NCBI RefSeq assembly: GCF_016522075.1
Contig: NZ_JAEHFW010000002.1
Span: 682,001-746,000, forward strand
Direction of reading: 5' to 3'
Origin: Mucilaginibacter segetis
GTDB lineage: Bacteria > Bacteroidota > Bacteroidia > Sphingobacteriales > Sphingobacteriaceae
DNA length: 64,000 nucleotides
Shown here: positions 1-64,000 of the stretch, piece by piece
Numbering within the stretch: the first letter of the stretch is position 1
Layout: the number at the start of each line of letters is the position of its first letter
Notes under the pieces: model-generated
What the model saw: the letters and a program-made list of their open reading frames with translations, nothing else
The model's database searches: none
What the model was told of the DNA's origin: nothing
Translations under genes and position numbers: made by a program

Positions 1-1
1 C

Positions 2-913
2 GGCGGCGGTAGCTTTAGCAGACCCGCTCGCCCTTCAGGTGGCAGTTTTAACCGGCCATCAAATTCTACATTTAATCGCCCGTCCACGAGCAATAGGGCT
101 GTTACACCATCACGTACTCCATCTCCAAGTGTAGCAACACGTACACGCCCTAATTCTATATACAATAATAATTCAAGGGGCAGGATAAATAATAGCTCGC
201 CCAATCGCAGCTATAACAATGATGCTCGTGTGCGCACAAGTTACGGACGAAACGTTTACAGAAACAGTAATGGTCGTATAATAGTTCGTCATAACAACTA
301 CGGTCGTGGCGTTTATCGCGGAACGTATGGACGTAATTATTACAGGCCTTATTATTTTAATCGCGGTTATTATCATTATCGCGGGTATTATAATTCTTAT
401 TATTTACCTCGTATAGGTTTTAGTCTTAATGTTTTACCATATGGTTATTATCCATTCTATTACGGGGGATATCCATATTACTATAGTGGAGGACTGTATT
501 ATCGCTATTATGATAATCAATATACTGTGGTTGAACCACCTATTGGTGCAGAGATAACCTCTTTACCGGATGGTGCGGAACCGATTACTATAAATGGTGA
601 GCAATATTATGAGTTGAACGGTGTTTACTATCGTCCGTATACTAAAGATGATGGTACCCTTACCTACGAGATAGCAGGTAAAGACGGGGAACTAAATACC
701 GGTGATGGGTCTGATGATGGTTATTATCAGCCATTTCAGATGGGTGAAATAGTAAAAGATTTGCCTGAAGACAGTCGAAAGATTACAGTAAATGGTGAAA
801 AACTTTATGTTGCTCCTGATGGCACTTATTTCCAGGAGATTCGAGATGATGATAATAATAAAGTTTACAAAGTGGTAGGCTTATCTACAGATGAAGCATA
901 CTCCGATAATTAA
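2..913 (+). CDS. DUF6515-like protein, 5' end outside the window
   Basis: The reading frame is open from the first complete codon of the window to TAA at 911-913, so the start lies upstream; a GTG at 230 is internal. The first ~120 visible residues are low complexity, rich in Ser/Arg/Pro/Asn and then Tyr/Gly/Arg/Asn. This is followed by a hydrophobic Tyr/Gly segment and two repeats of a small domain (around 'PIGAEITSLPDGAEPITING' and 'MGEIVKDLPEDSRKITVNG'). That layout matches the Bacteroidota DUF6515 family, whose function is unknown. The Arg/Tyr/Asn-rich tract suggests an envelope or secreted location, but the signal peptide is out of view. A strong terminator follows 20 bp downstream. Confidence 0.75.
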   Translation, partial: GGGSFSRPARPSGGSFNRPSNSTFNRPSTSNRAVTPSRTPSPSVATRTRPNSIYNNNSRGRINNSSPNRSYNNDARVRTSYGRNVYRNSNGRIIVRHNNYGRGVYRGTYGRNYYRPYYFNRGYYHYRGYYNSYYLPRIGFSLNVLPYGYYPFYYGGYPYYYSGGLYYRYYDNQYTVVEPPIGAEITSLPDGAEPITINGEQYYELNGVYYRPYTKDDGTLTYEIAGKDGELNTGDGSDDGYYQPFQMGEIVKDLPEDSRKITVNGEKLYVAPDGTYFQEIRDDDNNKVYKVVGLSTDEAYSDN

Positions 914-931
914 TACCATTTAAATCAACAT

Positions 932-967
932 AAAAAAGGTGGATACGTCACGTATCCACCTTTTTTT
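932..967 (+). terminator. Rho-independent terminator after DUF6515 gene
   Basis: Perfect 10-bp stem GGTGGATACG/CGTATCCACC with a TCA loop. It is extended by A-run/T-run pairing and ends in a T tract. No gene lies between it and the copper-protein gene at 1121. Confidence 0.85.
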
Positions 968-1120
968 ATTTATAGCTGCCTAAATAGGTAAACATGATAT
1001 TATCGCGGCCGAAGTTACTGCGTATATAAAAAACTATTAAGGCTGGTAAATCTGATATTTAGAAAAACATTTAATAGTGGTTTGTTATTGATTAATAATA
1101 AACATTAATTATTTACTACT

Positions 1121-1465
1121 ATGGAAAATCATGATCACAGCGCATTAATCAATAAGTTGATGGAGTGTGTAGCTGCATGTGAGCATTGTGCTACTGCTTG
1201 TTTACAAGAAGATAATGTAAAAGATATGGCACAATGTGTTAAGCTTGACCGCGACTGTGCCGATGTATGTTCACAAGCGGCCAGGTTATTACAGCGCGAA
1301 TCGGAGATCGCTCATCAGTATTTATTGCTTTGCGAAGAAATATGCCGTATGTGCAGCGAAGAGTGCGGTAAGCATGAACATGATCATTGTAAAAAATGTG
1401 CGGAAGCATGCAACACATGTGCAGAAGCTTGTCATGCCCATCATCAGCCAATTACGCAGGATTAA
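1121..1465 (+). CDS. Four-helix bundle copper-binding protein (Csp/DUF326 type)
   Basis: A 114-residue protein with 16 cysteines, most spaced CxxxC or CxxC along predicted helices (for example C16, C20, C23, C27 and C90, C93, C97, C100, C104), plus His clusters at both ends. This is the pattern of the copper storage proteins Csp1/Csp3, which line the core of a four-helix bundle with Cys to hold many Cu(I) ions. There is no signal peptide, so a cytosolic Csp3-like role (copper buffering/detoxification) is inferred. Its stop codon overlaps the start of the next gene (TAATG at 1463-1467), implying translational coupling to a flavin reductase. Confidence 0.85.
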   Translation: MENHDHSALINKLMECVAACEHCATACLQEDNVKDMAQCVKLDRDCADVCSQAARLLQRESEIAHQYLLLCEEICRMCSEECGKHEHDHCKKCAEACNTCAEACHAHHQPITQD

Positions 1466-2067
1466 TGAAAGCGCTTATACTGAATTGCACCTTGAAGCCA
1501 TCGCCGGCAGTTTCTAATACAGAAGCTTTAGCAAAAGAAGTTATTGCAGAACTTGAATTGTTAAAAGTTCAAACTACTTTAATACGAGTAGCAGACCATA
1601 ATGTAATAACCGGAATTAAGTCTGACTTGGGCGAAGGTGATGGATGGCCTGCAATATTAAAACAACTTTTAGCCGCTGATATACTTATAATGGCCACTCC
1701 AACCTGGATGGGAACATTATCCAGCATGGCTATGCGTGTTTTAGAAAGAATTAACGGACTTTATACCGCCAAAGACAATAAGGGCCGCCCGGTAACCTAT
1801 AACAAAGTTGCCGGTTTTGTTGTAACAGGAGATGAAGATGGAGCGCGCCATGTAGTTACTGAAATGGCTGCAGCATTAATGGATGTAGGTTTTACCATTG
1901 CTCCGCAATGCTATACATATTGGAATAATGGTCCTGGTCCTGGTAACTCTTATCTTGAATCAAATTATCGTAAAGAGTGGTCTTCTGAAACCGGAAAAGT
2001 AGCAGCGGCAAATGTGGTAGCGGTGGCAAAAGCGTTAAAAAACACACCCATACCAGGAGAGGAGTGA
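1465..2067 (+). CDS. NAD(P)H-dependent FMN reductase / flavodoxin-fold protein
   Basis: A 200-residue flavodoxin-fold protein. The N-terminal strand plus loop 'LNCTLKPSPAVSNTEAL' is the FMN phosphate-binding loop of the NADPH-dependent FMN reductase family. 'ATPTWMGTLSSMAMRVLERI' is the second conserved flavin-contact region. I chose ATG 1465, which overlaps the stop of the copper-protein gene by one base, rather than an earlier start at 1396 that would run inside that gene. Coupling to a copper-thiol protein suggests a reductive role such as keeping cysteines or Cu(I) reduced; that part is inference. The convergent VOC gene ends 12 bp away. Confidence 0.8.
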   Translation: MKALILNCTLKPSPAVSNTEALAKEVIAELELLKVQTTLIRVADHNVITGIKSDLGEGDGWPAILKQLLAADILIMATPTWMGTLSSMAMRVLERINGLYTAKDNKGRPVTYNKVAGFVVTGDEDGARHVVTEMAAALMDVGFTIAPQCYTYWNNGPGPGNSYLESNYRKEWSSETGKVAAANVVAVAKALKNTPIPGEE

Positions 2068-2079
2068 TACCTCATTCTG

Positions 2080-2448
2080 TTATTCTTTGTCTAACTGTAG
2101 TAGCTCCATGCGATTGCCGAAAGGGTCAATAAAGGCAAAACGAATACGCCCGGGAATAACAGGTTCCTCAACAATCTCCACACCATTGGCTATAAGGTAT
2201 TTTTTAGCCGATATGATATCTGCTATTTGCAATGCCGTATGACGTATGGTACGTCTCGATTTCGGCTCAACGCCGATATGCAATTCCGCATCGCCTATTT
2301 TAAACCAATAACCTTCTGACGAAAAAAGATGATCGGGCCTTTCAATTTGTTTAAGTCCGATTATCTCTGTATAAAACCATTTTGCTTCTTCTAATTTCTT
2401 GGCAGGCACACAAATATGAAAATGATCGACACGTTTAAATTCTATCAT
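2080..2448 (-). CDS. VOC superfamily (glyoxalase/bleomycin-resistance fold) protein
   Basis: A 122-residue single-domain vicinal-oxygen-chelate protein. It shows the two beta-alpha-beta-beta-beta modules, with 'VDHFHICVPAKKLEEAKWFY' at the start and 'AFIDPFGNRMELLQ' at the end; the Asp-Pro-Phe-Gly-Asn plus Glu pattern is diagnostic. Family members are metal-dependent lyases, dioxygenases or antibiotic-binding proteins, and the substrate cannot be told from sequence. It lies 5 bp downstream of a second VOC gene on the same strand, so the two probably form one transcript. Confidence 0.8.
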   Translation of the reverse strand: MIEFKRVDHFHICVPAKKLEEAKWFYTEIIGLKQIERPDHLFSSEGYWFKIGDAELHIGVEPKSRRTIRHTALQIADIISAKKYLIANGVEIVEEPVIPGRIRFAFIDPFGNRMELLQLDKE

Positions 2449-2453
2449 AAGAG

Positions 2454-2831
2454 TTATTCGTCTTCAGCAAAAGTTAGTACATAATTGTTATTATCTGCTA
2501 TTGAAAACTCTGTTGCGCCATAAAATGTTTTTTCCAGTCCCTTTAATACTTTAACGTGATCTTTAATACTCTCAAAATAGGTGGTGATATTATCCAGTTT
2601 TATATAGAGCAAGAGCGATCCGCCATTATTGCGGTTTATTTCAGGAAGCTCGTCCCCAAGGCTGTTAAATGTCTGAAACATCATAGTAACACCTCCTTTC
2701 ATCATCATTGCCCAAACCAAATCGCTTCCTGTATCGGGCACTGTCATCACCAGATCAAAGCCTAACAACTTATAAAAGTTAATGGTTTCGTTAATATCCT
2801 TAACGAAAATATTGGGTGAGAGACTTTCCAT
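2454..2831 (-). CDS. VOC superfamily protein
   Basis: A 125-residue VOC-fold protein. Its opening 'SLSPNIFVKDINETINFYKL' and the following 'GFDLVMTVPD' are typical of the family. It lacks the C-terminal D-P-x-G-N signature, having 'SIADNNNYVLTFAED' instead, so it may be a binding protein rather than a classical glyoxalase. It is the first gene of a two-gene minus-strand unit and is divergent from the AhpD-like gene at 2920. Confidence 0.75.
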   Translation of the reverse strand: MESLSPNIFVKDINETINFYKLLGFDLVMTVPDTGSDLVWAMMMKGGVTMMFQTFNSLGDELPEINRNNGGSLLLYIKLDNITTYFESIKDHVKVLKGLEKTFYGATEFSIADNNNYVLTFAEDE

Positions 2832-2861
2832 GTTTATTAAATTAATGGTAAATAAGAATAT

Positions 2862-2884
2862 AAAAGTAAAACATTTATACTTTT
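2862..2884. promoter_or_regulatory. Inverted repeat AAAAGTA-N9-TACTTTT in a divergent promoter region
   Basis: Seven-base arms at 2862-2868 and 2878-2884 form a perfect dyad in the 88-bp gap between the VOC gene (minus) and the AhpD-like gene (plus). It could be an operator for either transcript. It differs from the GTGAC dyads further right, so a different regulator would be needed. Confidence 0.35.
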
Positions 2885-2919
2885 AACTCCAATTAATCAT
2901 CAGAATTATAAAGCAAACA

Positions 2920-3267
2920 ATGGGACAATTAATAAACGATTTTGAAGCTTATCGTACTAAAATGAACGATAGGATAATGGAAACTGCGAATACCAATATT
3001 AAACGCTTTTTTGCATTAGATACCACCACCTACGCTGAGGGTGCTTTGGATGTAAAAACAAAAGAGATGCTGGGGCTTGTTGCGTCAATGGTTTTACGGT
3101 GCGATGATTGTATAAAATATCATTTAGGCAAATGCCACGAAGCTGGTGTAAGACATGATGAAATGAATGAGGTTTTTATGATTGCCAACTTAGTTGGAGG
3201 CTCAATAGTAATACCCCATTACCGTCGAGCTGTAGAGTATTGGGATGAACTTTCAGCAGATATTTAA
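2920..3267 (+). CDS. Carboxymuconolactone decarboxylase / AhpD-like protein
   Basis: A 115-residue all-helical protein with the AhpD-type redox signature E49...C61-D-D-C64-x3-H68. In this family the CxxC and His carry peroxidase or disulfide-reductase chemistry. Family members serve as alkylhydroperoxidases, decarboxylases or carriers of unknown function. It lies 9 bp upstream of the Crp-type regulator gene and is probably co-transcribed, which fits a thiol or peroxide stress role alongside the persulfide genes that follow. Confidence 0.8.
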   Translation: MGQLINDFEAYRTKMNDRIMETANTNIKRFFALDTTTYAEGALDVKTKEMLGLVASMVLRCDDCIKYHLGKCHEAGVRHDEMNEVFMIANLVGGSIVIPHYRRAVEYWDELSADI

Positions 3268-3276
3268 TTAAGATTA

Positions 3277-3924
3277 ATGGATGATCATTTATCTATAGGC
3301 GATTATGTGGAGGGGTTATTCCCTCAGTTTGAGCCGGCTCTGAAACAATTTATAAAAGATAATGGCAAGGTGAAGAAATTTACTGCCGGTGAGCAAATTA
3401 TGCAAACAGGGCAGTACATGAAAGCTACTATAATTATTGCAGAAGGGCGTGTAAAATTATACCGGGAAGGAAACGATGGCGAGGAGTTTTTTATGTATTA
3501 TCTGCAAGGCGGAAATGCATGTGCATTATCTATGATATGTGCTACAAAACAGGAGACAAGCCAGGTAATGGCTAAAGCAGTTGATGATACTACGGTATTA
3601 ATGATACCCATTGGTTTAATGGATGACATGATGAAACAATATAAAACATGGTATTATTTTGTACTGGAAACGTATCGTAGTCGTTTCGAAGAATTGTTAA
3701 CTGTTATTGATCACGTTGCGTTTAAGGCAATGGACGAAAGGCTGTACTTTTATTTGCAAAAGCAATACAGAGAGTTAAAAAGCACTGAAATAAAGATCTC
3801 TCATGCCGAAATTGCTTCTGATCTTAATTCATCGCGTGAAGTTATATCCCGTTTATTAAAAAAAATGGAACAGCGCGGTGATGTTGTTTTGCATCGTAAT
3901 TTTATTGAATGGTTAAAATTTTAA
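3277..3924 (+). CDS. Crp/Fnr family transcriptional regulator
   Basis: 215 residues: a cyclic-nucleotide-binding-type beta roll (about 35-130), a long dimerisation helix (about 130-160) and a C-terminal winged helix. The recognition helix reads 'SSREVISRLLKKM', with R187-E188-x3-R192. This R-E-x3-R spacing is the one by which E. coli CRP reads GTGA half-sites, unlike FNR's E-x3-R for TTGAT. No N-terminal Fe-S cysteine cluster is present. Two GTGAC-N4-GTCAC dyads lie just downstream, in front of the TauE and dioxygenase genes, and are its likely targets. The effector is unknown; sulfane sulfur is a reasonable guess from the neighbours. Confidence 0.9.
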   Translation: MDDHLSIGDYVEGLFPQFEPALKQFIKDNGKVKKFTAGEQIMQTGQYMKATIIIAEGRVKLYREGNDGEEFFMYYLQGGNACALSMICATKQETSQVMAKAVDDTTVLMIPIGLMDDMMKQYKTWYYFVLETYRSRFEELLTVIDHVAFKAMDERLYFYLQKQYRELKSTEIKISHAEIASDLNSSREVISRLLKKMEQRGDVVLHRNFIEWLKF

Positions 3925-3927
3925 TCA

Positions 3928-3972
3928 TGTGACAAAAGTCACTGTGCAGCTATCTTGAATCCGCCATTTTTG
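3928..3972 (+). promoter_or_regulatory. Crp-type site plus -7 box upstream of the TauE gene
   Basis: The dyad GTGAC-AAAA-GTCAC spans 3929-3942 (centre 3935.5). A near-consensus Bacteroidota -7 box, CATTTTTG (7/8 to TAnnTTTG), lies at 3965-3972. The dyad occupies the place of the missing -33 element, near -42 from the inferred start site, the classic class II activator position. The same layout, with the identical 29.5-nt centre-to-box distance, recurs at 4823-4866. Confidence 0.6.
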
Positions 3973-3986
3973 TACAAACGTAAAAA

Positions 3987-4784
3987 ATGGAAATATTAGC
4001 GTATTTTGCATCGGCTCTTATCGGTATCTCTCTTGGGTTAATAGGCGGCGGAGGTTCTATCCTTACCGTGCCGGTATTAGTTTACTTATTTGCGATAGAT
4101 CCGGTTTTGTCCACTTCGTATTCTCTTTTTATTGTTGGCTCAACCAGCTTAGTGGGGGCAATTAACAATTATCATAAAGGACTTGTAAGTATTAAAACAG
4201 CATTGTTGTTTGGTTTATCGTCAATAACTACTGTTTTTTTGATCAGGAAATTTGTTATTCCTGCTATTCCGGAAAAACTATTTTCTATTAGTGATTTTAC
4301 GTTAAAGAAAGGAATAGTTACCATGGTGCTTTTTGCATTTCTGATGATAGCCGCTGCAGTTGCTATGATAAAGAATGGGAAAATTGAAAAGGAAGCGACA
4401 CCTGTAATTAAAAAATTAAATATTATTAAGTTACTGGCCTTAGGCGTTGCAATTGGTATAGCAACCGGAATGTTAGGAGCGGGTGGTGGCTTTTTACTTA
4501 TACCTACTTTGGTGTTGCTTATTGGTTTGCCCATGAAAGAAGCCGTTGGGACATCATTACTTATTATTGCACTTAATTCGCTTATAGGTTTCACGGGCGA
4601 CATAGGGCATTTTACTATCGACTGGAAGTTTTTACTTATTGTTACCGCCATAGCTATTGTTGGTATTTTTATAGGCGGATTATTAAATAAAAAAATAAAC
4701 GGAAATAAATTAAAAAAGGGGTTTGGCTGGTTTGTACTTATTATGGGTACATATATTATTGTTAAAGAAGTATTTATAAAGTGA
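3987..4784 (+). CDS. TauE/SafE family sulfite/anion exporter
   Basis: A 265-residue integral membrane protein with about eight predicted helices. It has the duplicated glycine-rich motifs of the TauE/SafE family, 'GLIGGGGSILTVPVLVYL' near the N terminus and 'GMLGAGGGFLLIPTLVLL' in the second half. Family members move sulfite, sulfoacetate or related organosulfur anions across the inner membrane. It sits between the Crp-type regulator and the persulfide dioxygenase, whose product is sulfite. Sulfite export after persulfide oxidation is the simplest role, inferred from context. Confidence 0.85.
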   Translation: MEILAYFASALIGISLGLIGGGGSILTVPVLVYLFAIDPVLSTSYSLFIVGSTSLVGAINNYHKGLVSIKTALLFGLSSITTVFLIRKFVIPAIPEKLFSISDFTLKKGIVTMVLFAFLMIAAAVAMIKNGKIEKEATPVIKKLNIIKLLALGVAIGIATGMLGAGGGFLLIPTLVLLIGLPMKEAVGTSLLIIALNSLIGFTGDIGHFTIDWKFLLIVTAIAIVGIFIGGLLNKKINGNKLKKGFGWFVLIMGTYIIVKEVFIK

Positions 4785-4822
4785 AGCAGTAATTAACTTC
4801 AGGCAAACAAATTGATATTAAG

Positions 4823-4866
4823 GTGACTTTAGTCACTGGTTTTACCATTTTATAACCTGAAATTTG
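4823..4866 (+). promoter_or_regulatory. Crp-type site plus -7 box upstream of the persulfide dioxygenase gene
   Basis: The dyad GTGAC-TTTA-GTCAC spans 4823-4836 (centre 4829.5). The near-consensus -7 box GAAATTTG lies at 4859-4866, 29.5 nt from the dyad centre, the same spacing as in front of the TauE gene. ATG follows at 4892. The flanks otherwise differ between the two sites, so this is not a recent duplication. Confidence 0.6.
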
Positions 4867-4891
4867 TAACATCATATTAAATAAGGGAATT

Positions 4892-6310
4892 ATGATTATT
4901 GAACAGATTTATACCGGATGCTTGGCACAGGGTGCTTACTATATACAATCAGAAAATGAAGTAGCTATAATTGATCCGTTACGCGAGGTACATCCATATA
5001 TAAAAAAGGCTGAGGCGGCAGGAGCCACTATAAAATATATTTTTGAAACGCATTTTCATGCCGATTTTGTATCTGGTCATTTAGACCTGGCTAAGCAAAC
5101 AGGCGCACCTATCGTATTCGGTCCTGAAGCGCGTCCGGACTTTAATGCTTATATAGCTAAAGATAACGAAGAGTTTAAACTTGGCAAGGTAACCATAAAG
5201 GTTTTACATACTCCGGGTCATACTATGGAGTCAACTTGTTATTTATTATCTGATGAGAACGGCAAAGAAAAAGCGCTTTTTTCGGGGGATACATTGTTTA
5301 TAGGAGATGTAGGGCGTCCTGATCTTGCCCAGAAAGCGGCGCATATGACACAGGATCAGCTTGCCGGAACACTTTTTGAATCATTACGAGATAAAATTAT
5401 GCCTTTGCCCGATGATGTTATTGTTTATCCGGCACATGGAGCAGGTTCTGCATGTGGTAAAAGCATGAGTAAGGAAACAACTGATACTTTAGGCAATCAA
5501 AAAAAATATAATTATGCGCTTAGAGCTAACATGACCAAAGCAGAGTTTGTAGCCGAAGTAACCCGTGGCTTACTGCCACCGCCAGCTTACTTCCCTATGA
5601 ATGTAAAAATGAATAAAGAAGGTTATGAAAGCATTGATACGGTAATAAAGCAAGGCACGCGAGCATTATCTCCGGAAGCCTTTGAATTAGCCGCTAATGA
5701 AACTGGAGCTATAATACTTGATACACGCAACCCTCAGGTATTTAGCGAAGCATTTATACCCAACTCCGTTAATATTGGTATTGATGGCGGTTTTGCTCCA
5801 TGGGTTGGGGCTTTGATACCGGATATCAAACAATTCATACTAATAGTTGCCGATGAAGGCCGTGAAGAGGAAGTAGTGACGCGTCTTGCGCGTGTTGGAT
5901 ATGATAATACGATTGGATATTTAAAAGGCGGAATTGATGCCTGGAAAACAAGCGGATATGATACAGACCATATTGAGTCAATACCGGCAGATGATCTTTC
6001 TGATGAGATCGACAAAAATAATTCTCTACATATATTAGATGTGCGAAAGCCAGGTGAGTTTGATGCTGAACATGTTATTAATGCCGAGAATATGCCATTG
6101 GATTATATTAACGACCAAATGGCGGCATTAAATAAAAATGACACCTATTATATTCATTGTGCAAGCGGTTATCGTTCCATGATCTTCTGTTCAATACTCA
6201 AGTCTCGCGGTTATGATAACATAGTTAATATAGATGGGGGATTTAAAGCGCTTAAAAAGTCCGGAAAGTTTAATATCAGCCCTTACGTTTGCCCAAGTAC
6301 GTTATCCTGA
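4892..6310 (+). CDS. Persulfide dioxygenase (MBL fold) fused to two rhodanese domains
   Basis: 472 residues. The N-terminal metallo-beta-lactamase domain (about 1-225) has 'THFHADF' (H54, H56, D58), H110 in 'TPGHT' and 'SGDTLFIGDVGRPDL', as in ETHE1-type persulfide dioxygenases. It is followed by a rhodanese fold at about 255-350 with no catalytic Cys ('VADEGRE' occupies the loop). A second rhodanese (about 365-465) has an intact active loop 'CASGYR' (Cys423). This MBL-pseudorhodanese-rhodanese order is that of staphylococcal CstB, which turns persulfide into thiosulfate via sulfite. It starts an operon with two YeeE-type channels. Confidence 0.9.
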   Translation: MIIEQIYTGCLAQGAYYIQSENEVAIIDPLREVHPYIKKAEAAGATIKYIFETHFHADFVSGHLDLAKQTGAPIVFGPEARPDFNAYIAKDNEEFKLGKVTIKVLHTPGHTMESTCYLLSDENGKEKALFSGDTLFIGDVGRPDLAQKAAHMTQDQLAGTLFESLRDKIMPLPDDVIVYPAHGAGSACGKSMSKETTDTLGNQKKYNYALRANMTKAEFVAEVTRGLLPPPAYFPMNVKMNKEGYESIDTVIKQGTRALSPEAFELAANETGAIILDTRNPQVFSEAFIPNSVNIGIDGGFAPWVGALIPDIKQFILIVADEGREEEVVTRLARVGYDNTIGYLKGGIDAWKTSGYDTDHIESIPADDLSDEIDKNNSLHILDVRKPGEFDAEHVINAENMPLDYINDQMAALNKNDTYYIHCASGYRSMIFCSILKSRGYDNIVNIDGGFKALKKSGKFNISPYVCPSTLS

Positions 6311-6338
6311 TCCTATTCAAATAAACAGCACTTTAATT

Positions 6339-6896
6339 ATGCTCGAATTAATAAAACAACCCTGGCCATGGTATGTATCAGGAGCGGCAATTGCCGGAGT
6401 TATGATATGGCTTTTATATTATGGAAAATCATTTGGTTTTTCATCCAATCTCCGCACAATTTGTACCATCGCCGGTGCTGGTAAAAGGCATGCCTTTTTT
6501 AATTTCGACTGGAAAACGCAACGCTGGAATCTGTTGTTTTTATTAGGGTCCGTATTAGGAGGATTTATTTCTTTATTGTTTTTAAAAAGCAATGAGCCTT
6601 TGCAGTTATCAACCACTACTATTGCCGACCTGAAATTCTTAAATATTCCTTTTGATGGACAATTAAACCCATCTGCTATTTTTAATTGGGAATATGCGCT
6701 TAGCATTAAGGGGTTTTCTGTGTTAATAGGCGCAGGAATATTAGTTGGTTTTGGTTCAAGATATGCCGGGGGGTGTACGTCAGGACACGCCATAAGCGGA
6801 TTGTCTAATTTGCAGATGCCTTCTCTTTGGGCAGTAATAGGTTTTTTTGGCGGAGGGCTTATAATGACACATTTTTTAATGCCGTTAATTTTTTAA
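6339..6896 (+). CDS. YeeE/YedE family thiosulfate/sulfur transporter, first half-protein
   Basis: A 185-residue membrane protein with about four to five helices. It ends with the family hallmark 'GFGSRYAGGCTSGHAISGLS', whose Cys lines the transport path in YeeE (thiosulfate uptake). I chose ATG 6339, which lies after the stop of the dioxygenase gene (28-bp gap); an earlier start at 6234 would overlap it. In Bacteroidota this half-size form is usually paired with a second half-protein, as here. A role in moving thiosulfate or persulfide-derived sulfur is inferred from family and operon. Confidence 0.85.
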   Translation: MLELIKQPWPWYVSGAAIAGVMIWLLYYGKSFGFSSNLRTICTIAGAGKRHAFFNFDWKTQRWNLLFLLGSVLGGFISLLFLKSNEPLQLSTTTIADLKFLNIPFDGQLNPSAIFNWEYALSIKGFSVLIGAGILVGFGSRYAGGCTSGHAISGLSNLQMPSLWAVIGFFGGGLIMTHFLMPLIF

Positions 6897-6900
6897 CATA

Positions 6901-7314
6901 ATGAAAGGAATACGTTTTATTATAGCGGGGATAGTGTTCGGTATTATTATGGTAAAATCCGAAGCAGCGTCATGGTATCGAATTCAAGAGATGTTTCGTT
7001 TTCAGTCGTTTCACATGTATGGAATAATCGGCACAGCTGTATCGCTTGGCGCTATTGCTGTATTGCTGATAAAAAAAATCAAGGTAAGGGATTCAAACGG
7101 CGAACGAATAGTATTTACAGATAAAGATAAAGGATGGAAACGTTACCTTTTAGGGGGTGCAATATTTGGATTGGGTTGGGCCTTAGCGGGTGCTTGCCCG
7201 GGGCCAATGTTTGTAAATTTAGGGTATGGTTATTTAACCATGATAATTGTTATAGCCGGAGCATTAATAGGTACTTATTTATATGGCGTTATAAAAGCAT
7301 ATCTTCCGCATTAA
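6901..7314 (+). CDS. YeeE/YedE-type half-protein (DUF6691 type)
   Basis: A 137-residue membrane protein with about four helices. It carries the second YeeE-type cysteine motif, 'GLGWALAGACPGPMFVNLGY'. It begins 4 bp after the preceding half-channel gene, so the pair is co-translated and probably assembles into one channel. The last 70 bp before the DUF2490 gene show no terminator, so the transcript may continue. Confidence 0.85.
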   Translation: MKGIRFIIAGIVFGIIMVKSEAASWYRIQEMFRFQSFHMYGIIGTAVSLGAIAVLLIKKIKVRDSNGERIVFTDKDKGWKRYLLGGAIFGLGWALAGACPGPMFVNLGYGYLTMIIVIAGALIGTYLYGVIKAYLPH

Positions 7315-7381
7315 GTTTTTAACTATTTTTAATTTCCATCAAAACAACGGGCAATATTCAACATAATTTTACCTCATATCA

Positions 7382-8086
7382 GTGATAAAAAGATTTCTTT
7401 TATTGTTGTTAACACCCACGCTGTGTTTCAGTCAATCCCGAAATGAATTTTGGGGCAAATTAAATATCAAACACACAATCGAAAAAAAATGGTCTGTTAA
7501 TTTAGATGTTCAATATCGCTCACAGCAGAACCCATATAATAACAACGATAATCTTTTTAGTAATTATTTAACTGGCGCCGCACGGTTAACCGTTAATTAT
7601 CAATTTAAAAATGAATGGCAGTTAGTTATAATCCCCATAGCTTGGTTCAACAGTAGCGAAATAAAAAATAGTGAGAGCGACCATAGTAATGCAGACGAGA
7701 TTAGAACAGGCGGCGGTTTTATAAAAGGGTTTAAGATTGGAAATGTTATTAATAAAAACCGGTTTTTAGTTGAATGGAGATCTTTGAATTATAATATTCC
7801 TCAAAACTATTTACAGCAACGATTCAGACTGCAAAACAATTTCAAATTTACCTTAGGTACTTCACCTCAAAAAACCTACGAATTTAATTATTTACTGGGG
7901 AATGAATTTATGGTTAAACATCAACACAAATCGTTTTCTGTAGATCAGAACAGGATATTAAATTCCTTACAATTAGCGTGGAATAAAAACGATATAAATT
8001 TAGGTTACCAATTAACTATACAAAACGGTAGAACCGGCAATATTAACCGCAATCAATTACTTTTAACCTATGGTATAGATTTGTAA
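7382..8086 (+). CDS. DUF2490 outer-membrane-type protein
   Basis: A 234-residue secreted protein with a GTG start and a signal peptide ending near 'TLCFS|QS'. The rest is a run of alternating polar/aromatic beta strands with Asn and Arg, matching DUF2490, a predicted small outer membrane barrel common in Bacteroidota. No other start gives a proper signal peptide. It lies downstream of the sulfur-channel genes and is closed by a strong terminator. Whether it is part of the sulfur system is open. Confidence 0.75.
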   Translation: MIKRFLLLLLTPTLCFSQSRNEFWGKLNIKHTIEKKWSVNLDVQYRSQQNPYNNNDNLFSNYLTGAARLTVNYQFKNEWQLVIIPIAWFNSSEIKNSESDHSNADEIRTGGGFIKGFKIGNVINKNRFLVEWRSLNYNIPQNYLQQRFRLQNNFKFTLGTSPQKTYEFNYLLGNEFMVKHQHKSFSVDQNRILNSLQLAWNKNDINLGYQLTIQNGRTGNINRNQLLLTYGIDL

Positions 8087-8127
8087 AAAAGGACAGTCCA
8101 CATGTTAAATGGCGACTGTCCTTTTTA
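8085..8127. terminator. Bidirectional terminator between DUF2490 and the TonB receptor gene
   Basis: Stem AAAAAGGACAGTC / GACTGTCCTTTTT with a 15-nt loop, flanked by A and T runs. It serves both convergent genes. Confidence 0.8.
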
Positions 8128-8141
8128 AGGTGTTAACGAGG

Positions 8142-10439
8142 TTATTTATTTGTACCAAATGGGAGATAGAAACCAAAGGTGATGTTTCTCCCGGGATTAT
8201 AAACCCCAAAAGTTGGATCTTCCTGACTATATCTACCAGGCCTTAAGCGGTTTAGGGCATCATAGTATTTTTTATTGGTTAAGTTATTCCCGGATATATA
8301 AACCTTTAACGGTTGAGAACCCAACTTAAAGGTTGTACCAATACCGGCATTTAACAAAGTATAGGCATCTGTCGGTGTTTCAAATGTGGCATCTATACGT
8401 GTTTGCTTAAAGTAATTATCAATACCTATAGAAGTATAAAAATCAGTAAGTCCTTTTATTTTTGGTTCAAAACGTAAAGTGTTATGCAAGCTGCCCGCGG
8501 GTATTAAAGGCAGTGGCCTGTCAAAAGTTTTATTTTGAGCATAGGTATATCCAAAAGTGTTCTCGAAATGCAAAAACGAAACTGGGTGAATAGTTAAATT
8601 GCCTTCTAAACCATAAAGATTTGCATTTACCTGGCCATATCGATATACATCTAAATTTCTGTCTGCTCCGCTACCTTCGTCAGTTACGGTTATTTGTTCA
8701 TTATTGGTATTGGAAGCATAAATAAAATTATGAATGTAATTCTCATATATTCCAAAACTGCCCGTAATTATTCCTGAACCATATTCGAGTGTTGCGTCTG
8801 TTTGATAGCTTCTTTCCGGGTTTAATCCGGCTGATCCTATTTCATAACGGTTGGTGCCTTCATGCACACCGTTTGATCCTAACTCAGCAGGATTAGGGGC
8901 ACGAAAGGCTGAACCTGCATTAGCCTTAAAGCTCAGATAATCATTAAACACATGAGTGTAGCCTAAAGCCCCGCTAACATTAGTGAATTTGTTGTCAAAT
9001 CCGGCAAAAACCTGCTCCCCCTCTTTTTGTAATGCTTTGCCATTATTACTAATAAAATCAAATCTTGCACCTGCACTAAAAGTGCTCTTTTCCCACGTTT
9101 TTTTAAGATAAACAAATGTACCTGCACTATATTCGTCATAGGCCGGTATCAGCAACTCTTCGCCTTTGTTTACGCTGTGTCCAAGGCTCCAGCTGGCGCC
9201 AATAACGGGTTTCCATCCATTGCTTTCGGGTAAAAAGTATTTGGCATCAACAGAGTAAGTGTTAAGATCGAAGAACAATGATGGAACAGGATTGTCCTCT
9301 AATTCTCTACGCTGATTTTTTTGGAAACCAAGGTCCAGTTTTAAAGACCCTGTACCAAAAAGAAAATTATTATTTAATGCGAGCTTGTAATGACGAACAT
9401 CTTGCCTTGGGTATTCCAATGTTCTGCTGGTGGAGTTATTATAAAGTTCATTTCCCGGATCAGCATCAAAAAACCCGATATTATTTTTAAAATAAGAGAA
9501 ATTTAAATGTGAATATCCCCACGCTTTGTTTACTCCAAGCATTCCGCTGAAATCTGTTTGATTGAAGCCGCTATTTTGATAATAACCAACTGGTGTTTTA
9601 AAGGAGTGTGCATTCTGATAAGTACCTCTTCCTCGCCAAACAAAGCCATCTTCGTTGCCGCTGAGCATAATCGAGGTGTTGCTTAGTCCGCTATTTGTGG
9701 AGTAGTTATCAAGTATCTCACCTTTTATATTGCCTTCGGCAGGAGTAGGTGGATCAATTACATTTATAACGCCTCCTAAAGCATCTGAGCCATACATCAA
9801 TGAAGCTGCTCCACGAAGAACTTCCACACGAGCTGCCTGAAACTGATCAATCTCAATACCATGCTCGTCACCAAATTGTTGCCCTTGTTGTTTAACACCG
9901 TCGCTTAAAGTAACCACGCGGTTATAGCTCAAACCCCGGATAACTGGTTTAGAAATGGCCTGGCTGGTGGTTATCTGGCTCACGCCTGGAACTTGTTTTG
10001 CCAAAGCATCAATAAGGTTAGTTGAAGTGCCCATCAATTGGTCTTTATTAACCACAGCAGCCGATGTGCTATTATACTTGCTGGAGGCAGTAACGGGTGT
10101 GCCGGTAATTACCACTTCATGTGCTTCAATTATAGATTGTTCTAAAGCAAAAACCAGTGGCTTTGTTGTTGAAAAATCTACTGTTTGAGTTAAAGTTTTA
10201 TATCCTACATATTGAACCTGTACCACAAATCTACCCTGAGCCGGTACCGATTTTAATGTAAATTCTCCATTGTTATTTGTGCCTACAGAGATATGTAATT
10301 CAGGTATGTTTATTACTGAGCCAGGAAGAGATTCACCTGTTTTAGCGTCAATAACTTTGCCTGTAATATTATTTGCACTTGCAAATGCTGAAATTTGTAT
10401 AAAGAGAAATAGAAAGCAACTAATTAATTTTAGTTTCAT
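8142..10439 (-). CDS. TonB-dependent outer membrane receptor
   Basis: 765 residues. A signal peptide is followed by a carboxypeptidase-regulatory-like domain (about 24-105, 'GKVIDAKTGESLPGS'), a TonB plug (about 115-225) and a 22-strand-type barrel ending in an aromatic residue region. The plug segment 'DEHGIEIDQFQAARVEVLRG' followed by 'YGSDALGGVINVID' resembles the ZnuD/metal-type receptors, where a similar H-G-x-x-I-D sequence occurs. This suggests a metal or metal-chelate ligand rather than a glycan, and no SusD partner is present. A small secreted His/Cys protein is encoded 62 bp upstream on the same strand, probably in one transcript. Confidence 0.88.
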   Translation of the reverse strand: MKLKLISCFLFLFIQISAFASANNITGKVIDAKTGESLPGSVINIPELHISVGTNNNGEFTLKSVPAQGRFVVQVQYVGYKTLTQTVDFSTTKPLVFALEQSIIEAHEVVITGTPVTASSKYNSTSAAVVNKDQLMGTSTNLIDALAKQVPGVSQITTSQAISKPVIRGLSYNRVVTLSDGVKQQGQQFGDEHGIEIDQFQAARVEVLRGAASLMYGSDALGGVINVIDPPTPAEGNIKGEILDNYSTNSGLSNTSIMLSGNEDGFVWRGRGTYQNAHSFKTPVGYYQNSGFNQTDFSGMLGVNKAWGYSHLNFSYFKNNIGFFDADPGNELYNNSTSRTLEYPRQDVRHYKLALNNNFLFGTGSLKLDLGFQKNQRRELEDNPVPSLFFDLNTYSVDAKYFLPESNGWKPVIGASWSLGHSVNKGEELLIPAYDEYSAGTFVYLKKTWEKSTFSAGARFDFISNNGKALQKEGEQVFAGFDNKFTNVSGALGYTHVFNDYLSFKANAGSAFRAPNPAELGSNGVHEGTNRYEIGSAGLNPERSYQTDATLEYGSGIITGSFGIYENYIHNFIYASNTNNEQITVTDEGSGADRNLDVYRYGQVNANLYGLEGNLTIHPVSFLHFENTFGYTYAQNKTFDRPLPLIPAGSLHNTLRFEPKIKGLTDFYTSIGIDNYFKQTRIDATFETPTDAYTLLNAGIGTTFKLGSQPLKVYISGNNLTNKKYYDALNRLRPGRYSQEDPTFGVYNPGRNITFGFYLPFGTNK

Positions 10440-10501
10440 AATAAATAAATTAAAAAATTTAATAATCCCGCTGTAGCGGATTAATTTTAAAAAGTAATGT
10501 A

Positions 10502-10828
10502 TTAGGAAACCAAAGGAGGTGCGCGCCCGGCGGCAAGTATCAGAGCGATACTGGTGAATTCGTACTCAGGAGATTTAAAAGTGTGATCGGACGTGATTAG
10601 TGTTATAGTATAACCACTATGAGTTACCACATCCATATTGCTATGGTGCATAATATCACACAATTGGCACTTCTCTTTTACCGTTTGCTGGGTTGAGCTT
10701 TTAAGATCATGAAGTGAGGAGCTGTTTTTTATAATATTATGCTGATGTGCATACACCATATACTGACCCGCTATGAAACAGAAAAGTAATATCCAGGGAC
10801 AGATAATTTGATAGGCGTTTTTTTTCAA
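10502..10828 (-). CDS. Small secreted His/Cys protein upstream of the TonB receptor
   Basis: A 108-residue protein with a hydrophobic N-terminal segment (signal peptide or anchor, about 8-28), scattered His ('YAHQHN'), a 'CQLCDIMHHSNMD' motif (CxxC followed by HH) and a C terminus 'LAAGRAPPLVS'. I recognise the general type, small single-pass proteins with an R-x-P-P tail next to metal-linked TonB receptors in Bacteroidota, but not a named family. CxxC plus His-His suggests transient binding of Cu or Zn in the periplasm. It is followed, without an obvious terminator, by the receptor gene. Confidence 0.65.
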   Translation of the reverse strand: MKKNAYQIICPWILLFCFIAGQYMVYAHQHNIIKNSSSLHDLKSSTQQTVKEKCQLCDIMHHSNMDVVTHSGYTITLITSDHTFKSPEYEFTSIALILAAGRAPPLVS

Positions 10829-10964
10829 AACAGGTAATATTGTTCAGCAATTTTTACAAAAGTAGTTAATAATGCTTTTTATTATTGTTTAAATCGTAAC
10901 AATGTTGTTAAATATGTATTTATTAAAAAAGTGTTAACAAAGATACATATGTATATTTGCTTTC

Positions 10965-11309
10965 ATGAAACCAGCGGAAGTAAATTTAAAATGGGAGCAA
11001 CTGCAAAACCGTATAGCCGAAGATTTTGACAATGAAAAGCCGGATATTAAAGTATTGCTCTTTCTAATAGGTGTACAGGAGCTTGGACAAGGCCCGCGAA
11101 AGTTCAGTAAAAGGCAAAAAGAAGAATTAATGCATATTGCTAATTGTAAGCTATTTAGTAAAATGGGGTTTTACGAGTTGGAAGGTCAGGATCAGGATGG
11201 ATGGCCTCACTGGAAATTGGTTAAAACCGTACCTAATTATACCTTACTTGAGCAAGAGATGCTGATAAGGTCGTTAATTATTGATTATTTTGACGAAAAT
11301 GGGTACTAA
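10965..11309 (+). CDS. Conserved hypothetical protein (114 aa)
   Basis: A 114-residue soluble, mixed-charge protein, predicted mostly helical, with no signal peptide or membrane segment and no motif I recognise. Its stop (TAA 11307-11309) is separated by one base from the ATG of the cyclophilin gene, so the two are translationally coupled. A TATATTTG sequence (perfect TAnnTTTG) at 10952-10959 lies only 5 bp before the start, with no matching -33 element. Confidence 0.7.
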   Translation: MKPAEVNLKWEQLQNRIAEDFDNEKPDIKVLLFLIGVQELGQGPRKFSKRQKEELMHIANCKLFSKMGFYELEGQDQDGWPHWKLVKTVPNYTLLEQEMLIRSLIIDYFDENGY

Positions 11310-11310
11310 A

Positions 11311-12021
11311 ATGAAGAAAACTCTTTCTCTTGTTATGGCGATACTTATGGTAAGTATTGCTTTTGGAAGGCCACCTGAAAATCAATATGTCCGTATAAGT
11401 ACAAGCTATGGAAGCTGTATTATACGTTTATATAACGAAACTCCGCTGCATCGGGATAACTTTATTAAACTAACCAAAAAGGGTTTTTACAATGGAACGC
11501 TTTTTCATAGAGTTATACAAAACTTTATGATACAAGGCGGCGATCCTGACTCAAAAGATACTCTTAAAGCCAAATCCGGAGCAGAGTTGGGTAATGGTGA
11601 TGTTGGTTATACCATACCGGCTGAGTTCAGGGATAGCCTTTTTCATAAACGAGGTGTTTTAGCCGCAGCCCGTGATGATAACCCCAAAAAAGCATCAAGC
11701 GGATGTCAGTTTTACATTGTGGAAGGCAAAAGATTTACTGCAGGTAAATTGGACACCTTGGAGAAAACCCGTTTAAAAGGTCGTAAAATACCGGAGTGGC
11801 AACGCGAATACTATACTTCAGTTGGTGGTGCCCCGCACCTGGATCAAAACTATACCGTTTATGGAGAAGTAGTAAGCGGTATTGATATGATTGACCGGAT
11901 AGCGGCGGTGAAAACTGATGAGCGCGACAGGCCGCTCAGTGATGTACCTATGACTATCACCCTACTGAATAAAAGGGAATGCCGGCGTCTGGATAAGATT
12001 TTAATGCCAAAAAATAATTGA
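11311..12021 (+). CDS. Secreted peptidyl-prolyl cis-trans isomerase (cyclophilin type)
   Basis: 236 residues from ATG 11311, giving a clean signal peptide ('MKKTLSLVMAILMVSIAFG'). The cyclophilin core follows: 'NFIKLTKKGFYNGTLFHRVI' (catalytic Arg in FHRVI), 'FMIQGGDP', 'SGCQFYIV' and 'LDQNYTVYGEVVSGIDMIDR'. An insertion between 'FYIV' and 'GAPHLDQN' is typical of Bacteroidota secreted cyclophilins. It probably assists folding of periplasmic or outer membrane proteins. Confidence 0.9.
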   Translation: MKKTLSLVMAILMVSIAFGRPPENQYVRISTSYGSCIIRLYNETPLHRDNFIKLTKKGFYNGTLFHRVIQNFMIQGGDPDSKDTLKAKSGAELGNGDVGYTIPAEFRDSLFHKRGVLAAARDDNPKKASSGCQFYIVEGKRFTAGKLDTLEKTRLKGRKIPEWQREYYTSVGGAPHLDQNYTVYGEVVSGIDMIDRIAAVKTDERDRPLSDVPMTITLLNKRECRRLDKILMPKNN

Positions 12022-12042
12022 ATTGACTTTTAGTCTATAGAA

Positions 12043-12810
12043 ATGAAGATCATTACTTATAACGTTAATGGCATACGGTCCGCAATCAGTAAGAATTGGC
12101 TGGCTTGGTTACAGGCTACCGATGCAGATGTGGTTTGTTTACAGGAAATAAAAGCTACGCCAGATGTATTAACTGATCTGCACCTGGTAGATGAGTTAGG
12201 ATATGAACATTACTGGTTCCCTGCAGAGAAAAAGGGCTATAGCGGAACCGCTATATTTACAAAACATACACCCAAACACGTAGAATACGGTTGCGGTATT
12301 GAAGATTTTGACCGCGAAGGACGATGTATTAGGGTAGATTTTGATAAAGTGTCTGTGATGAGCGTTTATTTTCCATCAGGGTCAAGTGGTGATGACAGAC
12401 AGGTTTTTAAATATCGTTTTTTAGATGAGTTTGGTAGATACCTTACCTTACTCAAAACAACACATCCTAATTTGGTAATATGTGGCGATTATAATATTTG
12501 TCATCGCCCGATTGATATTCATAATCCTAAATCAAATGCCAATTCATCAGGCTTTTTACCTGAAGAACGCGAATGGATGGAGAATTTTATGGAGTCCGGC
12601 TTTATAGATACCTTTCGGTACTTAAACAAGGAGCCTCACAATTATACATGGTGGAGTTTTCGTGCAAATGCCCGTGCAAAAAATTTGGGCTGGCGTATTG
12701 ACTATGCTATGGCAAGTAATAAGTTAGAGGCTAATATTAAAAGAGCAGCCATTTTACCCGAAGCAAGGCATTCCGACCATTGCCCCGTATTGCTGGAATT
12801 GGAATTTTAA
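12043..12810 (+). CDS. xth: Exodeoxyribonuclease III
   Basis: A 255-residue exonuclease/endonuclease/phosphatase-fold enzyme. Conserved motifs: 'TYNVNGIRSA' (N7 region), 'CLQEIKA' (metal-binding Glu), 'GTAIFTK', 'VICGDYNICH' (D-x-N), 'YTWWSFRANARAKNLGWRID' and the C-terminal 'HSDHCPVLLELEF' with catalytic Asp-His. It is an AP endonuclease / 3'-5' exonuclease of base excision repair. Length is normal for the family. Confidence 0.93.
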   Translation: MKIITYNVNGIRSAISKNWLAWLQATDADVVCLQEIKATPDVLTDLHLVDELGYEHYWFPAEKKGYSGTAIFTKHTPKHVEYGCGIEDFDREGRCIRVDFDKVSVMSVYFPSGSSGDDRQVFKYRFLDEFGRYLTLLKTTHPNLVICGDYNICHRPIDIHNPKSNANSSGFLPEEREWMENFMESGFIDTFRYLNKEPHNYTWWSFRANARAKNLGWRIDYAMASNKLEANIKRAAILPEARHSDHCPVLLELEF

Positions 12811-12823
12811 TATTACCCTATAA

Positions 12824-12858
12824 AAGAGCATGCCCGCTTTATAAGCGGGCATGCTCGT
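12824..12858. terminator. Terminator hairpin between convergent xth and efp
   Basis: Perfect 14-bp stem GAGCATGCCCGCTT (12826-12839) / AAGCGGGCATGCTC (12843-12856) with a 3-nt loop, between two convergent genes. T tracts are weak, so its efficiency is uncertain. Confidence 0.7.
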
Positions 12859-12879
12859 ATTTAAATGTTAAAGTAAAGT

Positions 12880-13443
12880 TTAACTTTTTGCGCGCTCAAC
12901 ATACGAGCCGGATGTGGTATCAACTTTTACCCTATCGCCGATATTAATAAATAACGGTACGCGTATCTCTGCCCCTGTTTCTAAAGTCGCACTTTTTAAT
13001 GCTCCGCTTGAAGTATCACCTTTTACGGCAGGCTCAGTATAAGTAACCTCTAATTCCGCAGAACCCGGCACCGATCCGATTATTGGTTCTTCACTTTCAA
13101 AAGATACGATAACATTCATACCTTCTTTAATAAATTTTACGCCACTGCCAAATAATTCCTTGGGGATATTATATTGTTCAAAAGTAGTGTTGTCCATTAC
13201 CACCAATGCATCGCCGTCTTCGTAAAGATATTGATAGTCATTCGTCTCTACACGTGCTATATCTACATCTTCGTCTGTACGGAAACGATATTCAACTAAT
13301 TTACCGGTTTTAATATTTCGCATGCGGGCCTGGTAAAACGCACGCAGGTTTCCTGGTGTACGGTGTAAAAAATCTTCTACCTGTACCAGTTCGCCATTAA
13401 AACGAAGTATGTTGCCATTTTTTATATCGGATGCTTTTGCCAT
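12880..13443 (-). CDS. efp: Elongation factor P
   Basis: A 187-residue three-domain EF-P (KOW-like, OB, C-terminal OB) with the usual ending 'PLFINIGDRVKVDTTSGSYV'. EF-P relieves ribosome stalling at proline runs. The tip of loop I, which normally reads P-G-K-G (Lys modified by EpmA) or P-G-R-G (Arg rhamnosylated by EarP), here reads 'HRTPGNLRAF', with Asn32 at the tip. No Lys or Arg sits at the usual modification position. It is the last gene of the lpx block and has its own promoter candidate. Confidence 0.95.
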   Translation of the reverse strand: MAKASDIKNGNILRFNGELVQVEDFLHRTPGNLRAFYQARMRNIKTGKLVEYRFRTDEDVDIARVETNDYQYLYEDGDALVVMDNTTFEQYNIPKELFGSGVKFIKEGMNVIVSFESEEPIIGSVPGSAELEVTYTEPAVKGDTSSGALKSATLETGAEIRVPLFINIGDRVKVDTTSGSYVERAKS

Positions 13444-13463
13444 AAAATATTATAATTGAGGGG

Positions 13464-13495
13464 CAAAATTACTTATATGACGGCAAAGAAACAAG
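13464..13495 (-). promoter_or_regulatory. Promoter candidate for efp
   Basis: On the minus strand TAATTTTG (13464-13471) matches TAnnTTTG fully. Twenty bases upstream of it, CTTG (13492-13495) matches the -33 TTTG at three of four positions. The leader to the efp ATG at 13443 would be about 15 nt. Confidence 0.45.
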
Positions 13496-13534
13496 AGCGG
13501 GGTTGTTTAGGCAAAATGTAGTTGCAACAGTGCT

Positions 13535-14152
13535 CTATTTATAATCGGTTATATCAAGAAATTTATTGCAGAAACCATATTCATGTTCCTGATTTGAGCA
13601 TACTATAGTTAACCTGTTTACACTAAATTTTTCAACCAGACTTAAATACCAATCAATTCCCTGCGTATCCAGATTAGAGGTTGGCTCATCAAGCATTAAC
13701 ATTGGGGTGTCTGAACAAAAAGCCAGAGTTAGTTTGAGGCGTTGTTTCATGCCTGAAGAAAAGTACTTAATCAGTTTGTTTTTACTTCCGGATAAATTTA
13801 AAATCTCGGCAACAGCAGTTTTATCCATTCCCACTCGGTAGGATTTGAATTTAAAATGAAAATCAACCATTTCATTTAGACTGAATTCTTCAATCAACTC
13901 TAAATATGGAGCAGCCATGCTCAAATAACCAAATGCCTTGTCTTCCTCAATTATTTGTCCGTTATAATTATATTTTATAGTACCAGCTGATGGGGTGAGG
14001 CTTCCGTTCAATATTTGTAACAGGGTAGATTTTCCGGAGCCGTTAGGGCCTAATATAGCATAACGGTCGGTATGGTTAAAAGAATAATCAACTCCTTTGA
14101 ATATCCATTCACGATTAAACCTGCGGCCAATATTTTCGAGTATGATATTCAT
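13535..14152 (-). CDS. ABC transporter ATP-binding protein (CcmA-like)
   Basis: A 205-residue ATPase with Walker A 'GPNGSGKST' (about 35-43), signature 'FSSGMKQRLKL' (in place of LSGGQ) and Walker B 'MLMLDEPTSN'. It is short and has no fused membrane domain; no permease gene is adjacent. It lies 19 bp downstream of lpxA. In Bacteroidota an ABC ATPase of this type often sits between lpxA and efp. The cargo is unknown. Confidence 0.85.
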   Translation of the reverse strand: MNIILENIGRRFNREWIFKGVDYSFNHTDRYAILGPNGSGKSTLLQILNGSLTPSAGTIKYNYNGQIIEEDKAFGYLSMAAPYLELIEEFSLNEMVDFHFKFKSYRVGMDKTAVAEILNLSGSKNKLIKYFSSGMKQRLKLTLAFCSDTPMLMLDEPTSNLDTQGIDWYLSLVEKFSVNRLTIVCSNQEHEYGFCNKFLDITDYK

Positions 14153-14171
14153 AGGTTTTGCCCGGGCGCAA

Positions 14172-14957
14172 TCATGTATTGCCGAAACCTTTCATAATAC
14201 CGCGTTGTGAATTTTGTACAAAGTTGATAATCTCGTCGCGCTCAATTGTAGGGTTAAACTCTGCTTCAATAATATCAAGCGCTTTAGTGATGTTATATTT
14301 TTTCAGAAAAATGATACGATAGATCTCCTGAATCTCATTAATAGTGGTGGCCGGGTACCCACGGCGGCGCAAGCCTACTGAGTTTATTCCAATATAGGAT
14401 AAAGGTTCACGGCCGGCTTTAGTAAAAGGAGGAACATCTTTACGAACCAGGGAGCCGCCCGATATCATGCTATGAGCGCCTATTTCCACAAACTGATGTA
14501 CTGCTGAGGTGCCGCCTATAAAGGCATAATCATATACGTTAATATGACCGGCAAGCTGTACTGCATTGGCGATAATTACATTATCGCCTATTATGCAGTC
14601 ATGCGCAACGTGTACATAAGCCATTAAAAGACAATTACTGCCAATTGTAGTGGTATTCTTATCAAGTGCAGTGCCCCGGTTCAGGGTTACACACTCGCGA
14701 ATAACCGTATTGTCCCCCACAGTAACAGTGCTCGGCTCGCCTTTATATTTCAGGTCCTGGGGTGGAGCAGACACAACAGCCCCCGGAAATATCCTGCAAT
14801 TTTTACCTATACGCGCACCATCCATAATTACAGAGTTTGATCCTATCCAAGTTCCTTCACCTACCTCTACATCCTTATGTATAGTAACAAAAGGTTCAAT
14901 AACTACGTTATCGGCTATTTTGGCCTGAGGATGTATATATGCCAGGGGTTGTATCAT
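14172..14957 (-). CDS. lpxA: Acyl-ACP--UDP-N-acetylglucosamine O-acyltransferase
   Basis: 261 residues of left-handed beta-helix hexapeptide repeats from the N terminus ('LAYIHPQAKIADNVVIEPFV'), with the catalytic-His segment 'AYVHVAHDCIIGDNV' and a C-terminal helical domain. It performs the first committed step of lipid A synthesis in the cytosol. It starts 6 bp after lpxC/fabZ and is clearly co-transcribed. Confidence 0.95.
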   Translation of the reverse strand: MIQPLAYIHPQAKIADNVVIEPFVTIHKDVEVGEGTWIGSNSVIMDGARIGKNCRIFPGAVVSAPPQDLKYKGEPSTVTVGDNTVIRECVTLNRGTALDKNTTTIGSNCLLMAYVHVAHDCIIGDNVIIANAVQLAGHINVYDYAFIGGTSAVHQFVEIGAHSMISGGSLVRKDVPPFTKAGREPLSYIGINSVGLRRRGYPATTINEIQEIYRIIFLKKYNITKALDIIEAEFNPTIERDEIINFVQNSQRGIMKGFGNT

Positions 14958-14963
14958 ACTATA

Positions 14964-16361
14964 CTATTTATATTTAACTATCTGAGCCATAAGTTCAGCC
15001 TCAACTACAATTTTTTCGCCTACCATTCCAATGCCTTTCATTTGCGCAATACCTCTACGGATAGGCGCAAGCAGGTCACATCGGAAAATTAACGTATCAC
15101 CGGGTAAAACCTTATCTTTAAAACGAGCATTTTCAATTTTCAGGAATAAAGTAAGCCAGTTTTCAGGGTCCGGAACAGTATTAAGTACTAAAATGCCTCC
15201 TGTTTGCGCCATAGCTTCAATTTGCAAAACACCCGGCATAACAGGTGCCCCCGGAAAGTGACCCACAAAGAAAGGCTCGTTCATAGTCACCGCTTTTAAA
15301 CCTACTACATGTGTTTTTGTAAGTTCTAATATCTTATCTATCAAAAGCATTGGTGGTCGATGCGGCAATATCTCCATTATTTGAACCGTATCATAAACCG
15401 GTTTCATATTTGGGTCGTAAACTTTAATATGCTTACGACTACGTTCTTTTTTTACCAGGGCTTTTATCTTTTTAGCAAAGGCGACATTAGCCGCATGCCC
15501 CGGCCGGGCAGCCATAATATGACCTTTAAGCGGTACGCCTACCAATGCCAGATCGCCAATCATATCCAGTAATTTATGACGTGCGGGTTCATTTTGATGC
15601 CGAAGTTCGATATTATTCAATATACCTTGAGGGGCTACACTAATATCTTTACGATTAAATAACTTAGCCAAATGCGCCAATTCCTCTTCGTCAACATTTT
15701 TATCTACAACAACTATAGCGTTATTTAAATCTCCGCCTTTTATAAGGTCATGTTTTAAAAGCGCCTCTAACTCATGTAAAAAACAAAAAGTACGACTGGA
15801 TGCTATTTCTTTTTTAAATTCAGTAATAGTAGAAATGCTTGCGTGTTGACTGCCTAAAACTTGCGAATTATAATCGACCATGCAAGTAAAACGATAATCA
15901 TCGTCTAAAGGCATTGCTACCATTTCAACTTTACGCTCAGGTTCGGAATAATGTATATTATAAGGTATATGATAGTATTCGCGGTCGGCATCTTGCTCGG
16001 TAAACCCAACTGATGATATTGCATCAATAAATTTAATGGCACTACCATCCATTATAGGGGTTTCAGGACCGTTCATATCAATCAAAACATTGTCTATTTC
16101 CAAACCAACTAAAGCAGCCAGCACATGTTCAACAGTACTTACGCTTGCGCCGTTTTGAGTAAGTGTGGTACCACGTGAGGTATCAGTAACGTAGTCAACG
16201 TCAGCGTCAATTATGGGCATCCCCGGCAAATCTATCCTGCGAAATTTATATCCATGTTTTTCAGCGGCAGGGTTAAACGTCATGGTAACGCTTTCTCCTG
16301 TGTGTAATCCGGTGCCTGATATGGATACAGGCGATTTAATAGTTCTTTGTTTTACATTCAT
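14964..16361 (-). CDS. lpxC/fabZ: Bifunctional UDP-3-O-acyl-N-acetylglucosamine deacetylase / 3-hydroxyacyl-ACP dehydratase
   Basis: 465 residues. The N-terminal LpxC domain (about 1-310) has 'STVEHVLAALVGLEIDNV' (zinc His and catalytic region) and 'RHKLLDMIGDLALVG' with its zinc ligands. The C-terminal FabZ hot-dog domain (about 318-465) has 'ILPHRPPMLLIDKI' and the active-site segment 'VGHFPGAPVMPGVLQIEAMA'. The fusion is characteristic of Bacteroidota and couples lipid A deacetylation to supply of 3-hydroxyacyl-ACP. Confidence 0.95.
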   Translation of the reverse strand: MNVKQRTIKSPVSISGTGLHTGESVTMTFNPAAEKHGYKFRRIDLPGMPIIDADVDYVTDTSRGTTLTQNGASVSTVEHVLAALVGLEIDNVLIDMNGPETPIMDGSAIKFIDAISSVGFTEQDADREYYHIPYNIHYSEPERKVEMVAMPLDDDYRFTCMVDYNSQVLGSQHASISTITEFKKEIASSRTFCFLHELEALLKHDLIKGGDLNNAIVVVDKNVDEEELAHLAKLFNRKDISVAPQGILNNIELRHQNEPARHKLLDMIGDLALVGVPLKGHIMAARPGHAANVAFAKKIKALVKKERSRKHIKVYDPNMKPVYDTVQIMEILPHRPPMLLIDKILELTKTHVVGLKAVTMNEPFFVGHFPGAPVMPGVLQIEAMAQTGGILVLNTVPDPENWLTLFLKIENARFKDKVLPGDTLIFRCDLLAPIRRGIAQMKGIGMVGEKIVVEAELMAQIVKYK

Positions 16362-16382
16362 AACTTTGAGTGCTGAGCCTAT

Positions 16383-17435
16383 TTATGCTGACCCTGCATT
16401 TTTTTCACGTAATCCGGTTATTATTTGTTCAAGTTCGGTAACTCTTTTCTCCAGCTCAGGTAATCGGCGTATGTTTACATGTGAGCGCAGGTAGTCTTTA
16501 TATGCCTGATAAGGGCTCCCACCCCATTGTTTATCCGGGATTTTAACTGATCGGTTAATACCAGTTTGCGCCCCGAACTGACTGCCATCGGCTATAGCTA
16601 AATGGCCGGCAAATCCTACCTGGCCGCCTATAACTACCCGTTCTCCTATTTTAGTACTGCCTGATATACCAGCTTGTCCGGCTATAACGGTATTAGTACC
16701 AATTTCCACATTGTGTGCTATCTGCACCAGGTTGTCTATTTTAACACCTTTTCCAATAACTGTTGAACCCATGGTAGCCCGGTCAATAGTTGTATTTGAA
16801 CCTATTTCCACATCATCCTCTACAATAACATTCCCTATTTGGGCTATTTTGGTATATGAGCCGTTTTTATTGGGAGCAAATCCAAATCCGTCACTGCCTA
16901 TTATAGCTCCTGAATGTATAACAACATTACTGCCAATAAAACAATCGAAATAAATTTTAACGCCTGGAAACAATGTTACATTATTACCAAGTGTTACATT
17001 GTCACCAACATAACAACCCGGATATATTTTGCAATTATCGCCAATTTTTACATCCTGACTAAGATATGCAAACGCGCCTATATATAAATTTTTACCGTTT
17101 TTTACTGTAGGATGGATAAACGAGGGTTCTTCTATACCGGTTTTATTAAGCTTTATCGTATTATATTTTTCTAAAAGCACCGAAAATGCATTATAAGCGT
17201 CTTCAACTCTTATTAAAGTAGAATAAACTTGCTTGGATAACTTTTGCCCATTATTGACAATAATTACTGACGCATTAGAAGTATATAAATATTGCTCATA
17301 TTTATTATTTGCCAAAAATGACAACGCCCCCTTTCCTGCCTCTTCTATTTTTGCTAAATGATTTACCTCAGCTAATGGGTCACCTTCAATAGTTCCATTG
17401 AGCAGTAAAGCTATATCCTTGGCAGTAAATTGCAT
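16383..17435 (-). CDS. lpxD: UDP-3-O-(3-hydroxyacyl)glucosamine N-acyltransferase
   Basis: 350 residues. An N-terminal uridine-binding domain (about 1-105) is followed by hexapeptide beta-helix repeats. These include '[19 protein letters not shown]' and the catalytic-His segment '[11 protein letters not shown]'. A C-terminal coiled helix ('[18 protein letters not shown]') ends the chain. It is the first gene of lpxD-lpxC/fabZ-lpxA on the minus strand. Confidence 0.95.
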
Positions 17436-17515
17436 TTTACAAATTTATAGTTATTTATTTAATTGTATTTATGTGAAAAGGTATCCAAATAAACGCTAAT
17501 AAAGATGGTTTAATA

Positions 17516-18745
17516 TCAATCGATTAGGTCCTTAGCATAACAAAATATATATTTTTTTACAGTTTTTGACAAAGCTTCTAGATTCGAATTGTCACTTGCA
17601 AGAGTTATATCCGTAATGTCACCATTCTTCATTAATATATGGATATTACCATCTCCCTTGTTGTACGCATTATTGCGTATATTATCTGTAAATACAAAAT
17701 ATGATGCTTCGTTGGCTGTTATATTATACTTTTTAATGGCCTTTTTAATATGGTTGTCAATAAATTCTTCTTTGGGCGCTTCCGCAGTTATATCAACGTG
17801 AAAAAGTTTTCTGTTAATTAGGTTGTGACATAATGTTTTTAAGACAAAATCATCGCTATTTGCCCAGATTTTAACTGCTGCCATTACATCCGTGTCATCT
17901 AATAACGCAAAAGTATTTAAGTACGACTGGTTTGCCATAAACTCTTCTTTAGATATAACTTTCTCTAAAAAGAAACTTAAAGCGGGTGTTATAGGGAACT
18001 TTTTACCGCTTAAGGATAGTTCACGGCTGCGTTTGAATATTTTACAAAGCAACTGTTCAGCAGCTATAACTGTTTTGTGCAGATACACTTGCCAGTACAT
18101 TAAGCGTCGGGCTATCAAAAATTTTTCTATAGAATATATTCCCTTTTCTTCAACCGTTATGCTATCATTTTTTACATTGAGCATTTTGATGATCCGGTCA
18201 GAACTTATTACCCCTTCTGATACGCCGGTAAAAAAACTGTCGCGATTAAGGTAATCCATTCTATCCATGTCAAGCTGGCTTGAAACCAACTGATGTAAGA
18301 ATTTTTTAGGATGCGTTCCTTTAAATATACTTATAGCCAATGTTAAACGACCGCTAAATTGTTCATTTAATTTATCCATTAATAACAAGGATATATCTTC
18401 ATGATCAATATCTTCTACTATAGTTTGCTCAAGTGCGTGCGAGAATGGCCCGTGGCCTATGTCATGCAAAAGAATGGCTATTGTCAAACCCTCTTTTTCT
18501 TCGGTAGTAATAGATAAGCCTTTATTACATAGTGTTTCAATTGCAGTACCCATCAAATGCATGGCCCCAATGGCGTGATGAAAGCGCGTGTGTAAGGCGC
18601 CTGGATACACTAAATGCGTCATTCCCAGCTGCTTAATATAACGCAGGCGCTGAAAAAATGGATGTTCTATCAGGTCAAAAACCAGTTCTGATGGGATGCT
18701 TATGAATCCGTAAACCGGATCATTTATTATTTTCTTTTTATTCAA
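17516..18745 (-). CDS. HD-domain phosphohydrolase (dNTPase/SAMHD1-like)
   Basis: A 409-residue protein with a metal-binding HD domain: 'HTRFHHAIGAMHL' (H56 region), 'LLHDIGHGPFSHALE' (H94-D95) and a later Asp in 'SSQLDMDRMDYLNRDSFFTG'. The order is that of deoxynucleotide triphosphohydrolase-like HD proteins (YwfO/SAMHD1 group). It probably hydrolyses nucleotides, but the substrate is not proven by sequence. It lies 80 bp upstream of lpxD and is divergent from porX. Confidence 0.85.
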   Translation of the reverse strand: MNKKKIINDPVYGFISIPSELVFDLIEHPFFQRLRYIKQLGMTHLVYPGALHTRFHHAIGAMHLMGTAIETLCNKGLSITTEEKEGLTIAILLHDIGHGPFSHALEQTIVEDIDHEDISLLLMDKLNEQFSGRLTLAISIFKGTHPKKFLHQLVSSQLDMDRMDYLNRDSFFTGVSEGVISSDRIIKMLNVKNDSITVEEKGIYSIEKFLIARRLMYWQVYLHKTVIAAEQLLCKIFKRSRELSLSGKKFPITPALSFFLEKVISKEEFMANQSYLNTFALLDDTDVMAAVKIWANSDDFVLKTLCHNLINRKLFHVDITAEAPKEEFIDNHIKKAIKKYNITANEASYFVFTDNIRNNAYNKGDGNIHILMKNGDITDITLASDNSNLEALSKTVKKYIFCYAKDLID

Positions 18746-18883
18746 AGTAGCTATAAAGTATGCAAATGTGTTAATTTATGACAAAACATGCACAGTATAA
18801 TTGTTAATTTATGTTAATGGTTTATATATTTTTACAACAAAAACTTTACCGAGGGGTTATATCGGAACAAAATTAAATATATT

Positions 18884-20437
18884 ATGCAGGATACTACCAT
18901 ATTATGGGCCGATGACGAAATTGATCTGTTAAAACCTCATGTATTATTTCTGAATGAAAAAGGATACAAGGTTACAACTGTTACAAATGGTACCGATGCT
19001 GTAGATGAATTCAGAAAAAACTTTTTTGACCTCGTCTTTTTAGATGAGAATATGCCTGGCTTAACCGGGCTTGAAACCTTGTCCCAAATAAAAAATATAA
19101 AAAGTGACATTCCTATAGTACTGATCACAAAAAATGAGGAAGAGTATTTAATGGAAGATGCTATTGGTTCCAAGATTGATGACTACCTGATAAAACCGGT
19201 ACATCCAAAACAAATTTTGCTAACTATAAAGCGCCTTACCGAAAACAAACGCCTGGTTACTGAAAAAACTACCATGGCCTATCAACAGGATTTCAGAAAT
19301 CTGGGCATGACATTAAATGATAACCTAAACTATCAGGAGTGGGTTGATGTTTATAAAAAACTAATTTATTGGGAGTTGGAATTGGAGCGGTTGGAAGATG
19401 CAGGAATGCATGAGATATTAACATTGCAAAAAGCTGAAGCAAATGTTCAGTTTTGCAAATTTGTAGAGAAAAATTACCTGAACTGGGTAAAAGATATCGA
19501 TAACGCACCTACATTATCTCCGCAATTATTTAAAAAGAAAGTGTTTCCAAAGTTGGATGGTAAAGGCCCGCTTTTTTTTATTTTGATAGATAATTTGCGC
19601 TTTGACCAGTTTAAGATTATTAATCCTATAATATCCGAATATTTTAGATTAGAGGAGGAAGATACCTATTATAGTATACTGCCAACAGCAACCCAATATG
19701 CGCGCAATTCAATATTTTCGGGTTTGATGCCGCTTGATATGGAAAAACGTTACCCCGGGATGTGGCAAAATGACGAGGATGAGGGCGGCAAAAATTTATA
19801 TGAGGCTGATTTTATTACCGACCAATTAAAAAGAACATTACGAAAAGATATTAAACATTCTTATCATAAAATATTGAATATTGATGAGGGACGAGCGTTA
19901 AACGAGTCTGTAAATAACCTGATGAGTAACGAGCTTAATGTGGTGGTATACAACTTTGTTGATATGTTGTCTCATGCTCGTACAGATATGCAAATGATCC
20001 GCGAACTGGCAAGTGATGATGCCGCGTATCGCTCACTTACTCTATCATGGTTTGAACATTCACCGTTATTTGAATTGTTAAAGTTTTTAGCGCAAAAGCA
20101 GGTAAGAGTTATCATTACTACAGACCATGGTACTATTCGTGTCAAAAATCCAAGTAAAATTATTGGTGATCGTAATACCAATACTAATTTACGTTATAAG
20201 CAGGGTAAAAATTTAAACTACAATGCAAAAGAAGTGTTTCATATCCGTAACCCGCATGATGCTATGCTTCCAAAACTTCATGTAAGTTCTAGTTTTGTTT
20301 TTGCAAAGGGCGATAGTTATTTTGTTTACCCTAATAACTATAATCATTTTGTTAATTTTTATAATGAAACTTTTCAGCACGGAGGCATATCACTTGAAGA
20401 AATGATTATTCCTGTTGTAACTTATGGTCCAAAATAA
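18884..20437 (+). CDS. porX: T9SS response regulator PorX (receiver + PglZ)
   Basis: 517 residues. The CheY-like receiver (1-120) has the acidic pair D10/D11, phospho-acceptor D54 ('DLVFLDENMPG') and K in 'YLIKPV'. Helical linkers follow, then a PglZ alkaline-phosphatase-superfamily domain (about 205-500) with 'FFILIDNLRFDQFK', 'ATQYARNSIFSGLMP', 'ITTDHGTI' and 'FQHGGISLEEMIIPVV'. This is the PorX architecture. PorX partners kinase PorY and an ECF sigma factor to control the type IX secretion system. Neither porY nor T9SS structural genes are in this window. Confidence 0.95.
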   Translation: MQDTTILWADDEIDLLKPHVLFLNEKGYKVTTVTNGTDAVDEFRKNFFDLVFLDENMPGLTGLETLSQIKNIKSDIPIVLITKNEEEYLMEDAIGSKIDDYLIKPVHPKQILLTIKRLTENKRLVTEKTTMAYQQDFRNLGMTLNDNLNYQEWVDVYKKLIYWELELERLEDAGMHEILTLQKAEANVQFCKFVEKNYLNWVKDIDNAPTLSPQLFKKKVFPKLDGKGPLFFILIDNLRFDQFKIINPIISEYFRLEEEDTYYSILPTATQYARNSIFSGLMPLDMEKRYPGMWQNDEDEGGKNLYEADFITDQLKRTLRKDIKHSYHKILNIDEGRALNESVNNLMSNELNVVVYNFVDMLSHARTDMQMIRELASDDAAYRSLTLSWFEHSPLFELLKFLAQKQVRVIITTDHGTIRVKNPSKIIGDRNTNTNLRYKQGKNLNYNAKEVFHIRNPHDAMLPKLHVSSSFVFAKGDSYFVYPNNYNHFVNFYNETFQHGGISLEEMIIPVVTYGPK

Positions 20438-20457
20438 AATTAATTGAAAGTTTCCTC

Positions 20458-20874
20458 GTGGATTTACATATAAACTCCATTGCCGACCTTCCGGCCATTG
20501 CTACAGCGATTATAAATTTTAGCAGGGATAATAAAATCTTTCTGTTTTACGGAGACATGGGCTCGGGTAAAACAACGCTTATTAAGGCCTTATGCGAAAA
20601 ATTAGGTATTCCGGAAGGGGTAACCAGTCCTACTTTTTCCATTGTTAATGAATATTCAGGTAATATGGGGCCGGTTTTTCATTTTGATTTTTATAGACTC
20701 AAAAACCAAACGGAAGCCTTAGACATGGGATACGAAGAGTATTTCTACTCTGGCAACTATTGTTTTATAGAGTGGCCCGAAAAAATACCCGATCTGCTGC
20801 CTGAACATTATAATACAGTAAAAATACGCGTATCGGCAAAAGGTATCAGAGAGATCACTGTTGAAAATATTTAA
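20458..20874 (+). CDS. tsaE: tRNA threonylcarbamoyladenosine biosynthesis ATPase TsaE
   Basis: 138 residues from GTG 20458. It carries Walker A 'GDMGSGKTTLIKAL', 'VTSPTFSIVNEY' and 'FHFDFYRL', the standard TsaE motifs, plus 'FIEWPEKIPDLLP'. The protein is an ATPase of the t6A37 tRNA modification complex with TsaB/TsaD. It lies 20 bp downstream of porX and 50 bp upstream of ald, an arrangement seen in other Bacteroidota. Confidence 0.93.
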   Translation: MDLHINSIADLPAIATAIINFSRDNKIFLFYGDMGSGKTTLIKALCEKLGIPEGVTSPTFSIVNEYSGNMGPVFHFDFYRLKNQTEALDMGYEEYFYSGNYCFIEWPEKIPDLLPEHYNTVKIRVSAKGIREITVENI

Positions 20875-20924
20875 TATTCAATTCCTTTTTTTGCTTAACT
20901 TCATCATCCGGAAAAAAACATAAC

Positions 20925-22151
20925 ATGAGTTCAGGGAAATATACTGGGTTTTCTGATGTTGCTAAACAGGCAATGATGCAACCCCAAGAGTCAATGCTGG
21001 AGGTTAAGAACAAAAAGAATAAGCTTTATATAGGAATACCGAAAGAGGTCTCTTTTCAGGAAAACAGAATTGCCTTAACCCCACTTTCCGTAGCATTATT
21101 AATTAATAATGGGCATCAGGTAATGATGGAGAGTAATGCAGGGCAGGCCGCCAACTTTTCCGATAATAACTATAGTGAGCAGGGCGCGCAAATAATATAT
21201 GATACTAAACGTATTTATGAAGCAGACATCATTATTAAAATTGCTCCGCCCACCATGGCCGAGATAGAAATGATGAAACCCGGCCAATTGCTTATTTCGG
21301 CTTTGCAACTGTCAACCTTAAAAGCCGAATGCTTACACGCGCTAATCAATAAAAAAATAACAGCACTTTGTTTTGAACATTTACAGGACGAAGGTGGCTC
21401 ATTGGCTGTAGTAAGGGCTATGAGCGAAATAGTAGGTGCCACATCTGTATTAATTGCAGCTGAATATCTAAGCAATATATTTGATGGGAAAGGATTAATG
21501 CTTGGTGGTATAACAGGGGTACCTCCTACTGAAATTGTAATATTAGGAGCAGGTACTGTTGGTGAATATGCCGCGCGTACTGCTATCTCATTAGGTGCAG
21601 AAGTAAAGGTTTTCGATCCATCTATTTATAAATTACGTCGCTTGCAAAATAATATTGGCAGCAGGGTGTTTACATCGGTAGTGCAGCCAATTGTATTAGA
21701 AAAGGCTATTACCACTTGTGATGTAGCTATCGGAGCAATGCGTGCTGCTGATGGGCGCAGCCCGTGTATTGTATCGGAAGCAACGGTAAGCCGTATGAAA
21801 CCCAACTCTGTGATAATTGACGTAAGTATCGATCAGGGAGGATGTTTTGAAACATCTGAAGTTACTAACCATACACATCCGGTTTTCAGGAAGTATGATG
21901 TGATACATTACTGTGTGCCTAATATCGCATCAAGGGTAGCCAGAACCGCAACATACGCGCTTACTAATATTTTTTCACCTATACTGTTGGATATAGGGGA
22001 GCAGGGAGGGCTTAAAAATGTAATATGGAAGAAGGCCGGAATACGTAATGCGGTGTATATATATCAGGGCCATCTTACAAATAAACACATAGCCGAAAGG
22101 TTCTCCATTCCCTGTAAAGATCTTGATCTGCTGGTGGTATCAAACCACTGA
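20925..22151 (+). CDS. ald: Alanine dehydrogenase
   Basis: A 408-residue member of the alanine dehydrogenase/PNT N-terminal family. After a ~35-residue extension it has 'IGIPKEVSFQENRIALTP', the catalytic 'ALCFEHLQDEGGSLAVVRAM' region and the Rossmann motif 'VILGAGTVGEYAARTAISLG' with 'VFDP' (NAD-type acidic residue). 'DVSIDQGGCFETSE' is also conserved. It converts L-alanine to pyruvate plus ammonia with NAD. Its stop (22149-22151) abuts the stop of the convergent phosphatase gene with no spacer. Confidence 0.9.
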   Translation: MSSGKYTGFSDVAKQAMMQPQESMLEVKNKKNKLYIGIPKEVSFQENRIALTPLSVALLINNGHQVMMESNAGQAANFSDNNYSEQGAQIIYDTKRIYEADIIIKIAPPTMAEIEMMKPGQLLISALQLSTLKAECLHALINKKITALCFEHLQDEGGSLAVVRAMSEIVGATSVLIAAEYLSNIFDGKGLMLGGITGVPPTEIVILGAGTVGEYAARTAISLGAEVKVFDPSIYKLRRLQNNIGSRVFTSVVQPIVLEKAITTCDVAIGAMRAADGRSPCIVSEATVSRMKPNSVIIDVSIDQGGCFETSEVTNHTHPVFRKYDVIHYCVPNIASRVARTATYALTNIFSPILLDIGEQGGLKNVIWKKAGIRNAVYIYQGHLTNKHIAERFSIPCKDLDLLVVSNH

Positions 22152-22757
22152 TCAAAAGTTAGTAAATGGTCTGATTATTTCAGGATGTGTAACTTCGGGT
22201 TTGTATTTTTCAGGCAGTTCAGACACGTGATGATTAGCTCCGAAATAGGTTACCTCCAATTCGGTTTCACCCGATTCCTTTTTAGTTACTTTAAAAAGCA
22301 TGTCGTAATCACCCTCATTTAAAGTTGTAAATGGTGTATCAGCACCAAATGCGGCAAGCAATGGCATAACGGTATTACTATGCCCTATAATTAAAACATT
22401 TTTTCCTCTGAAATTTCTGTAAATGACATCAGCGAATTTTTTAATGTCGCCGGTATACTCACGTGGTAAAATTTTATTTTTTACAGCAAGTGGCTTAGCA
22501 GTTTGCCCTGTTCGTTTATAATTAGTAACGTAAATGGCTTTTATATGCTTATGCTTAAGTTCGTTAGCTAAATCTTTGGCTCTTTGTTGTCCTTCAGCAG
22601 TTAAAGAAGGATCATCATCGCCGGTACTTGTTTTTGCTTTTTCGGCATGGCGTACTATCCAAATAGTAGTTTTTTGAGCTAAGGCATTATAATTGTTCAG
22701 TAACAAACAAATTAACAGCAGCTTGAAAAATTTTGCATTCACAAATACATTTTTCAT
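22152..22757 (-). CDS. Secreted histidine phosphatase (phosphoglycerate mutase-like)
   Basis: 201 residues. A signal peptide ('LLLICLLLNNYNALAQ') precedes a histidine phosphatase core: 'IWIVRHAEKA' (RHxE, catalytic His), 'DPSLTAEGQQRAKDLA', 'YVTNYKRTGQTAKPLA' and 'NVLIIGHSNTVMPLLAAFG' (second His). It is a periplasmic phosphomonoesterase or pyrophosphatase of unknown substrate. Confidence 0.87.
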   Translation of the reverse strand: MKNVFVNAKFFKLLLICLLLNNYNALAQKTTIWIVRHAEKAKTSTGDDDPSLTAEGQQRAKDLANELKHKHIKAIYVTNYKRTGQTAKPLAVKNKILPREYTGDIKKFADVIYRNFRGKNVLIIGHSNTVMPLLAAFGADTPFTTLNEGDYDMLFKVTKKESGETELEVTYFGANHHVSELPEKYKPEVTHPEIIRPFTNF

Positions 22758-22813
22758 AAAATGGTGTTATCATTTAAAAAACAAACATACTTAACAAATA
22801 TATTCGATTTAAT

Positions 22814-23821
22814 ATGAAGTTTTTAAGCAAAGATTATCTAAAGCAGTTATGGAAAGTATTAATGGCTACATTCAGTGGTTTTGGAAGGGATAATGGCTTA
22901 AAATTAAGTGCCTCATTAGCATATTATACAGTTTTTTCATTAGGGCCATTACTTATACTGATCATTTCGCTCGCAGGATTGTTTTTAGGAACGGATGCGG
23001 CCACTAATCGCCTATATCCTGAAATTGAACATTACGTTGGCTCAAAAGCGGCAATGCAAATACAGGAAATGTTAAAAAATCTTGCACTCTCCGGCAAAAC
23101 CGGTATTGCTGTGGTTATTGGAGTTGCAACACTATTGCTTGGAGCAAGCAGTATATTTGTGGAGATACAGGACTCCTTAAATATTATTTGGCGTGTAAAA
23201 GCTAAGCCAAAACGCGGATGGGTTAAACTTTTAACAAACCGGTTTCTTTCATTTTCACTTATTGTAAGTCTGGGGTTTTTATTACTTGCTTCTTTATTGA
23301 TTAATTTAATAATGAAAGCATTGAGTGAAAGGATAGAACATTTTTTACCTGCGGTTACTGGTTTGTTATTGCAAGTTGTTAACTTAGGTATTACACTTAT
23401 TGTTATTTCCGTGCTTTTCGGCATTATATTTAAATTTCTGCCCGATGTAAAAATAAAGTGGAAGGATGTACGCTCAGGGGCGTTCTTCACCGCTATATTA
23501 TTTATGATAGGTCAATATATAATAGGGCTTTACATTCAGTATACTGCACAAAGCTCAACATATGGTGCGGCAGGATCATTAATAGTGATACTGGTATGGA
23601 TATATTATACCGCGGCTATTTTATATATGGGTGCTGAATTTACACAGGTTTATGCTGAAGCTATAGGTAGCCGCATTGAGCCAGCTGATTATGCCGTACA
23701 TGTTAAGCAAACCGAAGTGGAAAGGGTTGTAAAAGATTTACCTGCCCAAAATCCGCAACTTGAGGGCCATCTTAAATGCGACGAGGATAAAGAGGTTAAA
23801 AAGCTTAAGAAAAATAATTAG
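22814..23821 (+). CDS. YihY/BrkB family inner membrane protein
   Basis: 335 residues with about six membrane helices and family motifs 'SASLAYYTVFSLGPLLILII', 'ASSIFVEIQDSLNIIW', 'KFLPDVKIKWKDVRSGAFFT' and 'YGAAGSLIVILVWIYYTA'. The family (formerly annotated ribonuclease BN) has no settled function. A charged C-terminal tail ends the protein. The start is about 56 bp from the divergent phosphatase gene. Confidence 0.9.
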   Translation: MKFLSKDYLKQLWKVLMATFSGFGRDNGLKLSASLAYYTVFSLGPLLILIISLAGLFLGTDAATNRLYPEIEHYVGSKAAMQIQEMLKNLALSGKTGIAVVIGVATLLLGASSIFVEIQDSLNIIWRVKAKPKRGWVKLLTNRFLSFSLIVSLGFLLLASLLINLIMKALSERIEHFLPAVTGLLLQVVNLGITLIVISVLFGIIFKFLPDVKIKWKDVRSGAFFTAILFMIGQYIIGLYIQYTAQSSTYGAAGSLIVILVWIYYTAAILYMGAEFTQVYAEAIGSRIEPADYAVHVKQTEVERVVKDLPAQNPQLEGHLKCDEDKEVKKLKKNN

Positions 23822-23888
23822 TAGGCAGTTACGAGGTGTTATACATTATTAAATAATAATGTAAATTTAAGCTGCCAATTTTAATGAT

Positions 23889-25127
23889 TTGTTAGCCTAT
23901 CCGTATAATTTTAAATTAAAACATCTATGGCTTAGTATATTACTTTGCTGTGTATGCATGTCAGCCTGTGCGCAATTTTTTCAATTAGATAGTAGCCGTA
24001 GAAATGTGAATATTCCTTTTCGCATTGTGCGTAATATGGTTATTATTAAGCTAAATATTAATGGAAAGGGTCCCTTTAATTTTGTATTGGATACTGGTGT
24101 TGGGCTGATGCTAATGACAGACCCGAAAATGGTTGATTCTATTAACCTTGTTCAGAAACGTACCATAAAGCTAACCGGACTTGGTGATGATGGTGATTAC
24201 GAGGCTTTTGTAACTACTCCTTTAAATGTAGAATTACCAGGCTTACATAGTTTAGGTGTTTCAGCAGCTATATTAAAAAAAGATTATTTTAACTTATCTG
24301 GTTATGTTGGAATGCCTATTCATGGGTTGTTAGGATATGATTTCTTTAATGCTATGGCCGTAAAAATTGATTTTAGCGACAGTACTTTAACTGTTTGCCG
24401 TCCAAAGGATAACAAAGGTTTAAGGCGAAGTGTGAAGATCCCTATTACCGTTGAGGATAAAAAGCCATATATGCATGCTGATATTATATTTCCGGATGGT
24501 AAAAAGTTAAACAGCAAATTGGTGGTCGATCTGGGAGCGGGGCACCCTTTATCATTAGAGAATATGATAAAAAAGCATGGATTGCCCAAAAGGTATATAA
24601 AAGCTAATTTAGGGGTGGCCCTTAACGGCCCTATAAGTGGTTACATAAGCCGTATTAATGAGATAGATCTGGGTAAATACAAAATAAAAAATGTGATAAC
24701 ATCTTTTCCGGATTCCGGGAGTGCGAACAGGACATATTTTGTGCCAAGAGATGGCAATTTGGGCATTGGTATATTAAAAAAGTTTACTGTTATTTTTGAT
24801 TACAGCAATAATCTGCTTTATCTTAAGCGTGGTAGGACTTTCAAAGATCCGTTTGAGCATGATATGAGTGGAATGGAGTATTATGCTAGCGGAGATAATT
24901 ACCAGCATTTAATAATCAGCCGAGTTGAACCTGGTTCACCTGCAGATGAGATAGGTTTAGAGGGGGGGGATGAAATAGTTTCGATAAATTTCAAACCAGT
25001 GGTAAAAATGAGTGTGGAAGAAATTGATGCTATACTAAAATCTAAAAATGACCGAAGCATTTTATTGGAAATATTTCATGATAAAGTATATGATAAGGTA
25101 ATATTGACGCTTAAGCGAAGGATTTAA
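23889..25127 (+). CDS. Retropepsin-like aspartic protease with PDZ domain
   Basis: 412 residues from TTG 23889; no in-frame ATG precedes the signal peptide ('LWLSILLCCVCMSACAQ'). Two pepsin-like half-sites are visible: 'FNFVLDTGVGLMLM' (DTG) and 'LVVDLGAGHPLSL' (DLG in place of DTG). The C terminus has a PDZ domain ('ISRVEPGSPADEIGLEGGDE'). Envelope proteins of this type are common in Bacteroidota; proteolysis is likely but the degenerate second site leaves doubt. The start codon is the weakest part of the call. Confidence 0.8.
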   Translation: MLAYPYNFKLKHLWLSILLCCVCMSACAQFFQLDSSRRNVNIPFRIVRNMVIIKLNINGKGPFNFVLDTGVGLMLMTDPKMVDSINLVQKRTIKLTGLGDDGDYEAFVTTPLNVELPGLHSLGVSAAILKKDYFNLSGYVGMPIHGLLGYDFFNAMAVKIDFSDSTLTVCRPKDNKGLRRSVKIPITVEDKKPYMHADIIFPDGKKLNSKLVVDLGAGHPLSLENMIKKHGLPKRYIKANLGVALNGPISGYISRINEIDLGKYKIKNVITSFPDSGSANRTYFVPRDGNLGIGILKKFTVIFDYSNNLLYLKRGRTFKDPFEHDMSGMEYYASGDNYQHLIISRVEPGSPADEIGLEGGDEIVSINFKPVVKMSVEEIDAILKSKNDRSILLEIFHDKVYDKVILTLKRRI

Positions 25128-25219
25128 TTACGTAACAAAACTATTGCTATTGCCTTTATTAGTTAATATTCCATATTTTTAGCTTTTCCAAAAACTAATT
25201 AATTTATTAACTATTAAAA

Positions 25220-27817
25220 ATGAATAGATTTTTACGGGTAAGCAATGGCTTACACGTAGCTATAATGGCACTTGCTGTAATGGCAAGTTCATGTGCTACA
25301 AAAAAGGAAGCGGTGCCAACCGTTACATTAAAAACCACCACTACGCCAACGGGCTCAACCTCCACCGCCACTGTGGGTAAAGGGAAGAAAGATGAAATCA
25401 AAAAGTTTGGTGATCTGATAGGTAAAACAAAAGCGGATAAAGGGCTTTTTAACACTTACAATGTAGATGGCAAGTATTATTTCGAAATACCCGACTCACT
25501 TTACAACCGCGAAATGCTGGTGGTTACACGGTTTGTTAAAACACCAACCGGATTAAAATCTTTTGGCCAGCAGTATGGCGGCGAGGAAGTTAACGATCAG
25601 GTTTGGAAATGGGAGCGCCATGATAAGCAAATATTTATTCGTGTGCCAAGCTACTCTGTCAGGGCTGATAGTACGAGTGACATGTATCAGTCAGTACAGA
25701 ATTCCAATCTTGATGCTGTATTAGCCTCGTTTGATATTAAAGCGTATAATAAAGACACCACCGGGGTATTAATTGATGTAACAGATTTATACAATGGAGA
25801 CGTGCCTGCTATTGGCTTGCCAGAGAGCATAAAAAAAGCATATAAAATAATGTCTTTGGATAACTCACGTTCATACATTGATACTATAAAGAGCTTTCCA
25901 ATAAATATTGAAACTCGTACGTTAAAAACCTATAAAGCCGGTGATTCTCCTACTGATAAAACAAACGGGGCATTAACTTTCGAGTTAAACACCTCCATGT
26001 TACTTTTACCTAAAACTCCTATGGAGCCACGTTTAAGTGATGACAGGGTTGGGTTTTTTGGTCAGCGCCAAACTGATTATGGTACTGATGCTCAAAAAGC
26101 AGAGGTAACCTCCTATATCCATCGCTGGAGGTTGGAACCCAAGGATGTAGCTGCTTACGAACGCGGCGAATTGGTTGAACCAAAAAAACAGATAGTTTAC
26201 TATATTGATCCTGCTACTCCAAAAAAATGGGTGCCTTATTTAATTGCCGGGATAAACGATTGGAATAAGGCTTTTGAAGCCGCTGGCTTTAAAAATGCAA
26301 TAGTTGGTAAAGTGGCGCCAACACCTGAACAAGACCCTGAATTTAGTACAGAAGATGCACGTTACAGCGTATTAAGGTATTTCGCATCTGATGTACAAAA
26401 TGCTTATGGCCCTCATATATCCGATCCGCGTAGTGGCGAAATATTAGAAAGTCATGTAGGCTGGTATCACAATGTAATGAGTTTGTTGCGCAACTGGTTC
26501 TTTATACAAACTGCTGCAGTTAACCCATCAATACGTATGGCCAAATTTACTGATGAGCAAATGGGCGAACTTATCCGATTTGTGTCATCTCACGAAATTG
26601 GCCACACCCTGGGTTTGCCACACAATTTCGGTTCAAGCTATGCTTATCCTGTTGATTCATTACGATCAAAAACATTTACCGATAAGCATGGTACAGCACC
26701 ATCTATAATGGATTATGCGCGTTTTAATTATATAGCGCAACCTGGTGATGGTGTTACCCATCTTTATCCGCAGATAGGCGAATATGATCTTTGGGCAATT
26801 AAGTGGGGTTACACTTACTTCCCGGGCCATAAAACACCAAAACAAGAGAAAGAAATACTTGATGTATGGACAAAGCAAAAAGCGGGAAATCCCCTTTATT
26901 ATTATGGCAGACAAGGCACTTCAATAGATCCGCGCCTTCAAAACGAAGACTTAGGTGATAATGCCATGAAAGCGAGTACCTATGGTATTGCCAACCTTAA
27001 ACGCATACTGCCTAACATTGAAAAATGGACATATCAAAAAGGTGAGGAGTATGATGATGTACAAACCCTGTACAATGAAGTGATCAATCAGTTCAATAGG
27101 TATATAGGTCATGTTACCATGAACATAGGAGGGATGAATGAGAACTTTAAAACATACGATCAAAAGGGGCCTGTTTATGATTTTGTGAGTAAATCCCGTC
27201 AGGAGGATGCGATGACATTCTTAAAACAACAGGTTTTCAAAACACCATTGTGGTTGGTAAACCATGAAGAATTAGGCAAATTTGATAATGGAGTAGTTAT
27301 AAGCAGAATTAAAGCTGTTCAGGTAAATGCATTGAATAACGTGCTTAATCCGTCACGGATGGCCCGAATGTTTGATAACCAAGCCAAAAATGGCTCAAAA
27401 GCGTATACCGTGGCCGAAATGTTAGGTGATTTACGCAACGGGATCTTTACTAAAGGTAATCCGGACGAATATCAGCGTAATTTACAACGTGGATATATTG
27501 AAAGCTTAAATGGGTTATTGAATGACGAACCTAATAAATCACGCCCCGGTGCATCTGCGTCTCAATTAGCGAATTATGGTTTAACACCGATAAACATTGA
27601 ACTGTCAGATATAAGACCGATGGTACGTGCGGAACTAAGTAAAATAAGTGCTACGTTACCAAGAGGAGGAGATGCATTAACAGCAGCTCATTATGCCGAC
27701 CTGAGGTTGCGTATAAAAGAAGCTTTAAGTCCTACAAGGCCGGTTATAAATGTAGATAACGGCGGACAAGGCCGTGGTTTTACAGATTCAGCAACGGATA
27801 ATAATATGAACTGGTAA
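25220..27817 (+). CDS. Secreted zinc-dependent metalloprotease (DUF5117/DUF4953 type)
   Basis: 865 residues. A lipoprotein-type N terminus ('MALAVMASSCATKKEA', Cys acylation likely) is followed by a long N-terminal DUF5117-type region. The metzincin-like zinc site 'HEIGHTLGLPHNFGSS' comes next (H458, E459, H462, H468), with 'SIMDYARFNYIAQPGD' supplying a Met-turn. The C-terminal half has the large helical region of this Bacteroidota family. It is probably an envelope peptidase; substrate unknown. A 22-bp perfect terminator stem follows. Confidence 0.88.
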   Translation: MNRFLRVSNGLHVAIMALAVMASSCATKKEAVPTVTLKTTTTPTGSTSTATVGKGKKDEIKKFGDLIGKTKADKGLFNTYNVDGKYYFEIPDSLYNREMLVVTRFVKTPTGLKSFGQQYGGEEVNDQVWKWERHDKQIFIRVPSYSVRADSTSDMYQSVQNSNLDAVLASFDIKAYNKDTTGVLIDVTDLYNGDVPAIGLPESIKKAYKIMSLDNSRSYIDTIKSFPINIETRTLKTYKAGDSPTDKTNGALTFELNTSMLLLPKTPMEPRLSDDRVGFFGQRQTDYGTDAQKAEVTSYIHRWRLEPKDVAAYERGELVEPKKQIVYYIDPATPKKWVPYLIAGINDWNKAFEAAGFKNAIVGKVAPTPEQDPEFSTEDARYSVLRYFASDVQNAYGPHISDPRSGEILESHVGWYHNVMSLLRNWFFIQTAAVNPSIRMAKFTDEQMGELIRFVSSHEIGHTLGLPHNFGSSYAYPVDSLRSKTFTDKHGTAPSIMDYARFNYIAQPGDGVTHLYPQIGEYDLWAIKWGYTYFPGHKTPKQEKEILDVWTKQKAGNPLYYYGRQGTSIDPRLQNEDLGDNAMKASTYGIANLKRILPNIEKWTYQKGEEYDDVQTLYNEVINQFNRYIGHVTMNIGGMNENFKTYDQKGPVYDFVSKSRQEDAMTFLKQQVFKTPLWLVNHEELGKFDNGVVISRIKAVQVNALNNVLNPSRMARMFDNQAKNGSKAYTVAEMLGDLRNGIFTKGNPDEYQRNLQRGYIESLNGLLNDEPNKSRPGASASQLANYGLTPINIELSDIRPMVRAELSKISATLPRGGDALTAAHYADLRLRIKEALSPTRPVINVDNGGQGRGFTDSATDNNMNW

Positions 27818-27820
27818 TTT

Positions 27821-27870
27821 AAACAATGCAAAGCCCCGATACGTGTTGGTATCGGGGCTTTGCATTGTTT
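27821..27870. terminator. Bidirectional terminator (22-bp perfect stem)
   Basis: Arms 27821-27842 and 27849-27870 are exact reverse complements around a 6-nt loop (GTGTTG). The stem core is GCAAAGCCCCGATAC. It separates the metalloprotease gene from the convergent small gene at 27879. Confidence 0.9.
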
Positions 27871-27878
27871 ATTATATA

Positions 27879-28151
27879 TTATTTTAACTGACTGATGTTC
27901 TCAAAAAATGCAGATTGAAGGTCGAGAAGGGTTTTAACATTCATTTTTTCGCCATAGGTATCAAAACACAAAAATTTAGCCTTATTTGGATCGTTATTTT
28001 TTGATCTTTCAATAAAATTAAATGTTTCAAAGAAATAATGATTTGTAGTGATCTTGTTTTTGAAATTTGTTTGTGATGCATTAAGCCTAAAGCCAATTGC
28101 ATCAATCCATTTATGCACCTTTGAGTGCAATGATTTACTCAGATTATCCAT
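27879..28151 (-). CDS. Hypothetical protein (90 aa)
   Basis: A 90-residue basic protein, predicted alpha/beta, without signal peptide or membrane segment. It contains one Cys and several aromatic residues ('NHYFFETFNFIERSKNND'). I recognise no family. Support for its being real is a proper terminator 9 bp past its stop and no competing frame. It is isolated and divergent from the collagen-like gene. Confidence 0.5.
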   Translation of the reverse strand: MDNLSKSLHSKVHKWIDAIGFRLNASQTNFKNKITTNHYFFETFNFIERSKNNDPNKAKFLCFDTYGEKMNVKTLLDLQSAFFENISQLK

Positions 28152-28355
28152 AGGTTAATATTTTTTAATGTTTAACGAAATCAAATTAAAAATGTTTAAC
28201 CCTTTTGTTAAGTATTTTTAACAATTGTGAATAGCCGATGTTAAAAACCGCATCTGGAAATAAATAAAACAATTAAGATAATTATTTTCAGGAAAAAGGC
28301 ATTTATGAAACCAAATTGCCGGATATCCGTAAAACAAATCCTTATTGATCTCAGT

Positions 28356-29087
28356 ATGAAAATAAAATCTTTACTTTCTTTTTTAATAATAGCTACTATA
28401 AGCCTGAATGCCTGCACTAAAACAGGTGCTCCGGGCCCCCAAGGTCCTCAGGGCGTTCAGGGGGAAAAAGGTGATGCCGGCGCAACCGGTGCTACAGGTG
28501 CAACTGGGCCCCAGGGTCCGCAAGGAGCAACCGGAGCTACTGGCGCAACCGGTGCTACTGGAGCCACGGGTGCTACAGGCGCCACAGGTCCGCAGGGTCC
28601 GGCTGGTCCAACCGGTGCCACAGGAGCCACGGGCGCACAAGGCCCGGCTGGCGCTACGGGAGCTACCGGTGCTACTGGAGCCACAGGAGCTCAAGGCCCT
28701 GAAGGCCCACAAGGACCTGCAGGAAGTGCTAATGTGCAAAGTTTCGTATTAACAAACCAAAGTGTTTATTTAACGGGTTACACAACATTTAATATACCTG
28801 CAATTACACAGGATATAGTTGATAAGGGACTGGTGTTGATATATTTTAGAGCTTCTGGTAATACCGGTTATTTTGCTTTGCCATTTAGCGAGGATGGGCA
28901 AACTATCAATTTATCATCATACGGCGTAGGGTATGTTAATATTAAAGCTAATTTTAATGCTTCGGGTTTAGACTTTAGGATAGTGGTGATACCCGGATCA
29001 TCGCTTACCAATTTATCTATGACTACTCCTAATCTTAATTTTAAAAACTACGCCCAGGTAGCTGCTGCATTACAGTTAAAAAATTAA
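28356..29087 (+). CDS. Collagen-like repeat lipoprotein
   Basis: 243 residues from ATG 28356, which gives a proper lipoprotein signal ('[17 protein letters not shown]', acylated Cys). An earlier ATG at 28305 would add a non-signal stretch. About 100 residues of uninterrupted Gly-X-Y follow, dominated by GAT and GPQ triplets. A ~115-residue C-terminal globular domain completes it. Trimeric collagen-like stalks on the bacterial surface are the usual interpretation. The repeat DNA is GC-rich against the surroundings and produces long spurious frames on both strands. Confidence 0.88.
28425..28730 (+). repeat. Gly-X-Y coding repeat tract
   Basis: About 34 nine-base units encoding Gly-Ala-Thr, Gly-Pro-Gln and Gly-Pro-Ala. 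Synonymous codons vary (ggt/gga/ggc, act/acc/aca), so selection on the protein rather than recent slippage explains much of the tract. It could still expand or contract by recombination. Confidence 0.8.
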
Positions 29088-29112
29088 ATATTATTCGTGA
29101 TAATTTATATAT

Positions 29113-29140
29113 GACCCTCGCAAAAAGCGGGGGTTTTTAT
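29113..29140 (+). terminator. Terminator after the collagen-like gene
   Basis: Stem CCCTCGC/GCGGGGG (one G-U pair), AAAAA loop and a TTTTT tail, 26 bp past the stop. Confidence 0.75.
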
Positions 29141-29284
29141 TTGACGTGTAACAATTATATTGAATTGTGCCAATAATATGTAACAATAATATGATTATTA
29201 AATATATAAAATATTTAAAATGAACATTTGCAAACTATTTGTGTCTATTGTGAAATATTAACTTTTGCGTGCCTTTAAAATAAC

Positions 29285-32200
29285 ATGAAATATATCTATT
29301 TAATTGTAACCCTTATCTGTTTTAGTGTGCTGCGATCAAATGCACAGGCTACGCGTGAAGTGCGTGGAACCATAATAGATTCAACTAAATTAACGCTTCC
29401 TGGTAGCAATATAAAACTTACCTCTGAAAAAGGGGACAGCGTAATTGCGATTGCAGATGCTAATGGAAAGTTTGCCTTTCCGGAGGTGAAAGGTAAGAAT
29501 TTAACACTCGCTATAACGTCCATCGGTTATCAGGCAGTTAAAAAACATTTTAACTTAGACAATAATAATAATGCGGTAGTGCTTCCGCCAATAATATTAC
29601 AGTCGGAAACTAAGCAATTAAATGAGGTGACCATTGTTGGTGTTAACCCTGTTGTTTTTAAAGAAGACACGGTTCAGTATAGTGTTGGTGCTTATAAAGT
29701 AAGAGAAAATGCTCCTATTGAGGATGTGCTCAAAAAAGTTCCCGGCATTGATGTAGCTAAAGATGGTACCATCACCGCCGAAGGTAAACAGGTAACAAAA
29801 GTTCGCGTTAACGGAAAGGATTTTTTTGGAGGGGATGTGCAAAGCGCCACCAAAAATCTACCTGCTGATGTTATTGAAAACATTCAGGTTATTGATGATT
29901 ATGGAGATCAGGCTAATTTAAGTGGTGTAAAAACCGGCGAACCTAATAAAATATTAAACTTTACAATACGTAAAGATAAAAACTACGGTTATTTTGGCCA
30001 GGCAACAGCCGGAGACGGGCAAGATGCTTTACCGAAAAATCCGGGTGTTACTAACGATAATCGCTATATAGGATTATTGAACTTTTTTAAGTTTAAAGGA
30101 GATCAACAAATATCCGTTTTAGGAAGTATTAATAATACAAACGTAAACACTTTCAGCTTTGGCACACCAACCGGTGGCGGCGGTGGTTTTGGCGGCGGTC
30201 GTGGTGGCCGTGGTAACGCATTACGGGGTGGTGGTAGCTCTACCACTAATGCCAATGGAATTACTGATGCCCGTTCAATTGGTATTAACTTCCGGGATCA
30301 GTGGGGCAAAACGGTGTCTGTTTATGGTAGCTATAGTTTTAACGATAATACTGTTAATACCAATTCATCAACCTTACAAACTAACAATTTTCAAACACCA
30401 AGTGTTAGTAATCAGATAAGTAATGAAACTGATAAGCCACAAAACCATAGGTTTAATTTTAATGTGGAATGGAAGCCAGATACAGTAAATTATTTAAAAG
30501 TTACACCTACATTCTCTTATTCAGGTAATGATGTGGTTAGTTTTGATAATGTAACTTCAACCCGTGGTGGAGTTACCAATTTAGCTTATACATCAAATTC
30601 AATCAGTAATAGCTCTGCCCCTAATTTTGGCTTTACCGGTTTGTACAATCACCGTTTTAATAGCCATGGGCGTAATTTGAGTATTGATTTCAACGCAAAT
30701 TCATCTAAAAACTCGCAATATGATAATCCTATTTATGACTATACCGTTGGTTCGGGTACTGCTCCAATGAACCAGGTTATAAACACAGATAATCGTACAA
30801 ATAGTTATGGTGCTAATTTATCGTATCTGGAGCCGTTGAGTAAGGTTTCGTTCCTGGAATTTAATTATGCCTATAACCATTCTTATACAAGCAGTAATAA
30901 AGAAACAGATACTTTATATACTGCAGACAGATATCATAAATATGATTTGTTAAGTAATAATTACGATTATACTTTTACTACTAACCGTATAGGCCTTAAT
31001 TATAAATATGTAGAGAAAAAAGTTAATTACACTTTAGGTATTGGAGTTCAACCTGCTACCCTTTCCGGAAAATCAGACAAAACCAGCATCCCAACAAAAA
31101 TTAACACATTTAATGTAATACCAACTGCTCGTTTCGATTATACAGTTTCAAGAAGCCAGTCATTACGTTTTAGCTATAACGGAAGCAGCAATCAGCCTTC
31201 ATTTGACCAACTACAACCTGTTACTGATTTTTCTAACGCGTTATATCCGGTGCAAGGTAATCCAAACTTAAATCCTGAATTTACTAATAGATTTTCGTTA
31301 AGGTATAACAACTTCAGCTTCCAAACAGGAAACATATTTTTCAGCAATTTATCTTATACCAGCACAAATGATAAAATTGTAGCCAGTACTATTACCTATC
31401 CGGTTAAATTTACTCAAGCGGTGTTAGCGGCCAATCCTTCACTTAAAAATTTGCAAAATACCAATCTTACACAATACTTAAATACAAGCGGCTATTATCA
31501 GGCATCGGCATTTGTGGTTTATTCAAAGCCATGGTCTGAGCGTAAATACACCTTAATACTTAATGGTAATGTAAACTATACAAACAATATCGGTTTTTCC
31601 GGATCTGTTGATAGTAATAATGTCGCCTCAGCAATCGAGAAAAATATTGCAAAAACATTTACTGTTTCACCAGGCGTCCGTTTCAGAGTTAACATTAACG
31701 ACATAATAGATGCAGAAGCAAATACTAGTTATTCAATAAACAAAACTTCAAATTCATTAAATACACCTCTTTACAGCGCAAATACCAATATACGAACACT
31801 AAATATAGGTTTGAATGGAAAGAACTATTTTTGGAAAGACTGGACTTTAAGTTATGATTATACGAAATCTTTAAATTACGGATATGATCCAAGTATAGGT
31901 GTAAAAAATCCTAATCTGTTAAATGCGTATGTGGAACGCAGGTTTTTAAAGGATCATAGAGGTACTTTACGTTTTGCAATGAATGATATCTTTAATGAGA
32001 ATACAGGGTTTTCAACCACAACTAACGGCAGTATAGTAACTCAAAGTAACGTAAACAGATTGGGCCGCTATTTCTTACTTACATTTACATTACGTTTGCA
32101 AAAATTCTCCGGTAAATCTACTGCTCCGCCTGATGCCGGCAGAGGATTCAGGGGTCCTGGCGGTGGTGGAAGACGGCCCGGCGGGGATAGTGATATGTAA
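29285..32200 (+). CDS. Outer membrane beta-barrel protein, TonB-receptor-like
   Basis: 971 residues. A signal peptide is followed by a carboxypeptidase-regulatory-like domain (about 22-105) and a plug-like segment ('ENAPIEDVLKKVPGIDV', 'VTKVRVNGKDFFGGD'). A very long barrel region follows, with a Gly/Arg-rich loop near 290-315 and a Gly/Arg/Pro-rich C-terminal tail ending 'GRRPGGDSDM'. This is the outer-membrane-beta-barrel family related to TonB receptors. The tail is unlike a normal receptor, which ends in an aromatic residue. No SusD-like partner is adjacent and the ligand is unknown. Confidence 0.85.
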   Translation: MKYIYLIVTLICFSVLRSNAQATREVRGTIIDSTKLTLPGSNIKLTSEKGDSVIAIADANGKFAFPEVKGKNLTLAITSIGYQAVKKHFNLDNNNNAVVLPPIILQSETKQLNEVTIVGVNPVVFKEDTVQYSVGAYKVRENAPIEDVLKKVPGIDVAKDGTITAEGKQVTKVRVNGKDFFGGDVQSATKNLPADVIENIQVIDDYGDQANLSGVKTGEPNKILNFTIRKDKNYGYFGQATAGDGQDALPKNPGVTNDNRYIGLLNFFKFKGDQQISVLGSINNTNVNTFSFGTPTGGGGGFGGGRGGRGNALRGGGSSTTNANGITDARSIGINFRDQWGKTVSVYGSYSFNDNTVNTNSSTLQTNNFQTPSVSNQISNETDKPQNHRFNFNVEWKPDTVNYLKVTPTFSYSGNDVVSFDNVTSTRGGVTNLAYTSNSISNSSAPNFGFTGLYNHRFNSHGRNLSIDFNANSSKNSQYDNPIYDYTVGSGTAPMNQVINTDNRTNSYGANLSYLEPLSKVSFLEFNYAYNHSYTSSNKETDTLYTADRYHKYDLLSNNYDYTFTTNRIGLNYKYVEKKVNYTLGIGVQPATLSGKSDKTSIPTKINTFNVIPTARFDYTVSRSQSLRFSYNGSSNQPSFDQLQPVTDFSNALYPVQGNPNLNPEFTNRFSLRYNNFSFQTGNIFFSNLSYTSTNDKIVASTITYPVKFTQAVLAANPSLKNLQNTNLTQYLNTSGYYQASAFVVYSKPWSERKYTLILNGNVNYTNNIGFSGSVDSNNVASAIEKNIAKTFTVSPGVRFRVNINDIIDAEANTSYSINKTSNSLNTPLYSANTNIRTLNIGLNGKNYFWKDWTLSYDYTKSLNYGYDPSIGVKNPNLLNAYVERRFLKDHRGTLRFAMNDIFNENTGFSTTTNGSIVTQSNVNRLGRYFLLTFTLRLQKFSGKSTAPPDAGRGFRGPGGGGRRPGGDSDM

Positions 32201-32235
32201 AAAGAATGCCGCTCAATTGAGCGGCATTCTTTTTA
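32199..32235. terminator. Bidirectional terminator
   Basis: Stem AAAAGAATGCCGCTC / GAGCGGCATTCTTTT around AATT. It is shared by the convergent barrel and receiver genes and overlaps both stop codons. Confidence 0.85.
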
Positions 32236-32607
32236 ACTTTTTATTAAAACGCTGTTCACTACCTTTTCCAACTCTTCCAGATCAAAAGGTTTGGCAAGAT
32301 GTGTTTCTGCACCCGCATGCTGGGCGAGTAATTGTATGTCACTGTTTGCTGAAAAGTAAACAACAGGTATATTTTTTAAGCTTTCATTTTTTTTCAGGGT
32401 TTGTGTAGCAATTATACCCCCAGATTCTGGTATCCAGTTATCCATTAAAATTACATCCGGCATAATCCCTGATACTTTCTCAAGTATATTGGTGCAATCA
32501 GTAAAGGTGTAAACATCCCAACCCTGCTCTTCTAAAATATAACTACAGATGGATAAAATATCTTCATCATCATCAAAAATTATAATTTTATGGTTATCGT
32601 TATTCAT
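32233..32607 (-). CDS. Single-domain response regulator
   Basis: 124 residues, a CheY-like receiver only: acidic cluster D12-D14, phospho-acceptor D56 ('VILMDNWIPESGG') and 'LAKPFDLEELEK' with the conserved Lys-Pro. There is no output domain. It sits 1.1 kb from the divergent hybrid sensor kinase at 33699, but no evidence links the two. Confidence 0.88.
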   Translation of the reverse strand: MNNDNHKIIIFDDDEDILSICSYILEEQGWDVYTFTDCTNILEKVSGIMPDVILMDNWIPESGGIIATQTLKKNESLKNIPVVYFSANSDIQLLAQHAGAETHLAKPFDLEELEKVVNSVLIKS

Positions 32608-32721
32608 GTATGTATAGAGGTGTGAAGCTAAATATAAGTTTTAAATTAAGCAAATAATTTAATTAGTACGTTAACCATGTCATGCAGGTTTTAATATTAT
32701 CCTTTTTTACATAAACTATAT

Positions 32722-32760
32722 TGAAAAATAGAAAAGGCAGCTTCATAAGCCGCCTTTATT
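32722..32760 (-). terminator. Terminator of the 229-residue lipoprotein gene
   Basis: On the minus strand a 9-bp stem (AAAGGCGGC / GCTGCCTTT, one mismatch) with a 7-nt loop is followed by TTCTATTTTTC. It lies 24 bp past the stop. Confidence 0.6.
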
Positions 32761-32783
32761 AAAAAGAATAAGTATTCTATAGA

Positions 32784-33473
32784 TTAATAAGTTGTCATGT
32801 TATACATTTCAATTTGCTGGCCGGAATTTCCAGAGCCACCATACCAGTGATTGGTTCCAACGAAGTAAAAGAAATGATTCCAATAGCTGCCGCTGTTATT
32901 GGTAAGGGTAAATTTATATGCACCATCAACATAAAAATCAACCTGATGTACATTGTTTGAACGCGCCTGACATTTAAAGGTGTGATAACCATTATCACCA
33001 ACAGATATTACCTGGGTAATATATTGACCGCCACCCTGAAGATAACCTTTAAGTGCATTATCATTAAGAGTTTTAACAAAACCCATCTCATTACCGTTCC
33101 ATTGCGAAACATTATCTGCTAAAAATACGGCTTGTTCGCTTGCTGAACTATAAGCGCTTGTGCCACCTTTAAAACAACCGTTGAACTGTAGTCCGGTAGC
33201 ATTTTGACCGTTATTTTGTTGGGCAGCATCTATATCGGTTCCGCAATTTCCTACCGGAATACATATTCCGTTTGTTCCTGAAATATTGTAGGGATTCCCA
33301 TTACAAGTTGACCATAGGTTAAATGCGCTCTGTGGTACCGCGGCACGCGGTATGGTCGCATCGTTTTTAGCAGTGGTAGCATCTGTACTTGCTACATCTT
33401 TTTTACAACTCACATACAATACAGCGGATACAGTCATTACTGCCAACAGCAATAAGTTAATTTTCTTTTTCAT
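32784..33473 (-). CDS. Lipoprotein of unknown function
   Basis: 229 residues with a lipoprotein signal ('VMTVSAVLYVSCKKD'). The mature protein is rich in Gly/Asn/Ser/Tyr, with several Cys ('WSTCNGNPYN', 'CIPVGNCGTD', 'FNGCFKGG') that may form disulfides. Its second half, with 'YHTFKCQARSNNVHQVDFYV' and a Gly/Asn-rich aromatic C terminus, suggests a beta-sandwich of carbohydrate-binding type; that is inference only. It is divergent from the hybrid sensor gene, sharing a 225-bp intergenic region, so it may be a target of that regulator. Confidence 0.65.
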   Translation of the reverse strand: MKKKINLLLLAVMTVSAVLYVSCKKDVASTDATTAKNDATIPRAAVPQSAFNLWSTCNGNPYNISGTNGICIPVGNCGTDIDAAQQNNGQNATGLQFNGCFKGGTSAYSSASEQAVFLADNVSQWNGNEMGFVKTLNDNALKGYLQGGGQYITQVISVGDNGYHTFKCQARSNNVHQVDFYVDGAYKFTLTNNSGSYWNHFFYFVGTNHWYGGSGNSGQQIEMYNMTTY

Positions 33474-33698
33474 GGTTTTAATAATTTTTGGTTAGTTAAT
33501 TTTTATACTACAAAAATGTAAGAGTTGTTGAAAGTTGCCTTATGCAATAGTCCTGATTGCTTGTAAAATAGTACAGGTTTAACTAAATGGTTAAGAACTG
33601 ATACTATTTTAACCAATTCATGTTAAATATTGCTTTTATAAAACCTATCGCATAAATAACCAGTACAAAGATTAACCAATATTATAAACCTGTATTAT

Positions 33699-36600
33699 AT
33701 GCTTAAAAAGTATTTATATATTTTTTGCATTGTAATTGCTCCTTACGCAGTATTTGCTCAAATAGATAATTATAATATATATAATTATTCAACGGACAAC
33801 GGATTGCCTACAAATGATTACCAATACATTTATCAGGACTCTTTTGGTTTTTTGTGGCTGGCATCATATGATGGACTTTTTAGGTGGGATGGTAATACAT
33901 TTAAAAAATATTATCACGATGAAAAAGACCCACATAGTCTGGATCATAATATAGTATATTCAATATTTGAGGATAGCCAAAGGCACTTATGGATAGGCAC
34001 CATAGGCGGTTTAAATCTTTATAATAGACCGGCTGATAATTTTATAAAGTGCGATATAAGGCTGCCCGGTGAAAATATTCCGGTGAATGCCATAGTTGAG
34101 GATTCGAAAAGACAATTATGGTTAGGTACGTCTAACGGATTATGCTGTTATAATCATAACGATCGGCTACACACCTGGTATAGTGAAAAAAATAGCGAAG
34201 ACGTAATATTTTGTTTAGCTATTGATAAAAAGGATAACATATGGGCCGGAACATTTAACGGAATTACCAGGAGATTCTCGCCGACAAGCAAAAACTTTAA
34301 AACAGTAAATGTCCATGCAGAATCAAATCGTACTACAGCTAATAAAGTAAAAAGCCTGCTTGTTGATCATGAAGGTAGAGTTTGGATTGGCACATCCGAA
34401 AATGGTATTGATGTTTTAAGCGCACAGGGCAATTTTATAAATCATTATGATATCAGCGGTAGTAAAAGTTCATCTATACAAAGTAGCATTAATTGCATGT
34501 ATGAGGATAAAAATCATACTATTTGGATAGGGGCTGGTCGTGAGCATGTTTATTATATAAATAAGAATATATCAGTTCCCAAAGTTTTAAATAACACGAT
34601 ATTAAATTATAATCAAAATCGGTTTTTAGGGGTAACATCTATTACTGAAGACAGTTTCGGGAATCTTTGGTTTGCTACGGCAGGTAACGGGTTGTTTTAT
34701 ACCAATCATAATAAAAACATCTTCGGAAATTATTTACAGGATCCGGATGTTGTAAAAAGAATTGGCTCTAACATGGTAACCAGTTTTTACGAGGATGTAA
34801 GGGGCGTTATATGGATTGGTACCAATGGCGGAGGATTATTAAAATTTGACCCTGATAATAAAAAAACAGTAAGCTATAACACAGTAAACAGCAGCATAAG
34901 CAGCAATGCGGTAAACGATATAAAAGGTGATAAATATGGAAATTTATGGTTGGCCACATGGGGTGGAGGTATTATAAAATTTGATCCCGCAAGCCAATCC
35001 TTCAAAATATATAAACATGATGATGCCAACAAAAATTCCATTATATATAATGACGCTAAAGCAATATTACCCGATGATAGCTTATTGTGGATAGGTACCC
35101 ATGGGCAGGGAGTTGCAGTTTACAATCAAGTAACACACAAATTTATTGATTATCGTAATAATCATAGTATTCCGTTTAAACTTGGCGAACCAGCCTGGAT
35201 AAATCATTTATTTAAAGATTCAAAGAAGCGACTTTGGATAGGCACCTATAGCGGGCTGTATATGTTTGACGGAGCCAGACTCGTTCACTTTCAGCACACT
35301 TTACAGAATAATACCATAAGCGGTAATTCGGTGAACATGGTAACAGAAGATTCCGCCGGTAATATATGGGTGGTTAGCGAATCGGGCGGACTTGACAAGT
35401 ACAATGAAAAACAAAAAAACTTCACACGTTGTACAGCGGCATATGGCCTCCCTTTAACTATGAAGGGCATCATTGCCGATAAAAATAATACGTTATGGAT
35501 AAGTTCAAACGAAGGGCTTATATTTTTAGATCCCCTGAACCATAATGTTAAAAGGTATGGCGAGGCTGAAGGGCTACAGGGGAACACTTTTTTCCACAAG
35601 GCTGTATTGCGGACACGAAACGGGAGGCTTTATTTTGGAGGGCCAAAAGGTTTTAACGTGTTTAATCCCGACAGTTTAAAACCTATAAAAATTCCATCTT
35701 ATTTTTATTTCACCGATTTATATATTTATAATGAAGTACAGTTGGCAAGGGTAAAAGATTCTCCGTTGACTAATGTTTTGGCCTTTACTGATGAGATTAA
35801 ACTTAAACCAGATCAGTCTTTCTTTTCTATTGAATTTTCAGCAATTAATTTATATGCGTCTTCTAAAGTAAAATATGCATACAAGTTGGAGGGGCTACAT
35901 GACCAATGGATAAACCTAAATAATGAGCGTAAGGTATCTTTTACAAATCTTGACCCCGGGCATTACACTCTGCAAATAAGATATACTAATGGAAATGGTA
36001 AATGGTTAATAGCGGGCAAAAAATTAACAATTATTATTTTACCGCCATGGTGGCAAACATGGTGGTTCAGATTACTGTTAGTTATTTCATTTACGGGAGT
36101 AATAATAACAATCTTTTATCTGCGCATATCAAGCATAAAAAAGCGCAACCATACTTTAAAAACAGAAGTGGAGAAGCGGACGCACGAGCTGAGCGAGGCA
36201 AATATGCTTTTGACAGATCGTAATGAAAAGATTAAACATCAAAAGGAAATATTAGAAGACTTTAACGCTGAATTGCTAAAAAAATCCAGGCAAATACTTG
36301 ATCAGCAAAAGCATATTTATGCTCAAAAAATCACTCTTGAAGATACGGTAACAGAGCTTAGTAAATTGAATACTGCTAAAGATCACTTTTTTTCGATACT
36401 TGCTCACGATCTGAAAAATCCTATTTCGGCTATTACCGGATTAAGCGACTTTTTAAAAAACAACATTCAAAAACTTAAGGCAACAGACACTCATACTTAT
36501 TTGAATAGCATTCATAAATCGTCTAATGCGATATACGATCTTTTAATAAACCTGCTCAATTGGTCACGAACACAATCAAAAAATATAGATCATGTGGCTG

Positions 36601-37946
36601 TTGAAGTAAATGTTAAGGAGCTGGTGTGTAAAAACGCAGCACTATTAGAACAGCAATTCAATAACAAACATATAAAGTTAAATATAAGTATCGACTCACA
36701 TCACAGGATATATGCCGACCTTAATATGTTTGATACGGTAATAAGGAATTTAATGAGTAACAGTATAAAGTTCACTGATTTTAATGGCGAAGTAAGTTTA
36801 AGCACTGTTAGGGAAAATGAAAGCATAGTTTTATGCGTCGCAGACAATGGTGTCGGTATGAATGCCGAACAGGTAAAAGGATTATTTAAAATTGATAAGT
36901 CGAACACATCAAAAGGAACAGCAGGTGAAAAAGGAACAGGTTTGGGTTTAGTGGTATCGCAACAGTTTATAAATATTAATGGCGGAAGCATGCGGGTGGA
37001 AAGCATAGCAGGTACCGGCTCGAAGTTCTTTGTAACTTTGCCGGAATTTTACCGGTCATTTGACAAAAGTGCGGTGTCAAATAGAGATGCTGTAGTACCC
37101 AAGATACGTCCTCAATTGGATTATTGGGAGAATTTATCCGAAGATAAATTGATAAACTTTAAAGGGCAACGTATACTCATCATTGATGACAATAAAGAGT
37201 TAAGAATATACTTAAGACTTTTGCTCGCTGATGTTTTTGAAGTTCATGAAGCGGAAAATGGCAGCGGTGGATTATTATTAGCCACCCAAATACAGCCGGC
37301 AGTTATTATAACTGACCTGATGATGCCGGTAATGGATGGTATTGAGTTTTGTACTGAATTAAAAAGTGATAATAACATATGTCATATACCTGTTGTGTTG
37401 CTTACCAGTCAGGCAGAGGAAAATACCCAGTTAAACGTATACGAGGCCGGGGCTGATGTTTACCTTTCCAAGCCTGTAAAAAAGGAATTGCTGATACAGG
37501 TCATACTAAATGTTATACAATCGCGTGAAAGAATAAGCCATGTATTAAGAGAACATTTATTGGACAGGCAGCCACTACCGAGTTGTTCAAATCTTAACAA
37601 GCTTGACCAGGATTTTTTACAGAAGTTGATAAAAGTGATACTAGTTAATCTTGCTGACCCTGAAGTCGACGCAAGGTTTATAAGTGAAAAAATGGCAATA
37701 AGTCGTACCGTGTTGTATGCAAAAGTGAAAACACTTACTAACCAAAGCGTTCATGAACTTATTAAAACTATACGGCTAAAAAAGAGCCTTGTTTATTTAT
37801 TGGAGGGTAATTTAACCATTAGCCAAGTGGCTTATGAAGTGGGTTTTAACAGCCATTCCTATTTCGATAAATGTTTTATCAAACAATATGGCATGGGCCC
37901 CAAGGAGTACGTCAACAAAAGGAAACCAGCCACACAAGCACACTAA
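33699..37946 (+). CDS. Hybrid two-component system protein (sensor propeller-kinase-receiver-AraC)
   Basis: 1415 residues. A signal peptide is followed by 14-odd two-component propeller repeats ('LWIGT..GLxxY' type) over about 25-690, a Y_Y_Y domain (about 695-780) and one membrane helix (about 788-808). A coiled coil leads to HisKA with His903 ('SILAHDLKNPISAI'), then HATPase ('NLMSNSIKFTD', 'GEKGTGLGLVV'). A receiver with Asp1206 ('VIITDLMMPVMDG') and a C-terminal AraC helix-turn-helix ('AYEVGFNSHSYFDKCF') complete it. Such one-protein systems sense glycan fragments in the periplasm and activate nearby polysaccharide loci. No SusC/SusD pair or glycoside hydrolase lies nearby, so it is an orphan here. 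Confidence 0.93.
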   Translation: MLKKYLYIFCIVIAPYAVFAQIDNYNIYNYSTDNGLPTNDYQYIYQDSFGFLWLASYDGLFRWDGNTFKKYYHDEKDPHSLDHNIVYSIFEDSQRHLWIGTIGGLNLYNRPADNFIKCDIRLPGENIPVNAIVEDSKRQLWLGTSNGLCCYNHNDRLHTWYSEKNSEDVIFCLAIDKKDNIWAGTFNGITRRFSPTSKNFKTVNVHAESNRTTANKVKSLLVDHEGRVWIGTSENGIDVLSAQGNFINHYDISGSKSSSIQSSINCMYEDKNHTIWIGAGREHVYYINKNISVPKVLNNTILNYNQNRFLGVTSITEDSFGNLWFATAGNGLFYTNHNKNIFGNYLQDPDVVKRIGSNMVTSFYEDVRGVIWIGTNGGGLLKFDPDNKKTVSYNTVNSSISSNAVNDIKGDKYGNLWLATWGGGIIKFDPASQSFKIYKHDDANKNSIIYNDAKAILPDDSLLWIGTHGQGVAVYNQVTHKFIDYRNNHSIPFKLGEPAWINHLFKDSKKRLWIGTYSGLYMFDGARLVHFQHTLQNNTISGNSVNMVTEDSAGNIWVVSESGGLDKYNEKQKNFTRCTAAYGLPLTMKGIIADKNNTLWISSNEGLIFLDPLNHNVKRYGEAEGLQGNTFFHKAVLRTRNGRLYFGGPKGFNVFNPDSLKPIKIPSYFYFTDLYIYNEVQLARVKDSPLTNVLAFTDEIKLKPDQSFFSIEFSAINLYASSKVKYAYKLEGLHDQWINLNNERKVSFTNLDPGHYTLQIRYTNGNGKWLIAGKKLTIIILPPWWQTWWFRLLLVISFTGVIITIFYLRISSIKKRNHTLKTEVEKRTHELSEANMLLTDRNEKIKHQKEILEDFNAELLKKSRQILDQQKHIYAQKITLEDTVTELSKLNTAKDHFFSILAHDLKNPISAITGLSDFLKNNIQKLKATDTHTYLNSIHKSSNAIYDLLINLLNWSRTQSKNIDHVAVEVNVKELVCKNAALLEQQFNNKHIKLNISIDSHHRIYADLNMFDTVIRNLMSNSIKFTDFNGEVSLSTVRENESIVLCVADNGVGMNAEQVKGLFKIDKSNTSKGTAGEKGTGLGLVVSQQFININGGSMRVESIAGTGSKFFVTLPEFYRSFDKSAVSNRDAVVPKIRPQLDYWENLSEDKLINFKGQRILIIDDNKELRIYLRLLLADVFEVHEAENGSGGLLLATQIQPAVIITDLMMPVMDGIEFCTELKSDNNICHIPVVLLTSQAEENTQLNVYEAGADVYLSKPVKKELLIQVILNVIQSRERISHVLREHLLDRQPLPSCSNLNKLDQDFLQKLIKVILVNLADPEVDARFISEKMAISRTVLYAKVKTLTNQSVHELIKTIRLKKSLVYLLEGNLTISQVAYEVGFNSHSYFDKCFIKQYGMGPKEYVNKRKPATQAH

Positions 37947-39001
37947 ATTTTTAATGATGAATTTTTGTTATTGAATTTATCGTTCAAAAATACTTTCATT
38001 TTTTTACCGTAAGGTTTTTCTATGTAAACCGTTATCAGATAAGCGAGTAATATTACTATTGGTACGGTAACCCCCAAGGTCGATATCAAAAAAGGTATAT
38101 TAAAGCGCCTTTCTAAGAGGCCTATAACTCCTCTGAAAACATAATTATGAATAAGATATAAAGCGAAAGATATTTTGCCTAAAAAAACAGCTGGCTTCGA
38201 AATTATAAACTTTAGTTTTCCATTTACAAACAAAATAAATAGAGTAAAATATAGAAGTAGCATACCTATATATTGGAAAAGGCTGATGTGTGCCGGATCT
38301 GATCCCGCGAATCTGTAAATGATAATTTGTGTAAGCAGGCAAAAAGAAATGATGATATACCCTTTTAACTTGGAGATCATCCCATGCATTAACTGATAAA
38401 ATATAATGCCACCAAAAAATAACGCGAAATGATTAAGAAGCGGGAAGTATCTACTATAATTAGGGATATAATGCAGCGTAATCATTACGAAGTCTATAAT
38501 GATGTACACGTTAAGCAAACAACCAATAACTATAATATATTTTAAAAGTTTAGTTTCATATAGAAATAGAATAAGGAGATAAAAAAGCATTTCAATTATC
38601 ATCGTCCAATACGGTACATCAATATCCGGAATGTGCAGATAGTATTGAAACATAGTAAGATTCGCGGCATAATCAATAAAACCAACCTCGCGTGCATGAT
38701 TAAGATTGAAATGTATAAGCCGTAATAAAATAATCACACCGAAAGTAAAGGTGACACAAGCCCAGTAAGTAGGGTATAACCTTGCTGCTCGGTTGATAAC
38801 GAACTCCCGGCCCGATGATACCTTATTGATGCTCATGAATATTACGAAACCACTGATCAAGAAAAACAGATCGACACCGGATACGCCAAGATCAAAACCG
38901 CTCCAGGCATTCTTCCCCTCGGTGTAATGGAAGAACATCACAAAGACTGCTGCAAAACCTCGTAAAGCATCTAATTCCAGATATCTTTTTTGATGAATCA
39001 T
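37943..39001 (-). CDS. Membrane acyltransferase (acyltransferase 3 / OafA type)
   Basis: 352 residues from ATG 39001 ('MIHQKRYLELDALRGFAAVF'). A longer frame to 39076 would overlap the upstream yifB gene. About ten membrane helices; the N-terminal motif 'LDALRGFAAVFVMFFHYTEG' carries the catalytic His of the family, and the ending 'YIEKPYGKKM' is typical. It O-acylates surface polysaccharide or lipid-linked sugars. Its 3' end overlaps that of the convergent hybrid sensor gene by 4 bp. Confidence 0.87.
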   Translation of the reverse strand: MIHQKRYLELDALRGFAAVFVMFFHYTEGKNAWSGFDLGVSGVDLFFLISGFVIFMSINKVSSGREFVINRAARLYPTYWACVTFTFGVIILLRLIHFNLNHAREVGFIDYAANLTMFQYYLHIPDIDVPYWTMIIEMLFYLLILFLYETKLLKYIIVIGCLLNVYIIIDFVMITLHYIPNYSRYFPLLNHFALFFGGIIFYQLMHGMISKLKGYIIISFCLLTQIIIYRFAGSDPAHISLFQYIGMLLLYFTLFILFVNGKLKFIISKPAVFLGKISFALYLIHNYVFRGVIGLLERRFNIPFLISTLGVTVPIVILLAYLITVYIEKPYGKKMKVFLNDKFNNKNSSLKI

Positions 39002-39023
39002 GCCACCATTATATTGCAGTATT

Positions 39024-40562
39024 TTAACCAGCCCAACCTTCCCTGTCAAGGCTTCTGAAATGTATAGCCTCTGCAAGATGTTCTAATTGTATATCTTCGC
39101 TGCCTCCAAGGTCGGCTATGGTGCGTGCTACTTTTAATATGCGATCATAGGCACGGGCAGAAAGCCCCAGTTTTTCCATTGCCTTTTTTAATAAATTTTG
39201 TCCTGCCTGGCTTATCTTACATATTTCGCGAACCATTTGCGGGCTCATCTGAGCATTTGCATGTAATTCTGCTCGTTGGCTAAAACGTTCAGCTTGTTTT
39301 TCGCGGGCCTTAATTACGCGCTCACGTATAAATTCGCTTTTTTCGGCAAGCCTTTCCGATGATAATTCACTAAAGTTGACCGGTGTAACTTCCACATGCA
39401 GATCAATGCGGTCAAGCAATGGCCCCGAAATTTTGCTCAAATATTTTTGAACAGTTCCCGGAGGGCAAATACACTCTTTTTCGGGATGATTATAGTATCC
39501 GCACGGGCACGGGTTCATGCTGGCCACCAGCATAAAACTGGACGGGTAGTCAACTGTAAATTTGGCACGCGAAATAGTAACACGTCTTTCTTCCAATGGT
39601 TGCCGCATCACTTCTAATGCCGTTCGTTTAAATTCAGGCAGTTCATCTAAAAATAATACGCCATTATGGGCAAGTGAGATTTCGCCAGGTTGCGGGTTAC
39701 TGCCGCCACCTACAAGTGCCACATCACTTATAGTATGATGGGGTGAACGGAATGGACGGGTGGTTACCAGCGCGTCCGCCGAAGAGAGTTTACCTGCAAC
39801 AGAATGTATTTTGGTAGTCTCTAATGATTCATATAAACTCAGCGGTGGCAGTATAGAAGGTAATCTGCGTGCCAGCATGGTTTTACCCGCACCAGGTGGG
39901 CCTATTAATATCACATTATGGCCACCAGCAGCGGCTATTTCTAAAGCGCGCTTTATGTTCTCCTGCCCGCGTACCTCACTAAAGTCGCTGTCATAAGCGG
40001 TAAGGCTATTGAAAAACTCTTCACGGGTGTTTACTTCTTCCCGCTCCAATGCAGTGTCACCATTAAAAAAGTCAGCAACCTGTTTTATGTTTTCTACACC
40101 ATAAACTTCCAGATCATTAACTATAGCGGCCTCTCTCGCATTTTGTTTAGGTAATATAAAGCCTTTGTATTTTTCTTTACGAGCTTGTATAGCTATGGGT
40201 AATGCCCCTTTTATAGGCTGCAAACCTCCATCAAGGGAAAGCTCACCCATAATAAGATATTTATCAAGGTCTTGAGTTTCTATCTGGCCTGAGGCAGCAA
40301 GTACGCCGGTAGCTATGGTCAGGTCATACGCCGAACCCTCTTTTTTTATATCAGCGGGCGCCATATTTACCACTACTTGCTGGCGCGGCATTTTATAACC
40401 ACAATTTTTTAGCGCTGACTCTATCCTGAAATAGCTTTCTTTAATGGCTATATCCGGCAAGCCCACCACAAAATATTTAGTGCCGGGTGCAATATTTACT
40501 TCAACTGTTATGGTAATAGCTTCGATACCATAAACCGCACTGCCATAAGTTTTAACTAACAC
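39024..40562 (-). CDS. YifB family Mg-chelatase-like AAA ATPase
   Basis: 512 residues. An N-terminal Lon-protease-like S5/ChlI domain (about 1-165) is followed by a Mg-chelatase AAA core with Walker A '[20 protein letters not shown]', Walker B '[11 protein letters not shown]' and the cysteine segment '[18 protein letters not shown]'. A C-terminal helical domain ('[20 protein letters not shown]') ends it. ComM/YifB proteins act as a hexameric branch-migration helicase in transformation; that role is inferred from homology. Length is normal. Confidence 0.92.
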
Positions 40563-40699
40563 GTGTTAAGGTTTTATTATAGCGTAAGATATATAAATTA
40601 TTTGAGGGATTGTTAAAGCTTTTGCTGGATGATGGTTTTTGAGAGCTGTTTGATTAATGAATAATTTTTTATCTTGCTGAACAAATATGCTCTAAATTT

Positions 40700-41458
40700 A
40701 TGCTTGACCAGGTAAAACATCAGCAACATGCCTATGAAGAAATTTACGCACCTGAACAAATAGCGGAATTTGGTTTTCATATTACAACCGACCTTCTAAC
40801 CCGCTACTTGCGCGATCGTCGTTTATTAAAAAGCTTGAAAGTACTACAGAACCAATGTCCGGAAATGCGGGAGTGGAGTGTGCTTATAACATGTGGTGGT
40901 GTAGGTGGAGAAGGGCTTTTTTTTAAGAAACAAGGATTTAATTCTGTAACCGTATCTGATATTTCAGAGAACTCCCTGAAAATTTGTAATCAATTTGATC
41001 CGGAGATAAAAACAATCATGCTGAATGGCGAGAGTCTTGATCTTCCGGATAACTCCTATGATTTGGTAGTTGTTCAGGACGGACTACATCACTTGCCCCG
41101 CCCGGTATCCGGCTTTACCGAGATGCTTCGGGTAGCAAAAAAAGCTATTGTAGTTATTGAACCGTATGATAGTTTAATTGGTAATTTAATGGGTACTGAA
41201 TGGGAGGTACAGGGTGATGCAGTTAATTATGTTTATCGGTGGGATAAAAACAGCATCACTCAGGCTGTTAAAAGCTTTCTGCTTAAAGATTATAAACTAA
41301 TTAAGGTTTTGCGCTTTTGGGATCATGGACTTATGGTTTCAAGGATAACAGGTAAACTTCCTAAAAGTGTACAACCAATCGCAGCAAAAGTTTTTTATGG
41401 ATTATTTTGGCCATTTGATGCTATTGGTAATATGATGGTTGCTGTAATACTTAAATAA
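40700..41458 (+). CDS. Class I SAM-dependent methyltransferase
   Basis: 252 residues, Methyltransferase_11-like fold. The glycine-rich motif I is 'LITCGGVGGEGLFF', followed by 'VTVSDISENSLKIC' (acidic residue binding the SAM ribose) and motif 'YDLVVVQDGLHHLPRP'. It is a single gene between the divergent yifB and a convergent acyltransferase; the two sugar acyltransferase genes nearby hint at a glycan or lipid substrate. The acceptor is unknown. Confidence 0.82.
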   Translation: MLDQVKHQQHAYEEIYAPEQIAEFGFHITTDLLTRYLRDRRLLKSLKVLQNQCPEMREWSVLITCGGVGGEGLFFKKQGFNSVTVSDISENSLKICNQFDPEIKTIMLNGESLDLPDNSYDLVVVQDGLHHLPRPVSGFTEMLRVAKKAIVVIEPYDSLIGNLMGTEWEVQGDAVNYVYRWDKNSITQAVKSFLLKDYKLIKVLRFWDHGLMVSRITGKLPKSVQPIAAKVFYGLFWPFDAIGNMMVAVILK

Positions 41459-41462
41459 GCAG

Positions 41463-42509
41463 TTAATCCACTGCTCTTATTGTCTTTTCCTTTCGTTTCA
41501 TAAAAGGTTTCTCAATAAATATCCACGACAGGGATGCTAATATAATGGTTAGTCCTATAACAATAGGTAAATTAATATAGGGCACTAACTTTAGTTGTAC
41601 AGCAACAGTAAGTATTAGTCCATGATAGATATAGATGCCATAAGATATATCGTTTTTTTGTAATAGCTTATCGGCAAGCCGGGGCAAGGTGTACGCCATA
41701 GACAGTATGCAGAAAGACAGAAATAAATATTGAATAGTGGTAAAATACGCTGCATCTATCCGGTCAAAAAATATCATGCTAAAAACCACATACAGAACTA
41801 TCCAATATAATGCCTTACCATAAATATATTTAGATTTATAAATACGAAGCCGTTGAAGAATTACACCTGTAAGAAACAGGAAAAAATGTGGTATAAAGGA
41901 ATAACGTATCAACTTATTTATAAGATAACCGAAATCGATTAGTTCAAAAATTATGTAACCGGCTGTAAATACTATAAGTAAGATCCAAAACCACTGATTC
42001 ATATATTTTTTAGGCGCAAAAAAGAAACAGGCAGGTAAAACGATATAAAATTGTAGTTCAATAGGAATAGTCCATAAGCTGCCATTGTAGGAGCCAAAAC
42101 CATAACTATCTAAAAAGTTGGGGGTGTAAATACCACCTATTAATTGCGAGGGAAGCCACGCTATAGTTTCTCTGTTAAAGAAATTAACGCCGGTTAAACT
42201 GAAAATTATAAGAGTGATAATTATACACCCCCATAAACCCGGGTAAATTCGTAACGCCCGGTTCCTGAAGTAATTACGCAGACTATTATTTCTCTCAAAT
42301 GATGCTGATATGAGGTATCCGCTTATTACAAAAAAAATTGGCACTCCCGGAAATAAGTACATTATTTTTAGCCATAGATGTCCTATAGGAATGTTAAGAT
42401 GCTGAAAATAGTGGTCGAAAATTACCTGAGTAGCAGCAAGTAGCCTTAGCAAGTCAAAGTTATTTATCCGGAATTCCTTTTGTTCCTCCATTAATTTTAT
42501 GAGCGGCAA
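41463..42509 (-). CDS. Membrane acyltransferase (acyltransferase 3 type)
   Basis: 348 residues with about ten membrane helices. The family motif appears as 'FDLLRLLAATQVIFDHYFQH' (catalytic His in the first helix), with 'GVPIFFVISGYLISASF' and a C-terminal 'IFIEKPFMKRK'. A second in-frame Met six residues in is an alternative start. It is similar in type to the acyltransferase at 37943 but clearly not a close copy, so the two probably modify different positions or sugars. Confidence 0.85.
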   Translation of the reverse strand: MPLIKLMEEQKEFRINNFDLLRLLAATQVIFDHYFQHLNIPIGHLWLKIMYLFPGVPIFFVISGYLISASFERNNSLRNYFRNRALRIYPGLWGCIIITLIIFSLTGVNFFNRETIAWLPSQLIGGIYTPNFLDSYGFGSYNGSLWTIPIELQFYIVLPACFFFAPKKYMNQWFWILLIVFTAGYIIFELIDFGYLINKLIRYSFIPHFFLFLTGVILQRLRIYKSKYIYGKALYWIVLYVVFSMIFFDRIDAAYFTTIQYLFLSFCILSMAYTLPRLADKLLQKNDISYGIYIYHGLILTVAVQLKLVPYINLPIVIGLTIILASLSWIFIEKPFMKRKEKTIRAVD

Positions 42510-42555
42510 TGAATTGATTCCGCATGCGAATAGCGAAAGATATATATTTTAAAAA

Positions 42556-42620
42556 GGACGCACAAAAGTTATTATCTAATAAAATTAACAGTGTTATGTA
42601 ACACACACGTACATGCGTCC
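42556..42620. repeat. Nested inverted repeats upstream of the cupin gene
   Basis: Outer arms GGACGCA (42556-42562) and TGCGTCC (42614-42620) enclose an inner dyad GTGTTA-TG-TAACAC (42591-42604). The pair lies in the 139-bp space between the divergent acyltransferase and cupin genes. It could be an operator (inner dyad) or an RNA fold in the cupin leader. Confidence 0.4.
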
Positions 42621-42648
42621 GTCATAGCCTTATAATAAATATTTTAAA

Positions 42649-43065
42649 TTGAAACTTGTAGAAATAGAGCCGGATAGGCGTATAAAAATAAATACAATAT
42701 TATCCAAAGCTTGTAGCGGAGGGAAACTAACTATTATAGAGTATTTGGTAGGTATTGGAGCAGGTTGTACCGCACATGTTTGTCCACATGAAGATAAAGT
42801 ATTATACGTAGCCGAAGGTAAGTTTCTCTTATTGGCCGGAGGATATAAATACATTGCAGAAAAGGGATCAAATATTTTAATTCCATGCAACACATGGCAT
42901 AATTTTAAGAACATTGGTACTATTACAGGTAAACTATTGGTTACCCTTACACCGCTCAACAAAACTAAAATGCCGAATAACCTTACTCCAAAAGTAAAGA
43001 TATTCGGCAATAATATTTTAAAATTAAAGAAGACCCCACAAACTTTTGAGGTCGTTTTAATTTAA
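42649..43065 (+). CDS. Cupin-fold protein
   Basis: 138 residues from TTG 42649; no ATG is available before the domain. The cupin core is visible as 'AHVCPHEDKVLYVAEGKFLL' and 'ILIPCNTWHNFKNIG', giving His/His/Glu...His metal ligands. It is a single-domain cupin of unknown reaction. It lies between a divergent acyltransferase and a convergent small membrane protein. Confidence 0.7.
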   Translation: MKLVEIEPDRRIKINTILSKACSGGKLTIIEYLVGIGAGCTAHVCPHEDKVLYVAEGKFLLLAGGYKYIAEKGSNILIPCNTWHNFKNIGTITGKLLVTLTPLNKTKMPNNLTPKVKIFGNNILKLKKTPQTFEVVLI

Positions 43066-43073
43066 TGCCTATG

Positions 43074-43448
43074 CTAAATTAAGCAAAAACCGCAGGCAAT
43101 AATAACATTGGTCATTAATACCACAGAATACATAGTAATATTACGGCGACTAACTGTTGCTAACTGAACGTTAACTTTTTTCAGCCATCGGTTGTTCAGT
43201 AATATAAAATGGTTAGCTATCAGGAAAAATACCATTACAGCTACGATAGCTAAACAAGAGTAAATATTAAGTTTCACCAAGTGTTCCTTCAGAATCAGTT
43301 TGGTAATCAGCATTACATTTGTAAGCAAAATTATCAATAAAAAACTCACGTTAAATAACGATTTAAACTGAGGTAATTTTCCCTGTCCAAAATTTTTAAA
43401 GCTCCACCTGTAAACCTTTATATAAATGGATTGATAAGATTTTAACAT
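43074..43448 (-). CDS. Small membrane protein of unknown function
   Basis: 124 residues with three predicted membrane helices (about 32-50, 62-84 and 105-124) and a basic N terminus. No family recognised. Its stop is 8 bp from the convergent cupin gene. The 3'-terminal helix runs to the end of the chain ('IIACGFCLI'). Confidence 0.55.
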   Translation of the reverse strand: MLKSYQSIYIKVYRWSFKNFGQGKLPQFKSLFNVSFLLIILLTNVMLITKLILKEHLVKLNIYSCLAIVAVMVFFLIANHFILLNNRWLKKVNVQLATVSRRNITMYSVVLMTNVIIACGFCLI

Positions 43449-43611
43449 AATGCTTAGTTTTTAAGTTAATGGATCTCAACAGCTACAAAAATTGCTTTTT
43501 TATAATTGTTATACTTTTTAAACGAAATGCTGTTTGTTTTGTTGCAATTTATAAAATTTTATTCTGATTAAATGCAATAATTCAATATAAAAATTTATTT
43601 CTATTGTAAAT

Positions 43612-43643
43612 AAAAAAGAGACCATTATACATCTCTCTTTTTT
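43612..43643 (-). terminator. Terminator at the end of the tRNA-like unit
   Basis: Perfect 10-bp stem AAAAAAGAGA / TCTCTTTTTT with a 12-nt loop. It is A/T-flanked and could act on both strands. Nothing is encoded just left of it on the plus strand, so it most likely ends the minus-strand transcript carrying the two tRNA-like RNAs. Confidence 0.6.
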
Positions 43644-43681
43644 ATTTGTCAATCATACGTATAAAAATCTATATAAACAGT

Positions 43682-43707
43682 AAAGCCCCTGATGGGCAGG
43701 GGCCTTT
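43682..43707 (-). other. Stable hairpin 3' of the tRNA-like RNAs
   Basis: AAAG-CCCCTG / CAGGGG-(C)-CTTT with a 5-nt loop and one bulged C. It lies 35 nt past the 3' end of the second tRNA-like RNA on the minus strand and lacks a long T run, so it may be a processing or protecting hairpin ahead of the terminator at 43612-43643. Confidence 0.5.
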
Positions 43708-43742
43708 ACTAACCAATTATAAACCTAAATTATGAGAAGAGC

Positions 43743-43857
43743 TGTAGGAGAAGGGGTCGAACCTTCAAAGAGTGGTTATTCTTATTTCTAAGAGTTTCCC
43801 AGAATCTCCGCCACCGCGACAAGGAGGTGTGTTTGCCAAAAATTTCACCATCCTACA
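43743..43857 (-). ncRNA. tRNA-like RNA A (class II cloverleaf with oversized variable arm)
   Basis: 115 nt on the minus strand. Acceptor TGTAGGA/TCCTACA (7 bp; an eighth C-G pair is possible), T8, D stem GTG/CAC with A14, GG and A21 in place, then A26. Anticodon stem CCTCC/GGTGG (central U-U) holds loop TTGTCGC, anticodon GUC. The variable arm is about 44 nt with stem GGAG...TGG/CCACTCT and hairpin TCTTA-GAAA-TAAGA. T arm GAAGG-TTCGACC-CCTTC, then discriminator G at 43742; CCA is not encoded. The D arm is leucine-like, yet the anticodon is aspartate. It may be a functional odd tRNA, a regulatory tRNA mimic or a decayed gene; compensatory changes against copy B argue against decay. Confidence 0.7.
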
Positions 43858-43886
43858 GGATATAATTCTGAATTGCTCAGAAGCGC

Positions 43887-43997
43887 TGTTGGGGAAGGGT
43901 TCGAACCTTCAAGGAGTGGTTAGCCCGCTTCGGGTTTCCCATAATCTCCGCCACCGGGACAAGGAGGTGTGTTTGCCAAAAATTTCACCACCCAACA
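43887..43997 (-). ncRNA. tRNA-like RNA B (paralog, first in the unit)
   Basis: 111 nt on the minus strand, 29 nt upstream of copy A. Acceptor TGTTGGG/CCCAACA; D arm identical to A; anticodon stem CCTCC/GGTGG and loop TTGTCCC (GUC). Variable arm with stem GGAG...TGG/CCACTCC and hairpin CCCG-AAG-CGGG. T arm GAAGG-TTCGAAC-CCTTC; discriminator G at 43886, no encoded CCA. Copies A and B share nearly all of the D, anticodon and T arms but differ in the acceptor stem and variable-arm hairpin by paired substitutions, so structure is under selection. A consensus promoter lies about 48 nt upstream. Confidence 0.72.
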
Positions 43998-44044
43998 TTG
44001 TTTTGTTTTTTAAAGAACATTAAGCAATTGTTATTTGCTTTATA

Positions 44045-44076
44045 CAAATTTAAAGCAGATGGTACTTTCTTGCAAA
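44045..44076 (-). promoter_or_regulatory. Consensus Bacteroidota promoter for the tRNA-like unit
   Basis: On the minus strand TTTG (44073-44076), a 20-nt spacer and TAAATTTG (44045-44052) match TTTG-N20-TAnnTTTG at every fixed position. The predicted start site near 44039 is about 42 nt before the 5' end of tRNA-like RNA B. No minus-strand protein gene lies between here and 43448, so the promoter is best explained by the RNAs. Confidence 0.65.
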
Positions 44077-44149
44077 TATTTCAACGAAATATTTTTATTT
44101 TTACTTTTATTTTAATTAAACTTGTATTTGAATATAGATATTTAAAATT

Positions 44150-44626
44150 ATGCCTCACAGGAAACCTCAAAATTTAGAAATTGATAATCTTGATATACAA
44201 ATTTTATCAATATTGATGAAAAATGCGACTACTCCTTACACGGAAATCGCGAAAGAGTTGATTGTTTCCGGCGGAACCATACACGTGCGGATGAAAAAAT
44301 TAGAGGAACTGGGTGTGATAAAAGGAGCCAGCCTGGAAGTTAATCCCCAAAAGTTGGGTTATGATGTCACCGCTTTCTTAGGCATATTTTTGGAAAAAGG
44401 CTCACAATATAACGATGCCGTAAAGCAATTAAAAGCAGTACCGGAAATTGTGGAGTTACATTATACAACTGGGCAGTGGAGTATTTTTGCGAAAATTGTC
44501 TGTCATGATACGAATCATTTGCGTGAGGTATTAAATGAGCAGATACAAAGTGTTAAAGGAATACAACGAACAGAAACATTTATATCTCTAGAAGAGAGTA
44601 TAAAAAGGCAAATTACATTGGAATAA
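44150..44626 (+). CDS. Lrp/AsnC family transcriptional regulator
   Basis: 158 residues. An N-terminal winged helix-turn-helix ('LDIQILSILMKNATTPYTEI' then 'AKELIVSGGTIHVRMKKLEE') is followed by a ligand-binding RAM domain (about 75-150) with 'VPEIVELHYTTGQWSIFAKI'. It senses an amino acid or related ligand. It is a single gene, divergent from the tRNA-like unit and sharing its intergenic region, followed by a terminator at 44641-44685. Confidence 0.9.
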   Translation: MPHRKPQNLEIDNLDIQILSILMKNATTPYTEIAKELIVSGGTIHVRMKKLEELGVIKGASLEVNPQKLGYDVTAFLGIFLEKGSQYNDAVKQLKAVPEIVELHYTTGQWSIFAKIVCHDTNHLREVLNEQIQSVKGIQRTETFISLEESIKRQITLE

Positions 44627-44640
44627 AATTATCGTAAAAT

Positions 44641-44685
44641 AAAAATGCCGGATGGGTTAAAAATTCCTATCCGACATTTTTATTT
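44641..44685. terminator. Bidirectional terminator
   Basis: Stem AAAAATGCCGGAT / ATCCGACATTTTT (one mismatch) with A/T flanks, between the convergent Lrp-type and RlmI-like genes. Confidence 0.75.
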
Positions 44686-44692
44686 TAAGGCG

Positions 44693-45880
44693 TTACCATA
44701 CTTTGCAAAGCAGGCCTTTAAGATATTCGCCTTCATGGAATGATGCTCTTACCGGATGATCTTCCGGCTGGTGAAACTGATAAATAAACTGTACTTGTTT
44801 ACCGGCATCTAACGCAGCCCACGCTATAACCTGTTTAAATGTTTCCATATCCATAGCTCCCGAACAAGAAAATGTAGCTAATAAACCACCAGGTGTTAAT
44901 AATTGCATACCCAAACGATTCAGATCTTTGTATGCCCTGGATGCGCGTGTTAAAGCCGAGCGTGATGGGGCATATTTAGGAGGGTCGAGTACTATTATGT
45001 CGAACTTTTCTCCGTTTTCTTTTAGTTGCCTTAACTGGTTATTTACATCTGCCTTAACAGCGTTATGTAAGTTAGCGGGTAATTTATTAAGACGTATATT
45101 TTCGTAAAGCGTTTCAATAGCCAATGCAGAGCTATCTACACTTGTTACCCATGATGCGCCGGTTTGCAAACAGTTTAATGTGAAACCACCAGTATAGCAA
45201 AAGCAATCAAGCACTTTTTTGCCTTTGGCATATGAAGCAAGTATTTTACGGTTGTCTCGTTGATCACAGTAAAATCCTGATTTTTGGCCCTCGGTAATAT
45301 TAATGCCGTAGGTTATGCCATTTTCCTTTACAATTACTAATTGCGGTGGCGGCGTGCCATCCAATAAAATGTTGGTAGTTTCTAATCCTTCGTGAGCTCG
45401 TGAAGCGGCATCGCTTTTATCAAAAATACTTAATGGATTTAGCAGGTTTTTTAACTCATCTATAATAATTGGCATTGCGTTTTGCATTCCCGATGTTAAT
45501 ACTTGCACAGCTAAATGGTCGGCATACTTGTCAACTATTAATCCTGGTAAGTAATCTGATTCACTAAATATAAGGCGGCATGTATCTGTTTCTCCATTGG
45601 TAAGTATATGTACCCTGCTGCTAATTGCGGAACTTACTTTATTTCTGAACCAGTTGTCATTTATTAATATATTTTCATCCCACTCTAATAAACGTAAGGC
45701 TACCCTTGATTGATGATTGTAAAATCCATAAGCCAGAAATTCATTTTTATTATTTAGCAATCGAACAATTTCGCCGTTTTCAGCCTTACCCTTTATTTTT
45801 TCCAAAGCACCCGAAAACACCCAGGGATGGCGCTGTAATACTGCTTTTTCCTTCCCCTTTTTTAATATCACGTCAATCAT
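44693..45880 (-). CDS. Class I SAM-dependent rRNA methyltransferase (RlmI-like)
   Basis: 395 residues. An N-terminal PUA domain (about 1-75, 'RHPWVFSGALEKIKGKAENG') is followed by an EEHEE-type central region and a Rossmann methyltransferase. Motif I is 'VLDCFCYTGGFTLNCLQTGA', then 'VTSVDSSALAIE' and 'FDIIVLDPPKYAPSRSAL' (DPPK in place of the catalytic NPPY-type loop). This architecture matches RlmI, the 23S rRNA m5C1962 methyltransferase; the exact position is inferred. Confidence 0.9.
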   Translation of the reverse strand: MIDVILKKGKEKAVLQRHPWVFSGALEKIKGKAENGEIVRLLNNKNEFLAYGFYNHQSRVALRLLEWDENILINDNWFRNKVSSAISSRVHILTNGETDTCRLIFSESDYLPGLIVDKYADHLAVQVLTSGMQNAMPIIIDELKNLLNPLSIFDKSDAASRAHEGLETTNILLDGTPPPQLVIVKENGITYGINITEGQKSGFYCDQRDNRKILASYAKGKKVLDCFCYTGGFTLNCLQTGASWVTSVDSSALAIETLYENIRLNKLPANLHNAVKADVNNQLRQLKENGEKFDIIVLDPPKYAPSRSALTRASRAYKDLNRLGMQLLTPGGLLATFSCSGAMDMETFKQVIAWAALDAGKQVQFIYQFHQPEDHPVRASFHEGEYLKGLLCKVW

Positions 45881-45937
45881 GGTCCAAAGGTATAAATAAC
45901 AGTATAGTTCGAATATATAAAAAATAAGCCTGCCTTT

Positions 45938-46270
45938 TCAAAGATCGAGTTCAATAGCCGGATCCCAAAAAAGCTCTCTAAAGTTTTGAACTTGATTATC
46001 TATGACCTGTATACCCTCGTTTTGTAACAACTGTTCCATAGTGTCTCCTCTGAAGTGAAATTTACCGGTAAGCATGCCCTGGCGATTAACCACGCGATGT
46101 GCAGGTACAGGCGGATTTGCATTGCTGCAGGCCATCATAGCATAACCTACAATTCTTGATGATTGTTTTGAACCTAAATAACTGGCTATGGCGCCGTAAG
46201 ACGTTACTCTGCCTGCAGGTATTAATCTTACCACATCATAAACATTATCGTAAAAATTATAATCAGGCAT
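45938..46270 (-). CDS. Alkyltransferase-like protein (MGMT fold, Cys replaced)
   Basis: 110 residues, a single MGMT C-terminal domain: 'LIPAGRVTSYGAIASYLG', 'RIVGYAMM' and 'PPVPAHRVVNRQGMLTG'. The acceptor Cys of O6-alkylguanine-DNA alkyltransferase (PCHRV) is Ala57 here (PAHRV), so it cannot accept the alkyl group. Such ATL proteins bind O6-alkylguanine and hand the lesion to nucleotide excision repair. It is 5 bp from trmB, probably the same transcript. Confidence 0.9.
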   Translation of the reverse strand: MPDYNFYDNVYDVVRLIPAGRVTSYGAIASYLGSKQSSRIVGYAMMACSNANPPVPAHRVVNRQGMLTGKFHFRGDTMEQLLQNEGIQVIDNQVQNFRELFWDPAIELDL

Positions 46271-46275
46271 CTATC

Positions 46276-46923
46276 TTAAAATGAGAATTTAAGATAGTTA
46301 ATGTTTTTGTTGTGCTGCAAATATTTTTTTTCGTAGTAAGTTTTAATCGAGAGTACTTCATTGGCATATGGTGAATTATACAAATCTTCTGTTTTGATAT
46401 GTAGCAGTAAGTTTAATTCTGTTATCTTATCAGAAGTATATGCATGTAAGCCATCGTTGTCGGTTTTTAAGTTAACATATCCGCCAGTCTTAAGCAATAC
46501 TTTGTATTTGTCCAAAAATCTCGGCGAGGTGAGTCGTTTTTTTTCCCGGCTTAACTGTGGCTGAGGATCAGGGAAGGTTATCCATATTTCGTCAATTTCG
46601 CCTTCTTCAAAATAATCGAGTAAATTTTCAATTTGTATTCGTAAAAAGGCCACGTTTTTTACCCCGTCTTCTAATGCAGTTTTGGCGCCTCTCCATAAAC
46701 GATTTCCTTTATAGTCTATACCTATAAAGTTTTTTTCAGGAAACATACGGGCAAGGTTAACCGTGTACTCTCCTTTACCACATGCGAGTTCAAGGATAAT
46801 CCGGTTATCGTTTTTAAAAAAATCTTTTGACCATTTTCCCTTATTCGGTTTCCCGGCATCTAGTTGAACTACATTGCAAAACGTATCAATTTCAGCAAAA
46901 CGCCTTAATTTGTCTTTCCCCAC
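46276..46923 (-). CDS. trmB: tRNA (guanine-N7-)-methyltransferase
   Basis: 215 residues with SAM motif I 'ILELACGKGEYTVNLARMFP', 'NFIGIDYKGNRLWRGAKTAL' and the signature 'IDEIWITFPDPQPQ' (D-P...). It methylates G46 in the tRNA variable loop. It heads a two-gene minus-strand unit with the alkyltransferase-like gene. Confidence 0.93.
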   Translation of the reverse strand: MGKDKLRRFAEIDTFCNVVQLDAGKPNKGKWSKDFFKNDNRIILELACGKGEYTVNLARMFPEKNFIGIDYKGNRLWRGAKTALEDGVKNVAFLRIQIENLLDYFEEGEIDEIWITFPDPQPQLSREKKRLTSPRFLDKYKVLLKTGGYVNLKTDNDGLHAYTSDKITELNLLLHIKTEDLYNSPYANEVLSIKTYYEKKYLQHNKNINYLKFSF

Positions 46924-46992
46924 CTTGTAAAAAATAAAATGCGAAAATACGTTTTTTAAAAATGTATCAAAACCCTGAAATCAACAGGAAAA

Positions 46993-47415
46993 TCACTCAC
47001 CTTTGGTATAATAGGCTGGCGCCTCAGGTGTTTTTTTCGTATACTTATTAAAAAGTGCTTTTGCCTTATCCCATATGCCACCTACTGCATCTTCACTAAT
47101 ATAATGCGATGCTTTTTGCGAAAGCAGGCCAACCAAAGTTTTCACCAAAAAATTAGAATGTTTAAATATCGTTTTGTTTAATGTTAGCGGTAAAGCTATT
47201 CTTGATATTAATCCCAAAAAATCCTGGTTAAAAAAGCCGGCACTTTTAACGCCATCAACAGTTGGTGATTTAGGAAATAACGTCATTGCTGTAGCGAAGA
47301 TAGCCGAAGGGCTGTTAAAACGAAGTTTTAAAGCCACAGATTGTTCAACTTCCAGATTTTTTAACCTTGCTATCTCAATTTTAAGATCGTTTATATTTTT
47401 AATTGGGGTATCCAT
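46993..47415 (-). CDS. Hypothetical protein in the YtxH/holin cluster (140 aa)
   Basis: 140 residues, an N-terminal coiled-coil-like segment ('NINDLKIEIARLKNLEVEQS') followed by a helical domain ('ALKLRFNSPSAIFATAMTLF') and a basic C-terminal tail. No signal peptide or clear membrane span. It is the last gene of a three-gene minus-strand set with the holin-like and YtxH genes (6-bp gap), so it likely acts with them at the membrane. Family not recognised by name. Confidence 0.65.
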   Translation of the reverse strand: MDTPIKNINDLKIEIARLKNLEVEQSVALKLRFNSPSAIFATAMTLFPKSPTVDGVKSAGFFNQDFLGLISRIALPLTLNKTIFKHSNFLVKTLVGLLSQKASHYISEDAVGGIWDKAKALFNKYTKKTPEAPAYYTKGE

Positions 47416-47421
47416 AGGTAT

Positions 47422-47760
47422 TTAGTTGAATAGCTTTCTGATGATAATATTAATTACTGGCCGTTTAAATACATGTCTGCTTAAATAAACAGCGAAAGCT
47501 ATTAGCAGATATATTAAAGACACGCTACCAAAGCCTTGCCAGTAGGAGCCAAAACAATCAGATAAAAATAGTGCTAATGTAAGACTGGCGAATAGGAATG
47601 TAAGCAACAAACATATTATTATGCTAAGGTCAATTACAATGCCCGCAATAACCGCGCTGCTCCGGTCTATACCTTCGTATTTTAAGAGCTTTAGGCGTGT
47701 TTCTACATATTCCTTAAGCTGATCAATAATAGGGCGTGTAGATTCTTTTTGGGGTTCCAT
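47422..47760 (-). CDS. Phage holin family / Holin-X-like membrane protein
   Basis: 112 residues. An amphipathic N terminus ('DQLKEYVETRLKLLKYEGI') is followed by two long hydrophobic helices (about 38-66 and 72-96) and a basic tail. This is the pattern of the chromosomal 'phage holin family protein' (DUF1469-like) that pairs with YtxH in Bacteroidota. It is unlikely to be a lytic phage holin; no phage genes are near. Confidence 0.8.
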   Translation of the reverse strand: MEPQKESTRPIIDQLKEYVETRLKLLKYEGIDRSSAVIAGIVIDLSIIICLLLTFLFASLTLALFLSDCFGSYWQGFGSVSLIYLLIAFAVYLSRHVFKRPVINIIIRKLFN

Positions 47761-47773
47761 AGGCGGTTTTAAT

Positions 47774-47793
47774 GCCCCGGAACTTTCCGGGGC
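47774..47793 (-). other. Intercistronic hairpin between YtxH and holin-like genes
   Basis: Perfect 9-bp stem GCCCCGGAA/TTCCGGGGC with a 2-nt loop, in the 43-bp gap. It has no T tract, so it may be an mRNA-stability or partial-terminator element separating expression of YtxH from the genes behind it. Confidence 0.5.
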
Positions 47794-47803
47794 GGTATAT
47801 TAT

Positions 47804-48070
47804 TTATGCATGTTCCAGATCGTCCTGATATTCCTCTTCGGCTGATCTAACTTTGTTTTTTATATTGTCAACTACTTTCTCTTTCAAATCCACAAGATTA
47901 TCAATTTCTGCTGCTGCAGTTTCTCTGATTGAATCTCCAAGATTCTTTAACGATTCGGAAAGTTTATCACGTGTTTCACTTCCTGAATCAGGGGCAAATA
48001 GAATTCCCAATGCCGCTCCTGCCGCTAATCCTACTAACAGTGCAACGGCCGCTTTTGTACTATCATTCAT
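47804..48070 (-). CDS. YtxH domain-containing protein
   Basis: 88 residues. One N-terminal membrane helix ('AAVALLVGLAAGAALGILFA' then 'PDSGSETRDKL') is followed by a long amphipathic helix, the hallmark of YtxH/general-stress proteins. First gene of the YtxH, holin-like, 140-aa trio. Envelope stress response is the common context. Confidence 0.9.
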   Translation of the reverse strand: MNDSTKAAVALLVGLAAGAALGILFAPDSGSETRDKLSESLKNLGDSIRETAAAEIDNLVDLKEKVVDNIKNKVRSAEEEYQDDLEHA

Positions 48071-48185
48071 ATTGTATTAATTTTTAAGATGAATATTTGT
48101 TTTATAATTATAAAATTTATTTACAATGGATGCAATTTCGAAGGTTTTTAAATTTAATCAATTCCGTTTAAAAAAACTATCGTTG

Positions 48186-49229
48186 TTAAGTGTCGTGGCC
48201 GATTTTTATGCGATCTAATCTATCAGCCGCCATTCGGTTCGTTTCATAAATTTCAAGCAGCAACAAAAAATAGGATAAAAGCACAGGCCCAAAAACCAAG
48301 CCAAGTATTCCAAATAAGGGCAATCCTATAAATACTCCAATTACTGATATAATAGGGTGAGTATTGGCAATGCGTTTATTAATGATCATACGCAACACAT
48401 TATCTACATTTCCTATAAATAATAGTCCGTAAGCAAGTAATAATATTCCCTTTACGTTATGGCCCGTTGCAAATAATATTATACTTGCAGGGATACACAA
48501 AGTGGGTGCGCCAACAACGGGTAAAAAGGAGATAAATGCACCAATTATCCCCCAAAATACAGGGTCGGGTATGCCAAATATCCAAAAACCGTTTGCCAGT
48601 AATATTCCTTGTGTGAGCGCTATAATGCCTTGGCCTAAAACATTTGAGTAAGTAGAATCGCGCAGAGCAATAGCAAACCTTAAAGCGTGCTGCTCTCTGA
48701 AAGGGGCGTACTTTAGCAAACCTGATTCAAACTCGCGCATTTGCACAAACATAAAATACAATAAAAAATAAAGTACAAGCAGTGTAAGTATGATGTTGGC
48801 AGCGCTTCCTAATATCGACGGGAAAAGATCTGCCGCATATGCCCCGAGTTTTTGCAGGGTGTTTTCTGCAAAGTGAGGCTGATTTAAATTTTTTGCTGTG
48901 AAGGCATCTATCGAAGCTGTCCATTTATCAATAGGTAAGGCATCACGGTTAATGCTTGCTATCCTGCCGATCACCATAATACTCAATGAGAGAAAGGGGA
49001 TTACTATAACTATAAGCGATATAAAAATTATAATAAGTGCAGCCAAAGGTTTATTAAATTTCCTCTTCTCAACCATGTAAAGGTAAAATGGGCGGAAAAT
49101 GGTAAATAGCACTATCGCACCTAAAATAGAGCTGAATAATTCACTCAAGGCATATAACAAGAAACAACCAAGCACAATTATGCTTACCAATATGATATTG
49201 TTGCGTTGCTTATGGTTAAAAATGGACAT
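48186..49229 (-). CDS. AI-2E family transporter
   Basis: 347 residues, about eight membrane helices, with 'IIALTQGILLANGFWIFGIP', 'FISFLPVVGAPTLCIPASII' and 'IANTHPIISVIGVFIGLPLF', the conserved core of the AI-2E/PerM permease family. Members export autoinducer-2, Na+ or unknown solutes; which one is not told by sequence. Confidence 0.9.
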   Translation of the reverse strand: MSIFNHKQRNNIILVSIIVLGCFLLYALSELFSSILGAIVLFTIFRPFYLYMVEKRKFNKPLAALIIIFISLIVIVIPFLSLSIMVIGRIASINRDALPIDKWTASIDAFTAKNLNQPHFAENTLQKLGAYAADLFPSILGSAANIILTLLVLYFLLYFMFVQMREFESGLLKYAPFREQHALRFAIALRDSTYSNVLGQGIIALTQGILLANGFWIFGIPDPVFWGIIGAFISFLPVVGAPTLCIPASIILFATGHNVKGILLLAYGLLFIGNVDNVLRMIINKRIANTHPIISVIGVFIGLPLFGILGLVFGPVLLSYFLLLLEIYETNRMAADRLDRIKIGHDT

Positions 49230-49299
49230 TGTGAAAAAGCTTATTATGTAATTATATACACAAAAAGCTAAATAAAAGTTTTAATACTATATCCAAATA

Positions 49300-49509
49300 T
49301 TAGCTTATGATATTTAATAGCTTGTCGATTTTTTCAGCAGATTTAGCCATGCTATCTAAATAAAGGTCGCATTCATCAGGGTTTTCGGTAATGTCAAAAC
49401 TGAGTCCTTCAAGTGCAAGCTGTATATTAGATAATTGATTTTTTATATCATGCTTTAGCTTAAGTAACTCTTCAAAGCTGAGAGGGGCGTTATTGTTTAT
49501 ACCTTCCAT
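49300..49509 (-). CDS. DHp-only histidine phosphotransfer-like protein (69 aa)
   Basis: 69 residues. Residues 15-36 carry a histidine-kinase H-box, 'LLKLKHDIKNQLSNIQLALE', with candidate phospho-acceptor His20 (compare the HDLKNPLSxI pattern). Residues 48-68 ('LYLDSMAKSAEKIDKLLNII') look like the second helix of a DHp hairpin. No ATP-binding domain follows. The ATG is 2 bp after the stop of the sigma-54 response regulator gene, so the two are co-translated. A phosphate relay or dimerising inhibitor for that regulator is the natural guess. Confidence 0.75.
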   Translation of the reverse strand: MEGINNNAPLSFEELLKLKHDIKNQLSNIQLALEGLSFDITENPDECDLYLDSMAKSAEKIDKLLNIIS

Positions 49510-49511
49510 AC

Positions 49512-50921
49512 CTATTTCAGGTTAATAGCCTTCATTTTATTATACAAGGTTTTACGGTCGATATTTAAAATCTCTGCAGCTTTAGTTTTATTAAAATTTA
49601 CCTCGCGCAGAACTTTCAGAATAGTTTCATGCTCGGCACCAAGAGCGGCGTTCTTTAAATCGTGTTTGGGTTCCTTAGCTTCATTAACCGGTGCAGAGGA
49701 TGCTGGTTCGTATGAGGATACTTTAAAATTAGATATTTCTAACGGAAGGGTTTTCATGGTTATCTCGTTTCCTTCTGACAATAAAGTAGCACGACGAACT
49801 ACATTTTTTAGCTCGCGGATATTACCCTGCCAGCGATAATTCATAAAACATTCTATAACTTCCGGGGAAAAAGTAGTTACGTTTCTGTCGAGTTCCTGAT
49901 TCGCAATTTTCAAGAAATGTTCAGCCAACATCATAATATCATTTCCGCGATCCCTTAACGGTGGCATGTATATACTAAATTCGTTGAAACGATGATAAAG
50001 ATCTTCGCGGAACTTTCCCTTTTGAATACCTTCTTGCAGGCTCTCATTGGTAGCAATAATAATACGCACATCCAGATCAATCTCTTTTGTGCTTCCAATT
50101 CGTTTTACCTTGCGTTCCTGTACGGTTCTTAATAACGCCGCCTGTATTTCATAGGATAGATTACCTACCTCATCTAAAAACAATGTGCCGCCATTTGCCA
50201 TTTCAAAATGACCTATTTTGGTATATAATGCACCAGTGAAAGACCCTTTTTCGTGTCCGAAAAATTCACTTGCAGCAAGCTCTTTGGTAAGTGAACCGCA
50301 GTCCATAGCAACAAAAGGTTGATTATGGCGCGGACTATTCATATGTATGCTTTTAGCTACCGACTCTTTTCCGGTTCCACTTTCGCCTAAAATAATAACG
50401 CTGTAATTTGTAGGAGCAACCAACTCTATTTGTTTCAAAAGTTCTTTTGAGGCCCGGCTGGCACCTACTACAAACTCGCCTGATAATATTTGTTTTTTGT
50501 GTTCTTTTTGTGGCTTGTCAGTACTCTCGTATTCGTTACCACGCATCTCCTGCAAAGCGTATTGTGTTTCAATCGCCTTGGTTATGGTATTTAAGATCTC
50601 ATCGGGATAAAGGGGTTTTGTTATATAATCATAGGCCCCCATTTTTATCAGCTCTACAGCCATTTTAATATCAGAGTATCCTGTTATAATGATTACACCT
50701 GTATCCGGATAAAGTTGTTTGATATTTTTCAGCATCTCACGACCATCCGTATCTTCCAGTCTGAAATCACACAGCACCAGGTCGAAATGATTGTTTTTAA
50801 GACATTCCATACCAGTGCTACCGTTAGAAGCAGTTTCAACCTGAAACCCGTTACGGGTTAAAAACTTAGATAATAGCAATCCAACATTTACTTCATCATC
50901 AATGATGAGTATCTTTTTCAT
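49512..50921 (-). CDS. Sigma-54-dependent NtrC-type response regulator
   Basis: 469 residues. Receiver (1-120) with phospho-acceptor in 'DLVLCDFRLEDTDGREML' (Asp53 region) and 'YITKPLYPDEIL'. The AAA+ domain (about 160-390) has Walker A 'GESGTGKE', the sigma-54 contact loop as 'GSFTGA' (consensus GAFTGA) and 'GGTLFLDEVGNLS'. The Fis-type helix-turn-helix ends 'AAEILNIDRKTLYNKMKAIN'. It activates RpoN-dependent promoters. No kinase gene is adjacent, only the DHp-only protein. Confidence 0.93.
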   Translation of the reverse strand: MKKILIIDDEVNVGLLLSKFLTRNGFQVETASNGSTGMECLKNNHFDLVLCDFRLEDTDGREMLKNIKQLYPDTGVIIITGYSDIKMAVELIKMGAYDYITKPLYPDEILNTITKAIETQYALQEMRGNEYESTDKPQKEHKKQILSGEFVVGASRASKELLKQIELVAPTNYSVIILGESGTGKESVAKSIHMNSPRHNQPFVAMDCGSLTKELAASEFFGHEKGSFTGALYTKIGHFEMANGGTLFLDEVGNLSYEIQAALLRTVQERKVKRIGSTKEIDLDVRIIIATNESLQEGIQKGKFREDLYHRFNEFSIYMPPLRDRGNDIMMLAEHFLKIANQELDRNVTTFSPEVIECFMNYRWQGNIRELKNVVRRATLLSEGNEITMKTLPLEISNFKVSSYEPASSAPVNEAKEPKHDLKNAALGAEHETILKVLREVNFNKTKAAEILNIDRKTLYNKMKAINLK

Positions 50922-51011
50922 ATCAATTTATACAGTTTACAGGGTGATGTATTCGGCTGGTTAAGGTACGAATATTTGATAATTTAAACTAATTATTTGA
51001 ATTCTGCCGCA

Positions 51012-51050
51012 AAAACAGAGGGAAGGCCATTTGGCCTTCCCTCTGTTTTA
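51012..51050. terminator. Bidirectional terminator
   Basis: Perfect 18-bp stem around TT (core CAGAGGGAAGGCCA / TGGCCTTCCCTCTG) with A and T runs on the two sides. It lies between the barrel gene and the sigma-54 regulator; on the minus strand it ends the barrel transcript. Confidence 0.85.
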
Positions 51051-51075
51051 AATGTTTGAAGATGTAGGTTTTATA

Positions 51076-51654
51076 TTAGAAACCGTATGCTACACGCACA
51101 CCTACAAAATTTACTTTACTGTTATCAAAGGTACTGCTGTATTTAGTTGTAGCTTCGTAACGGATACCGGCATCAATAAAATTAGTTGCACTTACCGGGA
51201 ACTGTACACCTATTTGCGGCGCGTAAACAAATGCTGTTGATTTATCATTAAAAAAATCAGATTTGTTTAACAGAAATGCTGCACCTGCTTCACCCTGGAT
51301 GTAAAAATTAGCTACCGGGAAAAATTTCAAACCTGCTTTTACAGGTAAAAGATGAACATCAGGTACTTCCACAGTGGTTACACTGGAAGAGTTAGATGAA
51401 TTTAAGGTCTCGCCGAAGAAATTGTTGTATCCGGCATTAACAGTAACAAATAGTTGGCTGGTAACCGGTATATCAGCTTGTGCTGAACCGCCCAAATTCC
51501 ATTTGTACCCGTCGTTAAAATTACCCGTAGGTACGCCTGCATCTACACCAATGCTATATTTTACTTTGTTTGAGTTTGTAGTTTGAGCTTTTGCTCCGTA
51601 AGATAAACCTGCTAATGCAAGTACTAATGCTGTGATTTTTAATGTATTTTTCAT
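51076..51654 (-). CDS. Outer membrane beta-barrel protein (OmpA/porin-like family)
   Basis: 192 residues from ATG 51654, which yields a clean signal peptide ('LALAGLSYGAKAQTTN'); starts further upstream would put a non-signal sequence first. Eight-strand-type barrel with alternating aromatics, ending 'FVGVRVAYGF' (aromatic C terminus needed for outer membrane insertion). Single gene closed by a terminator. Confidence 0.85.
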   Translation of the reverse strand: MKNTLKITALVLALAGLSYGAKAQTTNSNKVKYSIGVDAGVPTGNFNDGYKWNLGGSAQADIPVTSQLFVTVNAGYNNFFGETLNSSNSSSVTTVEVPDVHLLPVKAGLKFFPVANFYIQGEAGAAFLLNKSDFFNDKSTAFVYAPQIGVQFPVSATNFIDAGIRYEATTKYSSTFDNSKVNFVGVRVAYGF

Positions 51655-51822
51655 GATTACTTTATTAAATTTTGTGCTTGTTATTTTTAAACACGGGGCA
51701 AAGTAAAGCAAGAAATTAACACGATTTTTCATCCAATTGTCACGATTATTCAATCGATTGATTAGCAGGTATTTATTTTTTGACCCTATTGGTTATTTAG
51801 TCAGAATAATGTAATTATCCGG

Positions 51823-52596
51823 TTATTTCCCTTTAAAATCAGGCTTACGTTTTTGTAGAAACGCAGTTACTCCTTCTTTAAAATCATCGGTTCCGAAACA
51901 GCGCGAAAACTCATCTATTTCAGTTTCAAAGCCATGTTTACCTACCGAGTTTACGGCCCGTATAACCGATGCTAATGCGAGCGGGGCACGTGTTAATATT
52001 TTTTGCATCAACTCTTCTGTTGATTCAAGTAATTTATCGCTTTCAACAACATGGTTAACTAAGCCAAACTCAAGTGCTTGCTGGGCAGTTATGATATCAG
52101 CCGTCATAATTAGTTCCAAAGCCTTACCTCTGCCTGCCAATTGTGTTAAGCGCTGTGTGCCACCATAACCTGGTATAAGGCCAAGCGTAACTTCGGGTAA
52201 TCCCATTTTAGCATTATCAGCAGCTATTCTTAAATGGCAAGCCATTGCAAGCTCAAGTCCACCACCTAATGCATAACCATTTATAGCTGCAATTACAGGT
52301 TTATTTCCATTTGCTATAAAATCAAAAACCAATTTATGACCTTTACGGGCTATTTCTCTTCCTTCATCAATGTCTTTTCCTTCAAACTCGGCTATATCGG
52401 CACCTGCAACAAAAGCTTTTTGCCCTGCACCAGTTATAATAACACCTCCTACACTATCATCATTAAATGCATGTTTAATGGCATTATGTAATTCCTCAAT
52501 GGTAATATTATTTAAGGCGTTCAGCTTATTTTCACGGTTAATGATAATATACTGTATTGTCCCGCTTTGCTTTATAAGTAGATTTTGAAAAGCCAT
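51823..52596 (-). CDS. Enoyl-CoA hydratase / crotonase
   Basis: 257 residues, crotonase fold: 'VGGVIITGAGQKAFVAGADI', 'AINGYALGGGLELAMACHLR' (oxyanion hole and catalytic Glu) and 'PEVTLGLIPGYGGTQRL' (second catalytic Glu region). All active-site positions of a true hydratase appear present. It lies 12 bp downstream of the B12-binding-protein gene and may act in butanoyl-CoA or propionate-type metabolism; the acyl-CoA dehydrogenase at the right end is of the same type. Confidence 0.9.
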   Translation of the reverse strand: MAFQNLLIKQSGTIQYIIINRENKLNALNNITIEELHNAIKHAFNDDSVGGVIITGAGQKAFVAGADIAEFEGKDIDEGREIARKGHKLVFDFIANGNKPVIAAINGYALGGGLELAMACHLRIAADNAKMGLPEVTLGLIPGYGGTQRLTQLAGRGKALELIMTADIITAQQALEFGLVNHVVESDKLLESTEELMQKILTRAPLALASVIRAVNSVGKHGFETEIDEFSRCFGTDDFKEGVTAFLQKRKPDFKGK

Positions 52597-52608
52597 AGTC
52601 TTAGTAAA

Positions 52609-53031
52609 TTAAAAGTTGCGATACTTGTGTACCCAGTCAGTAATATAGTCAACAATATGCTGCGTACTGGTTCCGGGAGGGAAAAGTTCTCCCACGCCAT
52701 GTCTTTTTAACTCCTGCATATCCTCTGCAGGAATAATGCCACCGCCTGTTAATAATACATCATTCATGTTTTTGTCTTTCAACAGCTTTATTACTTTTGG
52801 GAAAACAGTCATGTGTGCGCCTGAGAGTATACTTATACCTATTGCATCTACATCTTCCTGCAAAGCGGTATTTACCACCATTTCAGGCGTTTGCCTCAGG
52901 CCGGTATATATTACTTCCATACCCGCATCACGCAATGTAGTAGCTATAATACGGGCGCCACGGTCATGACCGTCAAGGCCAATTTTGGCAACTAATACGC
53001 GTATAGGCCGGTTAAATTGGTTATTGCTCAT
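52609..53031 (-). CDS. Stand-alone cobalamin-binding protein (methylmalonyl-CoA mutase C-terminal type)
   Basis: 140 residues from ATG 53031 (an ATG at 53040 is also possible). B12-binding signature '[17 protein letters not shown]' (D-x-H-x-x-G) plus '[20 protein letters not shown]' and '[20 protein letters not shown]' (GG motif). It matches the small B12 subunit of split acyl-CoA mutases. The large catalytic subunit is not in this window. Co-transcribed with enoyl-CoA hydratase (12 bp apart). Confidence 0.9.
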
Positions 53032-53153
53032 ATAAACCATATTGGTTGGATGTAAAAGTAAGAAATTTTAATAGCTAGAAGATCAATCGGATGGAAGGTA
53101 CACACATAAACCCCTTGATTTTTTTTCTATTTTTGCCAATTGTTACAAATATT

Positions 53154-54818
53154 ATGAGCGAAGAAAGATCATTAAACTTTATAGAGGAAATTGTTGAAGA
53201 AGATATTGCAGCGGGCAAAAACGAAGGTCGTGTACTTACCCGTTTCCCGCCTGAACCTAATGGATATCTGCATATAGGTCATGCAAAATCTATCTGCCTT
53301 AATTTTGGACTGGCAAAAAAGTATAATGGAGCTACCAATTTACGTTTCGACGATACCAATCCGGTAAAAGAAGATGTGGAGTATGTTGACAGTATTAAAG
53401 ATGATGTTCGTTGGTTAGGATTTAATTGGGCGAATGAACTGTATGCATCTGATTACTTTGATAAATTATATGAATTTGCTGTTGAGCTGATAAAGAAAGG
53501 ATTAGCTTATGTTGATGACAGCACACCAGCCGAAATTGCAGCACAAAAGGGTACACCTACAGAACCTGGCACACCTAATCAATATCGTAGCCGTAGTATT
53601 ATAGAAAACCTGGAGTTATTTGCAGAAATGAAAGCAGGTAAATATCCGGATGGTGCCAAAGTGCTTAGGGCGAAACTTGATCTGGCAGCACCAAATATGC
53701 ATCTCCGCGATCCGTTAATGTATCGAATTAAACATGCACATCATCACCGTACGGGCGACAAGTGGTGCATTTATCCTATGTATGATTTTGCACATGGTCA
53801 ATCTGATGCCATTGAGCAGATCACACATTCCGTGTGTACTTTAGAATTTGTGCCTCACAGACCTTTATATGATTGGTTTATTAATAAGTTGAATATTTTT
53901 CCGAGTAAGCAATACGAATTTGCCCGTCTTAACCTTAACTATACCGTAATGAGCAAGCGCAAATTGCTGCAATTGGTAGAAGAAAAGCATGTTGATGGAT
54001 GGGATGATCCGCGTATGCCTACTATTAGCGGTTTACGCCGCCGAGGATATACTCCTGCCAGTATACGAGAATTTTGCGAGCGTATAGGTGTTGCCAAACG
54101 TGAGAACATGATAGATGTAGGTTTGCTGGAGTTCTGTATCCGTGAAGATCTGAATAAAACTGCCTGGCGCAGAATGGCGGTACTTGATCCTGTTAAATTG
54201 GTTATAACTAATTATCCGGAAGGACAAACGGAAATATTCAGCGGTGAGAACAATCCGGAAGCGGAAGACGGTGACGGCAGCAGGGAGTTTCCGTTTAGCA
54301 GGGAATTATGGATTGAACGCGACGACTTTATGGAAGTGCCTGCAAAAAAATACTTTCGACTGGGTGTTGGGTTAATGGTAAGACTTAAAAATGCTTATAT
54401 TATTAAAGGGGAAGATTTTGTTAAAGATGCAGATGGTAATATCACTGAAATACATTGCAGCTATATTCCCGAATCCAGATCGGGCAATGATACCAGCGGT
54501 ATTAATGTTAAAGGCACTATACATTGGGTAAGTGTGGCTCATGCTAAAACCGCTGAAGTTCGCCTGTATGATCGTTTATTTAAAGTGGAAGACCCGGGCA
54601 ATGAAGATGGTGATTTTAAGGATTACATCAATCCGGATAGTTTGCAAATAATACCAAATGCTTATATAGAACCTGATTTGGCTAACGCCGTATCAGGTAC
54701 GCCTGTGCAATTTATGCGTAAGGGTTATTTTACGCTTGACAAGTATTCAATCCCTGACAAATTGATATTTAATCGTACAGTTACCTTAAAGGATGGCTGG
54801 GCAAAAAAAGGTAGTTAA
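53154..54818 (+). CDS. glnS: Glutaminyl-tRNA synthetase
   Basis: 554 residues from ATG 53154; an upstream ATG (53091) would add a hydrophobic 21-residue stretch foreign to the family. HIGH motif '[20 protein letters not shown]', KMSKS-like '[20 protein letters not shown]' and two C-terminal beta-barrel anticodon domains. Charges tRNA-Gln directly. Its end overlaps the convergent amidase by 4 bp. Confidence 0.96.
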
Positions 54819-55639
54819 TACTTACGGTAGAGATTATATAATATGTCAAGATCGCATGGCGTTAATACAGGCGTTTGATCTGTTTGTACGAAATGCGACT
54901 TAAAGGCAATAATAGCGGCGTTCAGGTCGGTAGTATCATATCCTATAAGCTTGAGTGCCGTTGTACTGTCGAAATTTTCAGGCGCCGGAAACATTACGGT
55001 ATCAGTCCAATAGCCAAAACCTTTTTGCGCTAATAGCTTCCAAGGGAAAAATACACCAGGATCTATTTTACGTTGAGGTGCAACATCCTGATGGCCTATA
55101 AAATTTGCTGTAGGTATATTATATGTTTTCTTTAATTGAGTAAGCAGTGCTAATAAACTGTTAATTTGTTTCGGGCTGAATGGCTCATGACCATTATTGT
55201 CCAGCTCAATTCCTATCGAGCAACTATTCATGTCAGTTATATTGCCCCATTTACCTACGCCTGCGTGCCAGGCCCTCATATAATCGTTAAGCATATGTAC
55301 CACGTTGCCGTTTTTTCCTATTACATAATGCGCGCTAACCTGCGTTTTTACCAGTGTGAAGGTTTTAAGCGTTTGCGCGGTGGAATCCTGTGCGGTATAG
55401 TGTATAACCACGTAATTAGGTTTTCGGAGATTGAAATTTACGGTACCCACCCATTCAGCCGGAATTTGAGTGCCGTTACTATCTACTAATAAAGGTGGTG
55501 TTTCCTGTTGTATGGTTTGGGCATAAACCGCTACTTGTTTTTTATAGACCTTGTTGGTTAATGCATATGGTCCTTTCGGTGAACAGGATACAATAATAAC
55601 AGAAAGCAGCAGGTAGTAAAGTAAATAATGTTTTCTCAT
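54815..55639 (-). CDS. N-acetylmuramoyl-L-alanine amidase (lipoprotein)
   Basis: 274 residues. A lipoprotein signal ('[13 protein letters not shown]') precedes an Amidase_2 domain with zinc ligands 'VVIHYTAQ' (His), '[11 protein letters not shown]' and '[16 protein letters not shown]' (His...Asp). Cleaves the amide between MurNAc and L-Ala; outer-membrane-anchored, periplasm-facing location inferred. It is 4 bp overlapped with glnS at the 3' end. Confidence 0.9.
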
Positions 55640-55690
55640 TAACGCCAGTATATGTTGGCGAAAGTAAGCAAATAATGCACCAGCCTTTAA

Positions 55691-56098
55691 TTATTTATTT
55701 TTATGCACGTAATCCTCTAATTCAATCTTATATTTTTCTTCGCCAAACAAATCTTGCAGATCCATATAAACTTTATAATTTACGGTATAAGCGTACGCAA
55801 ACTTTGCAACGGTAAGTTTTGCATCATCGGTAGAGAATTGGTTAAGCAAAACAGTAAGTTGATTAACAGTAATACCATTATTTACTAGTCCGGATTTCAG
55901 CACTTCTATCTTTTCAGCATCATTGCGTTGTTTACGCATAACATTTAATATACTATCCCTTCTGGTATCAGGCATGGCCTTGGTGGGGTGTTTGAGCTTT
56001 TGAGTGAAAGGCGATAAAGGTTTTATAACCATAGTATCTGCAATGGCAATGCTCATTACACAAAAAAGGACTAATACTAACGCAATTATTTTTTTCAT
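55691..56098 (-). CDS. DUF4476 domain-containing secreted protein
   Basis: 135 residues. A signal peptide ('LVLVLFCVMSIAIADTM') is followed by the helical DUF4476 domain ('NGITVNQLTVLLNQFSTDDA' and 'KLTVAKFAYAYTVNYKVYMD'). The domain's function is unknown. It is a single gene between the amidase and TerC genes. Confidence 0.82.
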   Translation of the reverse strand: MKKIIALVLVLFCVMSIAIADTMVIKPLSPFTQKLKHPTKAMPDTRRDSILNVMRKQRNDAEKIEVLKSGLVNNGITVNQLTVLLNQFSTDDAKLTVAKFAYAYTVNYKVYMDLQDLFGEEKYKIELEDYVHKNK

Positions 56099-56154
56099 GG
56101 ATTTTTTGATTTATCAATTAGTTTAAAAGAAATAAATAACTTGAATTTATTTTA

Positions 56155-56937
56155 CTAAACGTTATTCTTCGTTACTATATCTTTAGCGTTCCTTGCAGCC
56201 TTTTTAGACCGCATCTTTAAATTCAGCATCTCAACTAATACGGAAAACGCCATTGCGAAATAGATATAACCTTTTGGAATGTGCTGCTCTAATGCCTCTG
56301 CTAAAAGGGAAACCCCAATAAGCAACAAAAAGGATAGCGCCAGCATTTTTACAGTAGGGTGTTTATTAACAAAGGAAGCAACTCCATTTGATGCCCAAAT
56401 CATAATGCCTACCGCTATTATCACAGCTGCTATCATGATCTCTACATGACTGGCCATACCAACAGCGGTAATAACCGAATCAAGCGAGAATACGATGTCA
56501 AGCAGCATGATCTGGAATATGGTTCCCCAAAATGAATGCGGTTTTACATTGGCATCACCTTCTTCTTCTCCTTCAATTTTATGATGTATTTCAGATGTGC
56601 TTTTATATATTAAAAATAGTCCTCCGATTATTAAAATCAGATCACGGCCGGATATGGCAAGTTTTTCTACCCATTCCGGGTTGGTAATATCCATCATCCC
56701 TGCTATATTAAACAAAGGTGTGGTTAACGTCATTACCCAACTTATGGATAACAGCAATAATATCCGTGTAAGCATAGCCATCCCCAGGCCTACCTTTCGC
56801 CCTTTGTCTTGCTGATTGGCAGGTAATTTATCCGACAGGATAGATATAAATATAACGTTATCAATACCCAGTACTATTTCTAAAACAGTTAATGTAATCA
56901 AAGATATCCAGGCTTCCGGATCGGTAAATATTTCCAT
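56155..56937 (-). CDS. TerC family membrane protein
   Basis: 260 residues, seven predicted helices, with the acidic TerC motifs 'LEIVLGIDNVIFISILSDKL' and 'LLDIVFSLDSVITAVGM'. TerC-type proteins move or sense metals (notably Mn2+) at the inner membrane; the metal here is inferred. Confidence 0.9.
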   Translation of the reverse strand: MEIFTDPEAWISLITLTVLEIVLGIDNVIFISILSDKLPANQQDKGRKVGLGMAMLTRILLLLSISWVMTLTTPLFNIAGMMDITNPEWVEKLAISGRDLILIIGGLFLIYKSTSEIHHKIEGEEEGDANVKPHSFWGTIFQIMLLDIVFSLDSVITAVGMASHVEIMIAAVIIAVGIMIWASNGVASFVNKHPTVKMLALSFLLLIGVSLLAEALEQHIPKGYIYFAMAFSVLVEMLNLKMRSKKAARNAKDIVTKNNV

Positions 56938-56960
56938 GTAACAAATTTATGCCTAAAATA

Positions 56961-56994
56961 ATAAAACCCTTGCCGGTAACAACAAGAGTTTTAT
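56961..56994 (-). terminator. Terminator of the sigma-operon
   Basis: Stem AAAACCCTTG / CAAGAGTTTT (one mismatch), 22 bp past the stop of the secreted repeat protein on the minus strand and 24 bp upstream of the terC ATG. T-rich flanks. Confidence 0.55.
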
Positions 56995-57015
56995 AAATAG
57001 GTTCGGGTTAATGTA

Positions 57016-58305
57016 TTATTGAAAATTTACCTGGGTGAAATTTCCGCGAATAATTATTTTACCATTGGTATTAGCTTTGCCGATGTATCCCTTATATGTT
57101 TTGGTAGATGACCAGCCTTTTTGCTCATCCGTTGATTTGTACGTACATTTTACCTTATCATCATTAAAATCGAATCCCCCCATTTTTGTAGTAACATCAA
57201 AGTTAAAAGCCTCGGAATTTTTAAAATCAAAATCTATATTAGTAAATGCTGCATCAACATTTATATTGCTAACGGTTTTATCGATGGTGCCTATTCTGAA
57301 ACCATCGCCATATTTTATATCTACATTGGCCGCGCCTTTTAGCCTGTCAATATCTATTGAGGAGAAACTTATATGTGCATCAATATTATTAACAGTGCCG
57401 GTTTTTAAACTTCCGTAGGAAACTCTTAATTTTCCGCTGTTAAAATCTGTAATATTGGCATCTCCATAACTTACTTTAACATCATTTTCGGTATTTGTAA
57501 GGCCTGCAGCAGTTAAACCACCATAACTAACCCTTAACAAGGTTTTACCCGAGAGCTCCGGAAGAGACACGGAACCAAAACGATTGGTAATATCTATACC
57601 ATTAGACGCCGGCATATAAACCGTGTAGTTAATTTCTATATGTGTTCTGTTATTATTGCCGGAATTGCCATTAAATAAATTAGTTTTAAATGATACTACA
57701 GAGCCTGTTTTACTGCTACTAATACTTGACCCATCTGCCATATAATTCACAGTTGATTCATCCCTTGCTCCGAATTTCATTTGTACATCAACTTTAAATT
57801 CGTTCTTGTTCCAGGTATTAACCGTAATTTTGCCAAAAGTGTTATTTATTTGCAGTACATCATTTCCGTCAACACTATAACTCTTACTGTAATTTTTTAT
57901 CTTTTCTACCAATTTACCATCAGCCAACTGCTGTTTATAATCATCTTCTGATAATCTGGCGGGGTTGTCGATATCAATAGATATATCGGGTATATTTACG
58001 TTGAAATTTTTATCGAAATTATCCCCAAAATCCTTAAATCCGGCTTCGAGGGATTTTCCAAGATCCTGCATAGCTAACTCTACTTGTTTGCCTTGTATTG
58101 TGCTCAGGTTTTTGATAGTAGTTTTAAGTTTTTCCAGATTAATATTTACATTGATATTAATATCATCGTTATCATTAATCGCATGATCTTGAGCTTTTGG
58201 CGTTACTGGCGGTGCTGCCGGTATTTGTTGTGAAAAGGCAGTAAGGCTAAAAACAGACATTAGCATTAAAGCAATAATACTTTCATTAAATACTTTTAAT
58301 TTCAT
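57016..58305 (-). CDS. Secreted beta-repeat protein of the sigma operon (DUF4097-like)
   Basis: 429 residues from ATG 58305, which gives a signal peptide ('MLMSVFSLTAFSQQ'). The N-terminal third is acidic and coiled; the rest is a repeated right-handed beta pattern ('NTWNKNEFKVDVQMKFG', 'RVSYGGLTAAGLTN', 'KVSYGDANITDFNSGKLRVS'), like the DUF4097/'toastrack' type. The start overlaps the upstream anti-sigma-type gene by 20 bp. It could be the envelope sensor or the stress-induced product of the sigma factor. Not otherwise identified. Confidence 0.75.
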   Translation of the reverse strand: MKLKVFNESIIALMLMSVFSLTAFSQQIPAAPPVTPKAQDHAINDNDDININVNINLEKLKTTIKNLSTIQGKQVELAMQDLGKSLEAGFKDFGDNFDKNFNVNIPDISIDIDNPARLSEDDYKQQLADGKLVEKIKNYSKSYSVDGNDVLQINNTFGKITVNTWNKNEFKVDVQMKFGARDESTVNYMADGSSISSSKTGSVVSFKTNLFNGNSGNNNRTHIEINYTVYMPASNGIDITNRFGSVSLPELSGKTLLRVSYGGLTAAGLTNTENDVKVSYGDANITDFNSGKLRVSYGSLKTGTVNNIDAHISFSSIDIDRLKGAANVDIKYGDGFRIGTIDKTVSNINVDAAFTNIDFDFKNSEAFNFDVTTKMGGFDFNDDKVKCTYKSTDEQKGWSSTKTYKGYIGKANTNGKIIIRGNFTQVNFQ

Positions 58306-58861
58306 TTCTTTGATCCTTTTTACTTTGATTGAATTGTTCAATTACACTTAATTGTTGATTAAGCACCTCTGTTTGTATTTGCAAGTTCCGGATCATTGCA
58401 CGTAAAATACGTTCCTGATTAGGACTGGTAGCCAAATCTTTAGTTAGCTTTTTGTAATTCTCCTGAATTTTAGCGATATCGTTATTAAACTCCTGATATA
58501 ACTGAGGGTCGAACTTTGCTACTTGTTTTAATTCAATACGTTTAGTATTAATTGCAGATACGAGTTGAATTTGTTGTTTAGCATAAGTGGGATTTATATC
58601 AGCCAGTTTAATGTTTGTGTTTTCTGTTTTTTGACTTTGTATGTACACGCCGAAACCTACGCCCATAATTACTATTATTATGGCGGCAACCCTTAGTACA
58701 AAGCCAAGGGAGAACGTTCTTGCTCCCCGCTTTTTTGGCAGTTGGCTAGCCTCCCACATATCCAGCTCTTTTTCAATATTACCCCAAATATCATCGCTTG
58801 GCTGTAGGTCATCAAATTTCTCCCTGTTGTCGCTAATAAAATTTTCAAGCCGTTTGCTCAT
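58286..58861 (-). CDS. Anti-sigma-factor-like single-pass membrane protein
   Basis: 191 residues. The N-terminal ~45 residues are cytosolic ('LENFISDNREKFDDLQPSDD'), a single membrane helix spans about 52-74, and the periplasmic part is helical and coiled. Start ATG overlaps the stop of the ECF sigma gene by 4 bp (translational coupling). No zinc-binding anti-sigma motif is visible; the call rests on topology and operon order. Confidence 0.75.
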   Translation of the reverse strand: MSKRLENFISDNREKFDDLQPSDDIWGNIEKELDMWEASQLPKKRGARTFSLGFVLRVAAIIIVIMGVGFGVYIQSQKTENTNIKLADINPTYAKQQIQLVSAINTKRIELKQVAKFDPQLYQEFNNDIAKIQENYKKLTKDLATSPNQERILRAMIRNLQIQTEVLNQQLSVIEQFNQSKKDQRNEIKSI

Positions 58862-59418
58862 CTTGTAATTCCTTTCCTGATTAATATATCATTCAATTTC
58901 CGTTTAGCCCTCAAAAACTGGGTACGCGATGTGTTCTCTGATATTTCCAGCACTTGCCCTATCTCCTCATGGTCGTACCCCTCCAGTAGGTAAAGCGTCA
59001 GTACTATCCTATAACCATCAGGCAATTCATTAATTGCTCGCTTTATCTGTTGTACTTTATATTGGAGGTCACTGTCATCAATTATCTCTGTATCCGGTAT
59101 GTTTTCTAATTGCCCTTCTTCTATTTCTACCAATTCAAGTTTGCGCTTTCGAAGCATGTTAATAGCACGATGTATTACAATTTGTTTAAGCCATAGTCCA
59201 AAAGTGGTTTCCTGTCTAAAATCTTTCATCCGTTTAAAGGCATCTGTAAAAGCTTCCTGTAATACATCTTCAGCTTCCGCAATATTACCCACTATCCTAA
59301 AGGCGACGTTAAGCATCGCTTTAGCATACAATCGGTATAATTCATAACAGGCCTTCTTACTACCCTGTTTACACTCAACTACAAGGCTATAGTGTTTATC
59401 AACGTATACGGCTTCCAA
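58858..59418 (-). CDS. ECF RNA polymerase sigma factor
   Basis: 186 residues with sigma region 2 ('RLYAKAMLNVAFRIVGNIAE' then 'AEDVLQEAFTDAFKRMKDF') and region 4 ('LPDGYRIVLTLYLLEGYDHE' then 'EIGQVLEISENTSRTQFLRA'). It drives an extracytoplasmic stress regulon; first gene of the three-gene unit with the membrane protein and the secreted repeat protein. Confidence 0.92.
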   Translation of the reverse strand: MEAVYVDKHYSLVVECKQGSKKACYELYRLYAKAMLNVAFRIVGNIAEAEDVLQEAFTDAFKRMKDFRQETTFGLWLKQIVIHRAINMLRKRKLELVEIEEGQLENIPDTEIIDDSDLQYKVQQIKRAINELPDGYRIVLTLYLLEGYDHEEIGQVLEISENTSRTQFLRAKRKLNDILIRKGITR

Positions 59419-59514
59419 ATTAATAATAGGTTTCAGATTAAATGACGCCGTGTAACCAACAACGTTGCATTGCAGTTAAAATAATTTTCGAGGAGAGGAT
59501 ATAATATATTTAGC

Positions 59515-60051
59515 TTATTGTGTGGCTAAAAATTTATCAATGGCACTTATAGCATTCGCATATCTTTCCGGACCGTTTCCGGATATCAATTCATAGCGGG
59601 CATTTAGCTCTCGGAGTTCTTTATACCAAACATCCATGAAGTGTTCGCGCATGTGCGGGAAATCACGTAAAGGGTCGTGTTCCCAAGGTAGGTCAATATT
59701 TAGCAGCAGGTAAAAGTCATAAGTGTGTTTAGGTAATTCATCAAGTACTTCCTGTGGTGCTTTCCCGAAAGTATATTCACTCCATATTTTTACCGTAATA
59801 AATGTGGTATCGCAAATTAAGATCTTATTGGCTTTAGGGAGTAGTTCATATTCAAGAGCCAGCTGACCATTAAACATATTGATCTCATCCTGCCATGTGG
59901 GGGTATCTGTTAAACCTTCGCAATATGCACGGGCAAACTCAGGCACCCAAACTGTACGGTAATGCTCCGCCAAATATGCAGACATGGTAGATTTGCCGGT
60001 AGACTCCGGTCCAACTATAGCTATTTTGAATATATCTGTTTTATTCATCAA
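59515..60051 (-). CDS. Nicotinamide riboside kinase-like ATPase (NadR C-terminal type)
   Basis: 178 residues with Walker A 'GPESTGKSTMSAYLAEHY' (residues 14-21 core) and 'WVPEFARAYCEGLTD', matching the ribosylnicotinamide kinase domain of NadR. The NMN adenylyltransferase and DNA-binding domains of NadR are absent. It overlaps pnuC by 11 bp, so uptake and phosphorylation of nicotinamide riboside are coupled in one transcript. Confidence 0.85.
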   Translation of the reverse strand: MMNKTDIFKIAIVGPESTGKSTMSAYLAEHYRTVWVPEFARAYCEGLTDTPTWQDEINMFNGQLALEYELLPKANKILICDTTFITVKIWSEYTFGKAPQEVLDELPKHTYDFYLLLNIDLPWEHDPLRDFPHMREHFMDVWYKELRELNARYELISGNGPERYANAISAIDKFLATQ

Positions 60052-60670
60052 TCCTCGCGTCTGTAGCTTTAATTAACTGACTTTTGTAATCCTTCTTCCA
60101 GTCAATGTAGCCCATTAAGGCGATACCCACATATATGGCGTACATAACTGCTGTAAGGTGCAGATCTTTAAATATATAAACGCCAACGTAAATTACATCA
60201 ACAAATATCCATATCAGCCAATTCTCTAAAACCTTCCGAGCCAGGAAAACCTGTGCAACCAGGCTACATGCTGTGCAAAAACTATCAATATAGGGATATG
60301 ATGCGGGAGTGTATTTTAAAAGTGTGCCTAATATAAAGGTGAAAAAAGCTATAGCAATAACAGATACTAATACTTCCTTTTTAGTGATTATTGCAACCGG
60401 TGTTTTCTTTTCGTCTTTAGGTTTTTTGCTCCAGTAATACCAGCCATAAATATTGACTATGAAGAAATAAACCTGTAGGCCCATATCCGCATACAGATGT
60501 GCCTCAAAAAATATAAAGATATAAAGTGTAACGCTGATGATGGCAATGGGCCAGTTCCATATATTGTTAACCGCAGCCAGGTAAACACATAACAGTCCGG
60601 TTATAACACCACATAGCTCCAGCCAGGTTTGTTGTTGCCACCAATCTTGCAGCAAGTGTACAATTTGCAT
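60041..60670 (-). CDS. pnuC: Nicotinamide riboside transporter
   Basis: 209 residues, six to seven membrane helices, with 'ISVTLYIFIFFEAHLYADMG' and 'ENWLIWIFVDVIYVGVYIFK', the PnuC hallmarks (W-x-x-W-I-x-x-D substrate region). Facilitates nicotinamide riboside entry, trapped by the kinase encoded just downstream. Confidence 0.9.
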   Translation of the reverse strand: MQIVHLLQDWWQQQTWLELCGVITGLLCVYLAAVNNIWNWPIAIISVTLYIFIFFEAHLYADMGLQVYFFIVNIYGWYYWSKKPKDEKKTPVAIITKKEVLVSVIAIAFFTFILGTLLKYTPASYPYIDSFCTACSLVAQVFLARKVLENWLIWIFVDVIYVGVYIFKDLHLTAVMYAIYVGIALMGYIDWKKDYKSQLIKATDARIDE

Positions 60671-60698
60671 GGCGTAAATATAAGTAAGGTATTTAATT

Positions 60699-60730
60699 AA
60701 AAAGCCTCATCTGAATCAGAGGAGGCTTTA
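60699..60730 (-). terminator. Terminator of the M13 peptidase gene
   Basis: Minus-strand stem AAAGCCTC + TCTGA / TCAGA + GAGGCTTT followed by TTTTTAATT, 21 bp past the stop codon. Confidence 0.8.
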
Positions 60731-60750
60731 AATGCACTTATATTACCAGC

Positions 60751-62805
60751 TTACCATATTTTTACCCTTTTATCAGGGTCGATCCATAATTTATCTCCTT
60801 TTTTTACACCAAAAGCTTCGTAAAACTCAGGAACATCGGCAAATGGTCCGTTAACCCGTAAAAAGTCTGGTGAATGCTCGTTGGTAAGTATCTGACTTAA
60901 TAACGACTCTTTTCGGGCTTGCCCCATCCAACCTAATGCATAACCTAAAAAGTAACGCTGAAGTGGAGTAAGCCCGTTTATTTTTTTGCCCTCTTTATAT
61001 TGATCCGTCTTTTTAAAGGCATCAAGTCCAATTACAATTCCACCAAGGTCTGCAATATTTTCCCCTAACGTGGCTTTACCATTAACAGATTGACCATATA
61101 CTTTATAATTATTGAACTGATCTACCAGTTTTTGCGCGCGCTTAGCGAAATTAACAGAGTCCTGTGGTAGCCACCATTCTTTAAGATTTCCCTTTGCATC
61201 AAACTGACGGCCCTCATCATCAAATCCATGGGTCATTTCGTGGCCTATTGTTGATGCCGCCGCATAGCCATAAACAACCGCGTCATCAACATTTTCATCT
61301 GCTGTGCCGGGCAGGGTAAGCATAGCAGCAGGTAAAACTATCTCATTGTTTGATGGATTATAATAGGCGTTATAGGTTTGTGGTGTCATTCCCCATTCCT
61401 CCCGGTCAACTGGTTTACCCAGTTTATCAGCATTACGCTGATGTAAAAAAGCATTTCCGTTCATTACATTTTGTGCGTAAGATGAACGGTCTATCTTAAG
61501 ATCCGAGAAGTCTTTCCACTTATCCGGATAGCCAACTTTAGGGTAAACCTTAGCCAGTTTCTCGTATGCCTTTTGTTTAGTTTTCTTACTCATCCAATCC
61601 AGCTTTTCAATATGCTCTTTAAAGGTGGCGCGCATGGCCTCAACCAGGTCTACATAACGTTTTTTTGTTTTTTCTGGAAAGTATTCTTTCACAAATATTT
61701 GTCCCAATACTTCACCCATTAAACTATTCTCGGTATCCAGGACGCGTTTCCAACGCGGCAACTCTTCTTTACGACCTGATAATACAGTGCCGTAAAAACG
61801 GAAATTCTCATCAGCAAAAGACTTACTAAGGTATGGGCTGTAATCATTCACCAGATTTTTACGCAGATAGTTTTTCCAATCATCAATGCTATAGCTTTTT
61901 AGTGCTTTGTTCACTGCCCGATAATACTCCGGCTGCCCAACAATAACAGTGTCCACATTCTTATATCCCATGGTCTCAAATGTCGCTTTCCAGTCAATAT
62001 CAGGTGCCAGTTTACTTAAACCAGCTACAGGCATTTTGTTATAATTATGATATGGATCGCGCAGATCGACCAATTTACGTGAGCTATCTGCCAAAAACTT
62101 TTCTAACTCATACGTCTTGTTTGTGGCGGCCGTTGCTGCATCAGGTGTTAACCCTATTAGTTTGTATAAAGCAGGCAAGTGTTTTTGTTGATAGTCTGTA
62201 CGTATATCAACACTATGCTGATCGGTATTAAAATAATAATCTCTATTAGGTAATCCGATACCTGTTTGATACAACTGTAAGGCTATTTTATCACTGTTTT
62301 TGTCATCCTGCCCGGCATAAGCACCAATAGGAGTAGGTACACCTATGGTTGCCAGGTGTGCGAATTCATTTACCAGACTTTTTATATCGGTAATGTGATC
62401 AATTTTGGCGAGCTCGTCTTTTAATGGACTTAAACCTTGTTTTTCAATGGATACCGTATCCATGCCGGTATAATAAAAATCGCCGATTTTTTGAGTGTTG
62501 CTTCCCTTTTCAGCATTTGCCTTCATCGCATCCTCATTGATTTTTTTGAGTTTGCTGCGCAGATCTTCCTGTACAATGTTGCCTAAGCCCCAATAAGAGT
62601 AAGCATCTGGTATAGGGTTTTCCTTAATCCATTTACCATTGGCATATTTAAAAAAATCATCGCCTGGTTTTACGGTTGTGTCCATATGACCAATCACCTG
62701 GTCATTTTCCGCATAAATTTTAGTGCGGTCTTTATCTTTGCAGGCGGCAAGAAATAGTGCGCCGATTGAGCAAATAGCAATAGCGATAGTAGTTTTGTTT
62801 TTCAT
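60751..62805 (-). CDS. M13 family metallopeptidase (PepO/neprilysin-like), lipoprotein
   Basis: 684 residues. Lipoprotein signal ('GALFLAACKDKD'), M13 N-terminal helical domain, then the catalytic 'HEMTHGFDDEGRQFDAKGNL' (H522, E523, H526) and 'ENIADLGGIVIG' (third zinc ligand Glu), and 'DKLWIDPDKRVKIW' at the C terminus in place of the usual C-x-x-W ending. Acts on small peptides in the periplasm/outer membrane. Length typical of the family. Confidence 0.93.
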   Translation of the reverse strand: MKNKTTIAIAICSIGALFLAACKDKDRTKIYAENDQVIGHMDTTVKPGDDFFKYANGKWIKENPIPDAYSYWGLGNIVQEDLRSKLKKINEDAMKANAEKGSNTQKIGDFYYTGMDTVSIEKQGLSPLKDELAKIDHITDIKSLVNEFAHLATIGVPTPIGAYAGQDDKNSDKIALQLYQTGIGLPNRDYYFNTDQHSVDIRTDYQQKHLPALYKLIGLTPDAATAATNKTYELEKFLADSSRKLVDLRDPYHNYNKMPVAGLSKLAPDIDWKATFETMGYKNVDTVIVGQPEYYRAVNKALKSYSIDDWKNYLRKNLVNDYSPYLSKSFADENFRFYGTVLSGRKEELPRWKRVLDTENSLMGEVLGQIFVKEYFPEKTKKRYVDLVEAMRATFKEHIEKLDWMSKKTKQKAYEKLAKVYPKVGYPDKWKDFSDLKIDRSSYAQNVMNGNAFLHQRNADKLGKPVDREEWGMTPQTYNAYYNPSNNEIVLPAAMLTLPGTADENVDDAVVYGYAAASTIGHEMTHGFDDEGRQFDAKGNLKEWWLPQDSVNFAKRAQKLVDQFNNYKVYGQSVNGKATLGENIADLGGIVIGLDAFKKTDQYKEGKKINGLTPLQRYFLGYALGWMGQARKESLLSQILTNEHSPDFLRVNGPFADVPEFYEAFGVKKGDKLWIDPDKRVKIW

Positions 62806-63411
62806 CTTTTTAATTTTTGTATATAAAAAAATACAAGTAGTGTATGTTATAGCAGAATGTGGTAATAGCGTACTTATCCGGCTTTAATAAATTTTATTAA
62901 ATGTGAGGTTAAAGCGGCATTAAAGCAAAATAATCTTTAAAATATTACAAAGAAAAATTCAACTAATAACATTATTGACTCTGATGAATTTTAGCAATTG
63001 GATTGAGCGGTTTTAAATAAGCCATATTTGTAAATATTTAAATATCAGTTATTAATAAATATTTGGAGCTGAGAAATTACAACTGTTAGATTATACCGAA
63101 TAATTTAGCAGGCAATATTTTTCCGGAAATGTGACCGTAATTCTTAGTATGCTAAATTATCTGGCTTCACTTTTGTAAAACAATTATGACTCTGCATTTA
63201 ACTGTGAAAAAAATAAAATACATCTACCTATAAAAAATTTTGTTTTGAATTCTCAGGCGCCCAAGTTGAGATGGAATTGTTCTTTATTTTGGGTTTAATC
63301 AATAGTTTAAATTAATTAGGGGAAAAGGGAGCTTCAAAAGGCTCTCTTTTTTTATGTACGATATTTTGCTATGCATGCATAATATTCATACCTTTAAATT
63401 TTCCAAACACT
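62806..63411. other. 606-bp intergenic region without protein genes
   Basis: AT-rich, no credible coding frame. The left half (to about 63230) holds nothing I can name. The right part contains a short hairpin (TCTCA 63251-63255 / TGAGA 63267-63271) and a strong plus-strand terminator (63324-63353) only 59 bp before the acyl-CoA dehydrogenase start. It may encode a small RNA or a leader attenuator. Confidence 0.6.
63324..63353 (+). terminator. Plus-strand Rho-independent terminator without an upstream gene
   Basis: Nine-base-pair stem AAAGGGAGC/GCTCTCTTT (one G-U), 8-nt loop and a run of seven T. No plus-strand protein gene precedes it back to 62806, so it ends an unidentified transcript or attenuates the following gene. 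Confidence 0.75.
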
Positions 63412-64000
63412 ATGCAATTCAATTTAACTGAAGAACAAATTATGATTCGCCAGGCGGCGAGGGATTTTGCGCAAACCGAATTAAAACCGGGTGTAATTGA
63501 GCGCGATGAACATCAGAAATTTCCGGCTGAACAGGTAAAGATGCTTGGCGAGCTTGGTTTTTTGGGTATGATGGTGTCTCCTGAATATGGTGGTAGCGGC
63601 ATGGATGCCATATCATACGTATTGGTAATGGAGGAGTTATCCAAAGTAGATGCTTCTGCGTCAGTAGTGGTATCTGTTAATAACTCGTTAGTTTGTTACG
63701 GGCTGGAAAAATATGGAACCGAAGAACAAAAGCAAAAATACTTAGTGCCGCTTGCCAGGGGCGAAAAAATAGGTGCCTTTTGCCTTTCGGAACCTGAGGC
63801 AGGTTCTGATGCTACTTCGCAGCGTACTACAGCAATTGATATGGGCGACCATTATTTATTGAACGGAACTAAAAACTGGATCACCAATGGCAATTCAGCT
63901 TCTACCTATATAGTAATGGCGCAAACCGATGCGTCAAAAAAGCACCATGGGATTAATGCTTTAATTGTTGAGCGGGGAATGGAAGGATTTGAAGTGGGTG
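63412..64000 (+). CDS. Acyl-CoA dehydrogenase, 3' end outside the window
   Basis: 196 complete codons visible from ATG 63412. N-terminal helical domain ('LTEEQIMIRQAARDFAQTEL'), 'EYGGSGMDAISYVLVMEELS', then 'GAFCLSEPEAGSDATSQRTT' and 'NGTKNWITNG', the FAD and substrate-binding signatures of short-chain (butyryl-type) acyl-CoA dehydrogenases. The catalytic Glu domain lies beyond the window. It may be regulated by the terminator 59 bp upstream. Confidence 0.93.
   Translation, partial: MQFNLTEEQIMIRQAARDFAQTELKPGVIERDEHQKFPAEQVKMLGELGFLGMMVSPEYGGSGMDAISYVLVMEELSKVDASASVVVSVNNSLVCYGLEKYGTEEQKQKYLVPLARGEKIGAFCLSEPEAGSDATSQRTTAIDMGDHYLLNGTKNWITNGNSASTYIVMAQTDASKKHHGINALIVERGMEGFEVG

Follow-up and report, generated by a model that had tools for sequence, protein, structure and literature searches.

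For asparagine, glutamine, cysteine and selenocysteine, the last step of synthesis is known to take place on a tRNA, one that also takes part in decoding. In tRNA-dependent asparagine synthesis, U1-A72 is the pair that lets GatCAB accept Asp-tRNA-Asn for amidation, and both G1-C72 and U20a block it; G1-C72 and G2-C71 are strictly conserved in bacterial tRNA-Asp, for which G34, U35, C36, C38 and G73 are the five strong aspartate determinants (PMC9976931). For bacteria that have AsnRS, GlnRS and GatCAB and lack an asparagine synthetase, a 2014 survey proposed that a non-discriminating AspRS acts on tRNA-Asn, as has been shown for Bdellovibrio (PMC4206432). In E. coli the asparagine synthetase gene asnA is activated by AsnC, and asparagine abolishes this activation (PMC4482635).

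A tandem pair of tRNA-like RNAs and its family

The window (the whole 64,000-nt stretch of Mucilaginibacter segetis DNA that was analyzed) contains, at 43741-43997 on the minus strand, a tandem pair of tRNA-like RNAs adjoining a divergent regulatory gene. The features of the locus are as follows.

43997 to 43885, minus strand: tRNA-like RNA copy 1 (c1), 113 nt including G73 and C74, by direct reading
43991 to 43997, minus strand: 5' strand of the c1 acceptor stem, U1 pairing with A72 (43887) and G2 with C71
43956 to 43962, minus strand: c1 anticodon loop UUGUCCC, with G34, U35, C36, C38 and a pyrimidine at position 37
43911 to 43950, minus strand: c1 oversized variable region, 40 nt, with GGAG/CTCC and TGG/CCA stems, an internal loop and terminal hairpin CCCG/CGGG, with paired changes in alignments
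43857 to 43741, minus strand: tRNA-like RNA copy 2 (c2), 117 nt including G73 and C74, by direct reading
43816 to 43822, minus strand: c2 anticodon loop UUGUCGC, with G34, U35, C36 and C38 as in c1
43767 to 43810, minus strand: c2 oversized variable region, 44 nt, with terminal hairpin TCTTA/TAAGA, with paired changes in alignments
43682 to 43706, minus strand: intrinsic terminator-like hairpin 3' of c2
44045 to 44052, minus strand: TAAATTTG, a match to the TAnnTTTG promoter element, 48 nt before c1
44150 to 44626, plus strand: asnC-like gene for an Lrp/AsnC-family regulator, divergent from the RNAs, by profile and structure matches

Direct reading confirmed the original prediction of two tandem minus-strand tRNA-like RNAs with a full cloverleaf and oversized variable arms: both copies have a 7-bp acceptor stem, a 3-bp D stem, a 5-bp anticodon stem with a U29-U41 mismatch, and a perfect T arm. 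The interval first given for the pair, 43743-43997, was right except that it omitted G73 and C74 of c2. The copies scored 134 bits (c1) and 125 bits (c2) with the CM R1, and c1 scored 113 bits with R2. ARAGORN, a standard tRNA finder, called no tRNA in the window and so misses both c1 and c2; Rfam at the gathering threshold with fast filters gave no match over the whole window, and neither copy was among the 39 tRNAs listed when the genome was searched with RF00005. The prediction that the shape corresponds to no named family held to the extent that none was found, yet c2 passes the generic Rfam tRNA model (RF00005) in a local search, with 32.5 bits against a gathering threshold of 29. Because the single-sequence folding energies were no better than those of shuffles (z of +0.23 and -0.30 for the two copies), the case for c1 and c2 rests on comparison.

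When 33 sequences were aligned with MAFFT, blind to structure, pairing held in 93.8% of cells and 12 pairs were doubly changed, whereas none of 500 shuffles was as good and slid structures gave 48-57% pairing. With 73 distinct genome-derived sequences, in an alignment that was fitted to the structure and leans towards it, 97.2% of cells pair and 21 of 31 pairs are doubly changed. Covariation in the family is well beyond chance. Paired substitutions in both alignments support the helices, bearing out the earlier claim that structure has been kept while sequence changes; the accompanying possibility of decayed tRNA genes lacking homologues or covariation was checked, and both were found.

The family has an acceptor stem of consensus UGNNNNN/NNNNNCA followed by G73 and C74, a core of 3-bp D stem and 5-bp anticodon stem, and acceptor and T arms of 7 and 5 bp throughout. 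U1-A72, G2-C71, U35, G73 and C74 are kept across the family, as nearly always are C36 and C38. (The pattern-based sets A5 and A6 were chosen by the T arm and an ACAGC end, and the conservation of such bases is quoted from the genome-derived set A4 only.) The variable region, about 40-125 nt in most members, comprises a 4-bp basal stem, a second stem of 2-3 bp, an internal loop in which RAAA or AYAAA faces CUAA, and a terminal part that is at its smallest a short hairpin and at its largest about 100 nt. An element of the GGGUUGACCAC type is found in 47 of 168 host sequences and in 39 of 61 viral sequences. The long variable arm is not essential to the family, since a 77-nt member in G094 (L428:1538-1614; Hymenobacter-like family f49) lacks it, with anticodon loop CUAUCUC and a score of 70 bits, and some viral copies are only 83-89 nt.

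Examination of ordinary tRNAs of the window genome (L142, L134 and other loci) indicated that only the first C of CCA (C74) is encoded in those read; in these, CA must be added post-transcriptionally. Since the family likewise encodes C74 alone, 3' maturation of the tRNA-like RNA probably follows the tRNA route.

Distribution and the neighboring asnC-like gene

Of 36 congeneric genomes, 35 have homologues, usually as pairs, and R1 gave long matches in 68 of the 395 genomes of the class. A second model, R2, built from 74 long R1 matches, was used to scan the phylum, where members scored about 99-124 bits and measured 109 to about 200 nt; lower scores were obtained for a few named matches (from 86.7 bits) and for viral members (from 71 bits). 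Matches of ~80-88 nt at 50-70 bits were rejected as apparently ordinary class II tRNAs, those checked being tRNA-Leu or tRNA-Tyr, and the arm-less G094 copy is the exception to the score gap between members and such tRNAs. R2 also picked up three genomes that belong to a different class of the phylum and have as many as three copies in tandem. Named carriers include Mucilaginibacter, Pedobacter, Chitinophaga, Terrimonas, Algoriphagus, Cyclobacterium, Belliella, Hymenobacter, Pontibacter, Fulvivirga, Neolewinella, Saprospiraceae and one Ignavibacteriales MAG, and no tRNA-like RNA was detected in family f54 and several other families. The full member on a contig labelled Ignavibacteriales (L177:3131-3241; 118.7 bits) may reflect horizontal transfer or a misbinned contig.

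Many of the carriers are soil and water bacteria, and the family extends to viruses, among them large phages that may well infect such bacteria. The tRNA-like RNA is carried by 72 of 80 pattern-matched IMG/VR contigs, some of which may really be host sequence wrongly classed as viral. For example, on L297, which is part of a 238-kb viral contig, it lies beside 16 ordinary tRNAs, including a normal tRNA-Asp, and an unannotated 636-kb record of an uncultured phage, the sole blastn match in an annotated phage collection, carries a relative. tmRNA was found separately in some viral contigs. Other oversized tRNA-like sequences occur on the same viral contigs (L330:4587-4706 and 9979-10112, L347:737-907, L366:7213-7350, L320:6150-6300), several of them with acceptor AGTCAGG/CCTGACT and long inserts; their R2 scores are 42-45 bits. 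ARAGORN called no tRNA on L330 and L347, and a second odd tRNA-like group may exist in viral contigs.

The product of the gene divergent from the RNAs matched the NCBIfam AsnC model NF008384 best of all models (E 1e-53; 181 bits, the equivalog cut-off being 227) and the Lrp model with only 57 bits, and its best PDB match was E. coli AsnC (2cg4, E 1.5e-38). In the window the divergent region spans 152 bp. Of 132 host loci with sufficient flanking sequence, 82 have a divergent asnC homologue 122-377 nt from the RNA. The remaining loci, about 40%, lack an adjacent asnC; in these no asnC homologue was found elsewhere in the locus, and no other conserved neighbor was seen by eye. None of the 61 viral loci has an asnC homologue, nor was asnC found beside asnB or asnA of non-carriers. 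Upstream of c1, TAAATTTG matches the Bacteroidota -7 promoter element, consensus TAnnTTTG, which occurs upstream of 96 of 158 host copies compared with 17 of 158 in a control region.

Identity elements and the association with gatB

Anticodon-loop statistics were drawn from 228 distinct sequences, in which U35 is found in 228, C36 in 226, C38 in 223 and G34 in 212; G73 is present in every genome-derived member, so that the family bears the AspRS identity set G34/U35/C36/C38/G73. The G2-C71 pair of bacterial tRNA-Asp is likewise present (73 of 73 genome-derived sequences). The G1-C72 pair is replaced in all 73 by U1-A72, the first pair recognized by GatCAB; in the window genome itself, tRNA-Asp has G1-C72 and tRNA-Asn has U1-A72. 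U33 is universal in decoding tRNAs. T33, listed as invariant in the original prediction, is indeed present in both window copies, but family-wide U33 holds in only 174 of the 228 sequences and is lost in 54, and at position 37, 190 sequences have U and 17 have a purine. The positions read by AspRS are thus kept, whereas two that decoding requires drift.

Position 34 is C, U or A in 12 of 167 host sequences (Hymenobacter, Pontibacter and others). Among the genomes concerned, G365 has neither AsnA nor AsnB and G224 has AsnA, and in these non-G34 members recognition may be relaxed or function lost. G224 and G404 encode short AsnRS-like proteins (G224:C2:595933-596853, G404:C1:2542190-2542744) that consist of the catalytic part only, with no anticodon-binding domain, and recall AsnRS-derived asparagine synthetases; the RNA anticodon of their group is CUC.

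Given the U1-A72 signal, we predicted before testing that carriers have GatCAB and may lack asparagine synthetase. The presence of GatCAB was judged from gatB. No gatA or gatC was recognized adjoining it. Among 45 chosen genomes, gatB was present in all 29 carriers and in two of 16 non-carriers; AsnRS was found in all 45 and GlnRS in 25 of the 29 carriers. Since both of the non-carriers with gatB are without GlnRS, their GatCAB is explained by glutamine. Class-wide, strong gatB matches were obtained in 68 of 68 carriers. When only the 136 genomes with GlnRS are considered, 41 have both RNA and gatB, none has the RNA without gatB, nine have gatB without the RNA and 86 have neither, i.e., gatB is found in 41 of 41 carriers compared with nine of 95 non-carriers (Fisher 2e-26, with kinship ignored and nine weak gatB matches scored absent). 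Moreover, within families f1, f36 and f2 the RNA and gatB are jointly absent from some genomes and present in sister genera. GatCAB is otherwise unneeded in the carriers with GlnRS, because AsnRS and GlnRS are both present, as they are in the window genome.

Eight of the nine exceptions are genomes of family f12, whose gatB scores are lower, and the ninth is from the same genus as a carrier. The f12 genomes (G047, G092, G129, G162, G193, G223, G249, G276) have GlnRS, no detected RNA and gatB at E of about 1e-93 to 1e-99, the usual values of 1e-110 to 1e-125 being stronger. Weak gatB matches (E about 1e-40), which may stem from remnants of the gene or from a diverged GatB, were seen in the GlnRS-containing genomes G095, G164, G177, G195, G208, G312, G364 and G384.

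With respect to asparagine synthetases, AsnA was found in two of the 29 carriers, and an AsnB of ~560 aa (a profile match in two pieces) in 13 of the 16 non-carriers and none of the 29 carriers. Neither AsnA nor AsnB was above cut-off in eight of these 29 carriers, the window genome included. Many carriers do encode long AsnB-like paralogues of 600-640 aa, which may make asparagine.

Proposed function, alternatives and known systems

We propose that c1 and c2 belong to a largely non-decoding tRNA-like family whose members are probably dedicated RNA carriers on which asparagine is synthesized. AsnC, sensing asparagine, would control the divergent RNA promoter, and the transcript would undergo tRNA-like processing with completion of CCA. 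AspRS would read G34, U35, C36, C38 and G73 and attach aspartate, GatCAB would read U1-A72 and amidate the RNA-bound aspartate to asparagine, and hydrolysis of the Asn-RNA ester would yield free asparagine for AsnRS. Release, which would have to be fast enough, is the weakest step of this scheme. The unusual anticodon loop and the big variable arm would together keep Asn-RNA off GAC and GAU codons. Confidence in the carrier reading is tempered by the non-G34 members, including that of G365 with no AsnA or AsnB, by the AsnA or AsnB-like proteins of other carriers, by U33 in most copies including both in the window, by the f12 exception and by loci at which asnC is not adjacent.

The leading alternative, which we regard as unlikely, is that asparagine is made by the known route, with a non-discriminating AspRS acting on tRNA-Asn together with GatCAB, and that the RNA, without being the substrate, regulates, scaffolds or buffers AspRS and GatCAB or senses the supply of aspartate or asparagine. 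Bdellovibrio, with one AspRS, AsnRS, GlnRS and GatCAB and no asparagine synthetase, provides a precedent, and the survey places Bacteroidetes in that group (PMC4206432). Consistent with this alternative, the tRNA-Asn of the window genome has the amidation pair as well, and gene association alone cannot tell a substrate from a regulator. However, the RNA itself bears the identity signals for AspRS and GatCAB, and the anticodon-binding region of carrier AspRS resembles that of gatB-less relatives with no consistent difference. Since the AspRS of gatB-less relatives must be discriminating and that of carriers is alike, this speaks for the RNA as substrate but falls short of proof. His at the position of L30 in E. 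coli AspRS marks the non-discriminating enzyme, and Sphingobacteriaceae AspRS has Leu there, by alignment to the E. coli sequence.

It appears improbable that the RNA is instead a tRNA-Asp isoacceptor used in decoding, with an exceptionally long variable arm. The anticodon GUC in most members, the normal T arm, U33 in c1 and c2 and the location beside ordinary tRNAs in viral contigs are what such a tRNA would have, but U33 is lost in 54 of 228 sequences and purine 37 is nearly absent. In addition, U1-A72 would expose Asp-RNA to amidation and hence cause mistranslation, a normal tRNA-Asp is already present in the window genome and on viral contig L297, and the association with gatB and AsnC would be left without a reason.

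Charging by SerRS, as for allo-tRNAs or tRNA-Sec, with a role in serine-related suppression or regulation, is more doubtful still. The class-II-like body with its long arm and G73 would suit SerRS, and GUC is frequent among allo-tRNA anticodons (PMC7609411). On the other hand, the acceptor and T arms are 7/5 rather than 8/4 or 9/3, U1-A72 and mostly U11-A24 stand in place of the SerRS elements C72 and C11-G24 (PMC9976931), and arm-less versions exist (77 nt in G094, 83-89 nt in viruses). The near-invariance of U35, C36 and C38 would also go unexplained, since the anticodon is not read by SerRS. Identity as an allo-tRNA was rejected on the same 8/4 or 9/3 arm criterion, and identity as tmRNA was rejected since there is no tag reading frame, the anticodon arm is full and Ala G3-U70 is lacking. 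Finally, a decayed or chance tRNA-like sequence, which would account for the silence of ARAGORN and for folding no better than shuffles, is refuted to within a negligible residue by covariation, distribution, promoter-element enrichment and conserved AsnC linkage.

The original prediction gave no function and missed the aspartate identity elements, U1-A72, the AsnC neighbor, the link to GatCAB and the viral copies. If the carrier reading is true, a separate, largely non-decoding biosynthetic carrier RNA would represent a new division of labor, would explain why many Bacteroidota keep GatCAB despite having AsnRS and GlnRS, a question left open by the 2014 survey (PMC4206432), and would supply the missing asparagine route for species annotated as auxotrophs. 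The viral copies would fit asparagine supply during infection, and the presence of the RNA in large phages suggests an auxiliary metabolic gene of an RNA type. By a narrow balance of judgment, we further favor the view that this is a dedicated metabolic tRNA, one that works for a free amino acid and not for translation, takes the place of a protein asparagine synthetase, shares with asnA its control by AsnC, and serves phages as an auxiliary metabolic RNA.

No description of the family was found in the open full-text literature, where absence is no proof. Several described systems share features with it. Like tmRNA, it is a stable tRNA-like RNA with a predicted non-decoding role. Like allo-tRNAs and tRNA-Sec, it is a non-standard, class-II-like tRNA with G73, but it differs from them in its 7/5 arms, its conserved anticodon-loop identity elements, and its phylogeny and linkage. 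With RF00005 and the class II tRNAs (Leu, Ser) it shares the cloverleaf, a D arm in the style of tRNA-Leu, a canonical T arm and the C74-only 3' end of the window genome; it departs from them in the ~40-125-nt variable region of most members with its internal loop and extra hairpins, in the aspartate identity elements and U1-A72, and in the lost constraints on U33 and R37. As in the AsnC/asnA system of E. coli, an AsnC-type regulator adjoins a predicted asparagine-making gene, although here the regulator is predicted to act on an RNA gene and not on that of the enzyme AsnA, and the regulation is itself a prediction. The closest likeness is to tRNA-dependent asparagine biosynthesis on tRNA-Asn in Deinococcus, Thermus and Bdellovibrio, with which the family is predicted to share AspRS-type charging, GatCAB and U1-A72, and which likewise meets the lack of AsnA and AsnB in cells that also have AsnRS. 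That route, however, uses a non-discriminating AspRS and has as its carrier the ordinary tRNA-Asn of decoding, whereas the RNA predicted to be the carrier here is a separate one, which has an aspartate anticodon, an oversized arm, a poorly conserved decoding loop and an adjoining asnC. The family thus works, as we read it, like tRNA-dependent asparagine synthesis, and what is new is a separate, oversized and largely non-decoding RNA that is apparently devoted to it, lies by asnC and is common to large phages.
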